In this document: one piece after another, positions 1 through 64,000 of the stretch
Layout of the letters: each line of letters opens with the position of its first letter
How positions within the stretch are numbered: position 1 is the stretch's first letter
Assembly: GCF_021442025.1 (NCBI RefSeq)
Contig: NZ_CP090446.1
Span: 1,302,001 to 1,366,000, forward strand
Length of the DNA: 64,000 nucleotides
Direction: 5' to 3'
Source: Sphingobacterium sp. SRCM116780
GTDB lineage: Bacteria > Bacteroidota > Bacteroidia > Sphingobacteriales > Sphingobacteriaceae
Position numbers and translations under genes: made by a program
Notes under the pieces: model-generated
Databases searched by the model: none
The model's input: the letters and a program-made list of their open reading frames with translations, nothing else
What the model was told of the DNA's origin: nothing

Positions 1-1435
1 TTATATTTCGGTCTCCTCTTTTGAATTTGCTATGTAATAACATTGAAGGTATATGAGGATAATTATCATTAATATATTTGAATACCTCCTGGGAATCTTT
101 TATGGTATTCATTACCACCAAAATTTTTTGTGCATTGTTAACACCTTCAGAGATGATATTTTTTGCTATTTCAAACGATTCCAACTTATGAACAATGTGT
201 CTATTAAACTTGTCTAATTCTTCATTTTCCAATTTTACTTCTAGTACATCTTCACCTAGAAGTTCTTTAACTTTATTATATAAGATGGTTGGCATAGTAG
301 CTGTGCCAATATGTATATGGCAATTAATTGCTTTTAACACTTCAATAAGTTTCAGTACTAAAGCTTGAGATACACCTGAATAAGTGTGTATTTCATCGAG
401 AATAATGTCGCAACCTTTTAAATCTAGAATCATTGCTTCATAACCTTTCATTCCTAAAGCAATTGTTGCTAGTTGATGCGGAGTAAGTATTTTAATTGCT
501 GAACCGATTAAACTTTGAAGCGCAACTTCTTCTTCTTCTTCTTTTCGTTTAACGATTATAGAAGTAGAATGTAAAACACGTATATCAATATTTGGATTTT
601 CTTCCTCTAAATCTCTACCTACACGTTTATACATGGCGTTAATAGAAGCCTGAAACGGAAGGGTATAAAAAACTCTTCCTCTACAACGCCTAAATAGATA
701 ATCGGTCTTACCAGCTCCTGTACAAGCTATAACTATAGTGTGTTTTTTATTTGAATGAGCATTTTTATATGATAATGGATATAAAGGATGTTGTCGATTA
801 TAAAAATTTAAATTTGGTTTTTTGAATATACGATTTAACTGATGTTCTGTTTCATTTATTAAAGAAGAAGCAAAATGATCCGCACCCATTAATAAACCTC
901 GCCAGTTAGAATAACCTTTTCTTTTAGATTCAGTATCACAGTAATCTATACAATATTGTAAGTTATTTAAAGCTTCTTCTTTTGAAATTTTTTGACAACT
1001 TATACCTAGTTCATTAATAATTTTAAATGCATGTGCACTCCATTCTTCCCATTTTCCTAAATGGAATTCCTGATATTCATAGGCTTCTTCCAAATCCAAT
1101 AAACCCATTTCATTTCTATCATTCATTACTGACTTGTGATGTCCAACGACCATTTCAATTATAGCATCCCACTGTTCTTTTGGAAAAACTGACAAAAAGA
1201 ATAATGATACAATTTCGTGTCTGAAGATATCACGTTTATTTGCTGTTCCTTTTAATCTTTCTTGAAAGAAAGGATGTGCTTTACCTATATCATGCAATAT
1301 GGCACCATTTAATGCAATACTTTTATCCATTCCAAGATATTTAGCAAATGTTGTAGCTGCCATACTTACCTGCTTTAGATGTGTTGATAAAAGCGTCCAT
1401 TCGGGAGCAGATTTAGCGTATAGTTCTAATTGCAT
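1..1435 (-). CDS. cas3: CRISPR-associated helicase/nuclease Cas3, C-terminal part beyond the window
   Basis: Effector nuclease-helicase of a type I CRISPR system, which degrades DNA opened by Cascade. The frame starts with ATG at 1435, directly after the cas5 stop codon, and is still open at base 1, so about 478 residues are visible. The N-terminal HD nuclease shows H19, H48-D49 (LHDIGKAH), H73, H99/H100 and a late GADHFASS near residue 186. The helicase part shows Walker A CTGAGKT near residues 238-244, a DEIH box (ILDEIHTYS), the motif III-like GTATMP, and LLHSKFKRGDRN, which is typical of the second helicase domain. The remaining helicase part and C-terminal domain lie outside. No frameshift is visible in the part seen. 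Confidence 0.93.
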   Translation of the reverse strand, partial: MQLELYAKSAPEWTLLSTHLKQVSMAATTFAKYLGMDKSIALNGAILHDIGKAHPFFQERLKGTANKRDIFRHEIVSLFFLSVFPKEQWDAIIEMVVGHHKSVMNDRNEMGLLDLEEAYEYQEFHLGKWEEWSAHAFKIINELGISCQKISKEEALNNLQYCIDYCDTESKRKGYSNWRGLLMGADHFASSLINETEHQLNRIFKKPNLNFYNRQHPLYPLSYKNAHSNKKHTIVIACTGAGKTDYLFRRCRGRVFYTLPFQASINAMYKRVGRDLEEENPNIDIRVLHSTSIIVKRKEEEEEVALQSLIGSAIKILTPHQLATIALGMKGYEAMILDLKGCDIILDEIHTYSGVSQALVLKLIEVLKAINCHIHIGTATMPTILYNKVKELLGEDVLEVKLENEELDKFNRHIVHKLESFEIAKNIISEGVNNAQKILVVMNTIKDSQEVFKYINDNYPHIPSMLLHSKFKRGDRNI

Positions 1436-2023
1436 CTATATTGAATTTACAGGTGTACCTACTATTTTAAGCCATCCATACATAGGTTCTTTTGTTAAAC
1501 GATGGAATCCAACTTGAAATGCACTTTCATTTTTTTCAAAAATAAGTTCATAACCATTGAAAGAACCATCATCCTCATCGAATTCATGCTGTGAAAGCTG
1601 AGTGACTCTTGTTGGCATCAATATATCTTCATTTCTGCAAAGACAGATGTGCTGCTTTGAAGCAATTTCAGCGTCTATTAATGAAGAGAATACCAAGTGT
1701 AGAACTGGTTCTAATAAAATACCCCTTACTAAAATAGCTTTTGGTCTTTCAAAAAGTATTTGCTTTCCTCTTTTGGTGGAATTCCAACCTCTTGTTTGAA
1801 TAACTTCTTGTTGTTGACTTATTTGAGAATAGGATAACCTATGTCTCATAATTTTTTTTATACCAACTTCGTTCAATAATTCTGGAAATATTTTTTTTTC
1901 AATTCCTTCTACAATACTTGGCGTTAGGAATTGTTGTGAAAATGTTTCACTATCTCTTACTGCAGTCCAAGGTTTGATAAAACCAAATTGACCTGTATAT
2001 TTTACAACAAAATATTTTTCCAT
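1436..2023 (-). CDS. cas5: CRISPR-associated protein Cas5 (small RAMP subunit of Cascade)
   Basis: A 195-residue protein whose N-terminus (VKYTGQFGFIKPWTAVRD, then SQQFLTPSIVEGIEK) fits Cas5: a beta strand, a glycine/phenylalanine turn and the Ser-Ile-Xaa-Gly-Ile helix. The C-terminus (EPMYGWLKIVGTPV) also suits a RAMP fold. Cas5 caps the 5' handle of crRNA in Cascade. Its stop codon abuts the cas3 start and it follows cas6 by 7 bases, so the three are one transcription unit. The Cas5p or Cas5t branches used by Bacteroidota I-B systems are the likely relatives, but the subtype is inferred, not seen. It is shorter than many Cas5 proteins. Confidence 0.72.
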   Translation of the reverse strand: MEKYFVVKYTGQFGFIKPWTAVRDSETFSQQFLTPSIVEGIEKKIFPELLNEVGIKKIMRHRLSYSQISQQQEVIQTRGWNSTKRGKQILFERPKAILVRGILLEPVLHLVFSSLIDAEIASKQHICLCRNEDILMPTRVTQLSQHEFDEDDGSFNGYELIFEKNESAFQVGFHRLTKEPMYGWLKIVGTPVNSI

Positions 2024-2030
2024 TTTAATA

Positions 2031-2690
2031 TTATTTTAATGCTCCAAAGCCAATTCCTGTAGATTCACCTAATCCTACCAACCAAGTGAAAGCTATTTGT
2101 TCAGGTGATCCTTCGATAATTATAGGTGCAAGGGTAGTTTTGTTATTTACTCCCTTATAATTAATTAGTTTCGTTTTTGGAGAAGTATAATTTTTGTCAA
2201 AGAAAACTCTGATACCTTCAGAACTTAAATCAGCATGTTTTAATTTATTTTTAATATTTTCAGTTAGTAATTGATCAAAGTCCCAATCTTCGTATGTCAC
2301 ATGCTTTGATGTGCCATTTTCTTTTTTTCTAAGTAGAATAGGGCTACTTAACAAGAATCTTTCAGATGAATTGAATTGAGGTGTTTCAACGATTTGAACA
2401 TCAATAATAGAGATTCCATAAAAAAGAGTTGGTGATTTTAAAATGCCACTAAGCATTTTTTTTATTAATTCCGTACTATAGGAGCTTATAAAAAAATATG
2501 ATCCATTTTTAGTATGGATTCCTGATTTTGAAGTGGTTGTGTTCTGAAGCCACGAGAAAGAATAAATACTTGTCTTTCCGTGTTCGGTATTATCTTTTCC
2601 TAACCAATTATTAATTGAACTCGTTAATAAATGTTGATAGTTGAAAGGGATTGGATCTTTTGATCCTGAAAGTTTTAAATATAATCTCAT
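2031..2690 (-). CDS. cas6: CRISPR RNA endonuclease Cas6
   Basis: A 219-residue protein that cuts pre-crRNA within the repeat. Two hallmarks are visible: the N-terminal strand-loop-helix with IPFNYQHLLTSSINNWLG, and the C-terminal glycine-rich loop GLGESTGIGFGALK at the very end, the Cas6 signature. A His in the YQH segment near residue 20 could be catalytic, which is inference. This is the first gene of the minus-strand cas operon. In most I-B operons cas8b and cas7 come next; here cas5 follows after 7 bases, so those genes are either elsewhere (beyond cas3) or missing. Confidence 0.88.
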   Translation of the reverse strand: MRLYLKLSGSKDPIPFNYQHLLTSSINNWLGKDNTEHGKTSIYSFSWLQNTTTSKSGIHTKNGSYFFISSYSTELIKKMLSGILKSPTLFYGISIIDVQIVETPQFNSSERFLLSSPILLRKKENGTSKHVTYEDWDFDQLLTENIKNKLKHADLSSEGIRVFFDKNYTSPKTKLINYKGVNNKTTLAPIIIEGSPEQIAFTWLVGLGESTGIGFGALK

Positions 2691-3408
2691 ATATTTATTG
2701 TTGAAATTTATTTTTTATGAAAGTATAATTAGCCTACAACAAATAAAAAAATTAGAATCCATTTATATATAATATCCTTTTCATGTAAAACATTAAATGG
2801 TACTTATTGTATTTTTATTATTTACCACCTTAAAGTAGTAATATTTCAAATTTTATTTTTTGCGGTTAATATTGGCCTTTAATGATTAACAATTTACTGA
2901 AAAATAATTGATTTTTTTGATTTTAAAAATTATTTTTCAAAGATAGTTTTCTAACAAAGTTATGTTTTACGGAAAACCATAAAAGGTTATTTGAATAGCT
3001 AAATAATATTTTTTTATAAAAATTATGCTATTATACTTTAGCAATCTTTGAAGGGAACAATGGAATGTTGATTAGGTCGTGTTAACTAAAGTTTCTGATA
3101 ATCTTTTTTATATTGGACTATTATCAATGTCTTGGAATAATTCAATTTTATAAAGGATCAATCACTTCATACCTGGGATAGTGATGTTCTTCTGTCTTAG
3201 CAGTCTGACAAATATCGGATATGTCTCCAATTTCAAAAAAAAACGGTTTATTATGATACTTATTCTTAACAGTCTTGTAATTACTAAAAATTTAAAGCTA
3301 AAAACCCTCATTAGCAGGGTATGAGAGTTATTATCTTAATTAGCTAGAATTCTTTTTTTCTAAATTGATATATATCCAATAATAGTGATGCTGTCTTATC
3401 AACCTTCC
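2691..3408. other. AT-rich intergenic region between cas operon and XRE gene
   Basis: About 720 bases with no convincing ORF. It should carry the cas6 promoter. On the minus strand near 2715-2745 a TTTG followed about 20 bases later by a TA-CTTTC-like stretch is a weak match to the Bacteroidota promoter. Repeated 28-37 bp units with spacers were looked for and not found, so this is not the CRISPR array. Much of it is simple A/T-rich sequence. Confidence 0.5.
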
Positions 3409-3804
3409 CTAACTCTTCCCTTTATTACTTTTGCTCTTAGTTTCTTCCTCTGCCACGACGATTTCTACGATTTCGGAGTCAGATAATTTAGAAGCAGTAC
3501 CATCTGCTTTTAATTTAGGAACTTTTTTATAGCGAATTTTAATCAATTCATCTTCAGGTAAACCATTCGGAAAGAAATCATTGAGACCTTTTACATTAAA
3601 AACAGCGCTGAGTATAACAAGGTGTCTCAAATTGTATTTTTCAGGTTGCTCTATGGATTCGCATTTACCTACAAAAGTTTCAGCAAAGCCCATTTTATCA
3701 CTTAGTACCGTTTGCGACCAACCGTTTTCTAAGCGGAGTTCTTTTACTTTTTTAATCAATTCGTATTCAATCCTATAAATAGACTTCGATTCAAAAATTT
3801 CCAT
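3409..3804 (-). CDS. XRE-family helix-turn-helix transcriptional regulator
   Basis: A 131-residue protein. The N-terminal half holds an HTH_3/XRE DNA-binding domain: residues 14-35 read ELIKKVKELRLENGWSQTVL, followed by SDKMGFAETFVGKCE and the late helix LRHLVILSAVFNV. The C-terminus is charged and probably disordered (EEETKSKSNKGKS). Its start codon is 18 bases from a perfect 18-bp palindrome that also overlaps the -33 box of a divergent promoter, so it likely represses both itself and the divergent transcript. It is transcribed in the same direction as the cas genes but separated from them by about 720 bases. Whether it controls the cas operon is open. Confidence 0.82.
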   Translation of the reverse strand: MEIFESKSIYRIEYELIKKVKELRLENGWSQTVLSDKMGFAETFVGKCESIEQPEKYNLRHLVILSAVFNVKGLNDFFPNGLPEDELIKIRYKKVPKLKADGTASKLSDSEIVEIVVAEEETKSKSNKGKS

Positions 3805-3821
3805 GTGTATATAAAATTATT

Positions 3822-3839
3822 CTACCAAATATTTGGTAG
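3822..3839. promoter_or_regulatory. Perfect 18-bp palindrome, probable operator of the XRE regulator
   Basis: CTACCAAATATTTGGTAG equals its own reverse complement. It lies 18 bases upstream of the XRE start codon and covers the -33 TTTG of a plus-strand promoter. This is the normal place for a dimeric XRE repressor site; the binding itself is inferred. Confidence 0.7.
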
Positions 3840-3863
3840 TATTAAATTGATTTATTATATTTG
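3832..3863 (+). promoter_or_regulatory. Bacteroidota-type promoter reading away from the XRE gene
   Basis: TTTG at 3832-3835, then 20 bases, then TATATTTG at 3856-3863, which matches TAnnTTTG exactly. This is the primary sigma consensus of Bacteroidota with ideal spacing. Transcription would start near 3870 and enter the structured leader and the 36-codon ORF. Confidence 0.65.
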
Positions 3864-4009
3864 TTTATTATTTAGCGACAAATAGAGTAGGAGAATATCT
3901 CCAGATCTAAACGATGTCACTTACGAACAGAAACCGTCAAATTCGCCTCGTAAGATGATTCGGAGTTCGCTTTTCATTGAATTTTTGTATTATTGCAACA
4001 TAATTCAGT

Positions 4010-4100
4010 GGAGCGGACTTCATTTCAGTCTTCGTGGCAGTTAACCTTCGGTTAACGCGGTTCTTGACGGTACCATGTGCGAAGCTTTGAAGTCCGCTCC
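4010..4100 (+). repeat. Inverted repeat with nested hairpin, probable structured RNA leader
   Basis: GGAGCGGACTTCA (4010-4022) is the exact reverse complement of TGAAGTCCGCTCC (4088-4100). Inside it CTTCG (4029-4033) can pair with CGAAG (4080-4084), and GTTAACC-ttc-GGTTAAC (4040-4056) is a perfect 7-bp hairpin with a 3-nt loop. The element is richer in G+C than its surroundings. It lies downstream of the strong promoter at 3832-3863, so it would be transcribed as a leader or small RNA. It does not match any RNA family I recognise. Confidence 0.6.
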
Positions 4101-4169
4101 TTTGATTCTATCTAAGAAGCCTTCCTCACAGTTAAGTTGTCATCGTTTTCATAAAACCAATTAAAAATT

Positions 4170-4280
4170 ATGAAGACAATACAAACAATCAGAAATACAT
4201 CAACAAATTTGATCAATGATCGAAGTGTTGATTTTATCCATTTAAACTTAACAAGCAACCACATCCGCGCACCAAGCTGA
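4170..4280 (+). CDS. Possible small peptide gene, 36 residues
   Basis: ATG at 4170 opens a 36-codon frame (beginning MKTIQTIRNTSTNLIND, ending NHIRAPS) closed by TGA at 4278. It is the first decent frame after the structured leader and the XRE-controlled promoter. The peptide has no signal sequence or membrane helix and is rich in Asn, Thr and Ser. I do not recognise it. It could be a regulatory or substrate peptide, or chance; only its position speaks for it. Confidence 0.3.
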   Translation: MKTIQTIRNTSTNLINDRSVDFIHLNLTSNHIRAPS

Positions 4281-4418
4281 TGATGATAAAAACACTAAAA
4301 CCAAATTAAAAGGACGGTTATAGATCAGTATTAATCTAGCTACATACTCTATTTATGACTAAACGTTGATGCGGTTTTGCCGGCTTGTATTAATTTTTAC
4401 AATTCCCCCGTTTTTTGA

Positions 4419-4479
4419 TATACCCCCTTTATACCTGAGCTATACTCCAGTTATACTCTCGTATATCCGTGTTATACCC
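4419..4479. repeat. Six TATAC/TATAT units with 11-bp period
   Basis: Units start at 4419, 4430, 4441, 4452, 4462 and 4473: TATACCCCC, TATACCTGA, TATACTCCA, TATACTCTC, TATATCCGT, TATACCCGA. Spacing is 11, 11, 11, 10 and 11 bases, close to one turn of DNA, so all units face one side of the helix. Because 11 is not a multiple of three, the repeat is not coding. It could be a multi-site binding array, iteron-like; nothing shows which protein. Confidence 0.7.
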
Positions 4480-4712
4480 GACTGCTAATGCTATCTTGAC
4501 ACATAAAACTAGCAAATATAATGATACTATCAAAAAACAGTTGTAAAATTAAGCTTATTGCATCGCGATAAGACAAGTCGGTTTTTAGTATTTATCGCTG
4601 ATGTCCGTGACGAAAACCATATAGATAACCTGTGACCCTAACACTAAAACGGCATCTGATTGAATGAATTTATTTTATTGACCGAGTGATCTAAGGCTTG
4701 CTGTAGACCCCT

Positions 4713-4745
4713 TTAGGATACCTTGTTAGGATATCTGTAAGGATG
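4713..4745. repeat. Three short repeats of TTAGGATA type
   Basis: TTAGGATA at 4713-4720 and 4726-4733, and the variant TAAGGATG at 4738-4745, spaced 13 and 12 bases. They lie 40-70 bases upstream of the long open frame starting at 4785. Function unknown; possibly a second regulatory array. Confidence 0.4.
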
Positions 4746-4784
4746 ATTATTGCTCCTTCGGTCGCTTCTTTAAAACCTTAAAAA

Positions 4785-5624
4785 ATGAACAATTTTATTA
4801 AGGGTGGGAGAGTACATGCCTTTTTTCAGGAACTTTTCTGCCAAGCGAAAACTAAAAGCAATCCAGATGCTAAAAAACAAGAAAAATCTGTTGAAATACT
4901 TCGAGACTGCCTTGTGGCTGTTCGACGCGTTCCTGAAGATCAGTCGAAGATGTATCAACGTGAAGTTGAAGTACGCCCGGTCCAGTCTGGAACAAAAGAC
5001 GAAGCAGCGTCGAAGACGAGCTTAACAATTATCGAAGCGGAGCGTAACAAATTTCACGGAATCGGTAGAATTACTAGGGCAGAGCGTCTTTCAAGGTACT
5101 TTTCTTGGACTTGCTTTACACCAACTTCTAACCTTCCTCGGACTAACTTCGAGCGCCCAACGCTTTTACACAGCTCTTGCACCACCCTTTTACCACAGTT
5201 GGCTCGGGAAAACAGCGGTGCAACAGCGATAAAACAGCGGTCCAGTTGTAAAGAAACTCCGAAGTTGGTTAGAAGAAAGTGCGAAGAGAGTCCGAATATG
5301 GTATCTATTCTGTTTATCGTTTTTCAGCAATTTTTCGGAAAAATTCGCAATTTGAGTAACTGCAAAAGTGTATGCTTCAGCTACCACAGGAATACTAGAG
5401 TAACACCTAGAAAAGAGGATAAAACTACTCAATTGCTACCGTATGAGTGCCCAAGAATTACTCCATTGAACAGAGAGGAGATACTTAAACTCTTGCTAAA
5501 AAATGGAGGGTCTGCAAAGCGCTTATCTAAGTGGTCAAACTTTTTGAGACGGCTATCTGCCTACTTTGAGTACGATCGTCTGTGTAGAGGCTTTAAAAAT
5601 GTCTTCATTGAGAGGGTGAGAGGT
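4785..5624 (+). other. 840-nt open frame upstream of and in frame with the TlpA-like gene, coding status doubtful
   Basis: From ATG 4785 the frame stays open into the thioredoxin gene, which would give a 548-residue protein with a 280-residue N-terminal extension. The extension has no recognisable domain, is rich in Arg, Lys, Ser and Cys, and would place the obvious signal peptide of the TlpA protein in mid-chain. A second frame is open from 4804 to 5025 and, after its stop, continues with protein-like sequence to about 5240. The segment looks less AT-rich than its surroundings. It may be a decayed gene, a conserved non-coding leader or a real unknown gene in another frame; I cannot decide. 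Confidence 0.4.
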
Positions 5625-6431
5625 ATGAAGGATGGTGGTACTTTGAGAACTATTGCTTTGCATCCAATCATCCGTTTTTTTAAGACGTTGAACTATAGCA
5701 TCCTGCTTTTTACCTGCCTTGCTGTATGTCCTATCATTCGTTTGTCAGCTCAGGAGCCCCGCAAGGACAGCGGGGTGAATGGGTTAACTTTTCAATTGGA
5801 CAATTACATTGATTTTAAGTTTGATCAAGCTTTGACCGATAAGGTTAAAATAGAGCATCCAACAATCGATTTTAAGCAATTCCCAGTCAAATGGTACAAG
5901 ATAAAAGAAGGAAAGATCAAAAGCATTTCTGTAGGCAATCAAATACCTGATTCAATCCTCAACATACCTATTTGGGTCGTCAATGACTCTCTGGGTAGAG
6001 AAATGTTAACACTCCGAGAACTGTCCTTTAAAAAATTTATTGTTCTTGACTTTTGGGCACGATGGTGTAGTCCTTGTTTAAAATCAGTTGATCATTGGGA
6101 AGAAATTCACGACGCTGTCAAAGCGGATATCGCGGTACTTCCCGTTAATATTGACTTTGATTTTTGGGCTTTGAAATATGCCAAGGATAGGAAATGGAAA
6201 AATACACAAGTGATAGGTCCTGCAGGCTATTTTTTTGCACAGTATTTTTTAGGACAAGCCTTGGTTGGACCCAATGTTTGGATAAAAGACGGGCGTCTCT
6301 TTGGCGTGACAAAAGCTAGCCAAAGTTCCTATGCATTTATCAACCTCTTGCGTTCGGGTAAAATAGATGAATTGCCTGTAGAAACAAGGTATCCTTCTGT
6401 TTATAGTAATAGTTCAAATAATAGTAATTAA
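5625..6431 (+). CDS. TlpA-like thioredoxin-family protein of a SusCD operon
   Basis: Start taken at ATG 5625 because it places a hydrophobic signal segment (LNYSILLFTCLAVCPIIRLSAQ) at the N-terminus of a 268-residue exported protein. The C-terminal half is a thioredoxin fold with the redox motif WARWCSPC, preceded by a typical TlpA/AhpC lead-in (SLGREMLTLRELSFKKFIVLD) and followed by VLPVNIDFDFWALKYAKDR. Proteins of this kind are periplasmic thiol-disulfide oxidoreductases often encoded beside RagA/SusC pairs. Its TAA overlaps the ATG of susC by one base (TAATG), so the two are translationally coupled. The substrate is unknown. Confidence 0.8.
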   Translation: MKDGGTLRTIALHPIIRFFKTLNYSILLFTCLAVCPIIRLSAQEPRKDSGVNGLTFQLDNYIDFKFDQALTDKVKIEHPTIDFKQFPVKWYKIKEGKIKSISVGNQIPDSILNIPIWVVNDSLGREMLTLRELSFKKFIVLDFWARWCSPCLKSVDHWEEIHDAVKADIAVLPVNIDFDFWALKYAKDRKWKNTQVIGPAGYFFAQYFLGQALVGPNVWIKDGRLFGVTKASQSSYAFINLLRSGKIDELPVETRYPSVYSNSSNNSN

Positions 6432-9400
6432 TGATATTGATTATGATATATTTATATTATTTTTTAAGTAAAGAAAATACTTGGATTATTTTCTTTGCAG
6501 TTCTCCTGCAATTGTCTACTTTTTCGGTATCCTACAGCCAAGAAAAGACTGTCTTTCGAGGACAGGTTCGGTCTTCTTTGGATGGTACTGCTGTCATGAA
6601 CGCCTCCATTAAATTGAAAAATAATACACTGATCGTACAAACAGATGATAACGGAAATTTTGAATTCAAAAGTCAGCGAGACACGGGAACTCTTGTGCTG
6701 CAACATCTCCAATATCATATTAAAGAAGTTCATTTTGATTCGTATAAAAAGTTTTTAGCGATACAGCTAGATCCTAGAGAAAATGCATTGGAAGAAGTTC
6801 AGGTTTACAACACAGGTTATTACTCAATTCCAAAAGAAAGAGCGACGGGTTCGTATGAATTAGTAGATAGAAAACAATTGAATCAATCTCTTTCAAGTAA
6901 TCTATTGAGCCGATTAGAAGGCTTGACTGGTGCGTTGTCCTTTGATCGAAGAACAGCTATAACGAAGGAATCCTCGAATGAACAGCTGAATCTTCGGTTA
7001 AGAGGAGTGAGTACTATTATGAGTAATGCACAACCTTTGATCATTGTCAATAACTTTCCATTTGATGGTGATATTGCAGATATCAATCCAAACGATGTCG
7101 AGTCTTTGGTATTTTTAAAAGACGCAGCATCTGCAGCCATTTGGGGGGCAAAATCGGGTAATGGTGTTATTGTGATCCAACTGAAAACGGCTAAGAATGA
7201 GACGGCACGATCCATACAGTTTTCCTATAGCAATCGTATAGGGGGTAAACCTGATGTATTTAACGGGAACAGGTTCATTTCTTCTCCTGACTTTATGGAA
7301 CTGGAAAAAGAACTATTCCAAAAAAGCTATTTTAAAGAAAATAATACGACGCTACTTTCTCCTTATGTCTATCTTTTGTTTCAGCATCAGAAAGGTTTGA
7401 TTGATGATGAAATCTTAGACAGACAAACTAGACTACTGGCATCCACGGATATCAGAAAAGATGCATCGCAATATCTATATCAAAATTCGATAGCTAAAAT
7501 AGCGAATCTTTCGCTAAGTGGTGGGGGTAAATCGCATGGTTATTTCTTGTCATTTGGGTATGACCATTCCCGTTTTGCGTTAAAAGGAAATGAAGATGTC
7601 CGTTATTCGTTTCGGGCAGATCATTCCTTTCAGTTTACACCAAAGCTTTCAGCACAGATTACAACCGATTATATCATCCGTAAGGAGCGCACAAATGCGG
7701 TTTCGATGTATGATCAATCAGGGATAGTGCCCGCTGATAAATTGATGATCTATCCGTATGCCTCATTGATCAATACAGATGGTTCATACCAGACGATGCC
7801 TATTGCTTTTAGTCCTTTTTATATCCATGATTTTATGCAAACCACTGGACGTGATTGGCTGTTTAACCCATTGCAGGAGTTGGAACTAAGAGATCAGACG
7901 AATACAAACAATGCGCTTCGATTTTTATCAAGTTTGAAATATAAACCTATAGACGGTCTGACACTTTCACTCCAATATAATTATAATCTGAGCAATGGAG
8001 CAAAGCAAAATTACTATGATAAAAATAGTTATTACGCTCGAAATCTGATCAATAGATACATGCAGTTAAATGGAGCATTTATTGTTCCAGATGGTAACAT
8101 ACGCCATGCACAAACAGATCAGACTGTAAAACACACGGGACGGTTCCAGATGGATTATCATAAAACACTTGTCAATGATTTGGTTTTGACAACACTGATC
8201 GGTGCTGAACTGAGTGAAAACAAAGCAACTATAGAGCCGAACCAAATCCTTTACAATTTTAATGACGATACCTTCATCGGGCTTACGGCACTGGATTATA
8301 CAACCTATTTCCCTGTTCGTCCAGAAGGAAGTGCACGTATTCCGGTCTCAGGTAGTCAAGTTTTTGAATTGACAGATCGGTTTATATCGTATTACGGCTT
8401 GGGTTCTTTGAATTGGAAACAACGGTATTTGCTTACAGGTAGTTTACGTTGGGATGCTTCCAATTTGTTTGGTGTAAAGACCAATCAAAAAGGTGTACCG
8501 TTGTGGTCTATTGGCACTTCTTGGTTGATCCATCGAGAAAGCTTTGCGCAATCACTGCCCTTTACTGAATTGAAACTGCGTGCTACTGTAGGTGAAAATG
8601 GTAATATCAATAAGAATGCATCCGCTTTTCCAACGGCAGCCTTTACCATAGGAAGTATGACAAGACTGCAAGAGGCACTTTTGAAAACTGCCGGAAATCC
8701 ACAGCTGAAATGGGAACGTGTGCGTACCTGGAATCTAGGACTTGACTGGGCAGTACACAGGAATACGTTGGGTGGAAGCATCGATATTTTTGAGAAAGAT
8801 TGTTATGACCTTTTGGGTTATAAAAATGCAGATCCTACGACAGGGATTAATCCTGCTGTGGGCGGAGTAAAGGAGATGATCAATTATGGACAGTTTCAAA
8901 GTCGGGGAATCGATATAAACCTCTATTGGCGACAGGTGAAGCTAGGTACTTTGTTCCTGAACGCTGATCTAAAAATAAGTAAAAATTGGAATAAGGTCAT
9001 CGATTATGATATAAAACCTACTACGATTTTAGACTATTTTCAATATATCGTACCAGCAACTTCTGGGAAATCTAGGGATATCTTATACGCATTTCCTTGG
9101 TATGGTCTAGATGCTGAAACGGGGAGTCCATTGGTCTCAGATGGTACACAACTCGGCACGACCTATGGTTCCCATGTTTCTAGTTTTGATTACGAAAAAC
9201 TGTTACAAGTGGGTAATAGTTTTCCGCTATGGAATGGCTCCTTTCGAAATGAATGGGTATATAACAATATTTCGCTGAGCTTTTTGTTCACGTGGAAAGG
9301 TGCCTATCAATTTAGACGCAGTTCGGTTAATTATCAGGAATTAATGGAGAAATGGAATATGCATACTGATTATCATAACCGTTGGCAAAAGAAAGGAGAT

Positions 9401-9694
9401 GAGTTGACCACGAATGTGCCTTCTGTCCCTACCGTGTTGGACAGCAATCGGGAAAATTACTATTCGAATTCGGAAATCTTAATTGAAGATGGGGATCATA
9501 TCCGACTGCAAAGTATCAACCTGAACTATAGATTACCCTTGGCTAAAAAATCCATTAAAATAGAAATAATTGCAGTAGCTGAAAATCTGGGTATGATCTG
9601 GCGTAAGAATAAATTGGGTATTGATCCCGAGTACCATTTGAACTATTATATGCCTCCTAAGCAATTTACGGTAGGATTACGGACACAATTTTAA
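6431..9694 (+). CDS. SusC/RagA-family TonB-linked outer membrane receptor
   Basis: A 1087-residue outer membrane transporter. Order of parts: signal peptide (WIIFFAVLLQLSTFSVSYSQ), a carboxypeptidase-D-regulatory-like beta domain at about 40-115 (FRGQVRSSLDGTAVMNASI), a plug with LRLRGVSTIM and NDVESLVFLKDAASAAIWG, then a 22-strand-type barrel ending in VGLRTQF. The usual plug motif YGSRAANG reads WGAKSGNG here, so this is a divergent member. It imports a ligand bound by the SusD partner encoded 10 bases downstream. The TlpA gene upstream suggests a peptide or protein-derived ligand rather than glycan, by analogy only. Confidence 0.93.
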   Translation: MILIMIYLYYFLSKENTWIIFFAVLLQLSTFSVSYSQEKTVFRGQVRSSLDGTAVMNASIKLKNNTLIVQTDDNGNFEFKSQRDTGTLVLQHLQYHIKEVHFDSYKKFLAIQLDPRENALEEVQVYNTGYYSIPKERATGSYELVDRKQLNQSLSSNLLSRLEGLTGALSFDRRTAITKESSNEQLNLRLRGVSTIMSNAQPLIIVNNFPFDGDIADINPNDVESLVFLKDAASAAIWGAKSGNGVIVIQLKTAKNETARSIQFSYSNRIGGKPDVFNGNRFISSPDFMELEKELFQKSYFKENNTTLLSPYVYLLFQHQKGLIDDEILDRQTRLLASTDIRKDASQYLYQNSIAKIANLSLSGGGKSHGYFLSFGYDHSRFALKGNEDVRYSFRADHSFQFTPKLSAQITTDYIIRKERTNAVSMYDQSGIVPADKLMIYPYASLINTDGSYQTMPIAFSPFYIHDFMQTTGRDWLFNPLQELELRDQTNTNNALRFLSSLKYKPIDGLTLSLQYNYNLSNGAKQNYYDKNSYYARNLINRYMQLNGAFIVPDGNIRHAQTDQTVKHTGRFQMDYHKTLVNDLVLTTLIGAELSENKATIEPNQILYNFNDDTFIGLTALDYTTYFPVRPEGSARIPVSGSQVFELTDRFISYYGLGSLNWKQRYLLTGSLRWDASNLFGVKTNQKGVPLWSIGTSWLIHRESFAQSLPFTELKLRATVGENGNINKNASAFPTAAFTIGSMTRLQEALLKTAGNPQLKWERVRTWNLGLDWAVHRNTLGGSIDIFEKDCYDLLGYKNADPTTGINPAVGGVKEMINYGQFQSRGIDINLYWRQVKLGTLFLNADLKISKNWNKVIDYDIKPTTILDYFQYIVPATSGKSRDILYAFPWYGLDAETGSPLVSDGTQLGTTYGSHVSSFDYEKLLQVGNSFPLWNGSFRNEWVYNNISLSFLFTWKGAYQFRRSSVNYQELMEKWNMHTDYHNRWQKKGDELTTNVPSVPTVLDSNRENYYSNSEILIEDGDHIRLQSINLNYRLPLAKKSIKIEIIAVAENLGMIWRKNKLGIDPEYHLNYYMPPKQFTVGLRTQF

Positions 9695-9704
9695 TCGAAA
9701 TAGT

Positions 9705-11072
9705 ATGAAAAAGATATTTATAATTTTTACAACCATCAGTTTTTTCTGCTGTGGATGTGCAGCAGATTTTCTAGATGTAAAACCTGCGAAGAATTTGGTT
9801 GTTCTTTCCTCCATAACTGATTATCAAGCATTGATGGATAGAGTCAGCATCTTGAATGAAAAAACATCGCAAGAGTTGGCTATTATGTCCATTGATGATT
9901 ATTATTTATTATCGGACACATGGAAGTTTTTGAGCTCTTCTACTCAACGTAATGCCTATATATGGAAAGCGGATGTGTTTGAAGGCGAACAATCACGCGA
10001 TTGGGACAATGGCTATGAACGTATATTTTACGCCAACACGGCATTAGAAGGTTTGGCTAAAATAGCGCCATCTAAAGATGAAGAGCAGCTCTGGAAAAAT
10101 GTAAAAGCAAGAGCGTTATTTCATAGGGCTTGGAACCACTATAACCTCATGATGTTGTTTGGCGATTATACAGGAAGTATAGATGGAGCAGGAAAAGGAA
10201 TACCGCTACGTAAGGCATCAGATATTAATATTCCTGTAACAAGAAGTACATCCTCGGAAACGTTCACTTTTATTATCGATGACCTAAAAAATGCTGTTCA
10301 ACTGTTTGATAATAGTACTTACCATATCGAACGACCAACCAAGTATAGTGCTTTTGGGTTATTGGCAAAAATATATCTCTATCTGCAGGACTATGAAACT
10401 GCTTTTAAATATGCGCAGTTAACCATGGAAGGGAATTATAAGTTAATTGACTTCAATACATTGGATCGGAATAAATCATTTCCATTTCCTTCGTATGGGG
10501 TAGGGAATACAGAAATAGTTTTTAATGCCTGGTTGCCAACTGTTGCTTCGTTTGCACAGACTCGGTTATGTGTGGATACCGACCTTTTATCTCTGTATGA
10601 TAATCATGATCTTCGTCGAACGGTCTATTTTAAAAATAATACGACGGGACAAGTGACGTTTAAGGGAAGTTATGTCGGAAGTTCGTTATTATTTACAGGC
10701 ATTTCTATGAATGAAATTTACCTGATCGCAATGGAATCAGCGGTAAGGATAAATAAATTGAATCTAGCTCTTGAACTATACAATAAATTGCGCGTGAACA
10801 GATTTGCACAAAATCATTATCAACATGAGACGACAGTAGATAAGAATATATTACTGAATTTGATTTGGAAAGAGAAAAGACGAGAATTGGTTATGCGCGC
10901 TTCGCGTTGGGAAGATTTGAAAAGATTAAACAAATCTGGAGAACATCCTATTACATTGCAGCGTATTATTGAAGGAGTAACTTATAAGCTGACTCCTCAT
11001 GATGCTAAATATGTGATGCCAATTCCTGACTACGTGGTCAATATGTCGAAGATAGATCAAAATCCAAGATAA
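9705..11072 (+). CDS. SusD/RagB-family outer membrane lipoprotein
   Basis: A 455-residue ligand-binding partner of the preceding SusC. The N-terminus is a lipoprotein signal with cysteines in CCGCAADFLDVKP; one becomes the lipidated residue. SusD landmarks are visible: ARALFHRAWNHYNLMMLFGDY, KYSAFGLLAKIYLYLQDYE (TPR-like region), NEIYLIAMESAVRINKLNLALELYNKLRVNRF, and the C-terminal WKEKRRELVMRASRWEDLKRLN. The length is usual for the family. It ends just before a strong hairpin terminator, so it closes the TlpA-SusC-SusD operon. Nothing nearby (no glycoside hydrolase) names a polysaccharide substrate. Confidence 0.93.
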   Translation: MKKIFIIFTTISFFCCGCAADFLDVKPAKNLVVLSSITDYQALMDRVSILNEKTSQELAIMSIDDYYLLSDTWKFLSSSTQRNAYIWKADVFEGEQSRDWDNGYERIFYANTALEGLAKIAPSKDEEQLWKNVKARALFHRAWNHYNLMMLFGDYTGSIDGAGKGIPLRKASDINIPVTRSTSSETFTFIIDDLKNAVQLFDNSTYHIERPTKYSAFGLLAKIYLYLQDYETAFKYAQLTMEGNYKLIDFNTLDRNKSFPFPSYGVGNTEIVFNAWLPTVASFAQTRLCVDTDLLSLYDNHDLRRTVYFKNNTTGQVTFKGSYVGSSLLFTGISMNEIYLIAMESAVRINKLNLALELYNKLRVNRFAQNHYQHETTVDKNILLNLIWKEKRRELVMRASRWEDLKRLNKSGEHPITLQRIIEGVTYKLTPHDAKYVMPIPDYVVNMSKIDQNPR

Positions 11073-11074
11073 AA

Positions 11075-11096
11075 AGAGAGGGATAATTCCCTCTCT
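11075..11096. terminator. Intrinsic terminator between convergent genes
   Basis: AGAGAGGGA-taat-TCCCTCTCT, a perfect 9-bp stem with a 4-nt loop, three bases after the susD stop and flanked by A and T runs. It can serve both the susD operon and the convergent DUF6520-like gene. Confidence 0.85.
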
Positions 11097-11106
11097 CTTA
11101 TTTAAG

Positions 11107-11424
11107 CTATTCTTCTCGATAAGCTTCATCCAATACTGTGTGATTGGTCTGAGCATCTGATACTGTTGATGGGAACGGTTGAGACGAGTCTAATTCAATT
11201 TCAATCGCGCACATATCTTCAGATTTTGATGTACTACATGGAGCATTAGGATCATTACTGGGTGGAGAAGGTAATGGCGTGGATGATGTAATGTTGCTAC
11301 CACTAACGGGATACCAATTTGATACCAAATGATCTTTATCTCTCATTGACATCAATGTCACTACTGCAATAGCTACAGCAAATACGGCTAAGCCGTGTTT
11401 TTGAAACTTTTGGAACTTTTCCAT
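11107..11424 (-). CDS. Small exported DUF6520-like protein
   Basis: About 105 residues from ATG 11424; the frame is open further up to 11499 but the added 25 residues precede the obvious export signal. From the chosen start comes MEKFQKFQKHGLAVFAVAIA, a basic head plus hydrophobic core, then the landmark Trp-Tyr (NWYPVSGSN), a Pro/Ser-rich linker and paired cysteines (APCSTSKSEDMCAIEIE). This layout is that of the DUF6520 family of Bacteroidota, small proteins of unknown role often encoded beside a MauE-like membrane protein, as here. Mature protein probably periplasmic or surface-attached. Confidence 0.65.
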   Translation of the reverse strand: MEKFQKFQKHGLAVFAVAIAVVTLMSMRDKDHLVSNWYPVSGSNITSSTPLPSPPSNDPNAPCSTSKSEDMCAIEIELDSSQPFPSTVSDAQTNHTVLDEAYREE

Positions 11425-11634
11425 AACGTTAAATTTTAATAGTAAATATTCTAATTGTTTTCCCATCCTATCTGTTGCCGATTTGCTATATGGAGCCATC
11501 GGTAATAGACAGGGATTATAACATGTCTTTTGGCAGACGTGCCCTTTCTCCAGATGGACCTCGCATCTAGGTTCTGTTGTGTTCTGATCAGCTATTTTTC
11601 GTTACAGCTTATGGCGCTGGTTTGCGATTAATTT

Positions 11635-12057
11635 TCATGTATTTCGTATCTGTTTTTCCAGTAAGTAGCTTACACTGCTGATGGTTAAAAAGAATAGGTT
11701 CAACCAAAAGTGTGCAGTCCAACCGATATGTTGGAATACCAGTCCACAGCCACATGGAAGGTTTTTCCAGACCTGCAATAAAGCCAAACCAACATAAGTC
11801 GTAAAGGCGACCATGAGTACTGCTGACAAGCCCAATCCCCAAATCCGTGTTTTAGGATAGAGCAGCAGCAGACCTGTTCCCAACTCCAATGTGGGAAGTA
11901 AATAGGCCAATACTTTTCCTAGCTCATCTGGAAATGGTTGCTGCAATAGGGCACTTTTGAACAGTTCGAAGTTGTTGAACTTGTCCAAACTGATTGGGAT
12001 CCATAACAGCATCAATGCGATCACGATCATCATCTGTAGTATCTTTTTTGTGTTCAT
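11635..12057 (-). CDS. MauE/DoxX-like four-helix membrane protein
   Basis: A 140-residue protein with four hydrophobic helices: about 8-24, 50-68, 75-95 and 118-133. A CGCG motif (KNLPCGCGLVF) lies between helices three and four, and the helix pattern fits the methylamine-utilisation MauE / DoxX superfamily, whose members support disulfide or thiol chemistry in the envelope. It is upstream of, and on the same strand as, the DUF6520-like gene, a pairing seen in many Bacteroidota. Methylamine use itself is unlikely, as no other mau gene is present. The 210-base gap to the next gene shows nothing clear. Confidence 0.68.
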   Translation of the reverse strand: MNTKKILQMMIVIALMLLWIPISLDKFNNFELFKSALLQQPFPDELGKVLAYLLPTLELGTGLLLLYPKTRIWGLGLSAVLMVAFTTYVGLALLQVWKNLPCGCGLVFQHIGWTAHFWLNLFFLTISSVSYLLEKQIRNT

Positions 12058-12306
12058 CTCTGCAATAGGTTATAATCTAAAGTTAGCAGACAATCCAACC
12101 GTTTGGAGGGGAGAAATATTGGGTAAACAACCACTTTGAAAGTGGTTTAAATAAGTTTTTAAAAATGAAAAGGAGAGATTTAGCTTAAATTGAAAGGGGA
12201 GTAAATGCTTGAGAAAATATAGTTTTTCTATGGCTTGCATCTTACTCTTGGTGGTTATTCTTCTTGTTCAGGAAGGTAGAAAAAGGAGGAATCTCCCTGT
12301 TTTTTA

Positions 12307-12345
12307 AATAATCCTTGTTTTGAGGTAGAGAACAAGGATTATTTT
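12307..12345. terminator. Long hairpin downstream of the RteC-like gene
   Basis: A perfect 14-bp stem (arms 12307-12320 and 12332-12345) with an 11-nt loop, 19 bases past the stop of the minus-strand gene. A T run follows only on the plus strand, so the direction in which it works is unclear. The rest of the 12058-12363 gap holds no supported gene. Confidence 0.5.
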
Positions 12346-12363
12346 CATGGTGGCAGTTATGTG

Positions 12364-13485
12364 CTAGTATTTGAAATCGTTATTGAGCGATTCTAAAATC
12401 ATCTGTAAGATCCGACGGATGCGATAAGCACTGTTTTCTAATCCTTTTTTATCAAATTTTTCCAGTTGACTGGGGCGAATATGGATGCCTGTCTTACTGA
12501 GGATATGTTTTGAAAAGTTCTCGGATGCCTCACGCTTTGTTTTCTCAACAAATAAACCACTTCGAAAGAAATAGTGAAAGAAAATCTTCAGCTCATCGGC
12601 ATTGCAAGTGGTGCGGATACTGGCTAAGACCAGGTCAAAACTACTTCCCAATTCTTTTTCCTGCTGGAGTTCGATTCGTTTTTTTGCTGTATACGCCAGC
12701 AGATAATCGGCAAGTCGATCTCGGGTATTATCAAAAGCTAGGTGGGGATCGGAGGGTGTCTGCTTCAACCGGAAATCAATGGCATGCAGCAACATTTCCT
12801 GTTCGATGGTTGTTTTCTTTTCGCCCAGTTGCTTATCCAGGTATTCACAACAGCGATTGAAAAAGCCCATGTAATTGAAATTATGATTGATCATCAATTC
12901 CACAAAACGCTGGTTCCAATCTTTGTCTCGGGTATCTTTCGCTAGTTTTTCTAAACTGGAAAAAAGTTTCAGGATAAATTGACGCTGATAATACTTGATA
13001 TTTGGATGGGTTGAAGTATCCAGTAAGCTTTCCACAGCATAGGGGATCTCATGCAGAAAATCGTCATCGATCTGCTTGTGGCGTAAGGTTTCCAGTAAAC
13101 TGGGGAATTGATTGGCACAATAGTCTTTCAGCAGATCATACTCATATAAGGTCAAGGATTCATTGGCATCCATATTATGCCGATAGATTTCTTCCTGTAC
13201 ACGGAATAGCTGATGAATCTTCAAGATCGTAGCATCTGCCTGCTGCTCTTTGAGGTGATAGAGCTGATTGAAAAGTAAGCGTAGTTTGCTATAGAATGTA
13301 CGAAAGGATTGTTCGGCCATTTCCAGCCGATCATGACTGAAATATAATTGGTCTGATTTGCGTTCGATCTTGTCGATAGCAAGCAAAATAGGAAATTCAC
13401 AGTCTTCGCTATCCTGTCGGAATTGTTTGCAATGACTATACTGTGTGATGGCATCCGTTAAAGTGGTTAATGCTCGAATCATAAA
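12364..13485 (-). CDS. RteC-like regulatory/hypothetical protein
   Basis: About 373 residues from ATG 13485; an upstream ATG at 13539 would add 18 unconvincing residues. The protein is alpha-helical and charged with no signal peptide. Its central part (IKYYQRQFILKLFSSLEKL, then NHNFNYMGFFNRCCEYLDKQL) and its end (ADELKIFFHYFFRSGLFVEK... RRILQMILESLNN) have the layout of RteC proteins, which regulate excision of Bacteroides conjugative transposons. Here no tra genes or integrase accompany it. The match is by eye and moderate; such genes also occur as orphan chromosomal copies. Confidence 0.45.
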   Translation of the reverse strand, partial: FMIRALTTLTDAITQYSHCKQFRQDSEDCEFPILLAIDKIERKSDQLYFSHDRLEMAEQSFRTFYSKLRLLFNQLYHLKEQQADATILKIHQLFRVQEEIYRHNMDANESLTLYEYDLLKDYCANQFPSLLETLRHKQIDDDFLHEIPYAVESLLDTSTHPNIKYYQRQFILKLFSSLEKLAKDTRDKDWNQRFVELMINHNFNYMGFFNRCCEYLDKQLGEKKTTIEQEMLLHAIDFRLKQTPSDPHLAFDNTRDRLADYLLAYTAKKRIELQQEKELGSSFDLVLASIRTTCNADELKIFFHYFFRSGLFVEKTKREASENFSKHILSKTGIHIRPSQLEKFDKKGLENSAYRIRRILQMILESLNNDFKY

Positions 13486-13613
13486 GTTGTTGAAATAAAT
13501 GGTTCTTGCAAATAAAACCGATATTTCAAAGAAATGCAACTTATTGAAGGTTTAAATAGGCTTGGGCAGGATTAATGACAAGGTGTTGCCATAACGATTG
13601 ACTATTCTTTTAC

Positions 13614-13650
13614 ATCTCTTGACTTTAATGATGGAGAGAAGTCAAGAGAT
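13614..13650. terminator. Hairpin at the 3' end of the 13.6-14.5 kb gene
   Basis: ATCTCTTGACTT and AAGTCAAGAGAT form a perfect 12-bp stem with a 13-nt loop; six Ts follow on the plus strand. The stop codon of the minus-strand gene lies inside the right arm. It is an intrinsic terminator on the plus strand by form. Confidence 0.55.
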
Positions 13651-14475
13651 TTTTTCCATACGCTCATTGCGGTCAATAATAGTCGGTGTATAAATTCGTG
13701 GTCTAGTTATGATGTCTTTATTCTTCCTATTTATGATTCGGTAAAAATTTCTGTCCAATATAAATTTTAATTTCAATTTATTTGATAATCCTTTTAATGT
13801 ATAGAAATAGGCTACTTCTCCTTCCTTTCCTCTTAGCTCTTTATAGCTATCTATAATTTTGACATTATTTTCTTTTTCAAAATCGGTTATAAATTCTTCA
13901 CGAGTAGGTTTGTTATCCAATTGTTGATCTCTTGGACAGCAAACGGAGCCATAACTTTCAGCATAATAAATCTCTTTTTGATTGTCCTTCATTTTGTAGG
14001 GTTGTGCATAGTTCATTTTTGGAAAACCTCCCATGATCACTATGCTATCTTTTAATAGTGTTCCCTGCTCTCTATTGAATTCATAAATGATAGCACTTGC
14101 CATAGGTTCAGCACATGCAATACCTTTTGACAGTTTTTGGTTAGAAATTTCACTATAATACGCCCAATTAGGTACGATGACTATTATTTTAGGAAATTCT
14201 GGATAAATAGTCGGTAATAGCTGGAGTGGTACTTGGGTTTGAATAAATATGACAGGAATTTCATCAGTCTTAGGAATAGATCTGTTAAAAAGAAAATTTT
14301 CCCCATAACGATCGACATGATCATCGCTTATTTCAATGACATGATCAAATACGGAATCTCTTATCGTATTTGAATGGTAATTGTTTTTAGGGTTCTCCAC
14401 AATTTTCCCTTGAGAGCAACAGATCGTACTTGTCAATAGGAGAAAAACTAAAAGATAATAGGTCGCGATGTTCAT
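13642..14475 (-). CDS. Exported protein of unknown function
   Basis: About 277 residues from ATG 14475, preferred over 14496 because it begins right at the signal peptide (MNIATYYLLVFLLLTSTICC). The two cysteines after the hydrophobic core could make it a lipoprotein, though the lipobox is poor. Conserved-looking features are GIACAEPMASAIIYEF and ESYGSVCCPRDQQLD, three or four cysteines that may form disulfides. I recognise no family. It stands alone between a hairpin and the small secreted gene, same strand. Confidence 0.6.
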   Translation of the reverse strand: MNIATYYLLVFLLLTSTICCSQGKIVENPKNNYHSNTIRDSVFDHVIEISDDHVDRYGENFLFNRSIPKTDEIPVIFIQTQVPLQLLPTIYPEFPKIIVIVPNWAYYSEISNQKLSKGIACAEPMASAIIYEFNREQGTLLKDSIVIMGGFPKMNYAQPYKMKDNQKEIYYAESYGSVCCPRDQQLDNKPTREEFITDFEKENNVKIIDSYKELRGKEGEVAYFYTLKGLSNKLKLKFILDRNFYRIINRKNKDIITRPRIYTPTIIDRNERMEKIS

Positions 14476-14557
14476 TTTGTTGTCTGTTTTATACAATGTC
14501 TGTCGGTGTTTTGAGCTTTATATCCAGTTGGGAAATGTAACGTGGACAAATGGCTTG

Positions 14558-15001
14558 TTATTGCTTATACCATTCCTCATCTTCTTTCCATTCATGACTA
14601 CCCAGTTTTTTAAATAAATGTGCTGTCAGTTCCACTTCACCATTTTTGCTTACAGTGAACGTCTTTTTCTCCCATTCTGTAATTGGATCCATTCTTTTTT
14701 GAAAATGCTGTGTTGTGATTATAATTTTATTACCTTGGACTTTCAATCTTTCTTCATCCCAAAAGAGATTATTGCAGTCGCCTCCTTCATCTTTGTAAGC
14801 ATAGTAGGTGAGGACCAATTTTTCTTTTCCATTTGCTTTGATGTAAAGTTCCCTTGCATCATCTTTGCTTTCCCATTCATTGTTTACTTTTTTATTTTTA
14901 ATGATGAATGTTTGATTGCTGACTTTGAATATCTTGGTCTGCCCAAAGACAATGCTGAAAGACGTTAGGATAAGAAATAGAAATGCTGCTTTTATTTTCA
15001 T
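14558..15001 (-). CDS. Small secreted protein of unknown function
   Basis: 147 residues with a clean signal peptide (MKIKAAFLFLILTSFSIVFG, cut before QTK). The mature part is beta-rich and charged (Lys/Glu), with one CNN and repeated aromatic-Lys patterns, consistent with a small beta-barrel or lipocalin-like fold; no family is recognised. A paired direct repeat followed by a -7-like box lies upstream (15068-15135), suggesting activator control. A broken copy of its 3' end together with its upstream region lies at 17544-17706. Confidence 0.62.
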   Translation of the reverse strand: MKIKAAFLFLILTSFSIVFGQTKIFKVSNQTFIIKNKKVNNEWESKDDARELYIKANGKEKLVLTYYAYKDEGGDCNNLFWDEERLKVQGNKIIITTQHFQKRMDPITEWEKKTFTVSKNGEVELTAHLFKKLGSHEWKEDEEWYKQ

Positions 15002-15067
15002 ACTCTTTACCCAGTGAATTTTTGTTTGATGCTATTGTATTCCATTTTATAATACCGTATTCTATTT

Positions 15068-15135
15068 CTAAAATAAAAATCCTTTCACATTGCATATAAA
15101 ACCATTTACAATTCGCAGGGTTGGTTTACGATTCG
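15068..15135 (-). promoter_or_regulatory. Paired 12-bp direct repeat with -7 box, copy A
   Basis: On the minus strand CGAATCGTAAAC (15135-15124) and CGAATTGTAAAT (15115-15104) are 20 bases apart start to start. After 28 bases comes TATTTTAG (15075-15068), a weak TAnnTTTG. Two further copies of the same arrangement occur at 17733 and 19991. Two-turn direct repeats upstream of a promoter are the usual form of LytTR-family activator sites; the regulator is not identified. Confidence 0.65.
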
Positions 15136-15188
15136 TGTTTGAAAAAAGAAACGATACAGGCATCAGATTTTAAAACGTATAGATTGTC

Positions 15189-16019
15189 TTAGCCTGTAGA
15201 GTTCTTTTGTATATATGCTGATATTGGTTTTATCAATATATTGTTATCGGAGAGTTTTTGAATGACTTCATTATTGAGTTCTTCTTCCGAAAGTTCTAGA
15301 AATAAATGAGTCTGTGGGATTTCAATATATCTGACAGAAAATATATCCATTTGCTCTTTTAGTATGTTGTACCTTTTGTCATTTTCTCTTACAAATCCTT
15401 GAGGAACTTTGTTTGGAGTGAGCCATATCCAACTATCTTTGTATTTACTTCTATAGTTTGCATAGCCACTGTTAAAATAGTCTGGTTCATCAAACTTAAT
15501 TTGTAGTACAGCTTCAATTTGTTTTGATACATCTTCAATTGAGCTTTCTGTTTCAATGACTAGTTCATTTTCTACATCCAGTTCTAGAAGTGCTAAAAAT
15601 GCTGCAAATGAATCTGCAATATCTTCTTGGTTATCACATTCTACATCAATCCAAGACACTTTTGGTTGTTGTTTATCTTTTCTATAATCCAAACAGATAT
15701 ACCAATGTCCGTCTCCATCTATTGGCACGAGTCCGTCAAGTTCAAAACTGACATATTCTTTTAGTTCTTCTCAATCAAAATCTGTTAAAGAGGGGAAGTA
15801 AGGGCCAATTCCCATTATTTGTTCATGAGGGGTTTCGGAAAGTTTATAACGAACATATCCACCGTTCTGAATTTTTAGTATATCGACCAATTCTTTTGGA
15901 AGTTTGTAGCCAATCTGCTTTTCCGCATTTGCTAAAATTTCATCTGTCAATTGAGGTTGTACGTAAGGTAAATAACTGGGTACTCTCCAAATATTTTTTT
16001 TGTGCTCTTCTTGTGTCAT
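15189..16019 (-). pseudogene. SMI1/KNR4 (SUKH) family protein interrupted by an in-frame TGA
   Basis: Read through, this is a 276-codon gene of the SUKH superfamily: the N-terminal KQIGYKLPKELVDILKIQNGG, then SLTDFD, TGA at 15773-15771, EELKEYVSFELDGLVPIDGDG, HWYICLDYR and IDVECDNQEDIADSFAAFLALL. Family members carry Trp at the stop position (DFDWEE), so a single TGG-to-TGA change explains it. The downstream part has only a GTG start at 15728. SUKH proteins often act as immunity proteins against contact-dependent toxins, but no toxin is nearby. The start overlaps the end of the DinB-like gene by 4 bases. Confidence 0.8.
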
Positions 16020-16537
16020 TTTGTTCGTTGTTCTAAATTTTCCTGTGTCTGTCTAAGATGATGCGTTGCGTGATAACTCATCAGGTAAAACATCTCTCTT
16101 ATGGTCATAGGACCAAGCAAAGGACTGGGTATAACAAGTGTGTCAAGTTCTTCGTCTGTGTATTGACCTAACAATTGTTGAATAGTCTGTAAAACTTTCT
16201 GTATATCGTTTGTAATTATTACCTTTTGTTCAGCGCTAATCTGTTCAGGTAAAAACTGTTGTGCAGATTGACGACTTGTTTTAAAATAATTTTCAATGAC
16301 CGTGTCATAGCTCCAAGTTGGGCGGTCTATTTTTCCAAATTTCTGTAAAATAAATTCCTTAGATGAAAGGATTTTAGGAAATGCCGATATGACTAAGTAC
16401 ACATGATGAAATTGCTGTCCGGCTGTCCACTTTCCATGATTGCTAGCGATAAAATGCTCGTCCGTCAATGAATTTACATAGGCAATCATTTCTTGATGAT
16501 TGTTATAAAATGTTTCTATTAGTTCTTCTTTTGTCAT
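16016..16537 (-). CDS. DinB/YfiT-family putative metal-dependent protein
   Basis: 173 residues forming a four-helix bundle of the DinB superfamily. Metal-binding histidines are visible at the usual places: the first in GQQFHHVYLV (about residue 44), and the pair in MSYHATHHLRQ near the C-terminus. KWTAGQQ is a common lead-in of this family. Members include DinB, bacillithiol transferases and many stress-associated proteins of unknown activity; the substrate cannot be told. The TGA of this gene overlaps the ATG of the broken SUKH gene, so they were one operon. Confidence 0.8.
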   Translation of the reverse strand: MTKEELIETFYNNHQEMIAYVNSLTDEHFIASNHGKWTAGQQFHHVYLVISAFPKILSSKEFILQKFGKIDRPTWSYDTVIENYFKTSRQSAQQFLPEQISAEQKVIITNDIQKVLQTIQQLLGQYTDEELDTLVIPSPLLGPMTIREMFYLMSYHATHHLRQTQENLEQRTK

Positions 16538-16618
16538 AATGTTTTTTACTTTATTAATGCGATGTTGTTCTTACGGTTACTGCCAACTTTATGATAAGCA
16601 GCTATTAACTGTAATTAT

Positions 16619-17248
16619 TCAGAGCACATCTATTTCTTTTTGTACATTCTGCTTTGCCTGCTTTTCAAACCTATTATAAAAAAAATCTGTTTTGAATATA
16701 CTATCCATTTCCAAAAAATGATGCAATACTTTTTTGCGCCCTGTATGATAAACAAGGTCAGGATAAATGGCATATTCTTTTCTTACGTTCTTATAGTACA
16801 GGGTATACGCTTCCCAAGGCTGACCCAACACGGCAAGATCGGCATCTGTAAAATAATTGGTGTCACTGTCCGTTGATTTCAGGTGTGATTTGGTGGCTAA
16901 AATTTGCTTTTTGCAATGTTCAATAATGTTAGAAGAAACAGAAATTTCCTTCATTCGTTTTTCAGCAAGTTCAGCACTTTTTTCTTCATTGTCCGATTTT
17001 AGCGCATTGTATATGATGTCGTGGTAATAAAGGGTAAATAAAATAATATCCCAGTTTTGTATTTCTCCTTTTACTTCCGTCAATTGTGTTAATAAATTGT
17101 CCAGATGTTGTAAGGTGTGATAATGTCTTTTCTTGTCTGCATAGTTTTTTTCAATTTCAGTCCACAGTTCATGCTTCAGCTTGTCATTGTCTGTATAGTT
17201 GGTCAAAAGTCCGATGAATGTTTCTTTTAGCGCTGTCATCTTCTGCAA
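16619..17248 (-). CDS. Predicted metal-dependent HD-superfamily phosphohydrolase
   Basis: 209 residues matching the COG4339 type of HD proteins: RHYHTLQHLDNLL at about 41-53, LYYHDIIYN with the HD pair at about 76, the helix with CKKQILATKSH, and FTDADLAVLG with the Asp near 133. These supply the H...HD...D metal site. Proteins of this type are annotated as predicted hydrolases of unknown substrate. The gene is first in a minus-strand run with the DinB-like and SUKH genes. A 20-base exact copy of its 3' end recurs at 20128-20147. Confidence 0.82.
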   Translation of the reverse strand: MQKMTALKETFIGLLTNYTDNDKLKHELWTEIEKNYADKKRHYHTLQHLDNLLTQLTEVKGEIQNWDIILFTLYYHDIIYNALKSDNEEKSAELAEKRMKEISVSSNIIEHCKKQILATKSHLKSTDSDTNYFTDADLAVLGQPWEAYTLYYKNVRKEYAIYPDLVYHTGRKKVLHHFLEMDSIFKTDFFYNRFEKQAKQNVQKEIDVL

Positions 17249-17384
17249 TTGTATTTGTATCTTTTTAAATTTACAAAATAATCCCTTTCGTTCTAGTTAT
17301 GGTTTTACGGTAAATACTATTTTTTTAAACGAACGGATATAACATCATTCTATTGTTTATGAAGTAAATCTGGATACCCAGAAG

Positions 17385-17543
17385 TATATTTGATTTTTCG
17401 TATCCTGATCCTATAAAGAAATTGCTAAAACCCTCTCAGATACTATTACGTACGACTGCATGCTTACTTTTGTTGTTTTCGAGTATTTATGTACATGCGC
17501 AATCCTCTGTACTTAATTTAACGATGGAGCACATGGATAAAAA
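17385..17543 (+). pseudogene. Decayed 5' end of a SusC-type receptor gene (relic 1)
   Basis: A TATATTTG promoter box (17385-17392) precedes a frame from 17413 whose start is ATA instead of ATG. It encodes a signal peptide (ACLLLLFSSIYVHAQS) and SSVLNLTMEHM, the opening of an STN domain as in SusC proteins. The sequence then breaks off into an unrelated 3' fragment at 17544. It aligns over about 110 bases with relic 2 at 25317. The rest of the gene is gone. Confidence 0.7.
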
Positions 17544-17706
17544 AGCTTGTTATTGCTTATAATACTCCTCATCTTTTTTCCATTCATGACTGCCCTGTTT
17601 TTTAAATAGATGTGCATTGCATATAAAATCATTTACAATTCGTGTTTGAAAAAATGAAGCATACAGGCATCAGGTTTTAAAACGTATAGATTGTTTTAGC
17701 CTATAG
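17544..17706 (-). pseudogene. Truncated duplicate of the 14558-15201 segment
   Basis: 17544-17615 aligns gap-free with 14552-14623, the 3' end of the small secreted gene. From 17616 on the sequence aligns with 15089-15201, the upstream region of that gene plus the last codons of the SUKH gene. So 465 bases are missing inside. A further 20 bases are lost exactly between the two halves of the paired repeat (one half-site remains at 17631-17642). Divergence of several percent shows an old event. Confidence 0.82.
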
Positions 17707-17732
17707 TCTTACCATCTCGTTGGGATTCCTTA

Positions 17733-17801
17733 CGAATCGTAAACGAAACTTATCGAATTGTAAACGGTTTCACATTTTGGGGACGAATGTTTTTATATTT
17801 G
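17733..17801 (+). promoter_or_regulatory. Paired 12-bp direct repeat with -7 box, copy B
   Basis: CGAATCGTAAAC (17733-17744) and CGAATTGTAAAC (17754-17765), 21 bases apart, then 28 bases to a perfect TATATTTG (17794-17801). It lies 67 bases upstream of the zinc-ribbon/DKNYY operon, of which it is the obvious promoter. A purine-rich AAAGGAGAA follows at 17802-17810. Confidence 0.75.
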
Positions 17802-17867
17802 AAAGGAGAAAAATCCGAACCATTTAACACCTTTTTAATGCTACTAACCAATATAAATTAGACCTGA

Positions 17868-18491
17868 ATGGTACACGGCTATTATACTAAATTAATACGA
17901 ACGAAAAGGCTGCAACAAGCCTTGACCTGTCCACATTGTGGCTCGATGCACGATATGCAATTGGAAGTTTTTTGCACGGTGAATCATATCATCTTTATAC
18001 CTTTTTTTTCTGACAAAAAAACAGCCAGCATAGGATGTGCCAAATGCGGAAGTCATTATAATCCCACTGCATTTGCACCCTACACACAGGAAGCACTAGA
18101 TTTTGCAAGGCAAGCTAAAATGCGTTGGTATCATTTTACAGGACTGGCTTTGTTGTTGATTTTTGCAACTTCTGTAGGCACGCTTATATTTATGGGCAGT
18201 AGCGAAAACAAAAATATAATAGCAACAAATTTTGAAAATTTGAAACCCAACTGTGCCATTTATTACAGCAAAGCAAAAGATGTCAATACCAGTATGTTGG
18301 TAAGCCGGATCGTGGGCGATACCGTATTTGTGCATGAAAATAAACGCAGCACAAATCGCAATGCTTACTATGTGGATGATAGCGATAATTATTACAAAGA
18401 AGAAACTTATTTTTTAAAATCAGAACTGAAACAATGGTTGGAAGATAGAAAAATAACCGACGTTTCTGAACCGCAAACCTATGGCGAATGA
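17868..18491 (+). CDS. Zinc-ribbon membrane protein of unknown function
   Basis: 207 residues. The N-terminus carries a four-cysteine zinc ribbon: CPHCG at 21-25 and CAKCG at 57-61. One membrane helix follows (about 90-112, TGLALLLIFATSVGTLIFMG). The C-terminal 95 residues are soluble and beta-rich (LVSRIVGDTVFVHENKRS...YYKEETYFLKSELKQWLED) and probably extracytoplasmic. It is first of three genes joined by 4-base ATGA overlaps and driven by the copy B promoter. Zinc-ribbon plus single helix occurs in many Bacteroidota proteins of unknown role; no specific function is claimed. Confidence 0.7.
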   Translation: MVHGYYTKLIRTKRLQQALTCPHCGSMHDMQLEVFCTVNHIIFIPFFSDKKTASIGCAKCGSHYNPTAFAPYTQEALDFARQAKMRWYHFTGLALLLIFATSVGTLIFMGSSENKNIIATNFENLKPNCAIYYSKAKDVNTSMLVSRIVGDTVFVHENKRSTNRNAYYVDDSDNYYKEETYFLKSELKQWLEDRKITDVSEPQTYGE

Positions 18492-18991
18492 TATTTAGAA
18501 TAGCAGACCGAAAAAAATTATTACTAACCGTCCTGCCATTACTGGGCATATTGACTTTTGTAATAATCCGATATATAGACCTGGATTGGATTACAAGCAG
18601 TGGCATCCTTACAAAAACATTTGGTATTGTATTGCTAATCATTTGCTTAAGTGTAATTGTATTTTTTAGTAAAAAATATGGGGTAGATTATGAATTTAAA
18701 ATCGATAAAGGACAGCTATACATTACCAAAAACAAAGCACATTATAGGAGTATGCCCATTGCCCAATTGGTGATGCTTAAAGTATTTGAGAACAACGACC
18801 AGTATTTTATAAAGTTGTTTGATGCCAATGGGAAAAAAATTTTTGCTTTCAACAATGTCTTTACCAAAATACCCTTGGCAGATGTGATTTCCTTTTTTGA
18901 AACGCATATACCGTTATTACCTTGCAACGAAGAATACGCAAAATTGGGTGGTAAAAAAATAGATTACATCAACAAAAAATATATGAAATGA
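18488..18991 (+). CDS. Two-helix membrane protein of unknown function
   Basis: 167 residues with two membrane helices (about 10-27 and 43-60) followed by a cytoplasmic-looking beta domain (YEFKIDKGQLYITKNKAHYRSMPIAQLVML...GKKIFAFNNVFTKIPLADVISFFE). The layout resembles small PH-like membrane proteins, but this is a guess from pattern only. Start ATG overlaps the previous stop and its own stop overlaps the next start, so expression is tightly coupled with both neighbours. Confidence 0.68.
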   Translation: MIFRIADRKKLLLTVLPLLGILTFVIIRYIDLDWITSSGILTKTFGIVLLIICLSVIVFFSKKYGVDYEFKIDKGQLYITKNKAHYRSMPIAQLVMLKVFENNDQYFIKLFDANGKKIFAFNNVFTKIPLADVISFFETHIPLLPCNEEYAKLGGKKIDYINKKYMK

Positions 18992-19932
18992 ACGCAGTAG
19001 AACAAATTAATGCTTCGCAAAAAGCGAAAATAAGAAAATGGATATTGATAGCAATATTGGCGTTTGTGCTGCTGATGGGCGGTATGATATTACCTTTCTT
19101 TATCAATCCCAAAGCATTTTACGATATAAAGGATGGCAAGGTTTATTTTGGCAACAAAGAGCTAACACACATGAATGCCAAAGAATTTAAAACGATAGAT
19201 TATACAATAGCCGTAGATTGTACACGTGTTTATTACAAAGGCGAACCTGTAAATTTTATGGATCGCAAAACATTTAAAGACCTCAGTCGTGGATTTTATG
19301 CAGATAAAAACGGTTTGTATTTTGAAAAAACTTCATTTTATTCAAAACATAAAATAGTGCCACTGGAAGGCAGTTACGATAAAGCCAGCTTCCATTCTTT
19401 GGGTTATCAAACTACTTTGTTTGCCGATAAATCAAACCTGTATGCCCTAGATGTTTTTGCAGAATCGCCATTGAAAAAAGTAACCATGGACGGTATGGAT
19501 ATGACTACGCTGGAATCAGTAAGTAGTTATTGGCTACAAGATAAAGCAAGAATTTACTTTGAAGATTTTGGTGAAATAAAAGTTTGCCCGGAAATCGATG
19601 CCACTACTTTTGAAGTGTTAAGTTACAGGGTAGTAAAGGATAAAAAAAGGGTTTATTACATTACACAAGGTTTAAAAACCGAAGAAAAAAATGCTACAGA
19701 AAGAGCCGATTATGCAGTGCTGGAAGGAGCAGATGCCGCTACTTTTGTGATGATTAACGAAAAAGAATATCGGGATAAAAATCAGGAATGGGTAATATCA
19801 AAAGAAGGTGAAAAAGTAGAATACAATGTACCAGAAGGCAGAAAAACCAACGCTACCAATCCTTCAAAAAACGAGCAAAATAATGCCGCAGAACAGGCCC
19901 TCAAAGCGGCAGAACAAGCTGCTGGTAAGTAA
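18988..19932 (+). CDS. DKNYY-domain membrane-anchored protein
   Basis: 314 residues with one N-terminal membrane anchor (about 17-39) and a long outer part with repeated units of the DKNYY family: FYADKNGLYFEK, LFADKSNLYALD, WLQDKARIYFED, RVVKDKKRVYYI and a degenerate REYRDKNQEW. Each repeat pairs an Asp-Lys turn with an aromatic strand. The tail is low-complexity (NEQNNAAEQALKAAEQAAG). DKNYY proteins are common in Bacteroidota and Fusobacteria and have no known activity. It is last in the three-gene operon. Confidence 0.78.
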   Translation: MNAVEQINASQKAKIRKWILIAILAFVLLMGGMILPFFINPKAFYDIKDGKVYFGNKELTHMNAKEFKTIDYTIAVDCTRVYYKGEPVNFMDRKTFKDLSRGFYADKNGLYFEKTSFYSKHKIVPLEGSYDKASFHSLGYQTTLFADKSNLYALDVFAESPLKKVTMDGMDMTTLESVSSYWLQDKARIYFEDFGEIKVCPEIDATTFEVLSYRVVKDKKRVYYITQGLKTEEKNATERADYAVLEGADAATFVMINEKEYRDKNQEWVISKEGEKVEYNVPEGRKTNATNPSKNEQNNAAEQALKAAEQAAGK

Positions 19933-19990
19933 ATGATAGCATATTTAAGCGTTCGGAAAAGTGGGAATGGTAAGTGTTTTTATCCTTTTA

Positions 19991-20058
19991 CGAATGGTAA
20001 ACGAACCCTAGCGAATTGTAAATGGTTCGTTCTGCAATACCCAATATTTTTACATTTG
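19991..20058 (+). promoter_or_regulatory. Paired 12-bp direct repeat with -7 box, copy C, without a gene
   Basis: CGAATGGTAAAC (19991-20002) and CGAATTGTAAAT (20012-20023), 21 bases apart, then 27 bases to a perfect TACATTTG (20051-20058). No plus-strand gene follows before the convergent desaturase gene, so this is an orphan promoter or one whose gene was lost. Confidence 0.65.
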
Positions 20059-20127
20059 AACAATTGAAATAAACTTCGCAAATACATCTTAAAATGGTTG
20101 TATGTGCGGAAGTTTGTTTCGCAATAA

Positions 20128-20147
20128 ATCTATTTCTTTTTGTACAT
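20128..20147. repeat. 20-base exact copy of the 3' end of the HD hydrolase gene
   Basis: ATCTATTTCTTTTTGTACAT here equals 16628-16647 inside the last codons of the HD gene, in the same orientation. The flanks differ. It may be a remnant of another 3'-end duplication; being A/T-rich, chance is not excluded. Confidence 0.45.
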
Positions 20148-20177
20148 CCATTATTTGTTAATAAAATGTGCTGTTTT

Positions 20178-21242
20178 TTAGGGAGTTATTACATCCTCCA
20201 CTTCTTGTTTCTGCTCTTTTGATTGGAGATAAGGATTATGATAGCGCTCGTAGAACATGTTCTTATCATCTCTATAGCTTTTAACAGCCCCTAGTGTATT
20301 CATCAACTTAATGTAATACCATGCAAGGTCTATCTGGTGTGGTTTGAAGCCACTTCGGGCACTTTTTGGAAATAGATGGTGATTGTTATGCCATTCTCCT
20401 GCTACGATTCCTGGCCACACTTGATTAATGGACTTATCTTCTATACTGTAATCTGTTCCTTCGCGCTGCTTATCTTTTCCTTTCGCATGACCCTCATAGT
20501 TAAATGTGCGTACACCTATCGCCCAAAATCCTGCTGCACCAAAGAGACTACAGGCAAGCGCATGGCCACCCATCAGGTAGAATGCTAAATACCAAAAAGA
20601 CCAATTTAACAACCAGGATACAAAAGTATAGGTAGGGTTCACATAAGAACCCCATGTTCTGTATTGCATGTATGAGTTCGCTGGTACTCCCGTATGTAGC
20701 ATGAGCGATTTTACCCTATTATAATCGGATTCATTTAGATTTTTTGCTATGGGCTGGTGGTTGACATCCGCGAGAAAACAATATAAAAATCCTGCCTGCG
20801 CATTATAAGGGTCTCCTGGTTGATCGGATTTGGCATGATGCACATGGTGCGATATGACATATATTTCTTCTGGAATGACACTGATAGTTAGATGTTGTGT
20901 AAAGAATCTCCAAAAGGCATTTTTAAATTTGTACGCACGATGTGTACAGTAACGGTGATGCCATATGGTACCATGCGTTCCCATAATAATCATACTATAT
21001 ACAAAGGTTGCCAAAAGTGTCCACCAACTCAGGAAATAGATTAAGAAAATAAAGAAAAAGGGGATGAGACAAATGACCTTCAACCAGCTGACGAAGGGAA
21101 GCCAATTGCGTCGATCTTTAAAGACATTGAGTCTGTTAATAAATTCACGGATTATCTCTTTTTTGGTGGGTTTGATAAGTTTGCCCGCAGTATCTTGCCA
21201 GCCATAGGAAGGTGGTTGGAGGACATGGTCTAAAAATGACAT
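20178..21242 (-). CDS. Acyl-CoA/fatty acid desaturase (delta-9 type)
   Basis: 354-residue membrane di-iron desaturase that inserts a cis double bond into fatty acyl chains. The three histidine boxes are intact: H95-H96 to H101 in WHHRYCTHR, HHVHH at 132-136 followed by AKSDQPGDPYN, and WHNNHH near residue 285. Four to six hydrophobic helices lie around 50-92 and 205-245. The family (PF00487, SCD-like) adjusts membrane fluidity, often on cold shift; the neighbouring gene on the same strand is a cold-shock protein, though 318 bases and a terminator lie between them. Confidence 0.88.
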   Translation of the reverse strand: MSFLDHVLQPPSYGWQDTAGKLIKPTKKEIIREFINRLNVFKDRRNWLPFVSWLKVICLIPFFFIFLIYFLSWWTLLATFVYSMIIMGTHGTIWHHRYCTHRAYKFKNAFWRFFTQHLTISVIPEEIYVISHHVHHAKSDQPGDPYNAQAGFLYCFLADVNHQPIAKNLNESDYNRVKSLMLHTGVPANSYMQYRTWGSYVNPTYTFVSWLLNWSFWYLAFYLMGGHALACSLFGAAGFWAIGVRTFNYEGHAKGKDKQREGTDYSIEDKSINQVWPGIVAGEWHNNHHLFPKSARSGFKPHQIDLAWYYIKLMNTLGAVKSYRDDKNMFYERYHNPYLQSKEQKQEVEDVITP

Positions 21243-21486
21243 GATAATAAGTATGAGTTAGCGTGTTATCATTTGTGATTTAACTGCAATTGCATGTAAA
21301 TTAGATAAATAGGTGCAAAATGTAAACTTATTTAGCACTACGTTACAGGTAATTTACAAGAAAGGAATAGTTGTCAGCAATATAATTGCTATGGGTGCTA
21401 TCTTTGCTATAGAATCATATTGAAAAGATGATGACTATGGTGATTTGCTGCATGCACATACAATGAGCATGTCCTTTAATAAAAAA
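21243..21486. other. Intergenic region upstream of the desaturase
   Basis: Together with the hairpin at 21487-21521 it fills a 318-base gap. It must hold the minus-strand desaturase promoter, but no exact TAnnTTTG could be assigned. No ORF of note. Confidence 0.4.
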
Positions 21487-21521
21487 ATGTAGTAAATAAG
21501 CAGCATTGCTATTTACTACAT
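21487..21521 (-). terminator. Intrinsic terminator of the cold-shock gene
   Basis: A 12-bp perfect stem (ATGTAGTAAATA with TATTTACTACAT) extended past a one-base bulge, followed on the minus strand by a run of seven Ts. It lies 39 bases past the csp stop codon. Confidence 0.85.
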
Positions 21522-21560
21522 GATATCAAATGGAGAACGTAATAAATTCTCCAATGTTAA

Positions 21561-21755
21561 TTATCTTGCTACACGTACATTAGTCGCGTTAACACCTTTT
21601 TGACCGTTTTCTAAGTCAAATGTCACGCTATCATTTTCACGGATGTCATTAACTAGACCTGATGAATGTACGAATACATCTTGACCACCATCTGCTGGTG
21701 TGATAAAACCGAAACCTTTGGTAACGTTAAAGAATTTTACTGTTCCTTCTTGCAT
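21561..21755 (-). CDS. Cold-shock domain protein (CspA family)
   Basis: 64-residue single OB-fold protein that binds single-stranded RNA/DNA and melts RNA structure. RNP1 (KGFGFI at 13-18) and RNP2 (VFVHSS at 27-32) are intact, along with the opening QEGTVKFFNVTKGFGFITP and the closing KGVNATNVRV. The length is typical. It is a single-gene unit ended by a strong terminator. The 313-base upstream region could be the long 5' leader that many cold-shock genes use for regulation, which is inference. Confidence 0.96.
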   Translation of the reverse strand: MQEGTVKFFNVTKGFGFITPADGGQDVFVHSSGLVNDIRENDSVTFDLENGQKGVNATNVRVAR

Positions 21756-22068
21756 TATATTATTGTTTTATTTAAAATTATTTAATTCTAAACCGATGTT
21801 CTCCTTGCCATAAATATGGTGATTGAGGCACACAAGTTAATCGATCTGCTAGCAAGAAAAGGATGTTTGTATTTTTAAAGTTTAAAAGAATTTAAGCTCA
21901 AAGAGTATTGCATACTTTTTATGAATAACAAAAATTGGCATCTGAAATGAGCGATGATTGATTAAGAAGGATAAACCTAACTAGATCGAATGAACGCGGA
22001 CAAAGCCTGATTCTAAAATCAAATATACGTATAATATATTGAAAATCAAAATAATATATTTATTTTTA
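21756..22068. other. Intergenic region, probable csp leader and promoter
   Basis: 313 bases without an ORF. On the minus strand an AAGGAGAA stretch lies about 50 bases before the csp start within an A/T-rich leader. No defined cold-shock element could be identified by eye. Confidence 0.4.
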
Positions 22069-22836
22069 CTAGAGCATCATACCACCAGATACTTCAATGC
22101 GTTGACCGTTTACCCAACGGGCATCATCGGAACATAGGAAGGCGACTACACCACCAATATCATCGGGTTGTCCTACTCGCCCAAGGGCAGTTGCACTCGC
22201 GATATTTTTATTGACTTGTTCGTCATCACGTACATGACCTCCTCCAAAGTCTGTTGCTATGGCTCCAGGAGCAACGATATTGGCGGTAATGCCACGAGAT
22301 CCCAATTCCTTAGCTAAATAGCGTGTCAGCACTTCGATGGCACCTTTAACAGAAGCATAGGCTGCTGATCCAGGGAAGGAAAACCGTGCCAACCCACTTG
22401 AAATATTGATGATCCTACCGTTGTCATTCAGATGAGCTAATGCTTTTTGAGTCAAGAAAAAGACACCTTTATAATGGATGTTGACCGCTTGATCAAATTG
22501 TTCTTCGGTGGTTTGTTCAAAGGGTGCATACAAAGCAGTTCCTGCATTGTTGATCAAATAATCAAATTTAGCTTGTCCTGTTTTTGCTTGTAAATCCGTT
22601 GTCAAGCGAGTGAAAAATTCGTCAAATGATTTTGTGTTGCTGGTATCCAATTGGTAAGCATAGGCTTTTTGTCCTAAGGCTTCAATTTCTTTTTGGGTTG
22701 CTTCAGCCTCCGTTTGGTTACTATGGTAAGTAAAGATAACGTCAACGCCCTGTTTCGCTAGGCTGATTGCCATGTTTTTACCTAAACCGCGACTGCCGCC
22801 AGTTATCAAGGCTAATTTTTTATGTTCTGTATGCAT
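22069..22836 (-). CDS. Short-chain dehydrogenase/reductase (SDR), classical type
   Basis: About 255 residues from ATG 22836; the in-frame ATG at 22863 adds only a Lys-rich stub. An NAD(P)-dependent oxidoreductase of Rossmann fold: TGGSRGLG near the N-terminus (cofactor glycines), LINNAG at about 95-100, the catalytic Ser in NISSG, YASVKG (Tyr-x-x-x-Lys), then NIVAPGAIATDF and a C-terminal VNGQRIEVSGGM. The sequence resembles 3-oxoacyl-ACP reductase/glucose dehydrogenase-like SDRs; the substrate cannot be told. It stands alone, divergent from the next gene. Confidence 0.9.
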   Translation of the reverse strand: MHTEHKKLALITGGSRGLGKNMAISLAKQGVDVIFTYHSNQTEAEATQKEIEALGQKAYAYQLDTSNTKSFDEFFTRLTTDLQAKTGQAKFDYLINNAGTALYAPFEQTTEEQFDQAVNIHYKGVFFLTQKALAHLNDNGRIINISSGLARFSFPGSAAYASVKGAIEVLTRYLAKELGSRGITANIVAPGAIATDFGGGHVRDDEQVNKNIASATALGRVGQPDDIGGVVAFLCSDDARWVNGQRIEVSGGMML

Positions 22837-23116
22837 TTTTTTTTTTGATGATACAAAATACAAGCAATAATCGGCTTCCTCTCGCCAGCAAATATTTTTT
22901 TACAAAAAACAAACTTTTGATGAAGGGACGATAAGGAGGGAAATGTGAAATATAAAAATTTCATCATCATTAGAACGGTTTATGCAGGGTCAAGATTCCT
23001 GTAAGCATCTTGTTCGTTAATTGATGTTTTTCTAGTGTTAATTGCCTCATTTTGAAGTGTATTAAAAAGTACTTACCTTGTCTTTCGATTATTAATTTAC
23101 CTTTTGAAAATCACCT

Positions 23117-24322
23117 ATGTCATTAAAAATTTTAGTGTGTATTGTTCTATGCATGTTTATACGGTATGAAAGCGTTGCACAGGAAAAATTGGTGATGGGT
23201 GATATTGCTAGTTATAACAGGTTTACAGCTTCTTTGATTCGTCAGCTTGGACTTGAGGAGCAAAATAATGATCAAAATACTACTATATTTCGGTATTGGA
23301 ACTCAAACCAGGTGCTTCAAATCGTAGAAAGAAATGGGGAAAAAACAGGGAGTCTAACCAATTATATACTCCGCCATCAGTATAAAAATCAGGATGAGCA
23401 TTTCCTGTTTAATCAAATCAATCTTTCCGAAAGTGATTTAGTATTTATCGATTCTCTTTTGCAACATGATAGATTGGATACACTTCCTTCTGAAGAAGAT
23501 ATAAAAGGTTGGCCGCAAGGATTTGATGGCATTGCTTACCAGCTGGAATTTCGCAACGCTAGCAAGCTAAAAGTTGCTTCGTATTGGATGCCCCAATTAA
23601 GTCAACTCCCTGAAGCTCGACAGCTCATGGATTTCATCCATAAATTGGAAAATTTCTTACATTTCGATACGAATTTCAGTACTTTTCGCAAGTCATTGCT
23701 CCAAAAGGGATGTTACTCGTTTGGATCAGGTTGGATGATGTGTTTCATAAGTAATCCTTGGTCTATAGATTATTCTGCAACGACAAGTAATCCGATTGGT
23801 TATTCGATATCCAAAGGCTTTCCATTATGTAATAGAAAGCGGTATCTTACTTTTAATATGCATCACCGATTCACCAAAGACTATGGAGAATATGATTTTT
23901 TGGTTGAAGTAATCCCTTCAAAACTTATTTTTACGAAGCAAAGCTTTGATTTTATGAGTCTGAGTTATCGAAAACGCAAGATTGTTCTACAAGAGGAAAT
24001 CGAACAGTTTCAAAACCTACAGATTCTTTATGGACTACATTATAAGAAGATGAATTTTGGCGCAGGTATAGATTATTTGACAACTCAAAATAAGACATCT
24101 ATAGCACCTCGATTCCTTGGAATCTTTAGTGGATGGACGTTTTTAAACCTAGAGGGAAAAGCGTCGATATTTGCGAATCGTGTAGATTATGAACTAGGAA
24201 TCAAGAAGTCTTTTTCTATCCAAAACGACTATCTTCAAGAGATTCATACGAAATTGTTTATGGAACATTTCCAACAACAAATGCAGTACGGGATACAAGT
24301 TGGGGTTGCGCTAAATCCCTAA
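23117..24322 (+). CDS. Secreted protein of unknown function
   Basis: 401 residues with a signal peptide (MSLKILVCIVLCMFIRYESVAQ). The mature protein has no recognised domain. The C-terminal 130 residues alternate hydrophobic strands (FLVEVIPSKLIFTKQSF, NFGAGIDYLTTQNKTSIAP, YGIQVGVALN), suggesting an outer membrane beta-barrel end. The stop codon lies within the first bases of a relic copy of the PAP2 3' end (24318-24390), so its natural C-terminus may have been altered by that event. No operon partners. Confidence 0.6.
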   Translation: MSLKILVCIVLCMFIRYESVAQEKLVMGDIASYNRFTASLIRQLGLEEQNNDQNTTIFRYWNSNQVLQIVERNGEKTGSLTNYILRHQYKNQDEHFLFNQINLSESDLVFIDSLLQHDRLDTLPSEEDIKGWPQGFDGIAYQLEFRNASKLKVASYWMPQLSQLPEARQLMDFIHKLENFLHFDTNFSTFRKSLLQKGCYSFGSGWMMCFISNPWSIDYSATTSNPIGYSISKGFPLCNRKRYLTFNMHHRFTKDYGEYDFLVEVIPSKLIFTKQSFDFMSLSYRKRKIVLQEEIEQFQNLQILYGLHYKKMNFGAGIDYLTTQNKTSIAPRFLGIFSGWTFLNLEGKASIFANRVDYELGIKKSFSIQNDYLQEIHTKLFMEHFQQQMQYGIQVGVALNP

Positions 24323-24390
24323 AGCTGCTTCACATAGGTTAGACCTACTTTTTTATCTTGGTAAAAAGGCATGATCATACTGGAGGATGG
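24318..24390 (-). pseudogene. Truncated copy of the 3' end of the PAP2 gene
   Basis: About 73 bases resembling 26776-26849, the 3' terminus of the PAP2 phosphatase gene, same orientation; the stretch 24344-24390 is identical to 26803-26849 (47 bases). It starts at the stop codon of the preceding plus-strand gene and ends abruptly. Only the last 24 or so codons are represented. Confidence 0.85.
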
Positions 24391-24507
24391 ATTTCTTGAC
24401 CAGGGAAGCTAATAAATATTTGGACTTTAAAAAGAAGTAAATAGATTGTAAAATAGTAGTTTGTGTAGTTTTAGTTGTGCAAACAGTATAGCACATGCCT
24501 ATATGAA

Positions 24508-24654
24508 TCAAGGTTTTATCTTCACAATTTTATTATCTTTCATGATGACAATAACACTATTATTTTTTCGTTTGAACTCAACCATTTTTTCATAGGCCAG
24601 TTTGAGACCTTTTACAATCTTTACCTTTTGTTCTATTTTAGATTCTTTTGTCAT
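24508..24654 (-). CDS. Small protein overlapping the zeta-toxin-like gene, candidate antitoxin
   Basis: 48 residues (MTKESKIEQKVKIVKGLKLA... ending KDNKIVKIKP). The ATG at 24654 lies inside the last codons of the zeta-like gene in another frame (17-base overlap), a sign of translational coupling. The product has an N-terminal amphipathic helix (EQKVKIVKGLKLAYEKMVEFKR) and a C-terminal beta hairpin (SVIVIMKDNKIVKIKP), the kind of small partner found beside zeta-type kinases in Bacteroidota. The antitoxin role is inferred from position. Confidence 0.6.
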   Translation of the reverse strand: MTKESKIEQKVKIVKGLKLAYEKMVEFKRKNNSVIVIMKDNKIVKIKP

Positions 24655-25225
24655 AATATTTTTTTAATTCGTTAAATCTTGAAGAGTCGTAAATTATTAA
24701 ATCTTCTTTGTAATATTTTTCCGCAAATAGAATAGGTTCTCCTTCTGAATTATCAAAAATTAAAACTTGATCAACAATATCCATATAAATATCAAATAGA
24801 TTACAAATACCTTTTAGATAACGTCTATCAATTATGTTTTCTTTGATATTATGACCTCCTTCTCGTACTCTAATTCTCACTCTTTCCTTCGCGAGTTCAG
24901 GATTTTTTAACCAGAAAAAAAGTAAAGTTGTGTAATATCCCCTTTCTTTAGATTTTAAAATTTTATTTTTATACGTTCTAGTTGCCAAAGTGGTTTCAAG
25001 AGCGAAATTTTCTCTATTTTCGAAAAGCTCATTGATGCGATTTAGCATTATTCTACCTGCTTCAACAGCAACATTGTCTGGTTGAAATGGAGAAAGTCCA
25101 CGAGCAATTTCATCTGCATTTACAAATTCTTTACAATTTAAAATTTCTGGTAAAATAGTAAATGATGCGGTAGTCTTTCCTGCGCCATTACATCCTGCAA
25201 CTATGTAAAGATTTTTTTCATCCAT
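24638..25225 (-). CDS. Zeta-toxin-like P-loop kinase
   Basis: 195 residues with Walker A GCNGAGKTT at about 12-20, then VNADEIARGLSPFQPDNVAVEAGRIM, ALETTLATRTY (substrate-side motif) and the Arg-rich lid RVRIRVREGGHNI. This is the zeta/PezT family, which phosphorylates UDP-N-acetylglucosamine-type sugars or other small molecules in toxin-antitoxin systems. The usual upstream epsilon antitoxin is absent; instead a 48-residue gene overlaps the 3' end. Chromosomal members of this shape may have a housekeeping role, so toxicity is not certain. Confidence 0.82.
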   Translation of the reverse strand: MDEKNLYIVAGCNGAGKTTASFTILPEILNCKEFVNADEIARGLSPFQPDNVAVEAGRIMLNRINELFENRENFALETTLATRTYKNKILKSKERGYYTTLLFFWLKNPELAKERVRIRVREGGHNIKENIIDRRYLKGICNLFDIYMDIVDQVLIFDNSEGEPILFAEKYYKEDLIIYDSSRFNELKKYYDKRI

Positions 25226-25316
25226 TTAATTCAAATTTAAGATTATTTATTTACAAACCATGGTTTCGTCTTTTCATTTTTCCTATTGACAGTTTGATTT
25301 TTTGTATCTTGATCAT

Positions 25317-25425
25317 ATGAATAAATTGTTTAAACCCTTTCGGATGCTATTGGGAGCAACTACATGATTACTTTTGTTTATTTCGAGCGTTTATATGAAT
25401 GCTTAATCTAAAGGAATTACAGGAT
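25317..25425 (+). pseudogene. Decayed 5' end of a SusC-type receptor gene (relic 2)
   Basis: ATG 25317 opens MNKLFKPFRMLLGATT, then TGA, LLLFISSVYMNA, TAA, SKGITGL. With TGC and CAA in place of the two stops this is a standard SusC signal peptide and the first residues of the mature protein (AQSKGITG). Relic 1 at 17413 has TGC and CAA at these very positions. The frame ends at TAA 25423. The rest of the 25226-25523 gap shows nothing else. Confidence 0.75.
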
Positions 25426-25523
25426 TATTATGCAAGTAAAAAATAAGAAGGAAGATGTTGCTTGTGATCGATAAGGAGGAAAATATTATCATAAAAGACA
25501 GGAATCAGATAAGTTAATGCACT

Positions 25524-26603
25524 ATGAAAAACAAACAATGGGCTAACGAGCTAAGCAGAGTGCTACGTGTGAACTATCCAATCGTACAAGCACCCATGCT
25601 TGGCGTATCGACACCTGAAATGGTTGCTGCATCAGCTGAGGCACATATATTGGGCTCTTTGGCGCTAGGGGATCTTCCTGCTGCTAGTTGCCGAGAATTG
25701 ATCAGAAAAACCAAAAGTTTAACCTATCAACCTTTTGCAACCAATATCTTCGTTCACGACATACCAACTGTCTCAGAAGAACTAAAATTGCATTACAGCA
25801 AAACAAAGCGCTTTATTGAAGTATTGGCCAGACAACATCAGTTGCACGTTGAGTTACCTGATCTAGAAGAAATTAAGCTTACAGACTACCATGACCAAGT
25901 GGATGTTTTGATCTCAGAACACTGTCCGATCGTAAGTTTTACTTTTGGGATGCCAGATGTACAAAGCGTCCAAAAACTGAAAGAAAATGGTACATTATTA
26001 ATCGGAACTGCCACTTCTGTTGCAGAAGCTAAACAATTGGAAATATTGGGGATGGACAGCATCTGTGTTCAGGGATTTGAAGCAGGTGGACATCGAGGAA
26101 GCTTTGTACAGGATGATATTCCGCGAATAGGGGGTATTTCTTTGCTTGCGCATATTTATGATAGCGTCAGTGTACCGTTGATCTATGCAGGTGGTATTTA
26201 TAATGCAAAAACTTTACTGGCTGCAAAAGCACTGGGTGCACAGGGATTCCAAGTGGGGAGCTTACTGTTGTGCTCAACGGAAAGCGAGCTACAAGCGTTT
26301 GAAAAAAGGCGATTGCAAAATGTCCAAGAACATGATATTATCTTAACCAAAAGTTTCTCGGGTAGGTATGCCAGAGGAATCCGAAATATCTTCACCGAAA
26401 ATCTGGATAATAGTACACATATATTGCCTTATCCGTATCAAAATAAACTGACAGCTGAATTACGAAAAGTGGCAAAACAACATCAAAATACGGACTTCGT
26501 TAATCTTTGGGTGGGGCAGTCCCTTCATGCTTTTAGTGAGGCGTCAACAGTGGATATTATTGAGCAATTGATTAAAGAAGTGGAAACAAGTCATGATCTT
26601 TGA
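25524..26603 (+). CDS. Nitronate monooxygenase (2-nitropropane dioxygenase family)
   Basis: 359-residue FMN-dependent TIM-barrel enzyme that oxidises alkyl nitronates such as propionate 3-nitronate. Family marks: YPIVQAPMLGVSTPEMVAA at the N-terminus, FATNIFV, SFTFGMP, GTATSVAEAKQLEILGMDSICVQGFEAGGHRGSF (the His of GGHRG is the catalytic base position), PLIYAGGIYN and GAQGFQVGSLLL (phosphate-binding). Class I-like in motif layout. It stands alone, downstream of the SusC relic. The stretch from 26604 to the PAP2 gene shows no gene. Confidence 0.9.
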   Translation: MKNKQWANELSRVLRVNYPIVQAPMLGVSTPEMVAASAEAHILGSLALGDLPAASCRELIRKTKSLTYQPFATNIFVHDIPTVSEELKLHYSKTKRFIEVLARQHQLHVELPDLEEIKLTDYHDQVDVLISEHCPIVSFTFGMPDVQSVQKLKENGTLLIGTATSVAEAKQLEILGMDSICVQGFEAGGHRGSFVQDDIPRIGGISLLAHIYDSVSVPLIYAGGIYNAKTLLAAKALGAQGFQVGSLLLCSTESELQAFEKRRLQNVQEHDIILTKSFSGRYARGIRNIFTENLDNSTHILPYPYQNKLTAELRKVAKQHQNTDFVNLWVGQSLHAFSEASTVDIIEQLIKEVETSHDL

Positions 26604-26777
26604 TCCATTGCTTCCCTACTACGATAAAAACTTTTTTGTATAACTAACTTACGGCAGTGCGAAGGTCTGTGTTTAAGAGTATGCTGTTATGTACACAAAG
26701 AAATATGGAGATCTTTTTAGAAAATAATATCTTTTAACCTAAAATAACCATCAGGGGCAATACTCATCAGAAAGTCC

Positions 26778-27563
26778 TTAAAGCTGTTTCACAAAACTTA
26801 ATCCTACTTTTTTATCTTGGTAAAAAGGCATGATCATACTGGAGGATGGTTTGTTGCTAGGAAAAAATAAGCTGTTGATCTTTGGGTGCAACCAATAAGC
26901 CAGTTCTGTCGATAGGATCCCAAATCCAGCTCCTGCTACAACATCGCCCACCCAATGTTTATCGTTTAAGGTTCTATAAACGCCCGTAAACACCGCAAAA
27001 GGATAACCTGATATACTTAACCAAAAATTACTATCCCGATACTCCCGGTACATAAACTGTGCTGAAGAAAATGCGGTTGCTGTATGTCCAGATGGAAAGG
27101 ATAGACTGTTGGTGCCATCGGGTCTTTCTTCGTGGACAAGATGCTTTAATGGAACGACCATCGCTGCTGATAGCAATTGTGAGGTGGCATAAATGAGGGT
27201 TCTGTCTCTAAAATTATGTTTACTTTTTACGCCAAAGGCATTCAGGCCATAAACCAGTACAGCAGGAACATACTGGGTATAGTTGTCTAAGCGAATATGA
27301 TCAGGTTGATGCTCGTTAATTTCATCGCGTGTAGAAGTATTTAGTTTTTTGAGCCCATCAATACTGAGACTGGCGACACCATAACCGATAAATACAGCTG
27401 GTACAATGAAGTTCTTGTAATTTAGCTTATATAAACTGTTCTGGGTAACGATTAAACTATCCTGTTGCTGATGGTGACTGCTGCTGTCTTGCTGGAGGGT
27501 TACCTGTGCATGGGCGAAACTAAGGAAGCAGAGAAGGCATAGGGATAACTTAATTTTTAGCAT
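26778..27563 (-). CDS. PAP2-family phosphatase, exported
   Basis: About 261 residues from ATG 27563, chosen because it opens a clean signal peptide (MLKIKLSLCLLCFLSFAHAQ); an in-frame ATG at 27662 gives an unlikely 33-residue lead. The three acid phosphatase motifs are present: KHLVHEERPDG, SFPSGHTATAFS and YRTLNDKHWVGDVVAG, giving the catalytic His pair, Arg and Asp. Substrates in this family include lipid phosphates (undecaprenyl-PP, phosphatidic acid, lipid A). It follows the two-component genes on the same strand after 194 bases, so it may be their target. Confidence 0.88.
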   Translation of the reverse strand: MLKIKLSLCLLCFLSFAHAQVTLQQDSSSHHQQQDSLIVTQNSLYKLNYKNFIVPAVFIGYGVASLSIDGLKKLNTSTRDEINEHQPDHIRLDNYTQYVPAVLVYGLNAFGVKSKHNFRDRTLIYATSQLLSAAMVVPLKHLVHEERPDGTNSLSFPSGHTATAFSSAQFMYREYRDSNFWLSISGYPFAVFTGVYRTLNDKHWVGDVVAGAGFGILSTELAYWLHPKINSLFFPSNKPSSSMIMPFYQDKKVGLSFVKQL

Positions 27564-27757
27564 GATAGAGGGTATTAGATGAAAATTGGATAGAATAACA
27601 GCTACTAACCACCCGAGTGGATGCCCTGGAAAATACAGTATAAAAGAAGAAATAGCATACATGAACGCTATCCTGAATAGGGATGATTATTTTCATTGTT
27701 TTGTTCCTACATATGATAATGCAAAGCTGTAAAGCAATTTAGAAAATATTTTGAATT

Positions 27758-29044
27758 TTAGAAGTGAATCGAAAAGAAATGATTTTTATTTTGAAATGCA
27801 TATTGTACCTTCCAACGTTGATAATAGCAGATCTGTGTAATGATTGCCAACCCTAAACCGCTACCGTTGTTATTCTTGGCTAGTTTTGAAAATCGTTTGA
27901 AGAGCATTTCTGAATCTAATTCTTTTTCTCCTGTGTTGGATACGGTAAAAGAAGAACGATCAAGTGCAATCGAAATCTGACCATTGGCAGGGGTGTGGCG
28001 TATGGCATTCAATAGTAAATTATTGATTAAGATATCTGTTAGGCTACTGTTACCTAATACGACAATCTGAGGTTGAATATCCGTATGCAGCTGGATATTT
28101 TTTTGTTCCATATGTTCCTGGAGAATGTCAATGCTCTGTTGTAAGATCTGATCAAATTGAATCGACTCTGACTGGTCAAATTGGCTGTTTTCTATCTTAG
28201 CCAGTAATAATAGGTTTTTGTTGAGACGTGTACTTCGGGTCAATGCCTTGTGCATATCTTCCACAATCTGGTATTGATCGGTTGTCAGGTCCTTATTTTG
28301 CAATAAGATATCCAGCTTGTTTTTAAGAATAGCCAAGGGTGTTTGCAGTTCATGCGAAGCATTTTCGGTAAATTCTTTCTGGGTTTTATAGACAGATATG
28401 TTTTGAGTGATTAATTTGTTCAACGATTGATTCAAATCATGAAATTCGATGATGTCGGTTTTTTCAAAGGTAATCGGAGTCTGGTTATTGAGGTTAAATG
28501 TCTTCAGTTTTTCGACTGTATTCTGAAAAGGTTTCCACACTGTATTGGAGAGCTTTCGTGTCAATAATAGGAGACCCACGACCAACAACAGAAAGAAAAA
28601 TAGGGTGATGCCAGCTATTGCAGCCATTGTTTCCTGAGACTCTTCAATATTAGTTTCTATAATAAATCGATAGGGTTGTTTGTTCAAGTAGATTACCGTA
28701 GAAAGGCATCGAAAACGATCAATGTTCAATGGCTTATCATACGATTTGGAATGGTTTTGGGTGTACACGCGATTTGTTAACGCATCTCCGGTAGCAACTG
28801 GTCGTATATTTGTTCCGGGTTGGATTATATTCCAAAGTGCAATACTGGCTTGTAACTTATCTGGAGAAAGGTTCAGTTTGTTAAGTTCGTGCGCAGTTTT
28901 TTTTGCGACAATTTTATTGTGTTCATCCAACTCGTTTTTCCAGATACCATCAATGATGACAAAGTAAACAGGTACGCTGATTCCCAGTATGATTAGGACA
29001 TATAGGAGAAAGGGGCGAGTTGTCTTGTTAAGTAAGGGTTTCAT
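27758..29044 (-). CDS. Sensor histidine kinase of a two-component system
   Basis: 428-residue inner membrane kinase. Two helices (about 12-33 and 136-160) bracket a periplasmic sensor domain of about 100 residues without recognised fold. Then come a HAMP-like stretch, the H-box FTENASHELQTPLAI with the phosphorylated His, the N-box INNLLLNAIRHTP and the G-box NGSGLGLAII. The D-box is reduced to FTVSNTGE, as in many short Bacteroidota kinases. Its ATG overlaps the response regulator stop by 4 bases. The signal is unknown. Confidence 0.92.
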   Translation of the reverse strand: MKPLLNKTTRPFLLYVLIILGISVPVYFVIIDGIWKNELDEHNKIVAKKTAHELNKLNLSPDKLQASIALWNIIQPGTNIRPVATGDALTNRVYTQNHSKSYDKPLNIDRFRCLSTVIYLNKQPYRFIIETNIEESQETMAAIAGITLFFFLLLVVGLLLLTRKLSNTVWKPFQNTVEKLKTFNLNNQTPITFEKTDIIEFHDLNQSLNKLITQNISVYKTQKEFTENASHELQTPLAILKNKLDILLQNKDLTTDQYQIVEDMHKALTRSTRLNKNLLLLAKIENSQFDQSESIQFDQILQQSIDILQEHMEQKNIQLHTDIQPQIVVLGNSSLTDILINNLLLNAIRHTPANGQISIALDRSSFTVSNTGEKELDSEMLFKRFSKLAKNNNGSGLGLAIITQICYYQRWKVQYAFQNKNHFFSIHF

Positions 29045-29733
29045 ATGGTATCCTGTTCATTTATTTCCCATTTGTAACCCGTACCGTATACGCTTTTGAT
29101 ATAGGTTTCGCATCCGGTATCTTGCAATTTCTTTTTCAAATTTTTGATGTGCGCATAGACAAAATCGTGATTATCCAGCATATCTGCAACATCACCCGAA
29201 AGGTGTTCGGCTAAAGTACTTTTGGAGATAACTCTATTTTTATTGCCGATGAAGTACATCAGCAGATCAAACTCCTTTTTCGTTAGGATAACAGGCTGAT
29301 CATGTACAGCTACCGTTTTGGCCAAAAGGTCGATCTGGATTTCATGTTGACGGACGATATTGGAATTGCTGAATTGTTTTCTACGGATAAGGGAATAGAT
29401 ACGTGCAGCCAATTCAGATAAATGAAAGGGTTTGGTGAGGTAATCATCTGCTCCAATCTGCAAACCTTTTATTTTATCATCCAATGCATTTTTAGCGGAG
29501 ATGATGATGACGCCATCTTGTTTATTTGAGCGTTTCAGTTCTTCCAAAAGACTTAATCCATTACCATCAGGTAAACCGATATCCAATAAGATGCAATCGT
29601 ATTGATAGTCTTGTATCTTGGCAAAAGCTTCCTGATACGTGTTGGCAAATTCGCATAAGTATTGTTCCCCAGAAAGATATACCGCGATACTTTTGGCAAG
29701 TTCCTCTTCGTCTTCTATAATCAAGATTTTCAT
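29041..29733 (-). CDS. OmpR-family response regulator
   Basis: About 230 residues from ATG 29733; the frame is open to 29823 but the receiver domain begins exactly at this Met (MKILIIEDEEE). Phospho-acceptor Asp51 (ILLDIGLPDG), the Thr/Ser switch in IISAKN and Lys in YLTKPF are present. The C-terminal winged helix shows ILTKKEFDLLMYF, DFVYAHIKNLKKKL and VYGTGYKW. It is the partner of the overlapping kinase. A perfect -7 box ends only four bases before the ATG, pointing to a leaderless or very short-leader mRNA. Confidence 0.93.
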   Translation of the reverse strand: MKILIIEDEEELAKSIAVYLSGEQYLCEFANTYQEAFAKIQDYQYDCILLDIGLPDGNGLSLLEELKRSNKQDGVIIISAKNALDDKIKGLQIGADDYLTKPFHLSELAARIYSLIRRKQFSNSNIVRQHEIQIDLLAKTVAVHDQPVILTKKEFDLLMYFIGNKNRVISKSTLAEHLSGDVADMLDNHDFVYAHIKNLKKKLQDTGCETYIKSVYGTGYKWEINEQDTI

Positions 29734-29737
29734 AAGA

Positions 29738-29745
29738 CAAATATA
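29738..29745 (-). promoter_or_regulatory. -7 box directly before the response regulator start
   Basis: TATATTTG on the minus strand, four bases before ATG 29733. A -33 TTTG at the usual distance is not evident. If it is the promoter in use, transcription starts at or near the start codon. Confidence 0.4.
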
Positions 29746-29821
29746 GATTTGAATTTTGAAGAAATATAGAATTGTTTTGGAGATAATAAGGTACGACGTT
29801 TGTGCTTGTCGATTGTGTATC

Positions 29822-29850
29822 AAAAAAGGTTCCTCGAAGGAACCCTTTTT
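29822..29850 (-). terminator. Intrinsic terminator of the outer membrane protein gene
   Basis: GGTTCC and GGAACC form the core of a stem flanked by A and T runs (AAAAAAGGTTCC...GGAACCCTTTTT), 11 bases past the stop of the minus-strand barrel gene. The T run on the minus strand makes it a good terminator. Confidence 0.8.
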
Positions 29851-29860
29851 GATTAGATTC

Positions 29861-30412
29861 TTAAAAATGCAGGGAGAAACCTACGCGTGCACTAAAGGCT
29901 TTGACACCAGTAGCATTATCGTTTAATCCATGGTCATAACGTACTGCTGGTTCAATAGCGATATTATCTTTAACAAAAATCGCATAACCCACTTGGCCAC
30001 CTAATAGTAAAGCGTTTTCACCATCTTGGCTCAATCCACCTAAATCTACTTGAACTGGAAGCACATTAGAAATATAATATTTTAATCCTGCCTTATAAGT
30101 AAACATATTTTGAGTTGATCCTTCTACTGTATAGTCACCTAAAGATATATCGCCAATCTTTTGACTTATATAGCCTAACCCAACCTTAACAGCTAGTTTA
30201 TCTTGGAAAAAATAACCTGTTTCACCACCAATAGACCATGATGTATTACCATCATTCGTTAAAAGGCTGAATCCTGAAGTCGATAATCCTGAAATAGGAG
30301 ATAAATTGGTTTCGACCATCCATTTTCCTTTTTGAATGGCAGGATGAGTTTCTTGCGCAAAGGCAAAGTGCATACTTACACATGTAAGTAGTGTTAAAAA
30401 TACTTTTTTCAT
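29861..30412 (-). CDS. Small outer membrane beta-barrel protein
   Basis: 183 residues: signal peptide (MKKVFLTLLTCVSMHFAFAQ) then eight amphipathic strands (GGETGYFFQDKLAVKVGLGYI, MFTYKAGLKYYI, LLGGQVGYAIFV, IAIEPAVRYDHGL) ending in FSARVGFSLHF with the terminal Phe recognised by BamA. It fits the OmpX/OprF-like 'outer membrane beta-barrel' domain (PF13505 type). Role unknown; likely a surface or structural protein. Single-gene unit with its own terminator, upstream of but separate from the two-component genes. Confidence 0.85.
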   Translation of the reverse strand: MKKVFLTLLTCVSMHFAFAQETHPAIQKGKWMVETNLSPISGLSTSGFSLLTNDGNTSWSIGGETGYFFQDKLAVKVGLGYISQKIGDISLGDYTVEGSTQNMFTYKAGLKYYISNVLPVQVDLGGLSQDGENALLLGGQVGYAIFVKDNIAIEPAVRYDHGLNDNATGVKAFSARVGFSLHF

Positions 30413-30622
30413 TAGAATTAAGTTAAATATAATGGCAAAGATAATATTTATTTCTTAATAATTTATAAATAATTACGTTTAAAGTTATATTTAACTGGTG
30501 AAAAGTTATATTTTAAATAGAAGTAGATATTTGTCTACTGATGTGCTGTAAATTATTGGGTATGAGGATTCTCACCACAACCTGATTAGGAGGAGGAGTA
30601 TGTTTTTTAGACTTAAACACGT

Positions 30623-30811
30623 TTATAGACAGGCTTTCCTTAGCCGATCTAGAGCTTCATCAATGTATTGTGGGAAAAGGGATAAAGCTTCCCGTAGATG
30701 GCGTTCACCTTCAATAAATCCTTCTCTACGGGCAATTTCCACTGCCGAAAGGCATACTTTTTCTAAATAGCCTGCTGGTATTTGATCCGAATCTAAATTT
30801 TGATTGCCCAT
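30623..30811 (-). CDS. Small hypothetical cytoplasmic protein
   Basis: 62 residues, predicted all-helical (GYLEKVCLSAVEIARREGFIEGERHLREALSLFPQYIDEALDRL). No signal peptide or membrane helix. Codon use and the regular helix pattern support it as a real gene; I recognise no family. It stands alone, with 210 bases to the barrel gene downstream. Confidence 0.5.
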   Translation of the reverse strand: MGNQNLDSDQIPAGYLEKVCLSAVEIARREGFIEGERHLREALSLFPQYIDEALDRLRKACL

Positions 30812-31193
30812 AACTGTATACTAAATCTATCTTGTAATGGATGAGCGTGTTTTATTTTTCACTCATTTTATATATTTATTGACATAACAATTGACATCGT
30901 ATAATGTTTTGAAGGATTGTATGTTTAGTGAAAGATTCTCTTTATGGGCTTTCTTTTTTATACCTGATAACCTGTAGACTTCTTATTATCTCTCTCTAAG
31001 CTTTCTTTCCTGCGCAAAGAACCTGCGTAGTGTCACTTTTGATACCAGTGCTTATTTTTTATTATTTATTTTATTGTGTTGAAATACAGGGTGATATGTG
31101 TTTGTTTTGAATTGCGTATTTAGGCTGCAGTGAGGGCATCTCATCTTTGTCAGGAACCATCAGGGAATGTCCCTTGGTGGAAATAGAAAAAAA
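30812..31193. other. Intergenic region before the nucleotidyltransferase pair
   Basis: About 380 bases, A/T-rich, between divergent units. No ORF of note and no hairpin with a T run. It must carry promoters for both sides; none could be pinned down. No tRNA-like cloverleaf seen. Confidence 0.4.
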
Positions 31194-31961
31194 ATGAACA
31201 ACACTTATTTATGTACGTTAATCAAAGAAATCGAGACCAAAGAAAATATAAAAATTCTCTATGCATGTGAATCAGGCAGTCGTGCTTGGGGATTTCCATC
31301 TCAAGATAGTGATTACGATATTCGCTTTATCTATTGCAGACAAATGGCGGATTATCTAACAATATTTTCAGAAGCGGAGGATATCAGATATCCGATTGTA
31401 GATGATCTAGATATCTATGGCTGGGATATTCGGAAGGTGTTAAAACTGTTGTATAAAAGTAACTGTACATTATATGAATGGTTGCAATCACCGATCTGTT
31501 ACGGAGATTATACTTTTTTCAAAGATGATTTTATACCCCTATTGGAGTATGCTCCAAATATACGGGCACATATGCATCACTATTTGGGTTTATTCCATAG
31601 AAAAATGGAGGCATTAGATTTGCCTACTATAGGGTTGAAGTCTTTTTTTTATTTGATCAGAAGTTTACTATCTGCGGAATGGATCGCAACATACCGATCA
31701 TATGCGCCGATGGAAATCAAGCACTTGAAGGTATTGTTGCCAGATGATAGAAAGCTTGCATTGGAAACATTGATCACACTGAAAGGTTCGGTTAAGGAAG
31801 ATTTTAACTATGCATTGGAGAAGGAATGGCGCATATACCTGAAAGATACATTTGTTAAACTCAGGGTAACTGTTGATACCATACCTGTTGCAAAAATGCC
31901 TGTAGAGCCACTCGATCACTATTTTTTTAATTTAGTTCAAAACGAAAATGATGACCATTAA
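31194..31961 (+). CDS. RlaP-like nucleotidyltransferase (PF10127 type), first of two
   Basis: About 255 residues from ATG 31194; an ATG at 31167 adds nine doubtful residues. The nucleotidyltransferase core is plain: CESGSRAWGFPSQDSDYDIRFIY gives GSRAWG and the two Asp of SDYD near residues 25-42, with a third Asp in DDLDIYGWDI. The family (once YcgL, now RNA-ligase-associated RlaP) is thought to modify or repair RNA ends; it has been noted in RNA repair gene neighbourhoods. Here no ligase is adjacent, only a second member whose start overlaps this gene by 14 bases. Confidence 0.82.
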   Translation: MNNTYLCTLIKEIETKENIKILYACESGSRAWGFPSQDSDYDIRFIYCRQMADYLTIFSEAEDIRYPIVDDLDIYGWDIRKVLKLLYKSNCTLYEWLQSPICYGDYTFFKDDFIPLLEYAPNIRAHMHHYLGLFHRKMEALDLPTIGLKSFFYLIRSLLSAEWIATYRSYAPMEIKHLKVLLPDDRKLALETLITLKGSVKEDFNYALEKEWRIYLKDTFVKLRVTVDTIPVAKMPVEPLDHYFFNLVQNENDDH

Positions 31962-33009
31962 AGATTTACACGACCAACACTTGATCTTGTTCAAAGCGGT
32001 GACAGGAAGCAAAGCGTATGGCTTGGATACCGCGCTATCGGATACGGATATCAAAGGGGTATTTTATTTACCTAAGCACGATTTTTTTGGTTTGGGCTAT
32101 ATTCCTCAGATTAGTAATGAAACGAATGATGAGGTGTATTATGAATTGGGGCGGTTTGTGGAATTGCTCAGCAAGAATAATCCGACGGCGATGGAGCTGT
32201 TGGCGAGTCCTGTGGATTGTGTGCTGGAAAGACATCCATTGATGGGTTCTTTTGAGTTGCATGAACTGCTGAATAAGGAATTGGTGGAAAGCTTTGTCCA
32301 ATATGCTTTACAGCAGGTAAGGAAAGCAAAGGGGTTGAATAAAAAAATCAATAATCCTCATTCCGCAGAACGAAAAACCTTATTAGACTTTGCCTATGTA
32401 CTGCAAGGTAGCGCAAGCTATCCGATGGTACCCTGGTTACGGGATCAGCATATGCATCCTCAATTTTGTGGACTGACAAAGCTGAACCATAGTAAAAATG
32501 TGTATGCATTATATTATGATCGTCACGAAGATGGGATATACCGTGGTATACTGGCTAAGATTGAAAGTCAGGAAGTAGCCTTGAGCGCCATTCCAAAAGG
32601 AGAGGAGGCGGTGACCTTGTTGTTTGTGAATCACGAAGCTTATTCCTCTTATTGCAAAGATTACCTGGCTTATCGGGAATGGGAAAAAAAACGTAATGCA
32701 CAACGTTATGCAAGAACAATGGCACATGGACGAGGCTATGATGCTAAAAATATGATGCATACGATCCGTTTGCTGGAAGTCGCGAAAGATTTAGTGGCAA
32801 CAGGTGAATTGTTAATCAAACGGACAAATCGCACAGAACTGCTTGAAATTAAGTCAGGAAAATGGACTTACGAACAGTTATGTGATCAGGCTGAAGTACT
32901 TCAGACAGAAATCGCGGACTTATATCCGAAAAGTTCCTTACCTGAATCATTGGATAGCAATAAGTTGTTGCAATCGCTTGTTCAAGTACGGGAAATATTA
33001 TATGGTTAA
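31948..33009 (+). CDS. RlaP-like nucleotidyltransferase, second of two
   Basis: 353 residues. The core reads AVTGSKAYGLDTALSDTDIKGVFYLP: GSKAYG plus SDTD, with ELGRFVELLSKNNPTAMELLASP as the third strand and helix region, as in PF10127 members. The C-terminal part has a helical module with YARTMAHGRGYDAKNMMHTIRLLEVAKDL, a stretch conserved in longer members of this family. It is about 90 residues longer than the first gene, so the two are diverged paralogues, not a recent copy. Overlap of 14 bases implies coupled translation. A bidirectional terminator follows. Confidence 0.82.
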   Translation: MMTIKDLHDQHLILFKAVTGSKAYGLDTALSDTDIKGVFYLPKHDFFGLGYIPQISNETNDEVYYELGRFVELLSKNNPTAMELLASPVDCVLERHPLMGSFELHELLNKELVESFVQYALQQVRKAKGLNKKINNPHSAERKTLLDFAYVLQGSASYPMVPWLRDQHMHPQFCGLTKLNHSKNVYALYYDRHEDGIYRGILAKIESQEVALSAIPKGEEAVTLLFVNHEAYSSYCKDYLAYREWEKKRNAQRYARTMAHGRGYDAKNMMHTIRLLEVAKDLVATGELLIKRTNRTELLEIKSGKWTYEQLCDQAEVLQTEIADLYPKSSLPESLDSNKLLQSLVQVREILYG

Positions 33010-33010
33010 G

Positions 33011-33034
33011 GGCGGAGGTATTATTTACTCCGCC
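33011..33034. terminator. Bidirectional terminator between convergent genes
   Basis: GGCGGAG (33011-33017) pairs with CTCCGCC (33028-33034) around a 10-nt loop, flanked by AAG and TTT. It contains the stop codon of the WG-repeat gene and follows the second nucleotidyltransferase by one base. Confidence 0.75.
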
Positions 33035-35169
33035 TTTATTGGGTTGCCATCATAATCATAGACTTCTTCATCCCCCAATCGGATATACCATTTCTGTTTT
33101 TTCTCATCATACCAACTATATTGATAGCCTGAAGGTAACTTCATGACGATGTTATTTTTCCGATCGATAAAGGCATATGTATATTGATCCTGTTTTTTGA
33201 TGGCTACATAAGCATATTTTCCATGAAAATCAGTAGCATTGTCGTACATGGTCGGGATAACTTCACGGCCTTTGTTGTCAATAAAACCATAATCCCCATC
33301 ATACAGGTATTCGTCATTATTTCTTTTCTCTACGCGCGCTAGTCCTTTGTAAAAGGGTTCTGCTAGATGATATTTTTCTGTTGGAAATGATAACACTTCA
33401 TGACCTGTACTATCGATAAAGAAATAATGAATGCCTTTTATGTCTTTCGTTTTTGGCTCTCTTATTTCTTTGGTTACAAGGAGCAAACCATCAGCAAATG
33501 TACCTTTGATCTCGGAGTATTTACCATTGGTTATATTTTGTCCTTTGTTATTGAAGACATTCTTTTGTTCATCATAAATATATTCCGTCGGATTGTATTC
33601 GGTATAAAAGAATCCATTTTCGTACTTGACATGATCAAAACGAAAGGGAAGGAGAATCTCTCCTTGATTCGTATATGCTCCTTCTTTTTCGGAATTTTGT
33701 TGATTAGCAATCCAAAAACCAGGTGCATTGAAATGTAGAAGCTCATGTTGCATGGGGATCATTATTTTCCCTGTTGTGGCATCCACCATACCAATTGGAC
33801 CATTTGTTTTGGTTTCGATTTTAACATATTTCTCTTGATAGATCGTAGGATCATCAATCTGATAGTTTACGGGGTGCAGAGTTTTAGTCGTGGGATTAAA
33901 ATGATAAGTTTGACCTTCATCATCGATCTGATCCCAATAGAAGTAGGCATTGATTGGTCTGAAATTATTATTGAATTTTGGTTCAACAACCCATTTCCCA
34001 GTACGATCCAATAATCCTACTCGACCTGTTTTTAAATCGGCTGCGATATATGGATCTTGTTGGTTGTAATATGCTATTGGATAAGTGAGATGAGTGGTAA
34101 ATAACTTTTCAGCAGTATCCCAGATCTTTAGTTCGATTTGTGCAATTGGTCCTGAAAAAGTCAATTCTATTTGTGTGTTACCTAGCTCTTCAGGTCTATT
34201 AAACTCCAAGCCACTTTGTTTTTGGATATATGCAGTCAATTGGTCTTGATTTGTTATTTTATCCTTTTCGATGGTTGTTTGTGCTTGTTCTAATACTTGA
34301 AGTAAGGTTTTGTATTGTACTCGTTTCTCCTTAGTGATACTTGTTCTGCTATTGCTTGAACGTTGTTTTAATCGTCTTCCGTCTTGATATAAAGCCTGAA
34401 TCTGGATATCTTTTTCTAAAACAGCAGGAACTTCCAGAAGCGCTTTATTTTCTTCCATAGCGATTAATGAGATTGTTCCAGAAGGGGTAGAAAGTTTATT
34501 TTGGGCTGGGGTTAACAGGTGTAGCCGATGTTCACGCAAAGGTAACGTGATTTCCATATCAATAGCTTTTATGGGTTTAGCAGCATGAACCAAAAAATCT
34601 TGATCAAAACTGCTTGCGTTATGCAATAAAAATCGATCTGCATCACTGAGCTTGGTGGAGTCGATATCCGCATAACCCTCAGCATCTGTACGTCCATATT
34701 TTGCGATTAGTGCTTCTTTAGTGGTATACTGCCCTTTGGCCTCGATGCTGGTCTGATCTAAGAAATGGATCTGAGTGGGTGTATAACGTGGTTCTTTATC
34801 GGCATGATCTAGAAAATATGAATTTTCGACACCTAGAAGTTGTGTAAGTTTGAATTTATCTTTCTCAAGAGATAGAAAGTTATTTGGAGGTAATAGAGTA
34901 TTATTAATCCGTATTGTGGAAAAGAAAGCTTGTAGCGTAGCATCTAATGTAGTACCTGCATTGGGATCTTTCTGTTCAAAATTGAAATCATCTTTGGGGT
35001 CAAATACAACGGCAGCTGGCTCTAGTTTGATCTGCAAGTTAGAAAACTGCAAGAACATGCGTAAATTTTCTTGAGATTTTTTGACTTCACTCAGCAAGAT
35101 TTCTTTGGATTGCCCATGAACGGCCATACAGATGACCGAAAGAAAAAATACACAGATATTTCGTAACAT
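33025..35169 (-). CDS. Exported WG-repeat protein
   Basis: 714 residues with signal peptide (MLRNICVFFLSVICMAVHG). The N-terminal half (to about 380) is of unknown fold. The C-terminal half contains WG-type beta repeats: VGLLDRTGKWVVEPKF, IGMVDATTGKIMIPM, EGAYTNQGEILLPFRFDHV, YGFIDNKGREVIPTMYD and YAFIDRKNNIVM. Such repeats form beta-propeller-like folds and occur in many exported Bacteroidota proteins without known activity. The N-terminal part includes a line of Gln/Lys-rich helices. The gene stands alone, convergent with the nucleotidyltransferase pair. Confidence 0.85.
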   Translation of the reverse strand: MLRNICVFFLSVICMAVHGQSKEILLSEVKKSQENLRMFLQFSNLQIKLEPAAVVFDPKDDFNFEQKDPNAGTTLDATLQAFFSTIRINNTLLPPNNFLSLEKDKFKLTQLLGVENSYFLDHADKEPRYTPTQIHFLDQTSIEAKGQYTTKEALIAKYGRTDAEGYADIDSTKLSDADRFLLHNASSFDQDFLVHAAKPIKAIDMEITLPLREHRLHLLTPAQNKLSTPSGTISLIAMEENKALLEVPAVLEKDIQIQALYQDGRRLKQRSSNSRTSITKEKRVQYKTLLQVLEQAQTTIEKDKITNQDQLTAYIQKQSGLEFNRPEELGNTQIELTFSGPIAQIELKIWDTAEKLFTTHLTYPIAYYNQQDPYIAADLKTGRVGLLDRTGKWVVEPKFNNNFRPINAYFYWDQIDDEGQTYHFNPTTKTLHPVNYQIDDPTIYQEKYVKIETKTNGPIGMVDATTGKIMIPMQHELLHFNAPGFWIANQQNSEKEGAYTNQGEILLPFRFDHVKYENGFFYTEYNPTEYIYDEQKNVFNNKGQNITNGKYSEIKGTFADGLLLVTKEIREPKTKDIKGIHYFFIDSTGHEVLSFPTEKYHLAEPFYKGLARVEKRNNDEYLYDGDYGFIDNKGREVIPTMYDNATDFHGKYAYVAIKKQDQYTYAFIDRKNNIVMKLPSGYQYSWYDEKKQKWYIRLGDEEVYDYDGNPIKAE

Positions 35170-35212
35170 AAGATAATTGATCGTTTAAATTAAACGAAAG
35201 TACTAAATATAT

Positions 35213-36232
35213 TTACGAATAAATAGGCGATGTCTGTTTTAAAGTTTTTGCATTTTTTGGTTTATTTTTATGTTTTGTTGTTTGTTGCAAAAACTGAACG
35301 AGTTGTTGCTCCAATTGCTTCGTTGTAAGTTTTTTACTACTATGTGGCAATTGGCCTGCTAAAAACGTAGCTTGTATATGGGGATGTACATAATACTTTT
35401 GAGCAACGGTTTTTGTGTTTCCCAATTTTTGTGCGACATGCTTGATAATCGTATTCAGTTGTCGTATCCGTTGCTTTTCATCAGCGGCAGCAGTTTCCTG
35501 TAGTAATAAACCAAAGGCTTCCCGACTTGCACCCCAGATGCGAATGGATTTACAGGTTAATGTTCCTTCACTATATTCTTTTAAATAGGCATTGAGCTGT
35601 CGACCGCAGAAGACTTGTTCTGTATTTTTTTTACCGACACAAAACAGTTGTTTTCCTCTAAACTGCATCAGTTCTGTTAAATAGCTTGCAATTCTTTTAT
35701 CTACCCATGTCTTTTTTTGAAATACTCCCTTTTTGCCTGTAAAGGCTAAGGTAATGCTATTCTGATTCAGTTTGACATGTCTTTTTTCCAAGGTACTCAG
35801 ACCATACGATTTATTTTCCAAGGTATAGCGACTATTACCGACACGGATCAAGGTGCTGTCCATGATTTTAAAAGCCAAGGCGCATAATTTATCAGTATTC
35901 CATTGATCCTGACGCAGGTGTTTCGTGGAGATCTTTCTTAATTTTTGCAAATGTTTGCCGGCATACTGGGTATGATCAAATTTTTCACTTTGTTGCTTGG
36001 CGGTATATTGTGCATGATAGATATACTGTTTGCGGCCTTTGATATCAAATCCATACGCTTGTAGATTGCTCTTTGCTTGTGCTGAAATCCAAACATTGTT
36101 CCAATTGGGAGGAATAACCAACTTGACAATACGATTTAAAGCCTTTTTGTTATCTAAGATGGTTCCATCGTCGCACAGGTAAATAAATGACTTACGGAAT
36201 TTGATGCGTTTATATCCTTTTGCTGTGGCCAT
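35213..36232 (-). CDS. DNA topoisomerase IB (poxvirus-like)
   Basis: 339-residue enzyme that relaxes supercoils through a 3'-phosphotyrosine. Family marks: N-terminal YIYHAQYTAKQQSEKFDH, LIRVGNSRYTLENKSYGLSTLEKRHV, FTGKKGVFQKKTWVDKRIA and the active-site end NTKTVAQKYYVHPHI with Tyr in KYYVHP. The motif usually reading AKDFRTW is CKSIRIW here: the Arg is kept but the Asp-Phe pair is not, so activity may be altered. The C-terminus is Lys/Gln-rich. These genes are common beside stress-related genes in soil Bacteroidota, as here. Confidence 0.9.
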   Translation of the reverse strand: MATAKGYKRIKFRKSFIYLCDDGTILDNKKALNRIVKLVIPPNWNNVWISAQAKSNLQAYGFDIKGRKQYIYHAQYTAKQQSEKFDHTQYAGKHLQKLRKISTKHLRQDQWNTDKLCALAFKIMDSTLIRVGNSRYTLENKSYGLSTLEKRHVKLNQNSITLAFTGKKGVFQKKTWVDKRIASYLTELMQFRGKQLFCVGKKNTEQVFCGRQLNAYLKEYSEGTLTCKSIRIWGASREAFGLLLQETAAADEKQRIRQLNTIIKHVAQKLGNTKTVAQKYYVHPHIQATFLAGQLPHSSKKLTTKQLEQQLVQFLQQTTKHKNKPKNAKTLKQTSPIYS

Positions 36233-36315
36233 GAGCTGTGTGTTTATACAGGAATAAACATTGTTGTATGTATTTCGTTCGCATTAAATAAGAAATAAAG
36301 AGTTAACGTACTCAT

Positions 36316-36834
36316 CTACTTAGGTTGGTACATGATTAATTTCTTTTGCAAGATCTTTCGTGTCAAATGAATGCGAGACTTGATCGTTCCTTCAGGAAGG
36401 AAAAAAAGTTCGGCAATTTCATGGTATTTATAACCATCCAGGTACAAGCGAAAAATTTCCGCATTTTCTTTTGGTAACGTATCCATTGCTTTTTGAATGT
36501 CATCCGCCACTAATGTATGTTCCGCACGGTTTGTATCACCATTGGATAAGGGATCTAATTGCATATAATTTTCGTAGATATAAGTTTTACGTTTATCCTT
36601 GCGATACTGATTGATATACGTATTTTTCATAATTACATATAACCAGGTCATTAATTTCGGATGTCTGATGAAACGATCTATTGATTTTAATGCGCGTAAC
36701 ATTGTCTCTTGGATCAAATCTTCTTTTTCATCAGGATCTGTTGTGAATTGCCCCGCAAAGTTGTTTAGTATTTTTCTTTTTTCCTGAAAGAACACGTTTA
36801 CATTGGAATTTTCCATAGCGTTTACAGTTTTCAT
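36316..36834 (-). CDS. ECF-type RNA polymerase sigma factor
   Basis: 172 residues; ATG at 36834 or in frame at 36816. Region 2 shows DEKEDLIQETMLRALKSIDRF and LMTWLYVIMKNTYINQYRK, the -10-binding helices. Region 4 shows DTLPKENAEIFRLYLDGYKYHEIAELFFLPEGTIKSRIHLTRKIL, the -35-binding HTH. No anti-sigma factor or FecR-like gene is adjacent, so control may be by other partner-switch proteins elsewhere or by its own promoter. A perfect 11-bp inverted repeat lies 26-53 bases upstream. The next genes on either side fit a stress regulon. Confidence 0.9.
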   Translation of the reverse strand: MKTVNAMENSNVNVFFQEKRKILNNFAGQFTTDPDEKEDLIQETMLRALKSIDRFIRHPKLMTWLYVIMKNTYINQYRKDKRKTYIYENYMQLDPLSNGDTNRAEHTLVADDIQKAMDTLPKENAEIFRLYLDGYKYHEIAELFFLPEGTIKSRIHLTRKILQKKLIMYQPK

Positions 36835-36859
36835 GGTTAGATGTTGTTATTATTAACGT

Positions 36860-36887
36860 GAAATTGCAAATTATAGTTTGCAATTTC
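36860..36887. promoter_or_regulatory. Perfect inverted repeat upstream of the sigma factor gene
   Basis: GAAATTGCAAA - TTATAG - TTTGCAATTTC, 11-bp arms with 6-nt spacing, starting 26 bases before the sigma gene. It could be an operator or an RNA hairpin in the leader; no T run follows on the minus strand, which speaks against a terminator. Confidence 0.55.
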
Positions 36888-37248
36888 GATGTTCAAGTCT
36901 GATATGTAATGACTTATACGTATTAAGTGCAATGCTAAATTTTAGCTAAAAAGCGGTGTTATTTTAGTTAAATGAAGGTTTATCTTTGCTTTAGGAAGTA
37001 AGAACTGCACGGACATAAATTTTGAAAACGGGTATATTGACCTGTCCATTTGAGCATTAACACGTAAGTCTATCGGGATCTACTTTTTCCGTGCTCCTAT
37101 GACAGATTTTTACGGGAGGATAAATAGGTAATAAGAGTGATTTGAAGTTATTAATACTGGATTTAGGTGCTTAAGAGGTCGATCGTGAACAATAAAAGCT
37201 ATAGGCTGTTTAGAAATTAAGTATAGACCTTATTAAATACAAAAGAGT
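36888..37248. other. Intergenic region between divergent sigma factor and secreted protein genes
   Basis: About 360 bases with promoters for both sides expected; no exact consensus assigned and no ORF supported. Nothing else seen. Confidence 0.4.
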
Positions 37249-37743
37249 ATGCAGCTCAATATAATCGTACTGACCCTTTTAGTTTCTTTACAGAGCTTTT
37301 CCTTGGGGCAGCAACAGCAACAGAAGAAAGAGACGGTACTGAGAGATATTGTCTTTATGCGGACAGAAGGATTGATCATGACGCAAATGATGGAGAAACA
37401 TTCTAAAAATAAAAACATGCTGGCAATCTGTAAACGTGCGAAAAGCTATTACACAAGCACGCAACCGATGTTACTGGAAATAACCAAAGGAAAAGCTCTT
37501 GATCTGGATAAACGTCAATTTGAACAAATATGGAAAGAGGCAGAAAAAAGTTTTCAAAAATATACGATCAAAAACGAAGATGAATGGAATCGGATGTATG
37601 AAGGGCATATTCATGCTTGTATACGCGCATATAGTCTACTTGTACAAGAGCAACAATGGCCAGATATTGCTTATTTTTCCTTTCATGCCTTACCTGGATT
37701 AATTAATTTGGAGGAAGCATTTAAACAGTTGGATGTAAATTAG
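37249..37743 (+). CDS. Secreted protein of unknown function
   Basis: 164 residues with signal peptide (MQLNIIVLTLLVSLQSFSLG) followed by a run of Gln. The mature part is helical with clear heptads (LIMTQMMEKHSKNKNMLAICKRAKSYY), a pattern close to DUF4142/ferritin-like helical bundle proteins in which small periplasmic proteins carry Met and His. No metal-site set could be confirmed. Single-gene unit near stress genes. Confidence 0.6.
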   Translation: MQLNIIVLTLLVSLQSFSLGQQQQQKKETVLRDIVFMRTEGLIMTQMMEKHSKNKNMLAICKRAKSYYTSTQPMLLEITKGKALDLDKRQFEQIWKEAEKSFQKYTIKNEDEWNRMYEGHIHACIRAYSLLVQEQQWPDIAYFSFHALPGLINLEEAFKQLDVN

Positions 37744-37844
37744 ATAGAGATATTTGATTGTTATAATCATTTAATCATAATTACCAGAATAACTTCCTGC
37801 ATATGGGTTTGGATACAGGAAATTGTTCTGGAAATACATCCTTA

Positions 37845-38318
37845 TTAAAGGGCAGGATGGATTTGATCTCTTAATAATTTGATTTGATCATGTGCCTCGA
37901 GCTGTTCGGCTGCTTGTCTGTTGATGATTTCGACAATTTGTCCATCCAATTCGGGAGCTTCTTCTAAAATTTGCTGATACACTTTCTTAAAAGCATCTTC
38001 TCCTTTTTCACAATCAACCAAAATATCTTGTGTTGTACTGTTCATCATGGTATTCTTGATGTCCATCCACATTCTAAACAGTTTTCCAGAAGCCATAGTA
38101 CCTTCTTCCGTAGGTTCGCCAGCGGCATAAACGAAAGGCTTTAACTCGGTTTTAAACTGTTCCGATTGATTTCGATAACGTCTGAAATAATCGAGTACGA
38201 GACTACTTTCTGGATCAGAAAGTAATTCTATTGCCTTGTTGTATCCCTCAATACGATCGTTATTGATTTCAATTAGATCGTTTACTAAGTCCGCTTGTTG
38301 TTGAATTGATTTTTCCAT
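37845..38318 (-). CDS. PA2169-family four-helix-bundle protein (DUF2383)
   Basis: 157 residues. The opening LVNDLIEINNDRIEGYNKAIELL, the middle FRRYRNQSEQFKTEL and the GTMASGKLFRMWMDIKN segment are the family's marks, and CEKGEDAFKKVYQQIL with a late QIKLLRDQI completes the bundle. The fold is ferritin-like. Members are induced by stress or in stationary phase in many Gram-negative bacteria; their activity is unknown. It sits among topoisomerase IB, the sigma factor and small membrane proteins, a usual setting in Sphingobacteria. Confidence 0.85.
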   Translation of the reverse strand: MEKSIQQQADLVNDLIEINNDRIEGYNKAIELLSDPESSLVLDYFRRYRNQSEQFKTELKPFVYAAGEPTEEGTMASGKLFRMWMDIKNTMMNSTTQDILVDCEKGEDAFKKVYQQILEEAPELDGQIVEIINRQAAEQLEAHDQIKLLRDQIHPAL

Positions 38319-38651
38319 TTTGATCGTTTTAATAGTGAAATGTTCTTTTAGAGATGAACAGTTGTCAAAAATAGAGGTTCAAATATTTTACAATTTAGGT
38401 ATTTATAACTGTACATGATTGCTAATAGCAAATGCCCATCAATCGATAGAAAGTAATAGATGTAAGTGCCATTATCAATAACCCAATGCCATCATGCTGC
38501 GTAAGTAGGTAAGATAAAAAATAGGAAGGGTAAACACGTAGGTTGTGGAGGAAAATACCCTAATATGAATTGAAGTAAACATTTTGAGCTTAAATCCATT
38601 CATTGAATAGGAATAATACATACATTAATTTCATTTTTAAAAAAGAGTACT
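38319..38651. other. Intergenic region between divergent genes
   Basis: 333 bases, A/T-rich, promoter region of both flanking genes. No repeat, hairpin with T run or ORF worth reporting. Confidence 0.4.
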
Positions 38652-38891
38652 ATGGAAAATTTATTAAACAAGGGCCCAAAAGAAGGGGAAATGACAAAAG
38701 AAATCGAATCAAAAACAGCTCAGATTCCTTCTCAAGTTTATCTCGGTTTAGCGATAACGGCGATGTTGGCTTCTGCAGTATTAAAATGTGCTGGTCATAA
38801 ACATACCGCACTTTTTGTTGGGCAATGGGTATCGCCGTTCTTATTGTTTGGTGTATACAATAAAATTGTCAAGACACAAGGTCATGACTAG
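38652..38891 (+). CDS. Small membrane protein of unknown function
   Basis: 79 residues with two short hydrophobic helices: YLGLAITAMLASAVLKCAG (about 30-48) and ALFVGQWVSPFLLFGVYNKIV (53-73), and a polar, Lys/Glu-rich N-terminus. Small two-helix proteins with this layout are often encoded beside PA2169-type genes in Sphingobacteria, presumably as stress proteins; that link is inference. ATG 38652 preferred because upstream codons in this frame look non-coding. Confidence 0.62.
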   Translation: MENLLNKGPKEGEMTKEIESKTAQIPSQVYLGLAITAMLASAVLKCAGHKHTALFVGQWVSPFLLFGVYNKIVKTQGHD

Positions 38892-39076
38892 TGCAAATGT
38901 TCAGCAATAAGAATAAACTGTAATGTGTTACGATGAGGAAGATAAGGAATGAAAAAGCTTATCTATTCTGGTTTTGGAAAAACAAAAGAAGAATGTATGG
39001 AAACCTACATTCTTCTTTTTAATATATGCTTGTTATTTTTTATATAAAAAACAGTATCGTGTTGCAGCTGTATGTT

Positions 39077-39754
39077 TTAGGATGATAGCGGTACATATGG
39101 CTGAAGTTGTTTTTTTCCTAACCATTCAAAACCCAATGGGTCTGAGGTTTTTATTAATACTGGAGATAGATGCTTGTATTTGTCGTAGTTTGTAGCATCG
39201 ACCACTATTGTTTTTCTAGATTTTTCTTGAAGTTGGCGTAGCAAACGAAGGACTTGTTTACTGATCGTGCCTTTTTCATAATCTGAAATATAGAGGATAT
39301 CGCAATTGAAGTAAGCTTTCTCGATATCTTTTAAGAAGCTATCCATCACACTATTGTCTATATGAAGCTTAGGAATGATGTCTCCTGGATAGGCCTGCTG
39401 TTCTTCTTGATCAAGGCGTGTATGGATAAGGGTAGGGCTTGCTGCTGTAAAATGAATACAGATCGAAGGGATACCCTTCTCTTTTAACAATTGAATCGCA
39501 GTCTGAGAGGCCTGATCTTCTCCTAATACGGTCATATAGCAAACCTGCGCGCCATTATGTTGTAAATAACTCGCCAACTGTGCAGAACCACCCAGGCATA
39601 AATGGCGTATAGGAAAGTCAACTTCTGGCATATTTCCTTTAGGAATCCGACCTATAGGCGTACTATTCAGATGAACATCCAGAATAAAGTCTCCGATGAC
39701 CAATACATTTTGATCTTTAAATGGATGTCCTATCTTTTTGATCGTTGTGTTCAT
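39077..39754 (-). CDS. HldE/RfaE-like carbohydrate kinase (PfkB family), C-terminally truncated
   Basis: 225 residues resembling the kinase domain of D-glycero-beta-D-manno-heptose-7-phosphate kinase: VLVIGDFILDVHLNSTPIGRIP, CLGGSAQLASYLQHNGAQV, VLGEDQASQTAIQLL, LYISDYEKGTISKQVLRLL and IVVDATNYDKY. Full-length members have about 310 residues, with an Asn-rich substrate strand (KPN) and the catalytic GAGD near the end; here the protein ends after TSDPLGFEWLGKKQLQPYV without them. It therefore lacks the ATP site and catalytic Asp. No continuation was found in other frames. Likely a non-functional or repurposed fragment. Confidence 0.75.
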   Translation of the reverse strand: MNTTIKKIGHPFKDQNVLVIGDFILDVHLNSTPIGRIPKGNMPEVDFPIRHLCLGGSAQLASYLQHNGAQVCYMTVLGEDQASQTAIQLLKEKGIPSICIHFTAASPTLIHTRLDQEEQQAYPGDIIPKLHIDNSVMDSFLKDIEKAYFNCDILYISDYEKGTISKQVLRLLRQLQEKSRKTIVVDATNYDKYKHLSPVLIKTSDPLGFEWLGKKQLQPYVPLSS

Positions 39755-39953
39755 AATTTTGGTTTCATGTTATAAAAGCTGTGTTTATTATGGTCGTCTG
39801 TGTATCGTTATTTTGATCATCACGATTCACGTGGTTACGATGAGCAGCTTCGGAATATATACAGGAGTTGTGTTGTTACTATACGGTTTTATACATAATC
39901 CCGATGACAATAGGTGATTGGTTATACTCCGATGTGTTCAGCAAATTCTTTTT

Positions 39954-40415
39954 TTAACGGAGTTGCACATGACCGTTTCTTCGAAGTAAGATCTCATAAT
40001 CATCGGCAAGGTCTTGGTAGTATTTATCCTGATCATCAAATTCTTCTTCGTCATCTTCGTCTATCTCTTCTTCATCATTGTCATTAATTTCATAATCATC
40101 ATCTTCTTCTATGGTCTCGTCCGGATCTGGGATCGGATGGCTCAAAGGATCTACTTCCATATATAACACAGATCCATATAGATCAAAAATAGTTTGGGCG
40201 TTATCTGCTGCAGTTGTTCTGCTTGCTTGTTGAACGGAGACTTGGGATTGTTGTTGATCGTAATCAAGACCATTTATTGGAGGTGAGGGAGGCTGTTCTT
40301 GATTATCTGGGGGGGTCGTGATATGTTCGCTTGGAATGCCTACATTAACATTTGTTAAAATTAAAGCTACAAGAAGACCTGGTCTTGTTGTAACCGTCCC
40401 ATGTTTTAATTTCAT
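39954..40415 (-). CDS. Exported, highly acidic protein of unknown function
   Basis: 153 residues. A hydrophobic N-terminal segment (PGLLVALILTNVNVG) may be an export signal, then a Pro/Gln-rich linker (PPDNQEQPPSPPI, QQQSQVSVQQ), then a run of Asp/Glu (about 35 acidic residues between positions 95 and 140, e.g. EEEIDEDDEEEFDDQD) and a short basic end (LLRRNGHVQLR). Such acidic tracts bind cations or basic proteins. No family recognised. It stands alone. Confidence 0.55.
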   Translation of the reverse strand: MKLKHGTVTTRPGLLVALILTNVNVGIPSEHITTPPDNQEQPPSPPINGLDYDQQQSQVSVQQASRTTAADNAQTIFDLYGSVLYMEVDPLSHPIPDPDETIEEDDDYEINDNDEEEIDEDDEEEFDDQDKYYQDLADDYEILLRRNGHVQLR

Positions 40416-40664
40416 GTGATCACTTTTTAGTTTTTATAAGTACACAATGAACAATTGGTATTTATCTTTAGTTTGACGTATAAATACGGGAAAAATAAAA
40501 TAAATACGTAGATAACAAATGGGAGTGGCTATACTGTTGAAAAAATAGTCTGTTCAGAAGTTATAGGGATGCCAAGTTGCAACCAACCAGGAAGAAATAA
40601 TCATATGCTTTTATTGTTATTTTGTTCATTTTATTCAGTAAGTTTATCATATATCTCGGTGATG

Positions 40665-42176
40665 ATGAAAATTCTTTCTGCAAAACAAATGGCTGATGTG
40701 GATCGTGCGACCTGTGAAGAACAGCAAATAACGAGCGTAGACTTAATGGAACGTGCGGCTCATACTGTTTTTCTGGCGCTAAAACAGCGGTATTCCGATT
40801 TGACTCAGCAGCATTTCACTATTTTGTGTGGTAAAGGAAATAATGGGGGAGATGGATTAGTGCTGGCTCGTTTATTGGATGCCTGTCTGGCGGATGTTCA
40901 GGTCTACCTATGGCAGGCTGATCGTTATTCCGCAGATAATTTGCTGAATCAACAGCGGATTTCCCATATCCCTATTCAGCATTTTTCTGAAACAGATCAC
41001 TTGGATTTTCCATCCCATTCCATCATTTTGGATTGCTTGTTTGGTTATGGTCTTCAAGAAGAATTAGATGATCGTTGGCTTTCAATCATTCAACAGATTA
41101 ACCAATCGAAACGACCTGTCTATGCCATTGACATGCCTTCTGGTTTACTGGCTGACCGACCTACATCGGAGCATGGACTTGTTGTTCATGCGGATTTAGT
41201 CTATACATTCCAGGTTCCTAAATTGGGTTTATTGATGCCTCAAAATCAAATCTTTTATGATGAGTTTCAGGTATTGGATATTCAGTTGAGTTCAATAGCG
41301 ATGGAAAGTGCCGATACGCACTTGACATATGTGGACCAAGAACTACTGTTGTCGTTTTATAGAAAAAGAAAAAAATTTGACCATAAAGGTATTTTTGGAC
41401 ATGTACTCATTGTTGGTGGTAGCAAAGGAAAAATAGGAGCTGTACAACTGGCTTTGAAAGCAGCATTACGAAGTGGTTGCGGTTTAGCAACGGCATATTT
41501 ACCTGCTTGTGGAATTACAATCATACAAACGGCTGTACCCGAAGCGATGGTACTGTCGGATAATCACCATGCTTCTATAACCGATATACCCAATGTCACG
41601 CCTTATCAAGCTGTTGGTATTGGAATCGGATTGGGGGAAGCGGTAGGAACTGTCGAAGCGTTATCCGAATTTTTACGTCGTAGGGGCAATCAACCGATGG
41701 TATTGGATGCTGATGCATTGAACATCTTGTCAAAAGCACCAGAATTGTGGGCTTATGTTCCTAAAGATAGTATATTGACCCCTCATCCTAAAGAGCTTCG
41801 TCGTATTATTGGTATTTGGCAGGATGATTGGGATAAGTTAGAAAAAGTCAAAAGATTTGCTAAGAATCATCAACTACATATACTGATCAAGGGCGCAAAT
41901 AGTATGATGTTGTTGGCTGATGGACAGATTTTTATCAATAGCACGGGTAATGTGGGGATGGCAACTGGTGGGAGTGGTGATGTTTTAACGGGTATAATTA
42001 CTGCACTTATGGGGCAAGGATATTTCAGCCATCAAGCCCTGATCCTAGGGGTATATATCCACGGACGAGCTGCTGATATGGCTGTTCAGACTATCGGTGC
42101 TTATAGTTTATTACCATCCGATACCATTCGGTTTTTACCTCAAGCATTTCTGGAACTGGAACGCAGCCATGCGTAA
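40665..42176 (+). CDS. nnrD/nnrE: Bifunctional NAD(P)HX epimerase and ADP-dependent dehydratase
   Basis: About 503 residues from ATG 40665. The open frame reaches up to 40569 but the extra 32 residues do not belong to the family. Repairs hydrated NADH/NADPH. The N-terminal epimerase domain shows ILSAKQMADVDRAT, CGKGNNGGDGLVLARLL and AIDMPSGLLAD. The C-terminal kinase-like dehydratase shows HVLIVGGSKGKIGAVQLA, VLDADALNIL, LTPHPKELRRI, KGANSMM and the ATP-site NVGMATGGSGDVLTGIITALM. Fusion of both halves is normal in bacteria. Single gene with a 419-base gap after it. Confidence 0.95.
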   Translation: MKILSAKQMADVDRATCEEQQITSVDLMERAAHTVFLALKQRYSDLTQQHFTILCGKGNNGGDGLVLARLLDACLADVQVYLWQADRYSADNLLNQQRISHIPIQHFSETDHLDFPSHSIILDCLFGYGLQEELDDRWLSIIQQINQSKRPVYAIDMPSGLLADRPTSEHGLVVHADLVYTFQVPKLGLLMPQNQIFYDEFQVLDIQLSSIAMESADTHLTYVDQELLLSFYRKRKKFDHKGIFGHVLIVGGSKGKIGAVQLALKAALRSGCGLATAYLPACGITIIQTAVPEAMVLSDNHHASITDIPNVTPYQAVGIGIGLGEAVGTVEALSEFLRRRGNQPMVLDADALNILSKAPELWAYVPKDSILTPHPKELRRIIGIWQDDWDKLEKVKRFAKNHQLHILIKGANSMMLLADGQIFINSTGNVGMATGGSGDVLTGIITALMGQGYFSHQALILGVYIHGRAADMAVQTIGAYSLLPSDTIRFLPQAFLELERSHA

Positions 42177-42595
42177 TTCTTATTCAAGTCCTTTTCAATC
42201 GTTATCTGCAAGATATTGTAACAACAGGCTACTGTTGTATCTATTTTTCTTGTCGGGAATTTCAAAACGGATGGAGATTGTCTATAAAAAAACAAATACT
42301 TGAGTGTAATTATTGAGTAATTTTTTATTCTTACAGGTAAAATATGAAAATATATGCAGTTTGTTATTTATTCTACGACTGAGCTTCTCTGCTAATTATA
42401 GGGTTTTGAAAATGAAAAGTATTAAAACAACAGTTTGTGAACCAATACCTTATTGTAATGGTTTACTACTTTAGGTAATATGCAAATAGTGCGTATTAAT
42501 GCCTGAAACTGAGAATTAAGGTTATTATTTCTATTACAAAATTTGATTATTAACTAATAACGCGGTATATTTACCATACTAATCTACGTTACCTG
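42177..42595. other. Intergenic region
   Basis: About 420 A/T-rich bases before the next membrane protein gene. One short open frame from inside the previous gene (to 42303) has no coding look. No hairpin terminator is evident after the NAD(P)HX repair gene. Confidence 0.4.
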
Positions 42596-43636
42596 ATGAA
42601 AAATCTATCTAAGCATAATTCCGAATGGAAGGCAACTTGTTATTATATTTCCAGCAACGCGGTTGTATTGGCACTGACTTGGTTTCTATTTAGAAATTTT
42701 GAAAAACTGAAAATCACAAATGGAGATGTGATCTATATACTTTTGGAAGATGGTTTATTTCTTGCCTTTGTTGCTCCAGTAATCATTACCTTCTTGTTTT
42801 TGATTTTTATTCCCAAACGGGAGACAATAGCTTATGATATAAAGAAAAGAAGACGATTTTTGAGAATATTGGCACTGTATCCTTTAATGTATGCCATTTC
42901 TGTGCTCGTTATTTCTTTACTGTATAGCGAATTGATGGATCTGAAATTGAAAGATTCTATTGTAGTCGCTAAAAATTACCATTATATCCCAGGTATATTG
43001 ACCTTATTATTGGGCATGTCTATTCTTTTTTATTCCAATGCTTTTCAGCGGAACTTTAGAAAATCTGTACTCTGGATAGGTGATCAATTCCTATCTAAAA
43101 ATGACAACTGTCTAGATGCATATAACAAGCAACTGTATGCTGATGCAGTAGAAAACGAGGGAAATAATGAAGTGGGTAATGATACCCTTGTTAAACAAGC
43201 GGAAAAATTAGTCAATTCCTCTAAGGAACAAACTACTCAACCAATTGGAAAATTAAACTTGAATATCGTGATGTATGTCTATGGGGAGGGCTTTGACTAT
43301 TGTATACTGGGTTCGGGTTTGGACATTCCTTTTTTGTTTGAAGAGGATGCTGCAGAAGAGATGCTGGCAGAGTGTCACTTTTTAAAGATCAATACAGCTT
43401 TATATTTACGTGTAGATCAAATCTATGTTTTCGATTTTGAAAGTAATCAAGTGATTTTAAATCCTGCTGTGGATAAAAATTTAGTCCATATCCGAAGTAA
43501 GCGGGTGAAGGACAAAGTGAATAGCTATCGGGTAGAAGGTAGAGCCTCTGGATATTTTCATATACATCCCGATCTGGTGGATGGATTGCAAAAAGCAGTA
43601 GACAAATATGCGAGCAATGGATATGATAACATGTAG
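42596..43636 (+). CDS. Four-helix membrane protein with cytoplasmic C-terminal domain
   Basis: 346 residues. Four membrane helices (about 18-33, 50-72, 90-110, 131-147) are followed by a linker (residues 180-215, Asn/Lys-rich) and a C-terminal domain of about 130 residues (LNLNIVMYVYGEGFDYCILG...INTALYLRVDQIYVFDFESN...YFHIHPDLVDGLQKAVDKY). The layout recalls membrane-bound LytTR regulators, and the last 90 residues could be read as a degenerate LytTR fold, but the key FLRISRS-type strand is not clear. I therefore leave it unassigned. It precedes the muramidase gene by 144 bases on the same strand. Confidence 0.6.
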   Translation: MKNLSKHNSEWKATCYYISSNAVVLALTWFLFRNFEKLKITNGDVIYILLEDGLFLAFVAPVIITFLFLIFIPKRETIAYDIKKRRRFLRILALYPLMYAISVLVISLLYSELMDLKLKDSIVVAKNYHYIPGILTLLLGMSILFYSNAFQRNFRKSVLWIGDQFLSKNDNCLDAYNKQLYADAVENEGNNEVGNDTLVKQAEKLVNSSKEQTTQPIGKLNLNIVMYVYGEGFDYCILGSGLDIPFLFEEDAAEEMLAECHFLKINTALYLRVDQIYVFDFESNQVILNPAVDKNLVHIRSKRVKDKVNSYRVEGRASGYFHIHPDLVDGLQKAVDKYASNGYDNM

Positions 43637-43780
43637 CAAAACTGTTATAAACTGTCTTCTTTTTAAAAATTATCAGTAGCTTTATAGGGCTCCAACAGGT
43701 GATTATTGTTTTTTCGTTGGTGCTAAAGATTACCAATAATTTACCTTATGATCGGATATAATCGTATTGTATTGCTGCTA

Positions 43781-44995
43781 ATGAAGCATATTTCAGTTGT
43801 TTTCTTAACTATTTTTTTGTTTACTGTTACACAAGCTCAAACAAGCTTACCCTATAGTAATGACCAGATTCGGACTGGAGCTGAACAAACCGAAAAGTAC
43901 CTACCCATTCTGAAAGGAAAACGAGTAGCTATTCTAGCCAATCCTTCCACGATGATTAAACAGACACATCTTGTCGATAGCTTATTGGCTCTACAGGTGC
44001 ATATTGTCAAGATTTTTGGTCCCGAGCATGGATTTAGAGGTAATGCAAGTAATGGTACCGAAGTATCGGATGAAGTAGATCAGAAAACGCAGCTTCCTAT
44101 CATATCGCTCTATGGTAATAAAAGGAAACCAACGGCTACTGATCTGGCAGATGTGGATATCGTTATCTATGATGTGCAAGATATGGGAGTTCGCTTTTAT
44201 ACCAATGTCAATACCTTACGAGATATCATGGAAGCCTGTGCAGATCATGGAAAAAAATTATTGATTTTAGATCGCCCCAATCCCAATGCTTACCTGATTG
44301 ATGGTCCAATTTTGGATATGCAATATAAATCAGGCATTGGTCAGTTTCCGGTTCCTATTGCACATGGTTTGACGATAGCAGAATTTGCACAGATGATCAA
44401 GGGGCAGGGCTGGATGGAGCATGCGCAAAATTGCAAATTGCAGATCATACCGATTGAAAACTATAACCACAGCATGCTGTATAAACTGTCTGTGAATCCG
44501 TCTCCAAATCTAAATACTGAACAAAGTATCTTGTTGTATCCCAGCACTTGTTTGTTTGAAGGGACTAAACTCAATCATGGACGGGGTACAGATTTTTCAT
44601 TTACCGTGATAGGAAGTCCTGTTTACAAGGGTATCTTTGATTTTTCTTTTATGCCTGTCAGTAAAAAGGGAATGAGTGAGACACCTTTGTTTATGAATGA
44701 AATGTGCTATGGATTGGATTTAAGGAATTACGATTTGAAAAAATTGATACGGGATCGAAAAATCAACCTTTCCTGGATGATCACTTTATATAAAAAGTCA
44801 CCTGAAAAGGATAAGTTTTTTGATCAGAGTTTCTCTGCACAGATTGGACGGATCGAAAACTTGGCAGGAGTGGCTGATTTTAGAAAGCAGATTGAACAGG
44901 GATTAAGTGAAAAAGCGATACGGAAAAGTTGGGCACCAGGACTGAGTCGATATAAGAAAATGAGAAAGGAATATCTCCTTTATCCGGATAGGTAA
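43781..44995 (+). CDS. namZ: Exo-beta-N-acetylmuramidase NamZ family (DUF1343)
   Basis: About 404 residues from ATG 43781, which opens the signal peptide MKHISVVFLTIFLFTVTQAQ; 43748 is a less likely start. Removes N-acetylmuramic acid from non-reducing ends of peptidoglycan fragments. Family marks: KGKRVAILANPSTM, KIFGPEHGFRGNASNGTEV with the conserved Glu-His pair, IVIYDVQDMGVRFYT, LDRPNPN, GPILD, PIAHGLTIAEFAQM, NPSPNLNTEQSILLYPSTCLFEGT and NHGRGTDFSFTVIGSP. The N-terminal Rossmann-like and C-terminal halves are complete. Nearby D-amino-acid and dipeptide genes fit cell-wall salvage. Confidence 0.92.
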   Translation: MKHISVVFLTIFLFTVTQAQTSLPYSNDQIRTGAEQTEKYLPILKGKRVAILANPSTMIKQTHLVDSLLALQVHIVKIFGPEHGFRGNASNGTEVSDEVDQKTQLPIISLYGNKRKPTATDLADVDIVIYDVQDMGVRFYTNVNTLRDIMEACADHGKKLLILDRPNPNAYLIDGPILDMQYKSGIGQFPVPIAHGLTIAEFAQMIKGQGWMEHAQNCKLQIIPIENYNHSMLYKLSVNPSPNLNTEQSILLYPSTCLFEGTKLNHGRGTDFSFTVIGSPVYKGIFDFSFMPVSKKGMSETPLFMNEMCYGLDLRNYDLKKLIRDRKINLSWMITLYKKSPEKDKFFDQSFSAQIGRIENLAGVADFRKQIEQGLSEKAIRKSWAPGLSRYKKMRKEYLLYPDR

Positions 44996-45152
44996 CTAGT
45001 TGGTTTGGAGTTTCAGTCAAATCTGATTATCAGTTTTGAATCTTTTATGTGTTATTCAGAATCCCGATTATGCTCATCGCTAAGATTTTTAGAGGCCAAA
45101 GATGCGCTATATTTCTCTTACTATCAATAAGTCATTTTTTACCTAAGTTTTT

Positions 45153-45287
45153 CTAAAATGAAAAACTACAGGATTTGGCGGCGAAGATAAAGACACCCAA
45201 CCAAATGAGTCCTTTAACTAAAAAGAACAAAAAAGCACCTAATCCAGCCCGTTTTAACCATTGTTTTTTCTTATCGTTTAGTTCCAT
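45153..45287 (-). CDS. Short membrane protein, 44 residues
   Basis: ATG 45287 to TAG 45153. A basic head (MELNDKKKQWLKRAGL) leads into one membrane helix (GAFLFFLVKGLIWLGVFIFA) and a short polar end (AKSCSFSF). Small proteins of this shape (KKW-K-GL-AFLFFLIKGL) are widely present in proteobacteria and Bacteroidota and are often wrongly named alanyl-tRNA synthetase. Function unknown. It stands alone in an 800-base gap, and the strong match to the type makes it likely real. Confidence 0.65.
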   Translation of the reverse strand: MELNDKKKQWLKRAGLGAFLFFLVKGLIWLGVFIFAAKSCSFSF

Positions 45288-45797
45288 GTATCATTCAATT
45301 TAAATCGTATTGGACTCCATTTAGTATGTTTTATTAACGTTTTATCCTCTTATGTATAACGCATAGCTTACATTTCTTGTTTTAAACAAACGCGCTTCTA
45401 TTGGGTAGATTGCTATGCGATAATTGTTTGTAGAGCTGATGTCCTGTTTCTAAGTTATTTATAATCATTGAATCTAGGTAATTTTTTTCTTTTTTAGAGT
45501 TGCGTAAGATCTATTTTGTAATTGAACTTGAAAAGAGAACAGAATAGGGTGTATGCATCGGATAAACACAATTTGATCGACTGATGCAGATCTGGTTGCT
45601 ACAAAGAACAATTAAATGAAAGTTTTTTTTAAATAAAAACGGTAAATGTCACAAAAATAATATTAATTATTTTTAGGAGATGCCGTATAAGTTTACGAAC
45701 TTGTAAATGAGTAGGACAATTTATTTAACCAATAATTTTTATTTAAACCTTAATTCCGAATTATACTGAGAGATGGAATGGGTATAAACCTGTTATA
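45288..45797. other. Intergenic region upstream of the GntP operon
   Basis: About 510 bases, very A/T-rich towards the operon. It must contain the promoter of the plus-strand operon; several A/T stretches resemble -7 boxes without one clear choice. No ORF or terminator is evident. Confidence 0.4.
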
Positions 45798-47129
45798 ATG
45801 ATCTTTATCGTTATTGTTATTAGTTTATTTTTGTTGATCTTTTTGATTACATATGCAAAAATAAACGCTTTTCTGGCTTTTTTACTTGTTTCGATCTTTG
45901 CAGGAGTGGGACTCGGAATACCATTAAGTACGCTTTTTGTTTCTGTCGAAAAAGGAATAGGCGCTGTTATGGGCAGTTTAACGTTAATCCTGGTGTTGGG
46001 AGCAATGTTGGGTAAATTAGTCGCAGAAAGTGGTGCGGCTGAGAAGATAGCATCTATTTTGGTCGGTGTAATGGGACAAAAGCATATCCAATGGGGATTG
46101 ATGCTGACAGGTTTTGTCGTGGGTATCCCGCTTTTTTATGGAATTGGGTTTGTCTTATTGGTTCCTTTGATCTTTTCGATTGTTTACCGCTATCAGCTTC
46201 CTGCCGTATATATTGGGCTACCAATGTTGGCGGCCTTATCGGTTACCCATGGTTTTATTCCTCCACATCCTTCTCCTGTCGCTTTAATTGCTTTGTTTCA
46301 TGCTGACATGGGACTGACTTTGATATATGGCTTACTGATTGCTGTTCCCGCCATCATCATTGGAGGACCTCTTTTTGGCATGACGCTTAAACAGATGCAA
46401 CCCAGCCAAGCACAGGTATTTAATCCAGTGAAAATGGATCGTACTGATTCCCCCTATGGAAAACCGGGTGCTGGTAGTAGCTTTTTAGCATCTCTATTGC
46501 CTGTATTTCTGTTGATTCTGGGAACGTTATTGCCTTATATGATAAATCCCAGTCATACAACAGTACTCTCTTGGATCAAGTTTTTTGGAAATCCGACCAT
46601 TGTGATGTTGTTGGCACTTGTGTATGCGGGCTATAGTTTAGGAATTAAACAAGGTAGAAGCATATCGTCCATTATGTCTGTCTTTGAGGGTGCTGTCAAA
46701 GATATTGCCATGATATTACTGATTATCGCTGGTTCTGGCATTTTTAAGCAGGTTATGGAAGATAGTGGTGTCAGTGTAGCTTTAGCGACAAAACTTCAAC
46801 AACTGCCTATCAATCCTTTGATACTGGCTTGGGTGATCACAGCCGTCATCAGAGGCTGTATTGGCTCGGCTACAGTAGCTGCTTTAACAGCTGCGAGTGT
46901 TTTGCTTCCTTTAATTACTGCTGGTGCTGTACAGCCTAGTTTAATGGTGTTATCGATCGGAGCAGGGAGCTTGATGTTTTCACATGTCAATGATGCGGGT
47001 TTTTGGCTGTTCAAAGAATATTTTGGATTGAGCATTTCCGACACATTACGGTCTTGGTCCTTAATGGAGGCTATTGTATCCATTGTTGGGCTGTTGGCTG
47101 TATTAGTTTTAAATAAGATAATCAATTAA
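45798..47129 (+). CDS. GntP-family H+/organic acid symporter
   Basis: 443-residue inner membrane permease with about 12-14 helices. The family marks are VFVVGIPLFYG-type (GFVVGIPLFYGIGFVLLVPLIF), HGFIPPHPSPVALI, and the late GCIGSATVAALTAASVLLP and GAGSLMFSHVNDAGFWLFKEYF. Members import gluconate, D-glycerate, D-serine or related hydroxy acids. Being first in an operon with a RidA protein, a D-threonine-aldolase-like enzyme and a dipeptidase, import of a D-amino acid or 3-hydroxy acid is more likely than gluconate, by inference. Confidence 0.93.
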   Translation: MIFIVIVISLFLLIFLITYAKINAFLAFLLVSIFAGVGLGIPLSTLFVSVEKGIGAVMGSLTLILVLGAMLGKLVAESGAAEKIASILVGVMGQKHIQWGLMLTGFVVGIPLFYGIGFVLLVPLIFSIVYRYQLPAVYIGLPMLAALSVTHGFIPPHPSPVALIALFHADMGLTLIYGLLIAVPAIIIGGPLFGMTLKQMQPSQAQVFNPVKMDRTDSPYGKPGAGSSFLASLLPVFLLILGTLLPYMINPSHTTVLSWIKFFGNPTIVMLLALVYAGYSLGIKQGRSISSIMSVFEGAVKDIAMILLIIAGSGIFKQVMEDSGVSVALATKLQQLPINPLILAWVITAVIRGCIGSATVAALTAASVLLPLITAGAVQPSLMVLSIGAGSLMFSHVNDAGFWLFKEYFGLSISDTLRSWSLMEAIVSIVGLLAVLVLNKIIN

Positions 47130-47156
47130 TTTCATTACGATATAATACTTTAACAT

Positions 47157-47624
47157 ATGATGTACAATGCAGATGAACAATTTGAAAAATTAGGGTTAAC
47201 ACTTCCTCCGGCACCAGCGCCAAAAGGTCTTTATAAACCTTATGTAATTGACGGAAAATATTTATATCTATCTGGCCATGGACCTGTGCAAGATGATGCT
47301 TCATTGATTATTGGTCGGATTGGTCGGGAAATGAATGGGGAAGATGGAAAATTAGCGGCTAGGCAAGTTGGATTGACCATGCTGTCAACAATAAAAACTA
47401 ATCTTGGCAGTTTAAATAAAGTAAAACGTGTCATTAAGGTGCTGGGGATGGTGAATTGTACACCTGATTTTGAGTTTCATCCTGGAGTGATCAATGGCTG
47501 TAGCGAACTTTTTGCGGCTGTTTGGGGAGATGATAATGGTGTAGGAACACGTAGTGCGGTTGGTTTTGGTTCGCTTCCGGATAACATTCCTGTTGAAGTG
47601 GAAGCTTTGTTTGAACTTTATTGA
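47157..47624 (+). CDS. RidA-family enamine/imine deaminase
   Basis: 155 residues of the YjgF/YER057c/UK114 superfamily, in the longer form with an N-terminal arm (FEKLGLTLPPAPAPKGLYKPYVIDGKYLYLSGHGP). The core continues with VGLTMLSTIKTNLGSLNKVKRVIKVLGMV and VEVEALFELY; the usual Arg near GTRSAVGFGSLP is kept (TRSAVG). RidA proteins hydrolyse reactive 2-aminoacrylate and related imines released by PLP enzymes acting on serine or threonine, which fits the next gene. It starts 27 bases after the permease stop. Confidence 0.9.
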   Translation: MMYNADEQFEKLGLTLPPAPAPKGLYKPYVIDGKYLYLSGHGPVQDDASLIIGRIGREMNGEDGKLAARQVGLTMLSTIKTNLGSLNKVKRVIKVLGMVNCTPDFEFHPGVINGCSELFAAVWGDDNGVGTRSAVGFGSLPDNIPVEVEALFELY

Positions 47625-47632
47625 TTTCAAAT

Positions 47633-48739
47633 ATGCAAGAGTGGTTCGAATTGAAAGATGTGGATACGGTAGATTCTCCTGCTTTGTTGGTATATCCGGA
47701 CAGGGTGAAACACAATATTCAACAGGCGATTGCTCTATTGGATGGGGATTGTAGTCGCTTGCGCCCGCATATCAAGACCAATAAAACTGCGGAAATCTGT
47801 CAGTTATTGCAGGACTTCGGTATTCGTAAATTTAAGTGTGCGACAATAGCGGAAGCAGAACTGCTGGGAATGATCGCTGCTGAGGACGTGCTATTGGCTT
47901 ATCAACCAACAGGTCCGAAAATGAAACGTCTGATTAACCTGATCAAAAGTTATCCCAAAACAACTTATTCTTGTCTTGTCGATCACGTGCAAGTCGCACA
48001 GGACTTAAATGCGATCTGTGCAGCTGCACAGATAGTTTTAGCTATTTATATCGATGTCAATGTAGGGATGGGAAGAACAGGTATTCATCCAGATGCCGTG
48101 GAAGGATTGGCTATGGAAATCATTGCGCTTCCGCAATTGCATCTTATTGGTGTCCATGGTTATGATGGGCATATTCATGATCCTGATTTAAATCGTAGGG
48201 AAGAACAAAGTGATGCTTCTTATCAGTTATTGGTTAATGCCTTTGATACCGTACGACAGCTAACCGCAACTCCGTTGCACAGCATCATCGGTGGAAGTCC
48301 TCCTTTTCCTTTCCATGCTAGGAGAATGGATGTGGAATGCAGTCCTGGTACATTTGTGTTTTGGGATTATGCGTATGGTGAAGCCTTCAAAGAACAGAAA
48401 TTTGAATATGCAGCTTTGTTATTGACACGGGTGATTTCGATTGTTGATGAACATCATATCTGTTTGGATCTGGGCTATAAAGCTGTTGGAAATGAATCAC
48501 CTTTGCCGCGAGTGCAGTTTCTCGGAAATAGGGATATGGAGTTGGTCAGCCAAAGTGAGGAGCATCTGGTAGTGAAGGTTAGGAACTCAAGTGATTATCC
48601 GATCGGTACTCCGTTTTATGGGGTGCCTAAACATGTCTGTCCTACAGTAGCTTTGTATGAAGAAATGCTTGTTGTGGAAGATGGTAAGGTATCGAAATCA
48701 TGGAAGATAAAGGCAAGAGATCGAAAAATAAATTATTAA
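47633..48739 (+). CDS. D-threonine aldolase / alanine-racemase-fold PLP enzyme (DSD1-like)
   Basis: About 368 residues from ATG 47633, eight bases after the RidA stop. N-terminal alanine-racemase TIM barrel: VDSPALLVYPDRVKHNI, then RPHIKTNKTAEI with the PLP Lys, then GMGRTGI and the C-terminal D-serine-dehydratase-like domain with IIGGSPPFPF and CLDLGYKAVGNESPLP, followed by GTPFYGVPKHVCPTVALYEE with the His-Cys metal pair of this family. Members split D-threonine or other beta-hydroxy D-amino acids, or dehydrate D-serine. It shares an operon with RidA, a logical pairing for imine-forming chemistry. Confidence 0.87.
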   Translation: MQEWFELKDVDTVDSPALLVYPDRVKHNIQQAIALLDGDCSRLRPHIKTNKTAEICQLLQDFGIRKFKCATIAEAELLGMIAAEDVLLAYQPTGPKMKRLINLIKSYPKTTYSCLVDHVQVAQDLNAICAAAQIVLAIYIDVNVGMGRTGIHPDAVEGLAMEIIALPQLHLIGVHGYDGHIHDPDLNRREEQSDASYQLLVNAFDTVRQLTATPLHSIIGGSPPFPFHARRMDVECSPGTFVFWDYAYGEAFKEQKFEYAALLLTRVISIVDEHHICLDLGYKAVGNESPLPRVQFLGNRDMELVSQSEEHLVVKVRNSSDYPIGTPFYGVPKHVCPTVALYEEMLVVEDGKVSKSWKIKARDRKINY

Positions 48740-49824
48740 TGATGAACGAAATGATGCCCTTTATTTTTGATGCCCATTTGGACTTAAGCATGAATGCGAT
48801 GGAGTGGAATCGTGATCTCCGATTATCGATTACTGATTTAAATGATCGGGAAATGGGGATGCAGGATAGACCCGATCGCGGAAAGGCAACGGTTTCCTTT
48901 GGGGAATTACGGAAAGGAAATATCGGCTTGGTGGTGGCGACTCAAATCGCACGTTATATAGCGCAGGGAAGTGCATTGCCTGGTTGGAATTCTCCAGAGC
49001 AAGCTTGGGCACAAACACAAGGACAATTGGCTTGGTACAAAGCGATGGAGCAGGATGGGCAGATGCGGATGATCAAAACCAAAACAGATCTAGAACAACA
49101 TCTTTCACTTTGGATGGATAGTACAGCAAATGAAAATAAACCGATTGGCTATTTATTGAGCTTGGAAGGTGCTGATTCAATTGTGGACATTTCTTATTTG
49201 GAAGTGGCTTATCAACAAGGACTTCGTGCTGTTGGTCCTGCACATTATGGGCCGGGAAGATATGCGAATGGTACGGATGCTAGTGGTAAGCTGAACGAGC
49301 AGGGGATTGCTTTGCTCAAAGAGATGGAACGGCTGCACATGATCTTGGATGTTACGCATCTCAATGATGATGCCTTTTGGGATGCTATGGATCGATTCGA
49401 TGGTCCCATATGGGCGAGCCATAATAATTGTCGGAAATTTGTTGATCACAATCGCCAGTTCAGTGATGAAATGATCAAAGCGTTGATTGCGAAAAAGGGA
49501 TTTATTGGTGTCGCCTTAGATGCTTGGATGATGGTTCCCAATTGGATACGCGGAGTTTCGGATCCAAAAGCGATGAATTGCTCGATGGAAATCATGGCCA
49601 ATCAGATTGACCATATCTGTCAATTGGCAGGAAATATGGATCATGTGGGTGTGGGGAGTGACCTGGATGGCGCATTCGGTAGAGAGCAATGTCCCTATGA
49701 TTTGGAAACCATAGCCGATATACAAAAAGTATTTGGCATCTTAGCAAAAAGGGGATATGCTGAAGAAGCGTTGACAAAAATTGCTCACTTGAATGGGGTT
49801 AATTTTTTAAAAGAATCTTTATAA
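48739..49824 (+). CDS. Membrane dipeptidase family M19 peptidase
   Basis: 361 residues from ATG 48739, which overlaps the preceding TAA (TAATG). Zinc TIM-barrel dipeptidase: FDAHLDLSMN with the first His-x-Asp, LLSLEGADSI with the bridging Glu, DVTHLNDDAFWDAM and ASHNNCRKF with the two later His, and HVGVGSDLDGAFG with the catalytic Asp. M19 enzymes cleave dipeptides and many accept a D-residue at the second position, which suits an operon for D-amino acids and muropeptide remnants. No signal peptide, so it acts in the cytoplasm. Confidence 0.92.
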   Translation: MMNEMMPFIFDAHLDLSMNAMEWNRDLRLSITDLNDREMGMQDRPDRGKATVSFGELRKGNIGLVVATQIARYIAQGSALPGWNSPEQAWAQTQGQLAWYKAMEQDGQMRMIKTKTDLEQHLSLWMDSTANENKPIGYLLSLEGADSIVDISYLEVAYQQGLRAVGPAHYGPGRYANGTDASGKLNEQGIALLKEMERLHMILDVTHLNDDAFWDAMDRFDGPIWASHNNCRKFVDHNRQFSDEMIKALIAKKGFIGVALDAWMMVPNWIRGVSDPKAMNCSMEIMANQIDHICQLAGNMDHVGVGSDLDGAFGREQCPYDLETIADIQKVFGILAKRGYAEEALTKIAHLNGVNFLKESL

Positions 49825-49918
49825 TTACTGTAGGTTGAGTTGACTAATTACTTTATTCTGTTGACTTAACGTGTTTTATTCTTATGCGATTTCCAGTGTA
49901 CATATTGTTGGAAATTAA

Positions 49919-51208
49919 ATGAAACCTATGAATTTGGATGATGATCTTATGACTGGACAATTACGATTACAACTATCTTTTATGATGTTCCTTGAATATT
50001 TTATCAAGGGCGCATGGTTTGTTACTTTGGGAACTTACTTAGCTAAAAATTTACAGGCAACAGGCCTAGAGGTCGCTAATATTTTTTCAACACAATCTCT
50101 GGGAGCAGTTCTTGCTCCTTTTTTTATCGGATTTATTGCCGACCGTTATTTCAATGCGGAGCGAGTTTTGGCGGTTTTACATCTCTTGGGAGCTATATTG
50201 TTATTCTTCATGTCTAGAGCGGAGGATGCTGCAAACTTTTACCCCTATATTTTTGTGTACTTCATCGCCTATATGTCTTCCTTGGCCTTATCCAACTCGA
50301 TTGCTTTTCGTCAAATGACGGATGCAAAGAAGCAGTTTCCAAGTATTCGTGTTTGGGGTACTATTGGTTGGGTATGTTCAGGTGTGGTAATCAGTTATGT
50401 TTTTCATTGGGATGCACCTGGGGCGATACAGATAGGTGCTTTGAAAAATACGTTTTTAATGGCTGCAGTTTGTTCTTTGATCTTAGCTGTATTTAGTTTT
50501 TTCTTACCCAAAACTCCACCAATGGCGGTAAACAAGGATAAGAAATTTAATTTTGGATCTGCCATAGGGTTGGATGCCTTGGGTTTATTGAAAAACAGGA
50601 GTTTTTTGATTTTCTTTGTTACTGTTGTTGTCATCTGTATTCCGATTTCTTTTTATTATCAAAATGCGAACCCTTATTTGGTTCAGGTAGGTTTACCCAA
50701 TCCAACGGCAAAAATGGCCATGGGTCAATTATCGGAAGCTATTTGCCTGTTGTTTATCCCTTTTTTCTTCATCAGATTTGGTTATAAGAAAATGATTATG
50801 GTCGGTATATTAGCCTGGGTAGCACGTTATTTGTTATTTGCCTTTGGCGATACTCATTCTTATTTGCTAATCATTGGGATTTTACTGCATGGTATCTGTT
50901 ATGATTTTATGTTTGTTGTCGGACAGATCTATACAGATACTATTGCTGGAGAGAAATATAAATCTTCCGCACAAGGCTTGGTTACCATCGCGATGTATGG
51001 CATCGGTATGCTTCTTGGTTTTTGGGTAGCGGGTTATATTTCTGATTACCTGAAAGGTCATTATCCAGCTGATTTTTGGTGGTATTTATGGACAGTACCT
51101 GCTGGATTGGCTGGCGTTTGCTTTTTACTGTTTACATTTTTCTTCAAGGAAGACAAGAAAGGATTAGGAAGTTCAGCTGCCCATCTTGAAAATGAAGGGA
51201 ATATGTAA
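49919..51208 (+). CDS. Nucleoside/H+ symporter-type MFS transporter (NupG-like)
   Basis: 429 residues with 12 helices of the MFS nucleoside:H+ symporter branch (PF03825 type): LSFMMFLEYFIKGAWFVTLGTYL, IADRYFNAERVLAVLHLLGA, VWGTIGWVCSGVVISYVF, YQNANPYLVQVG, LHGICYDFMFVVGQIYTDT and FWWYLWTVPAGLAG. Many Bacteroidota members carry substrates other than nucleosides. It closes the operon of salvage genes after a 94-base gap, so a cell-wall-derived sugar or peptide is possible. No terminator was found after it. Confidence 0.85.
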   Translation: MKPMNLDDDLMTGQLRLQLSFMMFLEYFIKGAWFVTLGTYLAKNLQATGLEVANIFSTQSLGAVLAPFFIGFIADRYFNAERVLAVLHLLGAILLFFMSRAEDAANFYPYIFVYFIAYMSSLALSNSIAFRQMTDAKKQFPSIRVWGTIGWVCSGVVISYVFHWDAPGAIQIGALKNTFLMAAVCSLILAVFSFFLPKTPPMAVNKDKKFNFGSAIGLDALGLLKNRSFLIFFVTVVVICIPISFYYQNANPYLVQVGLPNPTAKMAMGQLSEAICLLFIPFFFIRFGYKKMIMVGILAWVARYLLFAFGDTHSYLLIIGILLHGICYDFMFVVGQIYTDTIAGEKYKSSAQGLVTIAMYGIGMLLGFWVAGYISDYLKGHYPADFWWYLWTVPAGLAGVCFLLFTFFFKEDKKGLGSSAAHLENEGNM

Positions 51209-51339
51209 GTATAGTGATACTACCATTCGTTTACTGTATCTGGGTTTTTAGCATGAAATTTGTGTTTATTATATACCAACGTCAAAATTAGAACGTTTAA
51301 TAAAGAAGTTAGTTTTGTCATATCTATATTCACTGTTCT

Positions 51340-52818
51340 ATGTATAAACCTGTCCAAGTTACTCGAAAAGATATTTATTTTAGACCCGATACCAAGCGTG
51401 TACTCGCTCGCTTTTTTTCGTTAGGGGATGAACGTTCCTTAAAAGTTATTCGTCGGGTTCTGCAATTATCGGATGAAAAACAAAAGGAAGTTTTTGGTCA
51501 AGTGCTGCGCAGTTATACAAAAAGACATCGTAGCATTGTCAAGGTGTTTGAACGTAATTTTGATCGTATACGACATTTATTGGAACAAATAGAGACACCA
51601 ACTGATAAAATCTCGATGACAGCGAAACTGTTGATCGGTTCTTATTTTACAATGGAATATTCCATTGAAGCAGCTGCATTATTCAATCCTTCTATTGTTG
51701 AACACCCAGATCAGACCGAACTTTATAAGGGTGAGAAGAGGGTGATTATTAGTTTCAGGGCAACTGGAGAAGGACATGTGTCATCCATTGTCTTTCGTTC
51801 TGGTTATATCGATATAGACAATAATATTCATCTGGATGTAGTAGGTACGCTGCTGGATAAACCCATCAATATCAAAAGTCATCGTTATCATAAAAATAGT
51901 TTTATTTCTAAATTAGTGGAGTTGCATCCTGGAAATGCACTTGCCATGGAAAAGCTGAATCACAAATTGACAGAAAGCTTTACTTATGAAGAATTAAAAC
52001 GTTATGTAGAGGAAACGAGGGCAGAAGTCCCCAATGATGACGATAATAATAATATTCTCAAGCAGGCCATATGGCTGGCCTCTTCGCACTATGAGATGAC
52101 CTTCTCGCTCGATACATCTATTTCTGAACGGGTTATTTTCCCTATTTCCGATACCGAAAAGAGAGGGATAGAAGATGCACGGTTTGTCCAGTTTAAAACA
52201 GCAAAAAATGAAAGCATCTATTATGCGACTTATACCGCTTACGATGGTTTTAGTATTTTGCCAAAGTTGTTGACGACGAAGGATTTTTATCACTTTATCG
52301 TCAAACCTATTCATGGTGAAATTGCGAATAAAGGTGCTGCACTTTTCCCGCGTAAGATCAACGGAAAATACGCCATGTTATGTCGTATTGATGGAGAAAA
52401 CAATTATATCGCTTATTCGGACTATATCAATATTTGGAATGAAGCGGTGCATTTGGTACAGGAACCGATGAGTCCTTATGAATTTGTTCAGATTGGTAAC
52501 TGCGGCTCCCCAATTGAAACCGCAGCAGGCTGGCTGATCATCACACATGCGGTTGGGCCTATGCGTGAATACGTGATCGGTGCTTCTTTATTGGATCTTG
52601 AAAAACCACATATCGAGATCGGCCGTTTGGCGTTGCCTATTCTGACTCCAAATGATGAAGAAAGGGAAGGCTACGTACCCAATGTCGTGTATTCTTGTGG
52701 TGCTATCGTACACAATGATCAATTGATCATGCCCTATGCGATGTCTGATTATGCATCCACCTATGCAACGATTAATTTGGAAAATCTAATTCAGGCTATT
52801 CTTCAGCCTGATATTTAA
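51340..52818 (+). CDS. Glycoside hydrolase family 130 mannoside phosphorylase
   Basis: 492 residues. The GH130 five-bladed propeller marks are clear: MEYSIEAAALFNPSIVEH, ISFRATGEGHVSSIVFRSG, RGIEDARFVQF with the catalytic Asp, GNCGSPIETAAGWLIITHAVGPMREYVIGA, REGYVPNVVYSCGAIVHNDQLIMPYAMSD. These enzymes phosphorolyse beta-mannosides, such as beta-1,2-mannobiose, to mannose 1-phosphate. The N-terminal extension of about 100 residues marks the longer subfamily. Its 3' end overlaps the facing glycosyltransferase by 23 bases, and such GH130-GT4 neighbours suggest one beta-mannan pathway. No signal peptide: cytoplasmic. Confidence 0.9.
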   Translation: MYKPVQVTRKDIYFRPDTKRVLARFFSLGDERSLKVIRRVLQLSDEKQKEVFGQVLRSYTKRHRSIVKVFERNFDRIRHLLEQIETPTDKISMTAKLLIGSYFTMEYSIEAAALFNPSIVEHPDQTELYKGEKRVIISFRATGEGHVSSIVFRSGYIDIDNNIHLDVVGTLLDKPINIKSHRYHKNSFISKLVELHPGNALAMEKLNHKLTESFTYEELKRYVEETRAEVPNDDDNNNILKQAIWLASSHYEMTFSLDTSISERVIFPISDTEKRGIEDARFVQFKTAKNESIYYATYTAYDGFSILPKLLTTKDFYHFIVKPIHGEIANKGAALFPRKINGKYAMLCRIDGENNYIAYSDYINIWNEAVHLVQEPMSPYEFVQIGNCGSPIETAAGWLIITHAVGPMREYVIGASLLDLEKPHIEIGRLALPILTPNDEEREGYVPNVVYSCGAIVHNDQLIMPYAMSDYASTYATINLENLIQAILQPDI

Positions 52819-55012
52819 TTTTCATTGTCTTATAGATAGTTATGTACGAGATAAAATAACATAAGGTACTTTCTGCTCCCTGATTGCGATTGATACCATA
52901 GGTCTCTAATCCATCGCAACAACCTTTGGTATGTGGATCGTATAAGGGTAGTTTCAGATCATTTTCACCTAAAAACCATTCAAACGATCGGATCATTTTT
53001 TCAAAGTATGCTTCGTCTTTGGTGATCTCATATACTTCTCTAAAAAGCAAAACAGTAGAAGTCACATCAATAGGTTGTTGTCCAAATTTACTGATGTTTT
53101 GATTCTGCTTCGCCCATTTTTGATTCCCTATGATCGATAAGAAACCGTTTTGCATAATGATGCTCTCCAAGAAATAAAAGCTGGTGAAGCCGATGTTCTT
53201 AATTTTATCATCGTTTAAGAACTTGGTCGACATCAAGATGGCAAGTGGAATAATAGCATTGTCATAGGCCAAAACAGGTTCAAACCATTTCCAATCTTCA
53301 TCGGCACTGGCTTCATATTCATGTACTAATTTGAGCGCTAGTCTACGCAATAGTTCCGTCACTCCCTCGTCATTGGGTTGCTGTTTAAGGTATTCTGCTA
53401 TACCCAGCATTGTATAGGCGATCGCTCGGATGGATTTCAGTTGTTCAAAATGAGGTAAAGCTTTGAAAAACATTTTTGATCCTAACTGATAGAAATCAAC
53501 AAACGGAGCGGTATTGAAGAGATAGCCTAATGCCCAAATGGCTCTTCCGAACGAATCTTCCGATCCTGTTTCTTCCAAGAACTCATTTTGAAAATTCATG
53601 AAGTTATGAAACAAGCCATCTTCGCGTTGTGCATAATAGATATAGTTCAGATAGGTCGATATCCTCTTTTTTGTTGCCTTCTCTTTAAATACATCGTATT
53701 GCATTAAACTGACCAGTAGGGCGCGTGCATTATCATCCAAACAATAACCTTCCCGGTAATTGGGGGTGGCAAATGTCGCATGTTGGATAATGCCAACCTG
53801 ATTGGTCAAGCGATCCAGATGGTCCCATCGGAATTTGGGTAGATTATGAAGTCTGGATGTCTTTAATTTTGAATCGCGGATAATCTGGGTAGAAGATAGT
53901 TTCTGCAGTAAATGGGTATAGGTGACACCGATTTTCTTCCAGGTGGTCTTTTCTCCATGCTGACGTGCATTGTCTCTTAGATATTCCAGTTTCTTAGGAT
54001 TGTCAAACAGATCGATCAGGATATTCTTTAATTCTTTATGGTTTTTAAAGTCAAAAAGAATACCTCTACCATCTGAAAGCAGATCTTTAGCATGCCAGTA
54101 TGGTGTAGAAATCACCGCTGCGCCAGCGCCAACGGCAAATGATAAGGTACCACTGGTAATCTGTGCTTCATTGATATACGGGGTGATATAGATATCACAA
54201 GCCGTCAGGTAAGTCGCTAAATCTTCGTTATTGACAAATTCATTGACAAATACAATATGGTCTTCAAGGTGTTTCTCTTTGATCATCCCCATGAGGTATT
54301 CCCGATATTCTTCTCCCGATTCTTTCAGTACATTAGGATGCGTTTTACCGACGATCAAATAGAGGGTATCCGGATACTCCTGTACGACTTTCGGTAGCGC
54401 TTGAATAACCGTTTCAATTCCTTTATTGCGGGCAATAAAACCAAAGGTTAAAATGATTTTTTTATGGGCTAATTTTAGTTTTTCTTTTGCTAATTCTTGC
54501 TGAAAATTAAATGCGGGCACTCCATGTGGTATCAGTCTGATTTTATCTTCATGAACGTGATAGATTTTTTGCAGCAGGTTGATCGCGTATTTGCTCATCA
54601 CGACGATGATAGAAGCACGTTTTGCTATCTCTATTAAAATGGCACGTTCATCTATATTGGGTTTTTCGAGTATGGTATGCAGGTTCACCAATAAGGGCAT
54701 ATGAAGCTGATTGATGAGCGATAAGATATAAACGCCACTGTTTCCGCCAAATATGCCAAATTCATGTTCCAAAACAACGCAATCGTACTTGTTTTCATTA
54801 ATGAAATCAGCTGCTTTGATATAATCCAATTGTTGTTGCGGATTGATTTCGAAAACCACTTCTTCTGAATAAGCATATGGCTGGTCGGAGAGGGCAATCA
54901 CATGCTGGGTAATGCTGGAATCTTGTGGATCAATGGATTGAATCAGATCATTTGTAAAGGTTGCTATTCCGCATTGCTTTGGCAAATAAGTACTGATGTA
55001 GGCTATTTTCAT
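52796..55012 (-). CDS. GT4 glycosyltransferase fused to a C-terminal helical domain
   Basis: 738 residues. The N-terminal 400 form a GT-B family 4 enzyme: CGIATFTNDLI (donor glycine loop), LEHEFGIFGG, LVNLHT, RLIPHGVP, LTFGFIARNKGIETVIQALP and the Glu-rich YINEAQITSGTLSFAVGAG before TPY. The C-terminal 330 residues are all-helical, with repeated motifs LDDNARALLVSLMQYD, SEDSFGRAIWALGYL and STLCYFISYI, as in (alpha/alpha)6 glycan-active domains. Donor probably GDP-mannose given the neighbouring GH130, but that is inferred. It lies convergent with GH130. Confidence 0.85.
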   Translation of the reverse strand: MKIAYISTYLPKQCGIATFTNDLIQSIDPQDSSITQHVIALSDQPYAYSEEVVFEINPQQQLDYIKAADFINENKYDCVVLEHEFGIFGGNSGVYILSLINQLHMPLLVNLHTILEKPNIDERAILIEIAKRASIIVVMSKYAINLLQKIYHVHEDKIRLIPHGVPAFNFQQELAKEKLKLAHKKIILTFGFIARNKGIETVIQALPKVVQEYPDTLYLIVGKTHPNVLKESGEEYREYLMGMIKEKHLEDHIVFVNEFVNNEDLATYLTACDIYITPYINEAQITSGTLSFAVGAGAAVISTPYWHAKDLLSDGRGILFDFKNHKELKNILIDLFDNPKKLEYLRDNARQHGEKTTWKKIGVTYTHLLQKLSSTQIIRDSKLKTSRLHNLPKFRWDHLDRLTNQVGIIQHATFATPNYREGYCLDDNARALLVSLMQYDVFKEKATKKRISTYLNYIYYAQREDGLFHNFMNFQNEFLEETGSEDSFGRAIWALGYLFNTAPFVDFYQLGSKMFFKALPHFEQLKSIRAIAYTMLGIAEYLKQQPNDEGVTELLRRLALKLVHEYEASADEDWKWFEPVLAYDNAIIPLAILMSTKFLNDDKIKNIGFTSFYFLESIIMQNGFLSIIGNQKWAKQNQNISKFGQQPIDVTSTVLLFREVYEITKDEAYFEKMIRSFEWFLGENDLKLPLYDPHTKGCCDGLETYGINRNQGAESTLCYFISYITIYKTMKIKYQAEE

Positions 55013-55768
55013 AGTTGTTTTTTATATTAAATAAATCTTTTGAATGCGCATTAAATTTCATTAACAAGGATTTCAGCCTTTTTTAAGGATGATTCACCTG
55101 TTTTTACGTATACTTTTCATCAATAGAAAATAGATGTATCCTAAAAACCGTTTTTTAACGATTCGGATTTACTACGAATGCATGTTGCTGGCCAAGAAAA
55201 GAAGCCGGGCATGTCTAATTTGACTGTGATAATCTTGCTCGAGACATCCTGAACACATAGGTGAATGACGCATTTACCTACAGACCAATGTCGTTGTTTA
55301 TCCGAAGTAAGCTGTCTTTAGGAACTATTTTTATCATTGTCTTGGTTTTGATTAAAAATCGTTGACCAGAAGACAAATGTTTATCCTAAAACTATTTAGT
55401 GAACAATCAAATGCCATTAAAGTTTTAATTGCTTTCGGGAATATGATTCGAGTGGGTGAGCGCAACCTGAATTGCTTTTCTTGCTTTTGGATCGCACGTA
55501 GCTGCTAAATGACGATTGCGAGAGGAAGATCAGGTTGTTTAGAGGTGATGTTGTTTCTTTTTTTTGATAAAGATAGCGAAAAATAAAGGGCTTATTTTCT
55601 TTATTTTAAATATTTTGGTTTCGTTGCTGTTATTTTAATAAATAAATGGATTTAAATTTTAAATTATTTACACAATAAATCGCTATTGTTAAAAATATTT
55701 TATTTCTTTGTTTCTGCGTTCTTTTCAAAAAGTATGCACACTAACAACCACTAACCAAAAATAATTAA
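55013..55768. other. Long intergenic region upstream of the second SusCD operon
   Basis: About 755 bases between divergent genes. The 150 bases before SusC are extremely A/T-rich and hold TTGTTAAAAATATTTTATTT with TTTG near, a loose promoter match. No ORF of note, no riboswitch recognised. It could hold a long regulatory leader. Confidence 0.4.
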
Positions 55769-58700
55769 ATGAAAAATTCTAAACTATTCCATGTTTTGGC
55801 CTTTTCTATGGTATTTGGATTTGGTGACCTGAACGATTCGGTTGCAGGAACCAGGACAGAATATCAAAGTAATCAAGGTAAAATATCTGGACTTGTTCAA
55901 GATGGCAATGGCCCTATCTCAGGAGCTTCCATTGCAGTGAAAGGCACTTCAGTTGCTACATTTACGGATGCCTCAGGTCGATTTACATTGACAGCTATTC
56001 CAACAGGTTCGAAGATTGTCATTAGCTACGTAGGCTATGCTTCGAAAGAAATTGTCTGGAAGGGTGAAAGCACATTAAACGTGCAACTGGAATCTACAGC
56101 AAATGATCTGGACGAAGTCGTTGTGGTTGCTTATGGTACAGCCAAGAAGTCCACTTTTACAGGGTCAGCTTCCGTGGTGAAAGCAGATCAATTGGAAAAA
56201 ATATCAGGTTCTGGATTTGCGGAAGCCTTGCAAGGGATGAGTCCTGGTGTCAATGTAGTCAATAATGAAGGAAATCCAGGAGGGGATACCCGTATCCAAA
56301 TTCGAGGAATTAGTTCGATGTCAGGTGCATCCAATCCGCTTTATGTGGTCGATGGGATGCCTTATGATGGGCAGTTAAACTCGATTTCACCATCGGATAT
56401 TGAGTCGATTACGGTATTAAAAGATGCTGCTGCTTCATCTTTATACGGTTCTCGTGCCGCCAATGGTGTTGTTGTAGTCACAACGAAGAAAGGAAAAACC
56501 GCGAAACCCCAATTGAACTTCCGATCGGCATGGGGTACTTCGGACAATGCGGTTAAAAATCCAACCAAGGCTTCTCCACAAGAACAATTATTGAATACCT
56601 GGGAGGCGATGTACAATGATCAATTCTATAAATATGGATTGACGTCAGAAAAGGCTGGAGACTGGGCGTCGGATAATGTATTGGGTAAGATCCTGAAACC
56701 GGTGACTAATTCTCAAGGACAGTCTACCTACGTTTCGCCTTTCAAAGATATCCATGAAGATTATGTATTGCACGATGGTAAGGGCAATCCGTATATCAAT
56801 CCGAATCTGGAAATGGTTTGGAATAAAGAAGATTACGATGCTTATGGAGCCGTTTTTTCTCGAAAACTAAGACAAGATTATGGCATGGATGTTTCGGGTA
56901 CAGCAGGAGATGGTAAGACCAATTACTTCCTTTCTTCATCCTATCTGGATGATAAAGGTTATGCTGCCAGTCAATACTTTAAGCGCTATGGTTTTCGTGC
57001 GAATGTAACGACGCAAGTCAATAATTGGTTACAGGTAGGAGGAAATGTGTCTTACAGTAGTTCTAAACAAAACATTTCAGGTGCAGCACGTGCTTTGGTA
57101 TTCACAACGACGATGTATTCGCCTTGGTTGCGGAATGCCGATAATACAGATTGGGTGTACTCCGAGAAAACGGGTAAACGTATGTATGATTATGGTACCT
57201 ATGTGAACAATTTCTTTGGTGCGCATGTATTGCAAAACAACGGAGATTATTGGAATAACGAGAATGATGAGGATTTCAACAACGCTTTACGCAGTATGAT
57301 GGCCTCTCGCTTTTTCGCGCAGATCACGCTACCTTATCATTTGAGCTTCAAGACAAGCTTAAGTATCGATGATAACAGTACAAAAACCTTTACATACGGA
57401 TCGTCTGTACATGGAGCAGGGCAACTTGCACCTTATGGTGTGACCGTGATGACAAGTGGAGGAAATGCCTCCCGATCCAATTCAAATACCAAATCGGTTA
57501 CTTTCAACAATATTCTAAGCTGGAACCAAGACTTTGGAAAGCATAATTTTGCAGCTATGGCAGGTCAAGAGTCGTACACGAACAATAGTTTATATGACTA
57601 TGGCTACGGCGAAGGCATCATGCAGTTGGGGCAATATGAATTAGCTTCAACGACAACAAACTGGTCTGCAACTTCAAACAAAGATCGATTTGCTTTATTG
57701 TCGTATTTTGGAAAATTGGACTATAACTACAATAGTAAATATTATTTATCTGGCTCTTTCCGTCGGGATGGCTCTTCTCGTTTTCATCCTGATAACCGTT
57801 GGGGAAATTTCTTTTCTGCTGGGCTTTCTTGGCGGATATCGAAAGAAAACTTCCTAAAGGATGTCAGCTGGTTGGATAATTTATCCTTTCGCTCCAGTTA
57901 CGGAACGACAGGTAACGATAAGCTAACAAGACGAGGTGAAACAGGTATTGCAGGGGGCGATATTTACTATGCCTATCAAGGAGTGTATGAAGCGAATGAT
58001 CTGTATGGTTCGGCGGGTTTAAAACCTTCAGCATTTCCTACTCCGTCTTTGATTTGGGAAAAGAACAAACAGTTTAATGCGGCATTCGATTTCAGTATCC
58101 TAAAGAATATTTACGGTACTATTGAATACTATTCCCGTACAGCATCGGATTTATTGTATTATAAAGAATTTCCGTTATCAGCCCAAGTGGGAAGTGCTAC
58201 AGGTTTGAATACCAATTTAGGGGATTTAAAGAATTCAGGTTTTGAATTCTCCTTAGGTGCGGATGCGATTCGTCGTGAAAATTTTAAATGGAAAATAGAT
58301 GCCAATGTATCGACGTTGAAAAATGAGATTACATATCTACCAGGGGGTGAATTCACTTATAACAACCGTTCTGCGGGTTATAAACTGGCAGAAGGTTATT
58401 CGCTTTATGAATTTTATATGGTGAAAAATGCAGGTGTTGATCCCGAAACAGGAAACATGCGGTATTGGATACGAGATGGTGATAATTGGAAAACGACTGA
58501 AAAATATGATGCAGAGGTATCATCCAAAGATTACCAACATATTGGTTCGGCGTTGCCTAAAGTGTATGGTTCCTTGACGAATACGTTCAATTATAAGGGA
58601 TTGGATCTTTCGTTCATGTTCTACTACTCCTTAGGATCTAAAATGTTTGATTATGCTTATGTTGAGCGCACAGCAGTGCGTGGTGGAGTTGGCGTGATCC

Positions 58701-59068
58701 AAGATCTTGTTGGAGACCACTGGCGTAAACCAGGTGATCAAGCGTTATTGCCGAAATATTCCAATGACGACTATGCCAGCACAAGAAAGAATTCGGACTT
58801 CTATGTGTTCAATAATGACTACCTACGTTTGCGAAATCTGTCCTTCGGATATTCCTTACCGCAAAATATGCTGACCAAAGTTGGTTTATCCAAAGTACGT
58901 CTATATGTGTCTGGGGATAATTTATTGACTTTCGGAGCCGCTAAAAATCGTTATTCAGATCCGGAAACAGCATTATCCGGTAATAACTACAATGGTTCTG
59001 CAGATAAGGATAATGGTATTCAGGGTTCAAGAAGAGTCTATATGGCTGGTTTACAAGTGTCATTCTAA
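55769..59068 (+). CDS. SusC/RagA-family TonB-linked outer membrane receptor
   Basis: 1099 residues. Signal peptide (MKNSKLFHVLAFSMVFGFG), carboxypeptidase-D-regulatory-like domain at about 38-110 (GKISGLVQDGNGPISGASI, FTDASGRFTLTAIP), TonB box near DEVVVVAYG, plug with IRGISSMSGASNPLYVVDGMP and ITVLKDAAASSLYGSRAANGVVVVTTKKGK, then the barrel ending in YMAGLQVSF. All hallmarks are canonical, unlike the divergent receptor at 6431. Works with SusD encoded 11 bases downstream to import a ligand, likely a sugar. No sigma/anti-sigma pair is adjacent. Confidence 0.96.
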   Translation: MKNSKLFHVLAFSMVFGFGDLNDSVAGTRTEYQSNQGKISGLVQDGNGPISGASIAVKGTSVATFTDASGRFTLTAIPTGSKIVISYVGYASKEIVWKGESTLNVQLESTANDLDEVVVVAYGTAKKSTFTGSASVVKADQLEKISGSGFAEALQGMSPGVNVVNNEGNPGGDTRIQIRGISSMSGASNPLYVVDGMPYDGQLNSISPSDIESITVLKDAAASSLYGSRAANGVVVVTTKKGKTAKPQLNFRSAWGTSDNAVKNPTKASPQEQLLNTWEAMYNDQFYKYGLTSEKAGDWASDNVLGKILKPVTNSQGQSTYVSPFKDIHEDYVLHDGKGNPYINPNLEMVWNKEDYDAYGAVFSRKLRQDYGMDVSGTAGDGKTNYFLSSSYLDDKGYAASQYFKRYGFRANVTTQVNNWLQVGGNVSYSSSKQNISGAARALVFTTTMYSPWLRNADNTDWVYSEKTGKRMYDYGTYVNNFFGAHVLQNNGDYWNNENDEDFNNALRSMMASRFFAQITLPYHLSFKTSLSIDDNSTKTFTYGSSVHGAGQLAPYGVTVMTSGGNASRSNSNTKSVTFNNILSWNQDFGKHNFAAMAGQESYTNNSLYDYGYGEGIMQLGQYELASTTTNWSATSNKDRFALLSYFGKLDYNYNSKYYLSGSFRRDGSSRFHPDNRWGNFFSAGLSWRISKENFLKDVSWLDNLSFRSSYGTTGNDKLTRRGETGIAGGDIYYAYQGVYEANDLYGSAGLKPSAFPTPSLIWEKNKQFNAAFDFSILKNIYGTIEYYSRTASDLLYYKEFPLSAQVGSATGLNTNLGDLKNSGFEFSLGADAIRRENFKWKIDANVSTLKNEITYLPGGEFTYNNRSAGYKLAEGYSLYEFYMVKNAGVDPETGNMRYWIRDGDNWKTTEKYDAEVSSKDYQHIGSALPKVYGSLTNTFNYKGLDLSFMFYYSLGSKMFDYAYVERTAVRGGVGVIQDLVGDHWRKPGDQALLPKYSNDDYASTRKNSDFYVFNNDYLRLRNLSFGYSLPQNMLTKVGLSKVRLYVSGDNLLTFGAAKNRYSDPETALSGNNYNGSADKDNGIQGSRRVYMAGLQVSF

Positions 59069-59079
59069 GCATTAAGAAA

Positions 59080-60675
59080 ATGAAAAAAATCGTTAAAAGT
59101 TTACAATATATCGCACTAGGTGCAGCAGTTCTCGTGCAAACAGGCTGTAAGGATTTCCTGGAAACAAATTCTTCCACCGCTACTTCTGATAATGTGGTCT
59201 TATCAAGTGCAGCTCAATTGGATAAAGTGTTGACTTCAGCTTATAGACAATTGTATTTCAATGATCAAGGTCAAGATCGAGTTTATGCCGGATTACCAGG
59301 ACTTCAAATGTATGTCGATCTTGGAGGGGCTGATATCATAAGTCATACCAATATGGGTGGCAATCAAGTGACGGCGTATACCTATGAACCGCAAAAGACG
59401 CAAACAACAGGTTTGCCCGATGCTGCGATCTGGTCGATGATGTATAAAATCATCAATCAAACCAATATTATCATTGATGCTTTACCTGCAGCACAAGGGG
59501 ATGAGGCTCTGAAAAATGAGATCATGGGTCAAGCAAAGGCTATTCGTGGTCTTTGTTATTTTCATCTGATTCAAAACTATCAACAAACGTATATGTTGGC
59601 GAAGCAAAAGCCAGGGGTGATCTTACGGTTGAATCCAAAGGAAAGTGAAAATTTACCACGTGCTACTGTGGAGGAAACCTACGCACAAATTGTCAAAGAT
59701 CTAACAGAATCAAAAACGTTATTGGCGAATTTCCAACGACCAAATAAATGGACGATCGATAAAAATGTGGTATCGGGTCAACTGGCACGTGTGTACTTGG
59801 TCATGAACAATTGGCAAGGGGCTTATACTGAAGCTAAAACTGCTTACGCAAGTTATAATCAATTGATGACAAAAGAGCAATACCGTTCTGGTTTTGATGA
59901 TGTGATCACGAATAACTACCCAGAAGTTATGTGGGCCGTACAGTTCACCAATACCAATAATTTGGGAGGAGGAACACAGTTTAACTTCTGGTATAACCAG
60001 GATGAAAGCTATGGTGAAGGGTATACCGATGGACCGATCTATTCTTTCCTGGATTTCTTTGCTGATGGTCAATATGAGAAACTGTTTGAAAAAACAGAAG
60101 ACCGTTACCAGTTCTGGAAGCGTACAAAAAATGCTTCTAAAGAGTGGTCAACGAAATGGGCGTACAATAAATACAAACATTATGGTGATGCCGATGGTGC
60201 AAAACAAGGGAATACAAGACCTGAAATCTCTTTGATGCGCGGTTCTGAAATGTTGTTGATCATGGCAGAAGCTTCTGCTCATTTGAATAATGGGGAAGGA
60301 CTGGGCTATTTAAATAAATTGCAAACCGCTCGAGGTGTGAAAGCATTGACAGCTGTTGCATCGGGAACGCCATTGTTGGAGGCTATTTATGTCGAGCGTC
60401 GTAAAGAATTATTATGTGAAGGAGTGACGGGTATTTACGATTTATTACGTCTCCAAAAACCGTTAGTGCGTATTCAGGAAACAGCGACTTATCCCGAAGG
60501 ACATTATACTTGGGGTGTGACCAACTTGAATGGCTATGTGGCTAATAGTGCAGCGCCAATGGGTACGTTTCCTTCCAATGATTATCGTTTTATTTGTCAA
60601 ATTCCTCAGTTGGAAATTGCCAATAATACAGCGCTTTCAGAAGCAGATCAAAACCCGTACTCAGGTACAAATTAG
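59080..60675 (+). CDS. SusD/RagB-family outer membrane lipoprotein
   Basis: 531 residues with lipoprotein signal (ALGAAVLVQTGC, Cys lipidated, then KDFLETN). SusD landmarks: AIRGLCYFHLIQNYQQTY (TPR region), VSGQLARVYLVMNNWQGAYTEA, YPEVMWAVQFTN, LMRGSEMLLIMAEASAHLNN and YVERRKELLCEGVTGIYDLLRLQKP. Binds the ligand at the surface and lids the preceding SusC. Ends at a strong hairpin terminator. The gene pair is followed by convergent enzyme genes, of which the DUF1080 protein could act on the same substrate. Confidence 0.95.
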   Translation: MKKIVKSLQYIALGAAVLVQTGCKDFLETNSSTATSDNVVLSSAAQLDKVLTSAYRQLYFNDQGQDRVYAGLPGLQMYVDLGGADIISHTNMGGNQVTAYTYEPQKTQTTGLPDAAIWSMMYKIINQTNIIIDALPAAQGDEALKNEIMGQAKAIRGLCYFHLIQNYQQTYMLAKQKPGVILRLNPKESENLPRATVEETYAQIVKDLTESKTLLANFQRPNKWTIDKNVVSGQLARVYLVMNNWQGAYTEAKTAYASYNQLMTKEQYRSGFDDVITNNYPEVMWAVQFTNTNNLGGGTQFNFWYNQDESYGEGYTDGPIYSFLDFFADGQYEKLFEKTEDRYQFWKRTKNASKEWSTKWAYNKYKHYGDADGAKQGNTRPEISLMRGSEMLLIMAEASAHLNNGEGLGYLNKLQTARGVKALTAVASGTPLLEAIYVERRKELLCEGVTGIYDLLRLQKPLVRIQETATYPEGHYTWGVTNLNGYVANSAAPMGTFPSNDYRFICQIPQLEIANNTALSEADQNPYSGTN

Positions 60676-60695
60676 CGTATTAGATTGTCTTAGTT

Positions 60696-60729
60696 ATATA
60701 AAGAGGTAATATCGATTACCTCTTTATAT
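60696..60729 (+). terminator. Terminator of the second SusCD operon
   Basis: A perfect 15-bp stem (ATATAAAGAGGTAAT with its complement) around an ATCG loop, 21 bases after the susD stop. Only a mixed A/T tail follows. Confidence 0.8.
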
Positions 60730-60793
60730 CATTATTGCAGGATAACCCGATAAGCGATTGTAAAAATTTTCTTAGTTCGGAGAACTTTTTGTT

Positions 60794-60946
60794 ATGGGCA
60801 ATCGCGAACATAAATTTTTTAGACAATTCAATCTCATGCTGGTTACTATCGCAAGCATTTGTTTTCCTAAAAAAGAGGCTTCATATGGAGCTGTTGATCG
60901 TTTTGAAGATCAGGTTGAAATCATAACAACAACCTGCGAAGGATAA
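60794..60946 (+). CDS. Possible small protein, 50 residues
   Basis: ATG 60794 to TAA 60944. A basic head (MGNREHKFFRQF), a hydrophobic stretch (NLMLVTIASICF) and an acidic end (YGAVDRFEDQVEIITTTCEG) resemble a small exported or membrane-anchored peptide. A strong plus-strand terminator follows at 61068-61093, which would otherwise have no transcript to end. No family recognised. A competing TTG-started frame (60735-60926) looks less protein-like. Confidence 0.35.
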   Translation: MGNREHKFFRQFNLMLVTIASICFPKKEASYGAVDRFEDQVEIITTTCEG

Positions 60947-61067
60947 GCGTGGGGAAGAGAAAAAAAGAAAAGAAATTTTTCTTTAAAATGACAAGAATTG
61001 AAAAAATAAAGTGTAAATTGTATATATAATTTGAAATCGTAGTTTTAATTTTATACATTATAATTTT

Positions 61068-61093
61068 CGGCCAAGCTTGTATAAGCTTGGCCG
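61068..61093 (+). terminator. Strong plus-strand intrinsic terminator
   Basis: CGGCCAAGCTT-gtat-AAGCTTGGCCG, an 11-bp perfect G/C-rich stem, then TTTTTT on the plus strand. The only plus-strand unit upstream after the susD terminator is the doubtful 50-residue ORF. On the minus strand it lies 28 bases past the DUF1080 stop but lacks a T run. Confidence 0.85.
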
Positions 61094-61120
61094 TTTTTTA
61101 TTTCATCCTCTTGTCTTTAT

Positions 61121-61864
61121 TTAGAGACGTCTGATCCAGATATTGCGGAAGTTAACCAGATCGCCATGATCTTGTAATACGATGGGTCCAGGGCCATGAA
61201 CAAGGGTTTTAGGTAGCCCGATGTATTCAGTCGTCCCTTCAATCTGTGTATTATATTGTACGACAACTCCATTATGTAAAAGGGTGACAATTCCTTTTTT
61301 GATTAAGATACCATCCTGATTGAAGCGAGGTGCTGTATACAGGATATCGTAAGTATGCCATTCACCTGCAGGTTTTACAGCCGTTACAAGAGGAGGTTGT
61401 TGCTTATATACCGAACCCGCTTGTCCATTGACATAGGTTGGATTCTGATTATTGTCCAATACTTGGATTTCATAATGTCCTTGTAGAAATATACCGCTGT
61501 TGCCTCGTCCTTGCCCTTCTCCTTTAATTACTTCTGGACTTTTCCATTCGATATGGAGCTGAAAGTCTTCAAAATTTTCCTTGGTTTGGATATCTCCTGT
61601 TTTTGGACTGCTTGTTAAAACACCATTTTTAACCGTCCATGGCGCTTTTTCCTGTGCATTTTTCGAACTTACCCATTGATCGAGGTTTGATCCATCAAAA
61701 AGTACAAGGGCATCCGATGGCGCTTGATTTGGCGCAGTAGTAACCGTTCTGATCTTAGGTGTGTAAAATTCGGTGTCCTCGGGTTTAAATTTCGTCTGCG
61801 CATAGGTCAGGCTGCTGATTAGACTCAACGAAATAATGCTACTGATACTATAAATTTTGTTCAT
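61121..61864 (-). CDS. DUF1080-family protein (3-keto-disaccharide hydrolase type)
   Basis: About 247 residues from ATG 61864, chosen for its signal peptide (MNKIYSISSIISLSLISSLTYAQ). The concanavalin-like DUF1080 domain shows LFDGSNLDQWVS, WTVKNGVLTSSPKTGDIQTKENFEDFQLHIEWKSP, GNSGIFLQGHYEIQVLDN, GEWHTYDILYTAPRF and the end LQDHGDLVNFRNIWIRRL. Members with known activity cleave 3-keto-glycosides in the periplasm; many others are unassigned. Convergent with the SusCD operon and single. Confidence 0.88.
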   Translation of the reverse strand: MNKIYSISSIISLSLISSLTYAQTKFKPEDTEFYTPKIRTVTTAPNQAPSDALVLFDGSNLDQWVSSKNAQEKAPWTVKNGVLTSSPKTGDIQTKENFEDFQLHIEWKSPEVIKGEGQGRGNSGIFLQGHYEIQVLDNNQNPTYVNGQAGSVYKQQPPLVTAVKPAGEWHTYDILYTAPRFNQDGILIKKGIVTLLHNGVVVQYNTQIEGTTEYIGLPKTLVHGPGPIVLQDHGDLVNFRNIWIRRL

Positions 61865-61972
61865 GTTAGAATAGTTTGATTTCAAGTAAATATACGTATT
61901 CGTAAACAAAATTTTAGCCTGTTCTTACTCAAGAATGACTGGTAATAGGGATGTTACGTAAACTGGATCATT

Positions 61973-63007
61973 TTACTGAAGTATGCTGCTTTTTAAAAGT
62001 ATATTTTTAATAGCGGCTTCTTTGTAACTCCAATAGGCACTGTTTTCGGGCATTTGGTTTTCTAAAATAATTAAGCTGACATCGCTGTTTGGGAAATACA
62101 CATTTAAACAGGTAAAACCATCTCCAAGTCCAGTTACGCCATAATAGTTGAAACCTGCTTCTTTAATGATGCGGATGTTATACCCAAAACCCCTGTTTTC
62201 TTTTCCGAATACATCATGTTGCGATTGCGTGGAAGCTGTTGTCATCTGTTTATAAGTCTCCGATTGTAATAATTTGCCTTTATGGAGCGCGGCATTCCAG
62301 ATGGATAAATCGAAAGCAGTGGAAATGATTCCTGCAGCGGGAACAAGAGCTGCATTTAAAAATGATTTTTCCACTTTTTTGAATGTATTTTCGGTATTCA
62401 TATAGCCATTCACCAATCGTTGTTTATTATCTGGTTGATAGCAAAAGGTATTGTTCATTTTTAAGGTCTTAAATAAATCATTTGCGACAGTTGCATAGGT
62501 TTTCTTGGTACAACGTTCGATGATTTCACCCAATAAGATGTAAGATAGATTCCCATATTTAAACGTGGAGCCAGGCTTAAAAGCCAATGGTTGCTCCGTA
62601 TCTACAATACCGTGAGTATGGTTGAGCAATTGATGAACAGTTACAGAGTCTGCCCAAGACTGTGTTAAATGGGGCAAGTATTTTTTGATAGGTGATTGCA
62701 GATCTACGTTTCCTTTTTCCACTTCTTTTAAAATCAAAACTGCTGTCACTTGTTTTGAATTGGACATGACTTCAAATTGGTCATCCATTTTCAGTGGAAT
62801 TTTAGCTTCAAAATTCTTGAAACCCTTCGCTTTGGCGTATACCGTTTTCCCTTTTTTACGAATCAAAACAACACCATTAAATGGAATTGGATCCGACGCC
62901 ATCATGATGCTATCTATTTTAGCAGCATAATCATTTTTCTTTTGTGCCGTTGTTGTCGATAACCCAAATAGGCAGATACAGGCGAACAGTGTAAACGTAA
63001 GCTTCAT
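61973..63007 (-). CDS. Serine hydrolase of the class C beta-lactamase/penicillin-binding fold
   Basis: 344 residues with signal peptide (MKLTFTLFACICLFGLSTTTAQ). Beta-lactamase-related domain: FEVMSNSKQVTAVLIL with the Ser-x-x-Lys pair, FKYGNLSYILLGEIIER with the Tyr-x-Asn motif, and LLNHTHGI just before it. The third motif is less clear (YYGVTGLGDGF). Family members act as esterases, D-aminopeptidases or PBP4-like proteins; few are true antibiotic-resistance enzymes. It starts one base after the stop of the class A gene, so the two form an operon. Confidence 0.88.
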   Translation of the reverse strand: MKLTFTLFACICLFGLSTTTAQKKNDYAAKIDSIMMASDPIPFNGVVLIRKKGKTVYAKAKGFKNFEAKIPLKMDDQFEVMSNSKQVTAVLILKEVEKGNVDLQSPIKKYLPHLTQSWADSVTVHQLLNHTHGIVDTEQPLAFKPGSTFKYGNLSYILLGEIIERCTKKTYATVANDLFKTLKMNNTFCYQPDNKQRLVNGYMNTENTFKKVEKSFLNAALVPAAGIISTAFDLSIWNAALHKGKLLQSETYKQMTTASTQSQHDVFGKENRGFGYNIRIIKEAGFNYYGVTGLGDGFTCLNVYFPNSDVSLIILENQMPENSAYWSYKEAAIKNILLKSSILQ

Positions 63008-63008
63008 A

Positions 63009-63914
63009 TTATGGTGTTTTATGCAAATAGTAATCCCAAGTCGCTCTTGTAATGTCAGCGACTATTTTTTCCGTGTCTTCTCTTGTTTCTGTGATGTCTT
63101 TCAGAAAAACAGATAGAATAACATGTTTCCCATTGGGAAGTGTCACAATGCCGACATCATTCAATGCCACACGTAGATTTTGATCATTGGTGGAGGAAAT
63201 CCCTGTTCGATGTGCCAATTCTGTACCTGCAGGAAGTCCTGCTTTCATCCAGGTAATTCCTCTTGATGTTTCTACCATGATCTGGTATAAATAGGCCGTA
63301 GTTTCTTTTTTCAGTACTTTTCCCGTATAGAATTTTTCTAAGATATCTGTCATTGCCAAAGGGGTAGAGGTATTGCGGTATAAATTCTTCCAAACGGCCA
63401 TCTGTTGTTCATTGAATTGAATGGTAAAATCACGGATGCCTTGTTTACGGATAAACTTCTGAACAGTATGTGTTCCCCCAAGGATACGCAATAGGATATC
63501 ACAACCGTTGTTATCACTATGTGAAACGGTGTAGCGCAACAGCTGATCTAAGGTGAGGTACATATTTCCATCTGGAAATTCATCTCGCATCGGACTCCAG
63601 GTTTGTGGTACTAAATCCTCCTTTTTGATGAAGAATTTTTGATCGAGCTTCAATTTTCCTTTATCCACCCGTTGTAAGACTGTCAACGCAATATGAAACT
63701 TGAAAACACTCATCAAGGGCATGGCTAGTTTTCCATTGATGCTTAATGTATCTTGATCTTCAATCCCTTTGATGGAAACTCCGACAGTAGCATTTTTAGT
63801 GGAAATGATATTTTCAATTGTTTTTCGCAGTGCTACTTCCTTACCCGTTTGGGAGAACGCATGTAAGCTTAAAAACGAAAGGAGTAAGGGGAGAACGATC
63901 TTTTTTATTTTCAT
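63009..63914 (-). CDS. Class A beta-lactamase
   Basis: 301 residues with signal peptide (MKIKKIVLPLLLSFLSLHAFS). Catalytic Ser69 and Lys72 in MSVFKFH, the Ser-Asp-Asn loop in VSHSDNNGCD and the glutamate of the omega loop in FNEQQM are present. The KTG strand reads HRTGISS, with Arg in place of Lys, as in some carbenicillinases. The pattern fits subclass A2, the PER/VEB/CfxA branch of Bacteroidota. It would hydrolyse beta-lactams in the periplasm; the spectrum cannot be read from sequence. First of a two-gene operon. 63915-64000 shows only its upstream DNA. Confidence 0.9.
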   Translation of the reverse strand: MKIKKIVLPLLLSFLSLHAFSQTGKEVALRKTIENIISTKNATVGVSIKGIEDQDTLSINGKLAMPLMSVFKFHIALTVLQRVDKGKLKLDQKFFIKKEDLVPQTWSPMRDEFPDGNMYLTLDQLLRYTVSHSDNNGCDILLRILGGTHTVQKFIRKQGIRDFTIQFNEQQMAVWKNLYRNTSTPLAMTDILEKFYTGKVLKKETTAYLYQIMVETSRGITWMKAGLPAGTELAHRTGISSTNDQNLRVALNDVGIVTLPNGKHVILSVFLKDITETREDTEKIVADITRATWDYYLHKTP

Positions 63915-64000
63915 TTGTACTTGGTTGCTTTAAAATTTTTACTTCATTTGATTTACTTATCGCACAGCCTATTATCTTGTTGCCTATGAAGTCCGAACGA

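Follow-up and report, generated by a model that had tools for sequence, protein, structure and literature searches.

The window, the whole 64,000-nucleotide stretch analysed here, belongs to a genome of one 4.28-Mb contig. In its left part, a divergent regulator gene, a promoter, a structured RNA and a small open reading frame (ORF) lie between the end of a CRISPR-Cas locus and an operon of the SusC/SusD type. The main features are:

1436–2690, minus strand: cas5 and cas6, the right-hand end of a type I-B CRISPR-Cas locus continuing to the left beyond the window
3409–3804, minus strand: divergent regulator gene (131 aa, family c6, Cro/C1-type HTH)
3822–3839: operator, a perfect 18-bp palindrome CTACCAAATATTTGGTAG
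3832–3863, plus strand: Bacteroidota promoter TTTG-20-TATATTTG, predicted start at about 3870
3911–4146, plus strand: structured RNA domain closed by helix P1 (ACGATG 3911–3916 / CATCGT 4141–4146)
4170–4280, plus strand: small ORF of 36 codons ending in NHIRAPS-stop, a conserved leader peptide
4785–6431, plus strand: first operon gene (548 aa), thioredoxin (TlpA-like) domain in the C-terminal part
6431–9694, plus strand: SusC-like TonB-dependent receptor
9705–11072, plus strand: SusD-like lipoprotein

The operator overlaps the −33 box of the promoter. The latter consists of TTTG (3832–3835), 20 bases and TATATTTG (3856–3863) and points rightward. An earlier sequence-only reading had described the palindrome over the −33 box, the promoter reading away from the regulator and the regulator facing it, and all three are found as described. 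One operator copy with at most three mismatches is present in the window, compared with 0.05 expected. The next long ORF begins only at 4785, in agreement with the earlier remark that ordinary genes are absent nearby.

The ORF at 4785–6431 has a putative start and an unusually long N-terminal part for which no Pfam match was obtained. The sequence CCCGCAAGGACAGCGGG (window 5758–5774; also at the second leader copy, L003) encodes part of a recurring A-Q-T-P-R-K-D-S-G segment; at many loci this segment follows the putative signal peptide of genes early in the operon. Only two copies of CCCGCAAGGACAGCGGG are present in the genome, both behind the leader. Further downstream, the regions 14548–15199 and 17540–17706 contain two direct-repeat pairs of about 75 nt (88–89% identical).

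The folded RNA and the small ORF

The structured RNA spans positions 3910–4152. Besides P1, it contains the following helices, all on the plus strand:

3920–3954: P2 hairpin (3920–3925 / 3949–3954), crossing P3 and P4, with covariation
3933–4071: P3 (ACCGTCAA 3933–3940 / TTGACGGT 4064–4071), with covariation
3927–3929 / 4076–4078: P3 extension
3964–4019: P5 hairpin (3964–3970 / 4013–4019; 3974–3981 / 4004–4011)
4005–4105: alternative helix P8 (4005–4022 / 4088–4105)
4030–4084: P6 pseudoknot (CTTCG 4030–4034 / CGAAG 4080–4084)

The folding energy of 3870–4170 is 5.5 standard deviations below that of shuffled sequences. In 31 homologous sequences the proposed pairs are formed in 92.7% of 1563 cells, and 31 of the 51 pairs show compensatory changes, compared with a mean of 20.7 for shuffles and 9–12 for slid structures. 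P2 is paired in 97.8% with five of its six pairs changed on both sides. The two P3 helices are paired in 85.5% and 98.4%, with nine pairs changed on both sides. For P8 97.6% of the cells are paired and eight of 16 pairs are doubly changed. Compensatory changes were not found in P1. Judged from the sequence evidence, this settles that the RNA is real. The structured leader of the earlier reading is confirmed, its proposed check of relatives for covariation or conservation had a positive outcome, and its 13-bp inverted repeat corresponds to P8, extended to 18 nt with 89% complementarity.

P2 and P6 cross the nested helices and the RNA is therefore pseudoknotted or passes through mutually exclusive states; two pseudoknots are supported. 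The arm common to P5 and P8, the left one of P8, carries 61 off-consensus bases, of which 52 keep P5 and 57 keep P8. The retention of both helices at this arm suggests a switch. A conserved, covarying domain with mutually exclusive pairings, as found here, is one criterion for a riboswitch. Rfam scans identified no family; the sole match, to tmRNA (12.2 bits, cut-off 47), lies outside the RNA. No earlier description was found in Rfam or in the open-licence papers searched, and the term "undescribed" in the earlier reading holds to this extent.

An ORF of 25–60 codons ending in Pro-X-stop follows the RNA at 76 of the 83 loci examined in detail, which were drawn from search matches with close relatives counted more than once, so that these and the following counts do not represent a random sample. 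Such an ORF occurs in 2% of shuffled sequences and on the opposite strand at three of the 83 loci. The usual end of the peptide is L-K-N-(V/I)-I-(R/C)-(A/S/P)-P-(E/S/T/D)-stop. The penultimate Pro is encoded by CCA (34), CCT (15), CCC (16) and CCG (11), all three stop codons are used, Asn occupies position −7 in 64 of the 76 peptides, and position −4 is Arg in 34 and Cys in 22. The ORFs were picked by their Pro, which is therefore bound to be invariant among them. Independent of this selection are the spread of its codons, Asn at −7 and the recovery at 76 of 83 loci. A constraint on the C-terminus, as these features indicate, is the pattern of arrest peptides, and the comparison of loci settles that a conserved peptide of about 36 residues is real. 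The 36-codon frame pointed out earlier is a member of this group. Inspection by eye also showed, at many loci, a short hairpin with a three-base loop inside the small ORF, the stem of which changes in step (for example TACCTC-AAG-GAGGTA and TGATC-AAG-GATCA).

Two further pairings flank the small ORF, both on the plus strand:

4145–4177: hairpin pairing the start codon of the small ORF (4145–4154 / 4168–4177)
4380–4586: attenuator-like helix (CCGGCTTGT 4380–4388 / ACAAGTCGG 4573–4581) followed by TTTTT (4582–4586)

In 67 of the 76 local folds the AUG pairs with sequence upstream of it; the corresponding figures are 78 of 204 for gene starts and 234 of 498 for random ATGs. The pairing motif ACGA occurs in one reading phase at 32 loci and in another at 29, and is therefore kept as RNA and not as codons. 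P1 and the hairpin compete, since the 3' arm of P1 reaches into the hairpin. The distal helix (CCGACNNN...NNNGTCGG plus T-run) is located between the small ORF and the operon at 31 of 76 loci, counted with one strict pattern and a search that itself demanded TTT. Its inner positions covary and it spans about 155 nt (202 nt in the window, where the segment folds 4.2 standard deviations below shuffles, z −4.2). Pedobacter loci have other terminator-like hairpins. The loop of the helix in the window contains a TATACC-rich tract (4415–4490), which is missing from the second genomic copy.

Exchangeable regulators and flanking genes

The RNA is not confined to this genome. A DNA search of 120 relatives gave matches in 31 genomes, and a covariance model of the RNA detected it in 96 of the 301 Sphingobacteriaceae genomes (nine of 25 genera) but in only six of the 395 from the class. 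Copies with high scores also occur in Flavobacteriaceae (Allomuricauda with 178 bits, Sinomicrobium, Galbibacter, Flagellimonas and Salegentibacter) and suggest horizontal transfer. The second copy in the present genome (L003; 2525230–2525789, minus strand) is 70% identical to the leader in the window. It has a regulator of family c7 with a thermonuclease-like gene behind it, and on the front side only a truncated first gene and no SusCD.

A divergent regulator is present at 79 of the 83 loci, its start about 100 nt ahead of the RNA core, which bears out the facing regulator as a general feature. Seven sequence families take in 76 of the 79 regulators. Five families have representatives with matches to Cro/C1-type or HTH_37 models; for the representatives of families c3 and c13 no Pfam match was found. 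The c6 regulator of the window itself matches HTH_3 below threshold (E 0.0076), and a homologue from the same family clears the cut-offs of HTH_3 and HTH_26. Two other loci with a homologous regulator have the near-identical operator CTACCATATATTTGGTAG.

Tested one by one for palindromes, only 18 of the 77 operator regions were significant in this AT-rich DNA, and the regulator families were therefore compared with one another instead. Similarity of the operator region is 0.69 within and 0.61 between families, and an operator identity of at least 0.8 is reached by 68 of 341 within-family pairs but only by 21 of 2179 between-family pairs. The identity of the RNA, in contrast, is about equal within (0.71) and between (0.70) families. 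None of 1000 label permutations reached the association of operator and regulator family. These sequence comparisons settle that the operator over the −33 box changes together with the regulator family, the RNA staying constant.

In this genome a complete type I-B CRISPR-Cas system with about 75 repeats occupies the slot behind the regulator, and the distance from the regulator gene to cas6 is 718 bp. The CRISPR array beside the cas genes is located left of the window (L230, 5950–10707, a 24-mer occurring 75 times). Across the loci, 148 left-flank proteins match 422 PADLOC families, compared with 135 matched by 146 proteins from control regions, which were chosen by hand rather than randomly elsewhere in related genomes. 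The top Pfam families of the left flank are HNH, AAA_15, GmrSD, putAbiC, YhcG and SRA. Individual slots contain, for example, a retron reverse transcriptase, a type II REase, GmrSD or AriA-like proteins, as well as proteins lacking any match; some hold ordinary genes such as those for 5'-nucleotidase and LptF. The reverse transcriptase in the left slot of L048 (4467–5540) matches retron type III-A models. The slot is enriched in anti-phage families in the manner of a defence island. A tie to defence, offered only tentatively in the sequence-only reading, is firmer than was dared there, since the excess of defence genes behind the regulator is found across loci.

On the other side of the RNA, the first or second proteins downstream, 119 in all, include 53 with a match to the TonB plug and up to 27 with one to a thioredoxin-like family. 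Conserved positions are also found around the start of the first operon gene. At a few loci, among them L003, L163, L130 and L154, the RNA and the peptide occur without SusCD downstream. The arrangement exceeds chance and recurs across the 83 loci. RNA and peptide are nearly always placed between the regulator and defence side and, usually, an uptake operon.

Possible working and alternatives

On balance, regulator, folded RNA and possible arrest peptide probably form a cis-acting leader that controls SusCD and is wired to defence. The grounds are the RNA fold, the peptide, the joint exchange of regulator and operator, the defence-rich slot and the association with SusCD, all taken from comparative sequence data; from these we infer transcription, the direction of control, pausing or arrest, attenuation and the coupling to defence. 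The divergent HTH regulator would bind the palindrome over the −33 box and set the transcription of a leader, about 0.9 kb long, which continues into the TlpA/SusC/SusD operon. The first 240 nt of the leader would fold, with pseudoknots, into alternative states that compete. When P1 is formed, it would hold the sequence that can otherwise pair with the AUG of the 36-codon ORF, and the AUG would be free; in the alternative state the AUG would be covered. Translation of the small ORF and pausing of the ribosome at Pro-X-stop would then decide whether the attenuator-like helix forms, and this in turn whether SusCD is made. SusCD output would be tied to the defence state because the regulator heads an anti-phage slot and is exchanged together with its operator.

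The earlier proposal of a free small RNA or a stand-alone peptide is not supported in that form, as RNA and ORF begin a leader of about 0.9 kb before the TlpA/SusC/SusD operon. This position at the 5' end of the leader in most loci makes a cis-acting leader likelier. A stand-alone transcript, small RNA and/or micropeptide, that is ended by the distal terminator and merely has SusCD as a frequent neighbour is unlikely. It would explain why RNA and peptide are kept at some loci lacking SusCD, and it suits the RNA's own promoter and the terminator-like helix, but it does not account for the TonB-receptor matches of 53 of the 119 same-strand proteins downstream or for conservation around the first-gene start. 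Improbable too is a metabolite riboswitch that binds a small ligand, for example one imported by SusCD, with the small ORF only as expression platform. The pseudoknotted domain, the alternative pairings beside the start codon and the uptake operon downstream would suit it; the amino-acid constraint on the peptide C-terminus exceeds the needs of a platform, however, and no ligand can be named.

The defence genes behind the regulator and the swapping of regulator-operator units over a constant RNA could also mean that the RNA itself serves defence. It would be produced when the cell is infected, under control of the regulator, and work in trans; the peptide would be an effector or an alarm. This is very unlikely given the SusCD association and the occurrence of the same RNA beside whichever defence system is present; by the latter, the RNA is not part of any single one. 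Both flanks vary around a constant block, as expected for a DNA anchor for recombination of defence cassettes on the left and SusCD cassettes on the right. Such an anchor would need no compensatory changes, pseudoknots or coding constraint on a peptide, and as the main role of the block it is highly improbable.

Most likely among the functional readings, judged from the compared loci, is the leader controlling SusCD. It is possible, albeit doubtful, that whichever defence locus is present commands the surface-receptor operon, exchangeable cassettes docking onto a constant RNA and peptide. If so, the cell would alter an outer-membrane receptor, a possible entry site for phages, once its intracellular defence is switched on. 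The joint change of regulator and operator, with the RNA unchanged, predicts that expression of the receptor is co-regulated with the state of defence. The Bacteroidota gain a large RNA family with strong covariation as well as a conserved micropeptide, and the locus offers a testable physical link between phage defence and a SusCD uptake operon.

Comparison with known systems

Leader-peptide attenuators and riboswitch-type leaders use alternative helices, a covered start codon and a terminator-like helix before the operon. Elements of these kinds are predicted here, the terminator-like helix with the strict motif at 31 of 76 loci; an Rfam match is lacking, regulator and operator are exchanged together and defence genes lie behind them. 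In the SusC/SusD shufflons of Bacteroides, silent cassettes have a common junction sequence. One leader before varied SusCD genes resembles this situation, here across genomes. A shufflon was nevertheless rejected: the conserved junction sequence is present only at the two leader copies of the genome and, therefore, no silent cassettes with that site are seen. SusC paralogues were likewise rejected as silent copies, the nearest being 35% and 31% identical.

Structured RNA motifs of Bacteroidota include Pedo-repair (RF01715), Flavo-1 (RF01705) and Bacteroid-trp (RF01692) (PMC2864571). The RNA described here is likewise a structured RNA of Bacteroidota, and one of those motifs comes from Pedobacter; they are Rfam families, whereas the present RNA has no match in the Rfam scans.

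An earlier report of leader peptides before SusC was not found in the open-licence papers searched. Upstream-ORF arrest peptides of the RAPP/RGPP type include ApdA, ApdP and CruR (PMC10951233, PMC12992588), for which the arrest mechanism has been described (PMC10951233). The peptide has about 36 residues, no localisation segment by eye and a large conserved RNA fold ahead, in contrast to these. In the 76 ORFs R/C-A/S/P-P-X-stop is conserved and not an R-A/G-P-P string near the C-terminus; Arg is not invariant and the second Pro is missing (e.g. RAP-E-stop or RAP-S-stop), for which reason the peptide is not filed as RAPP. It resembles them in its constrained C-terminus, with a Pro closing an R-A-P-like motif. 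Genes for TonB-dependent receptors and thioredoxin-domain proteins are listed behind RAPP/RGPP ORFs (PMC12992588), and the small ORF described here precedes genes of the same kinds.
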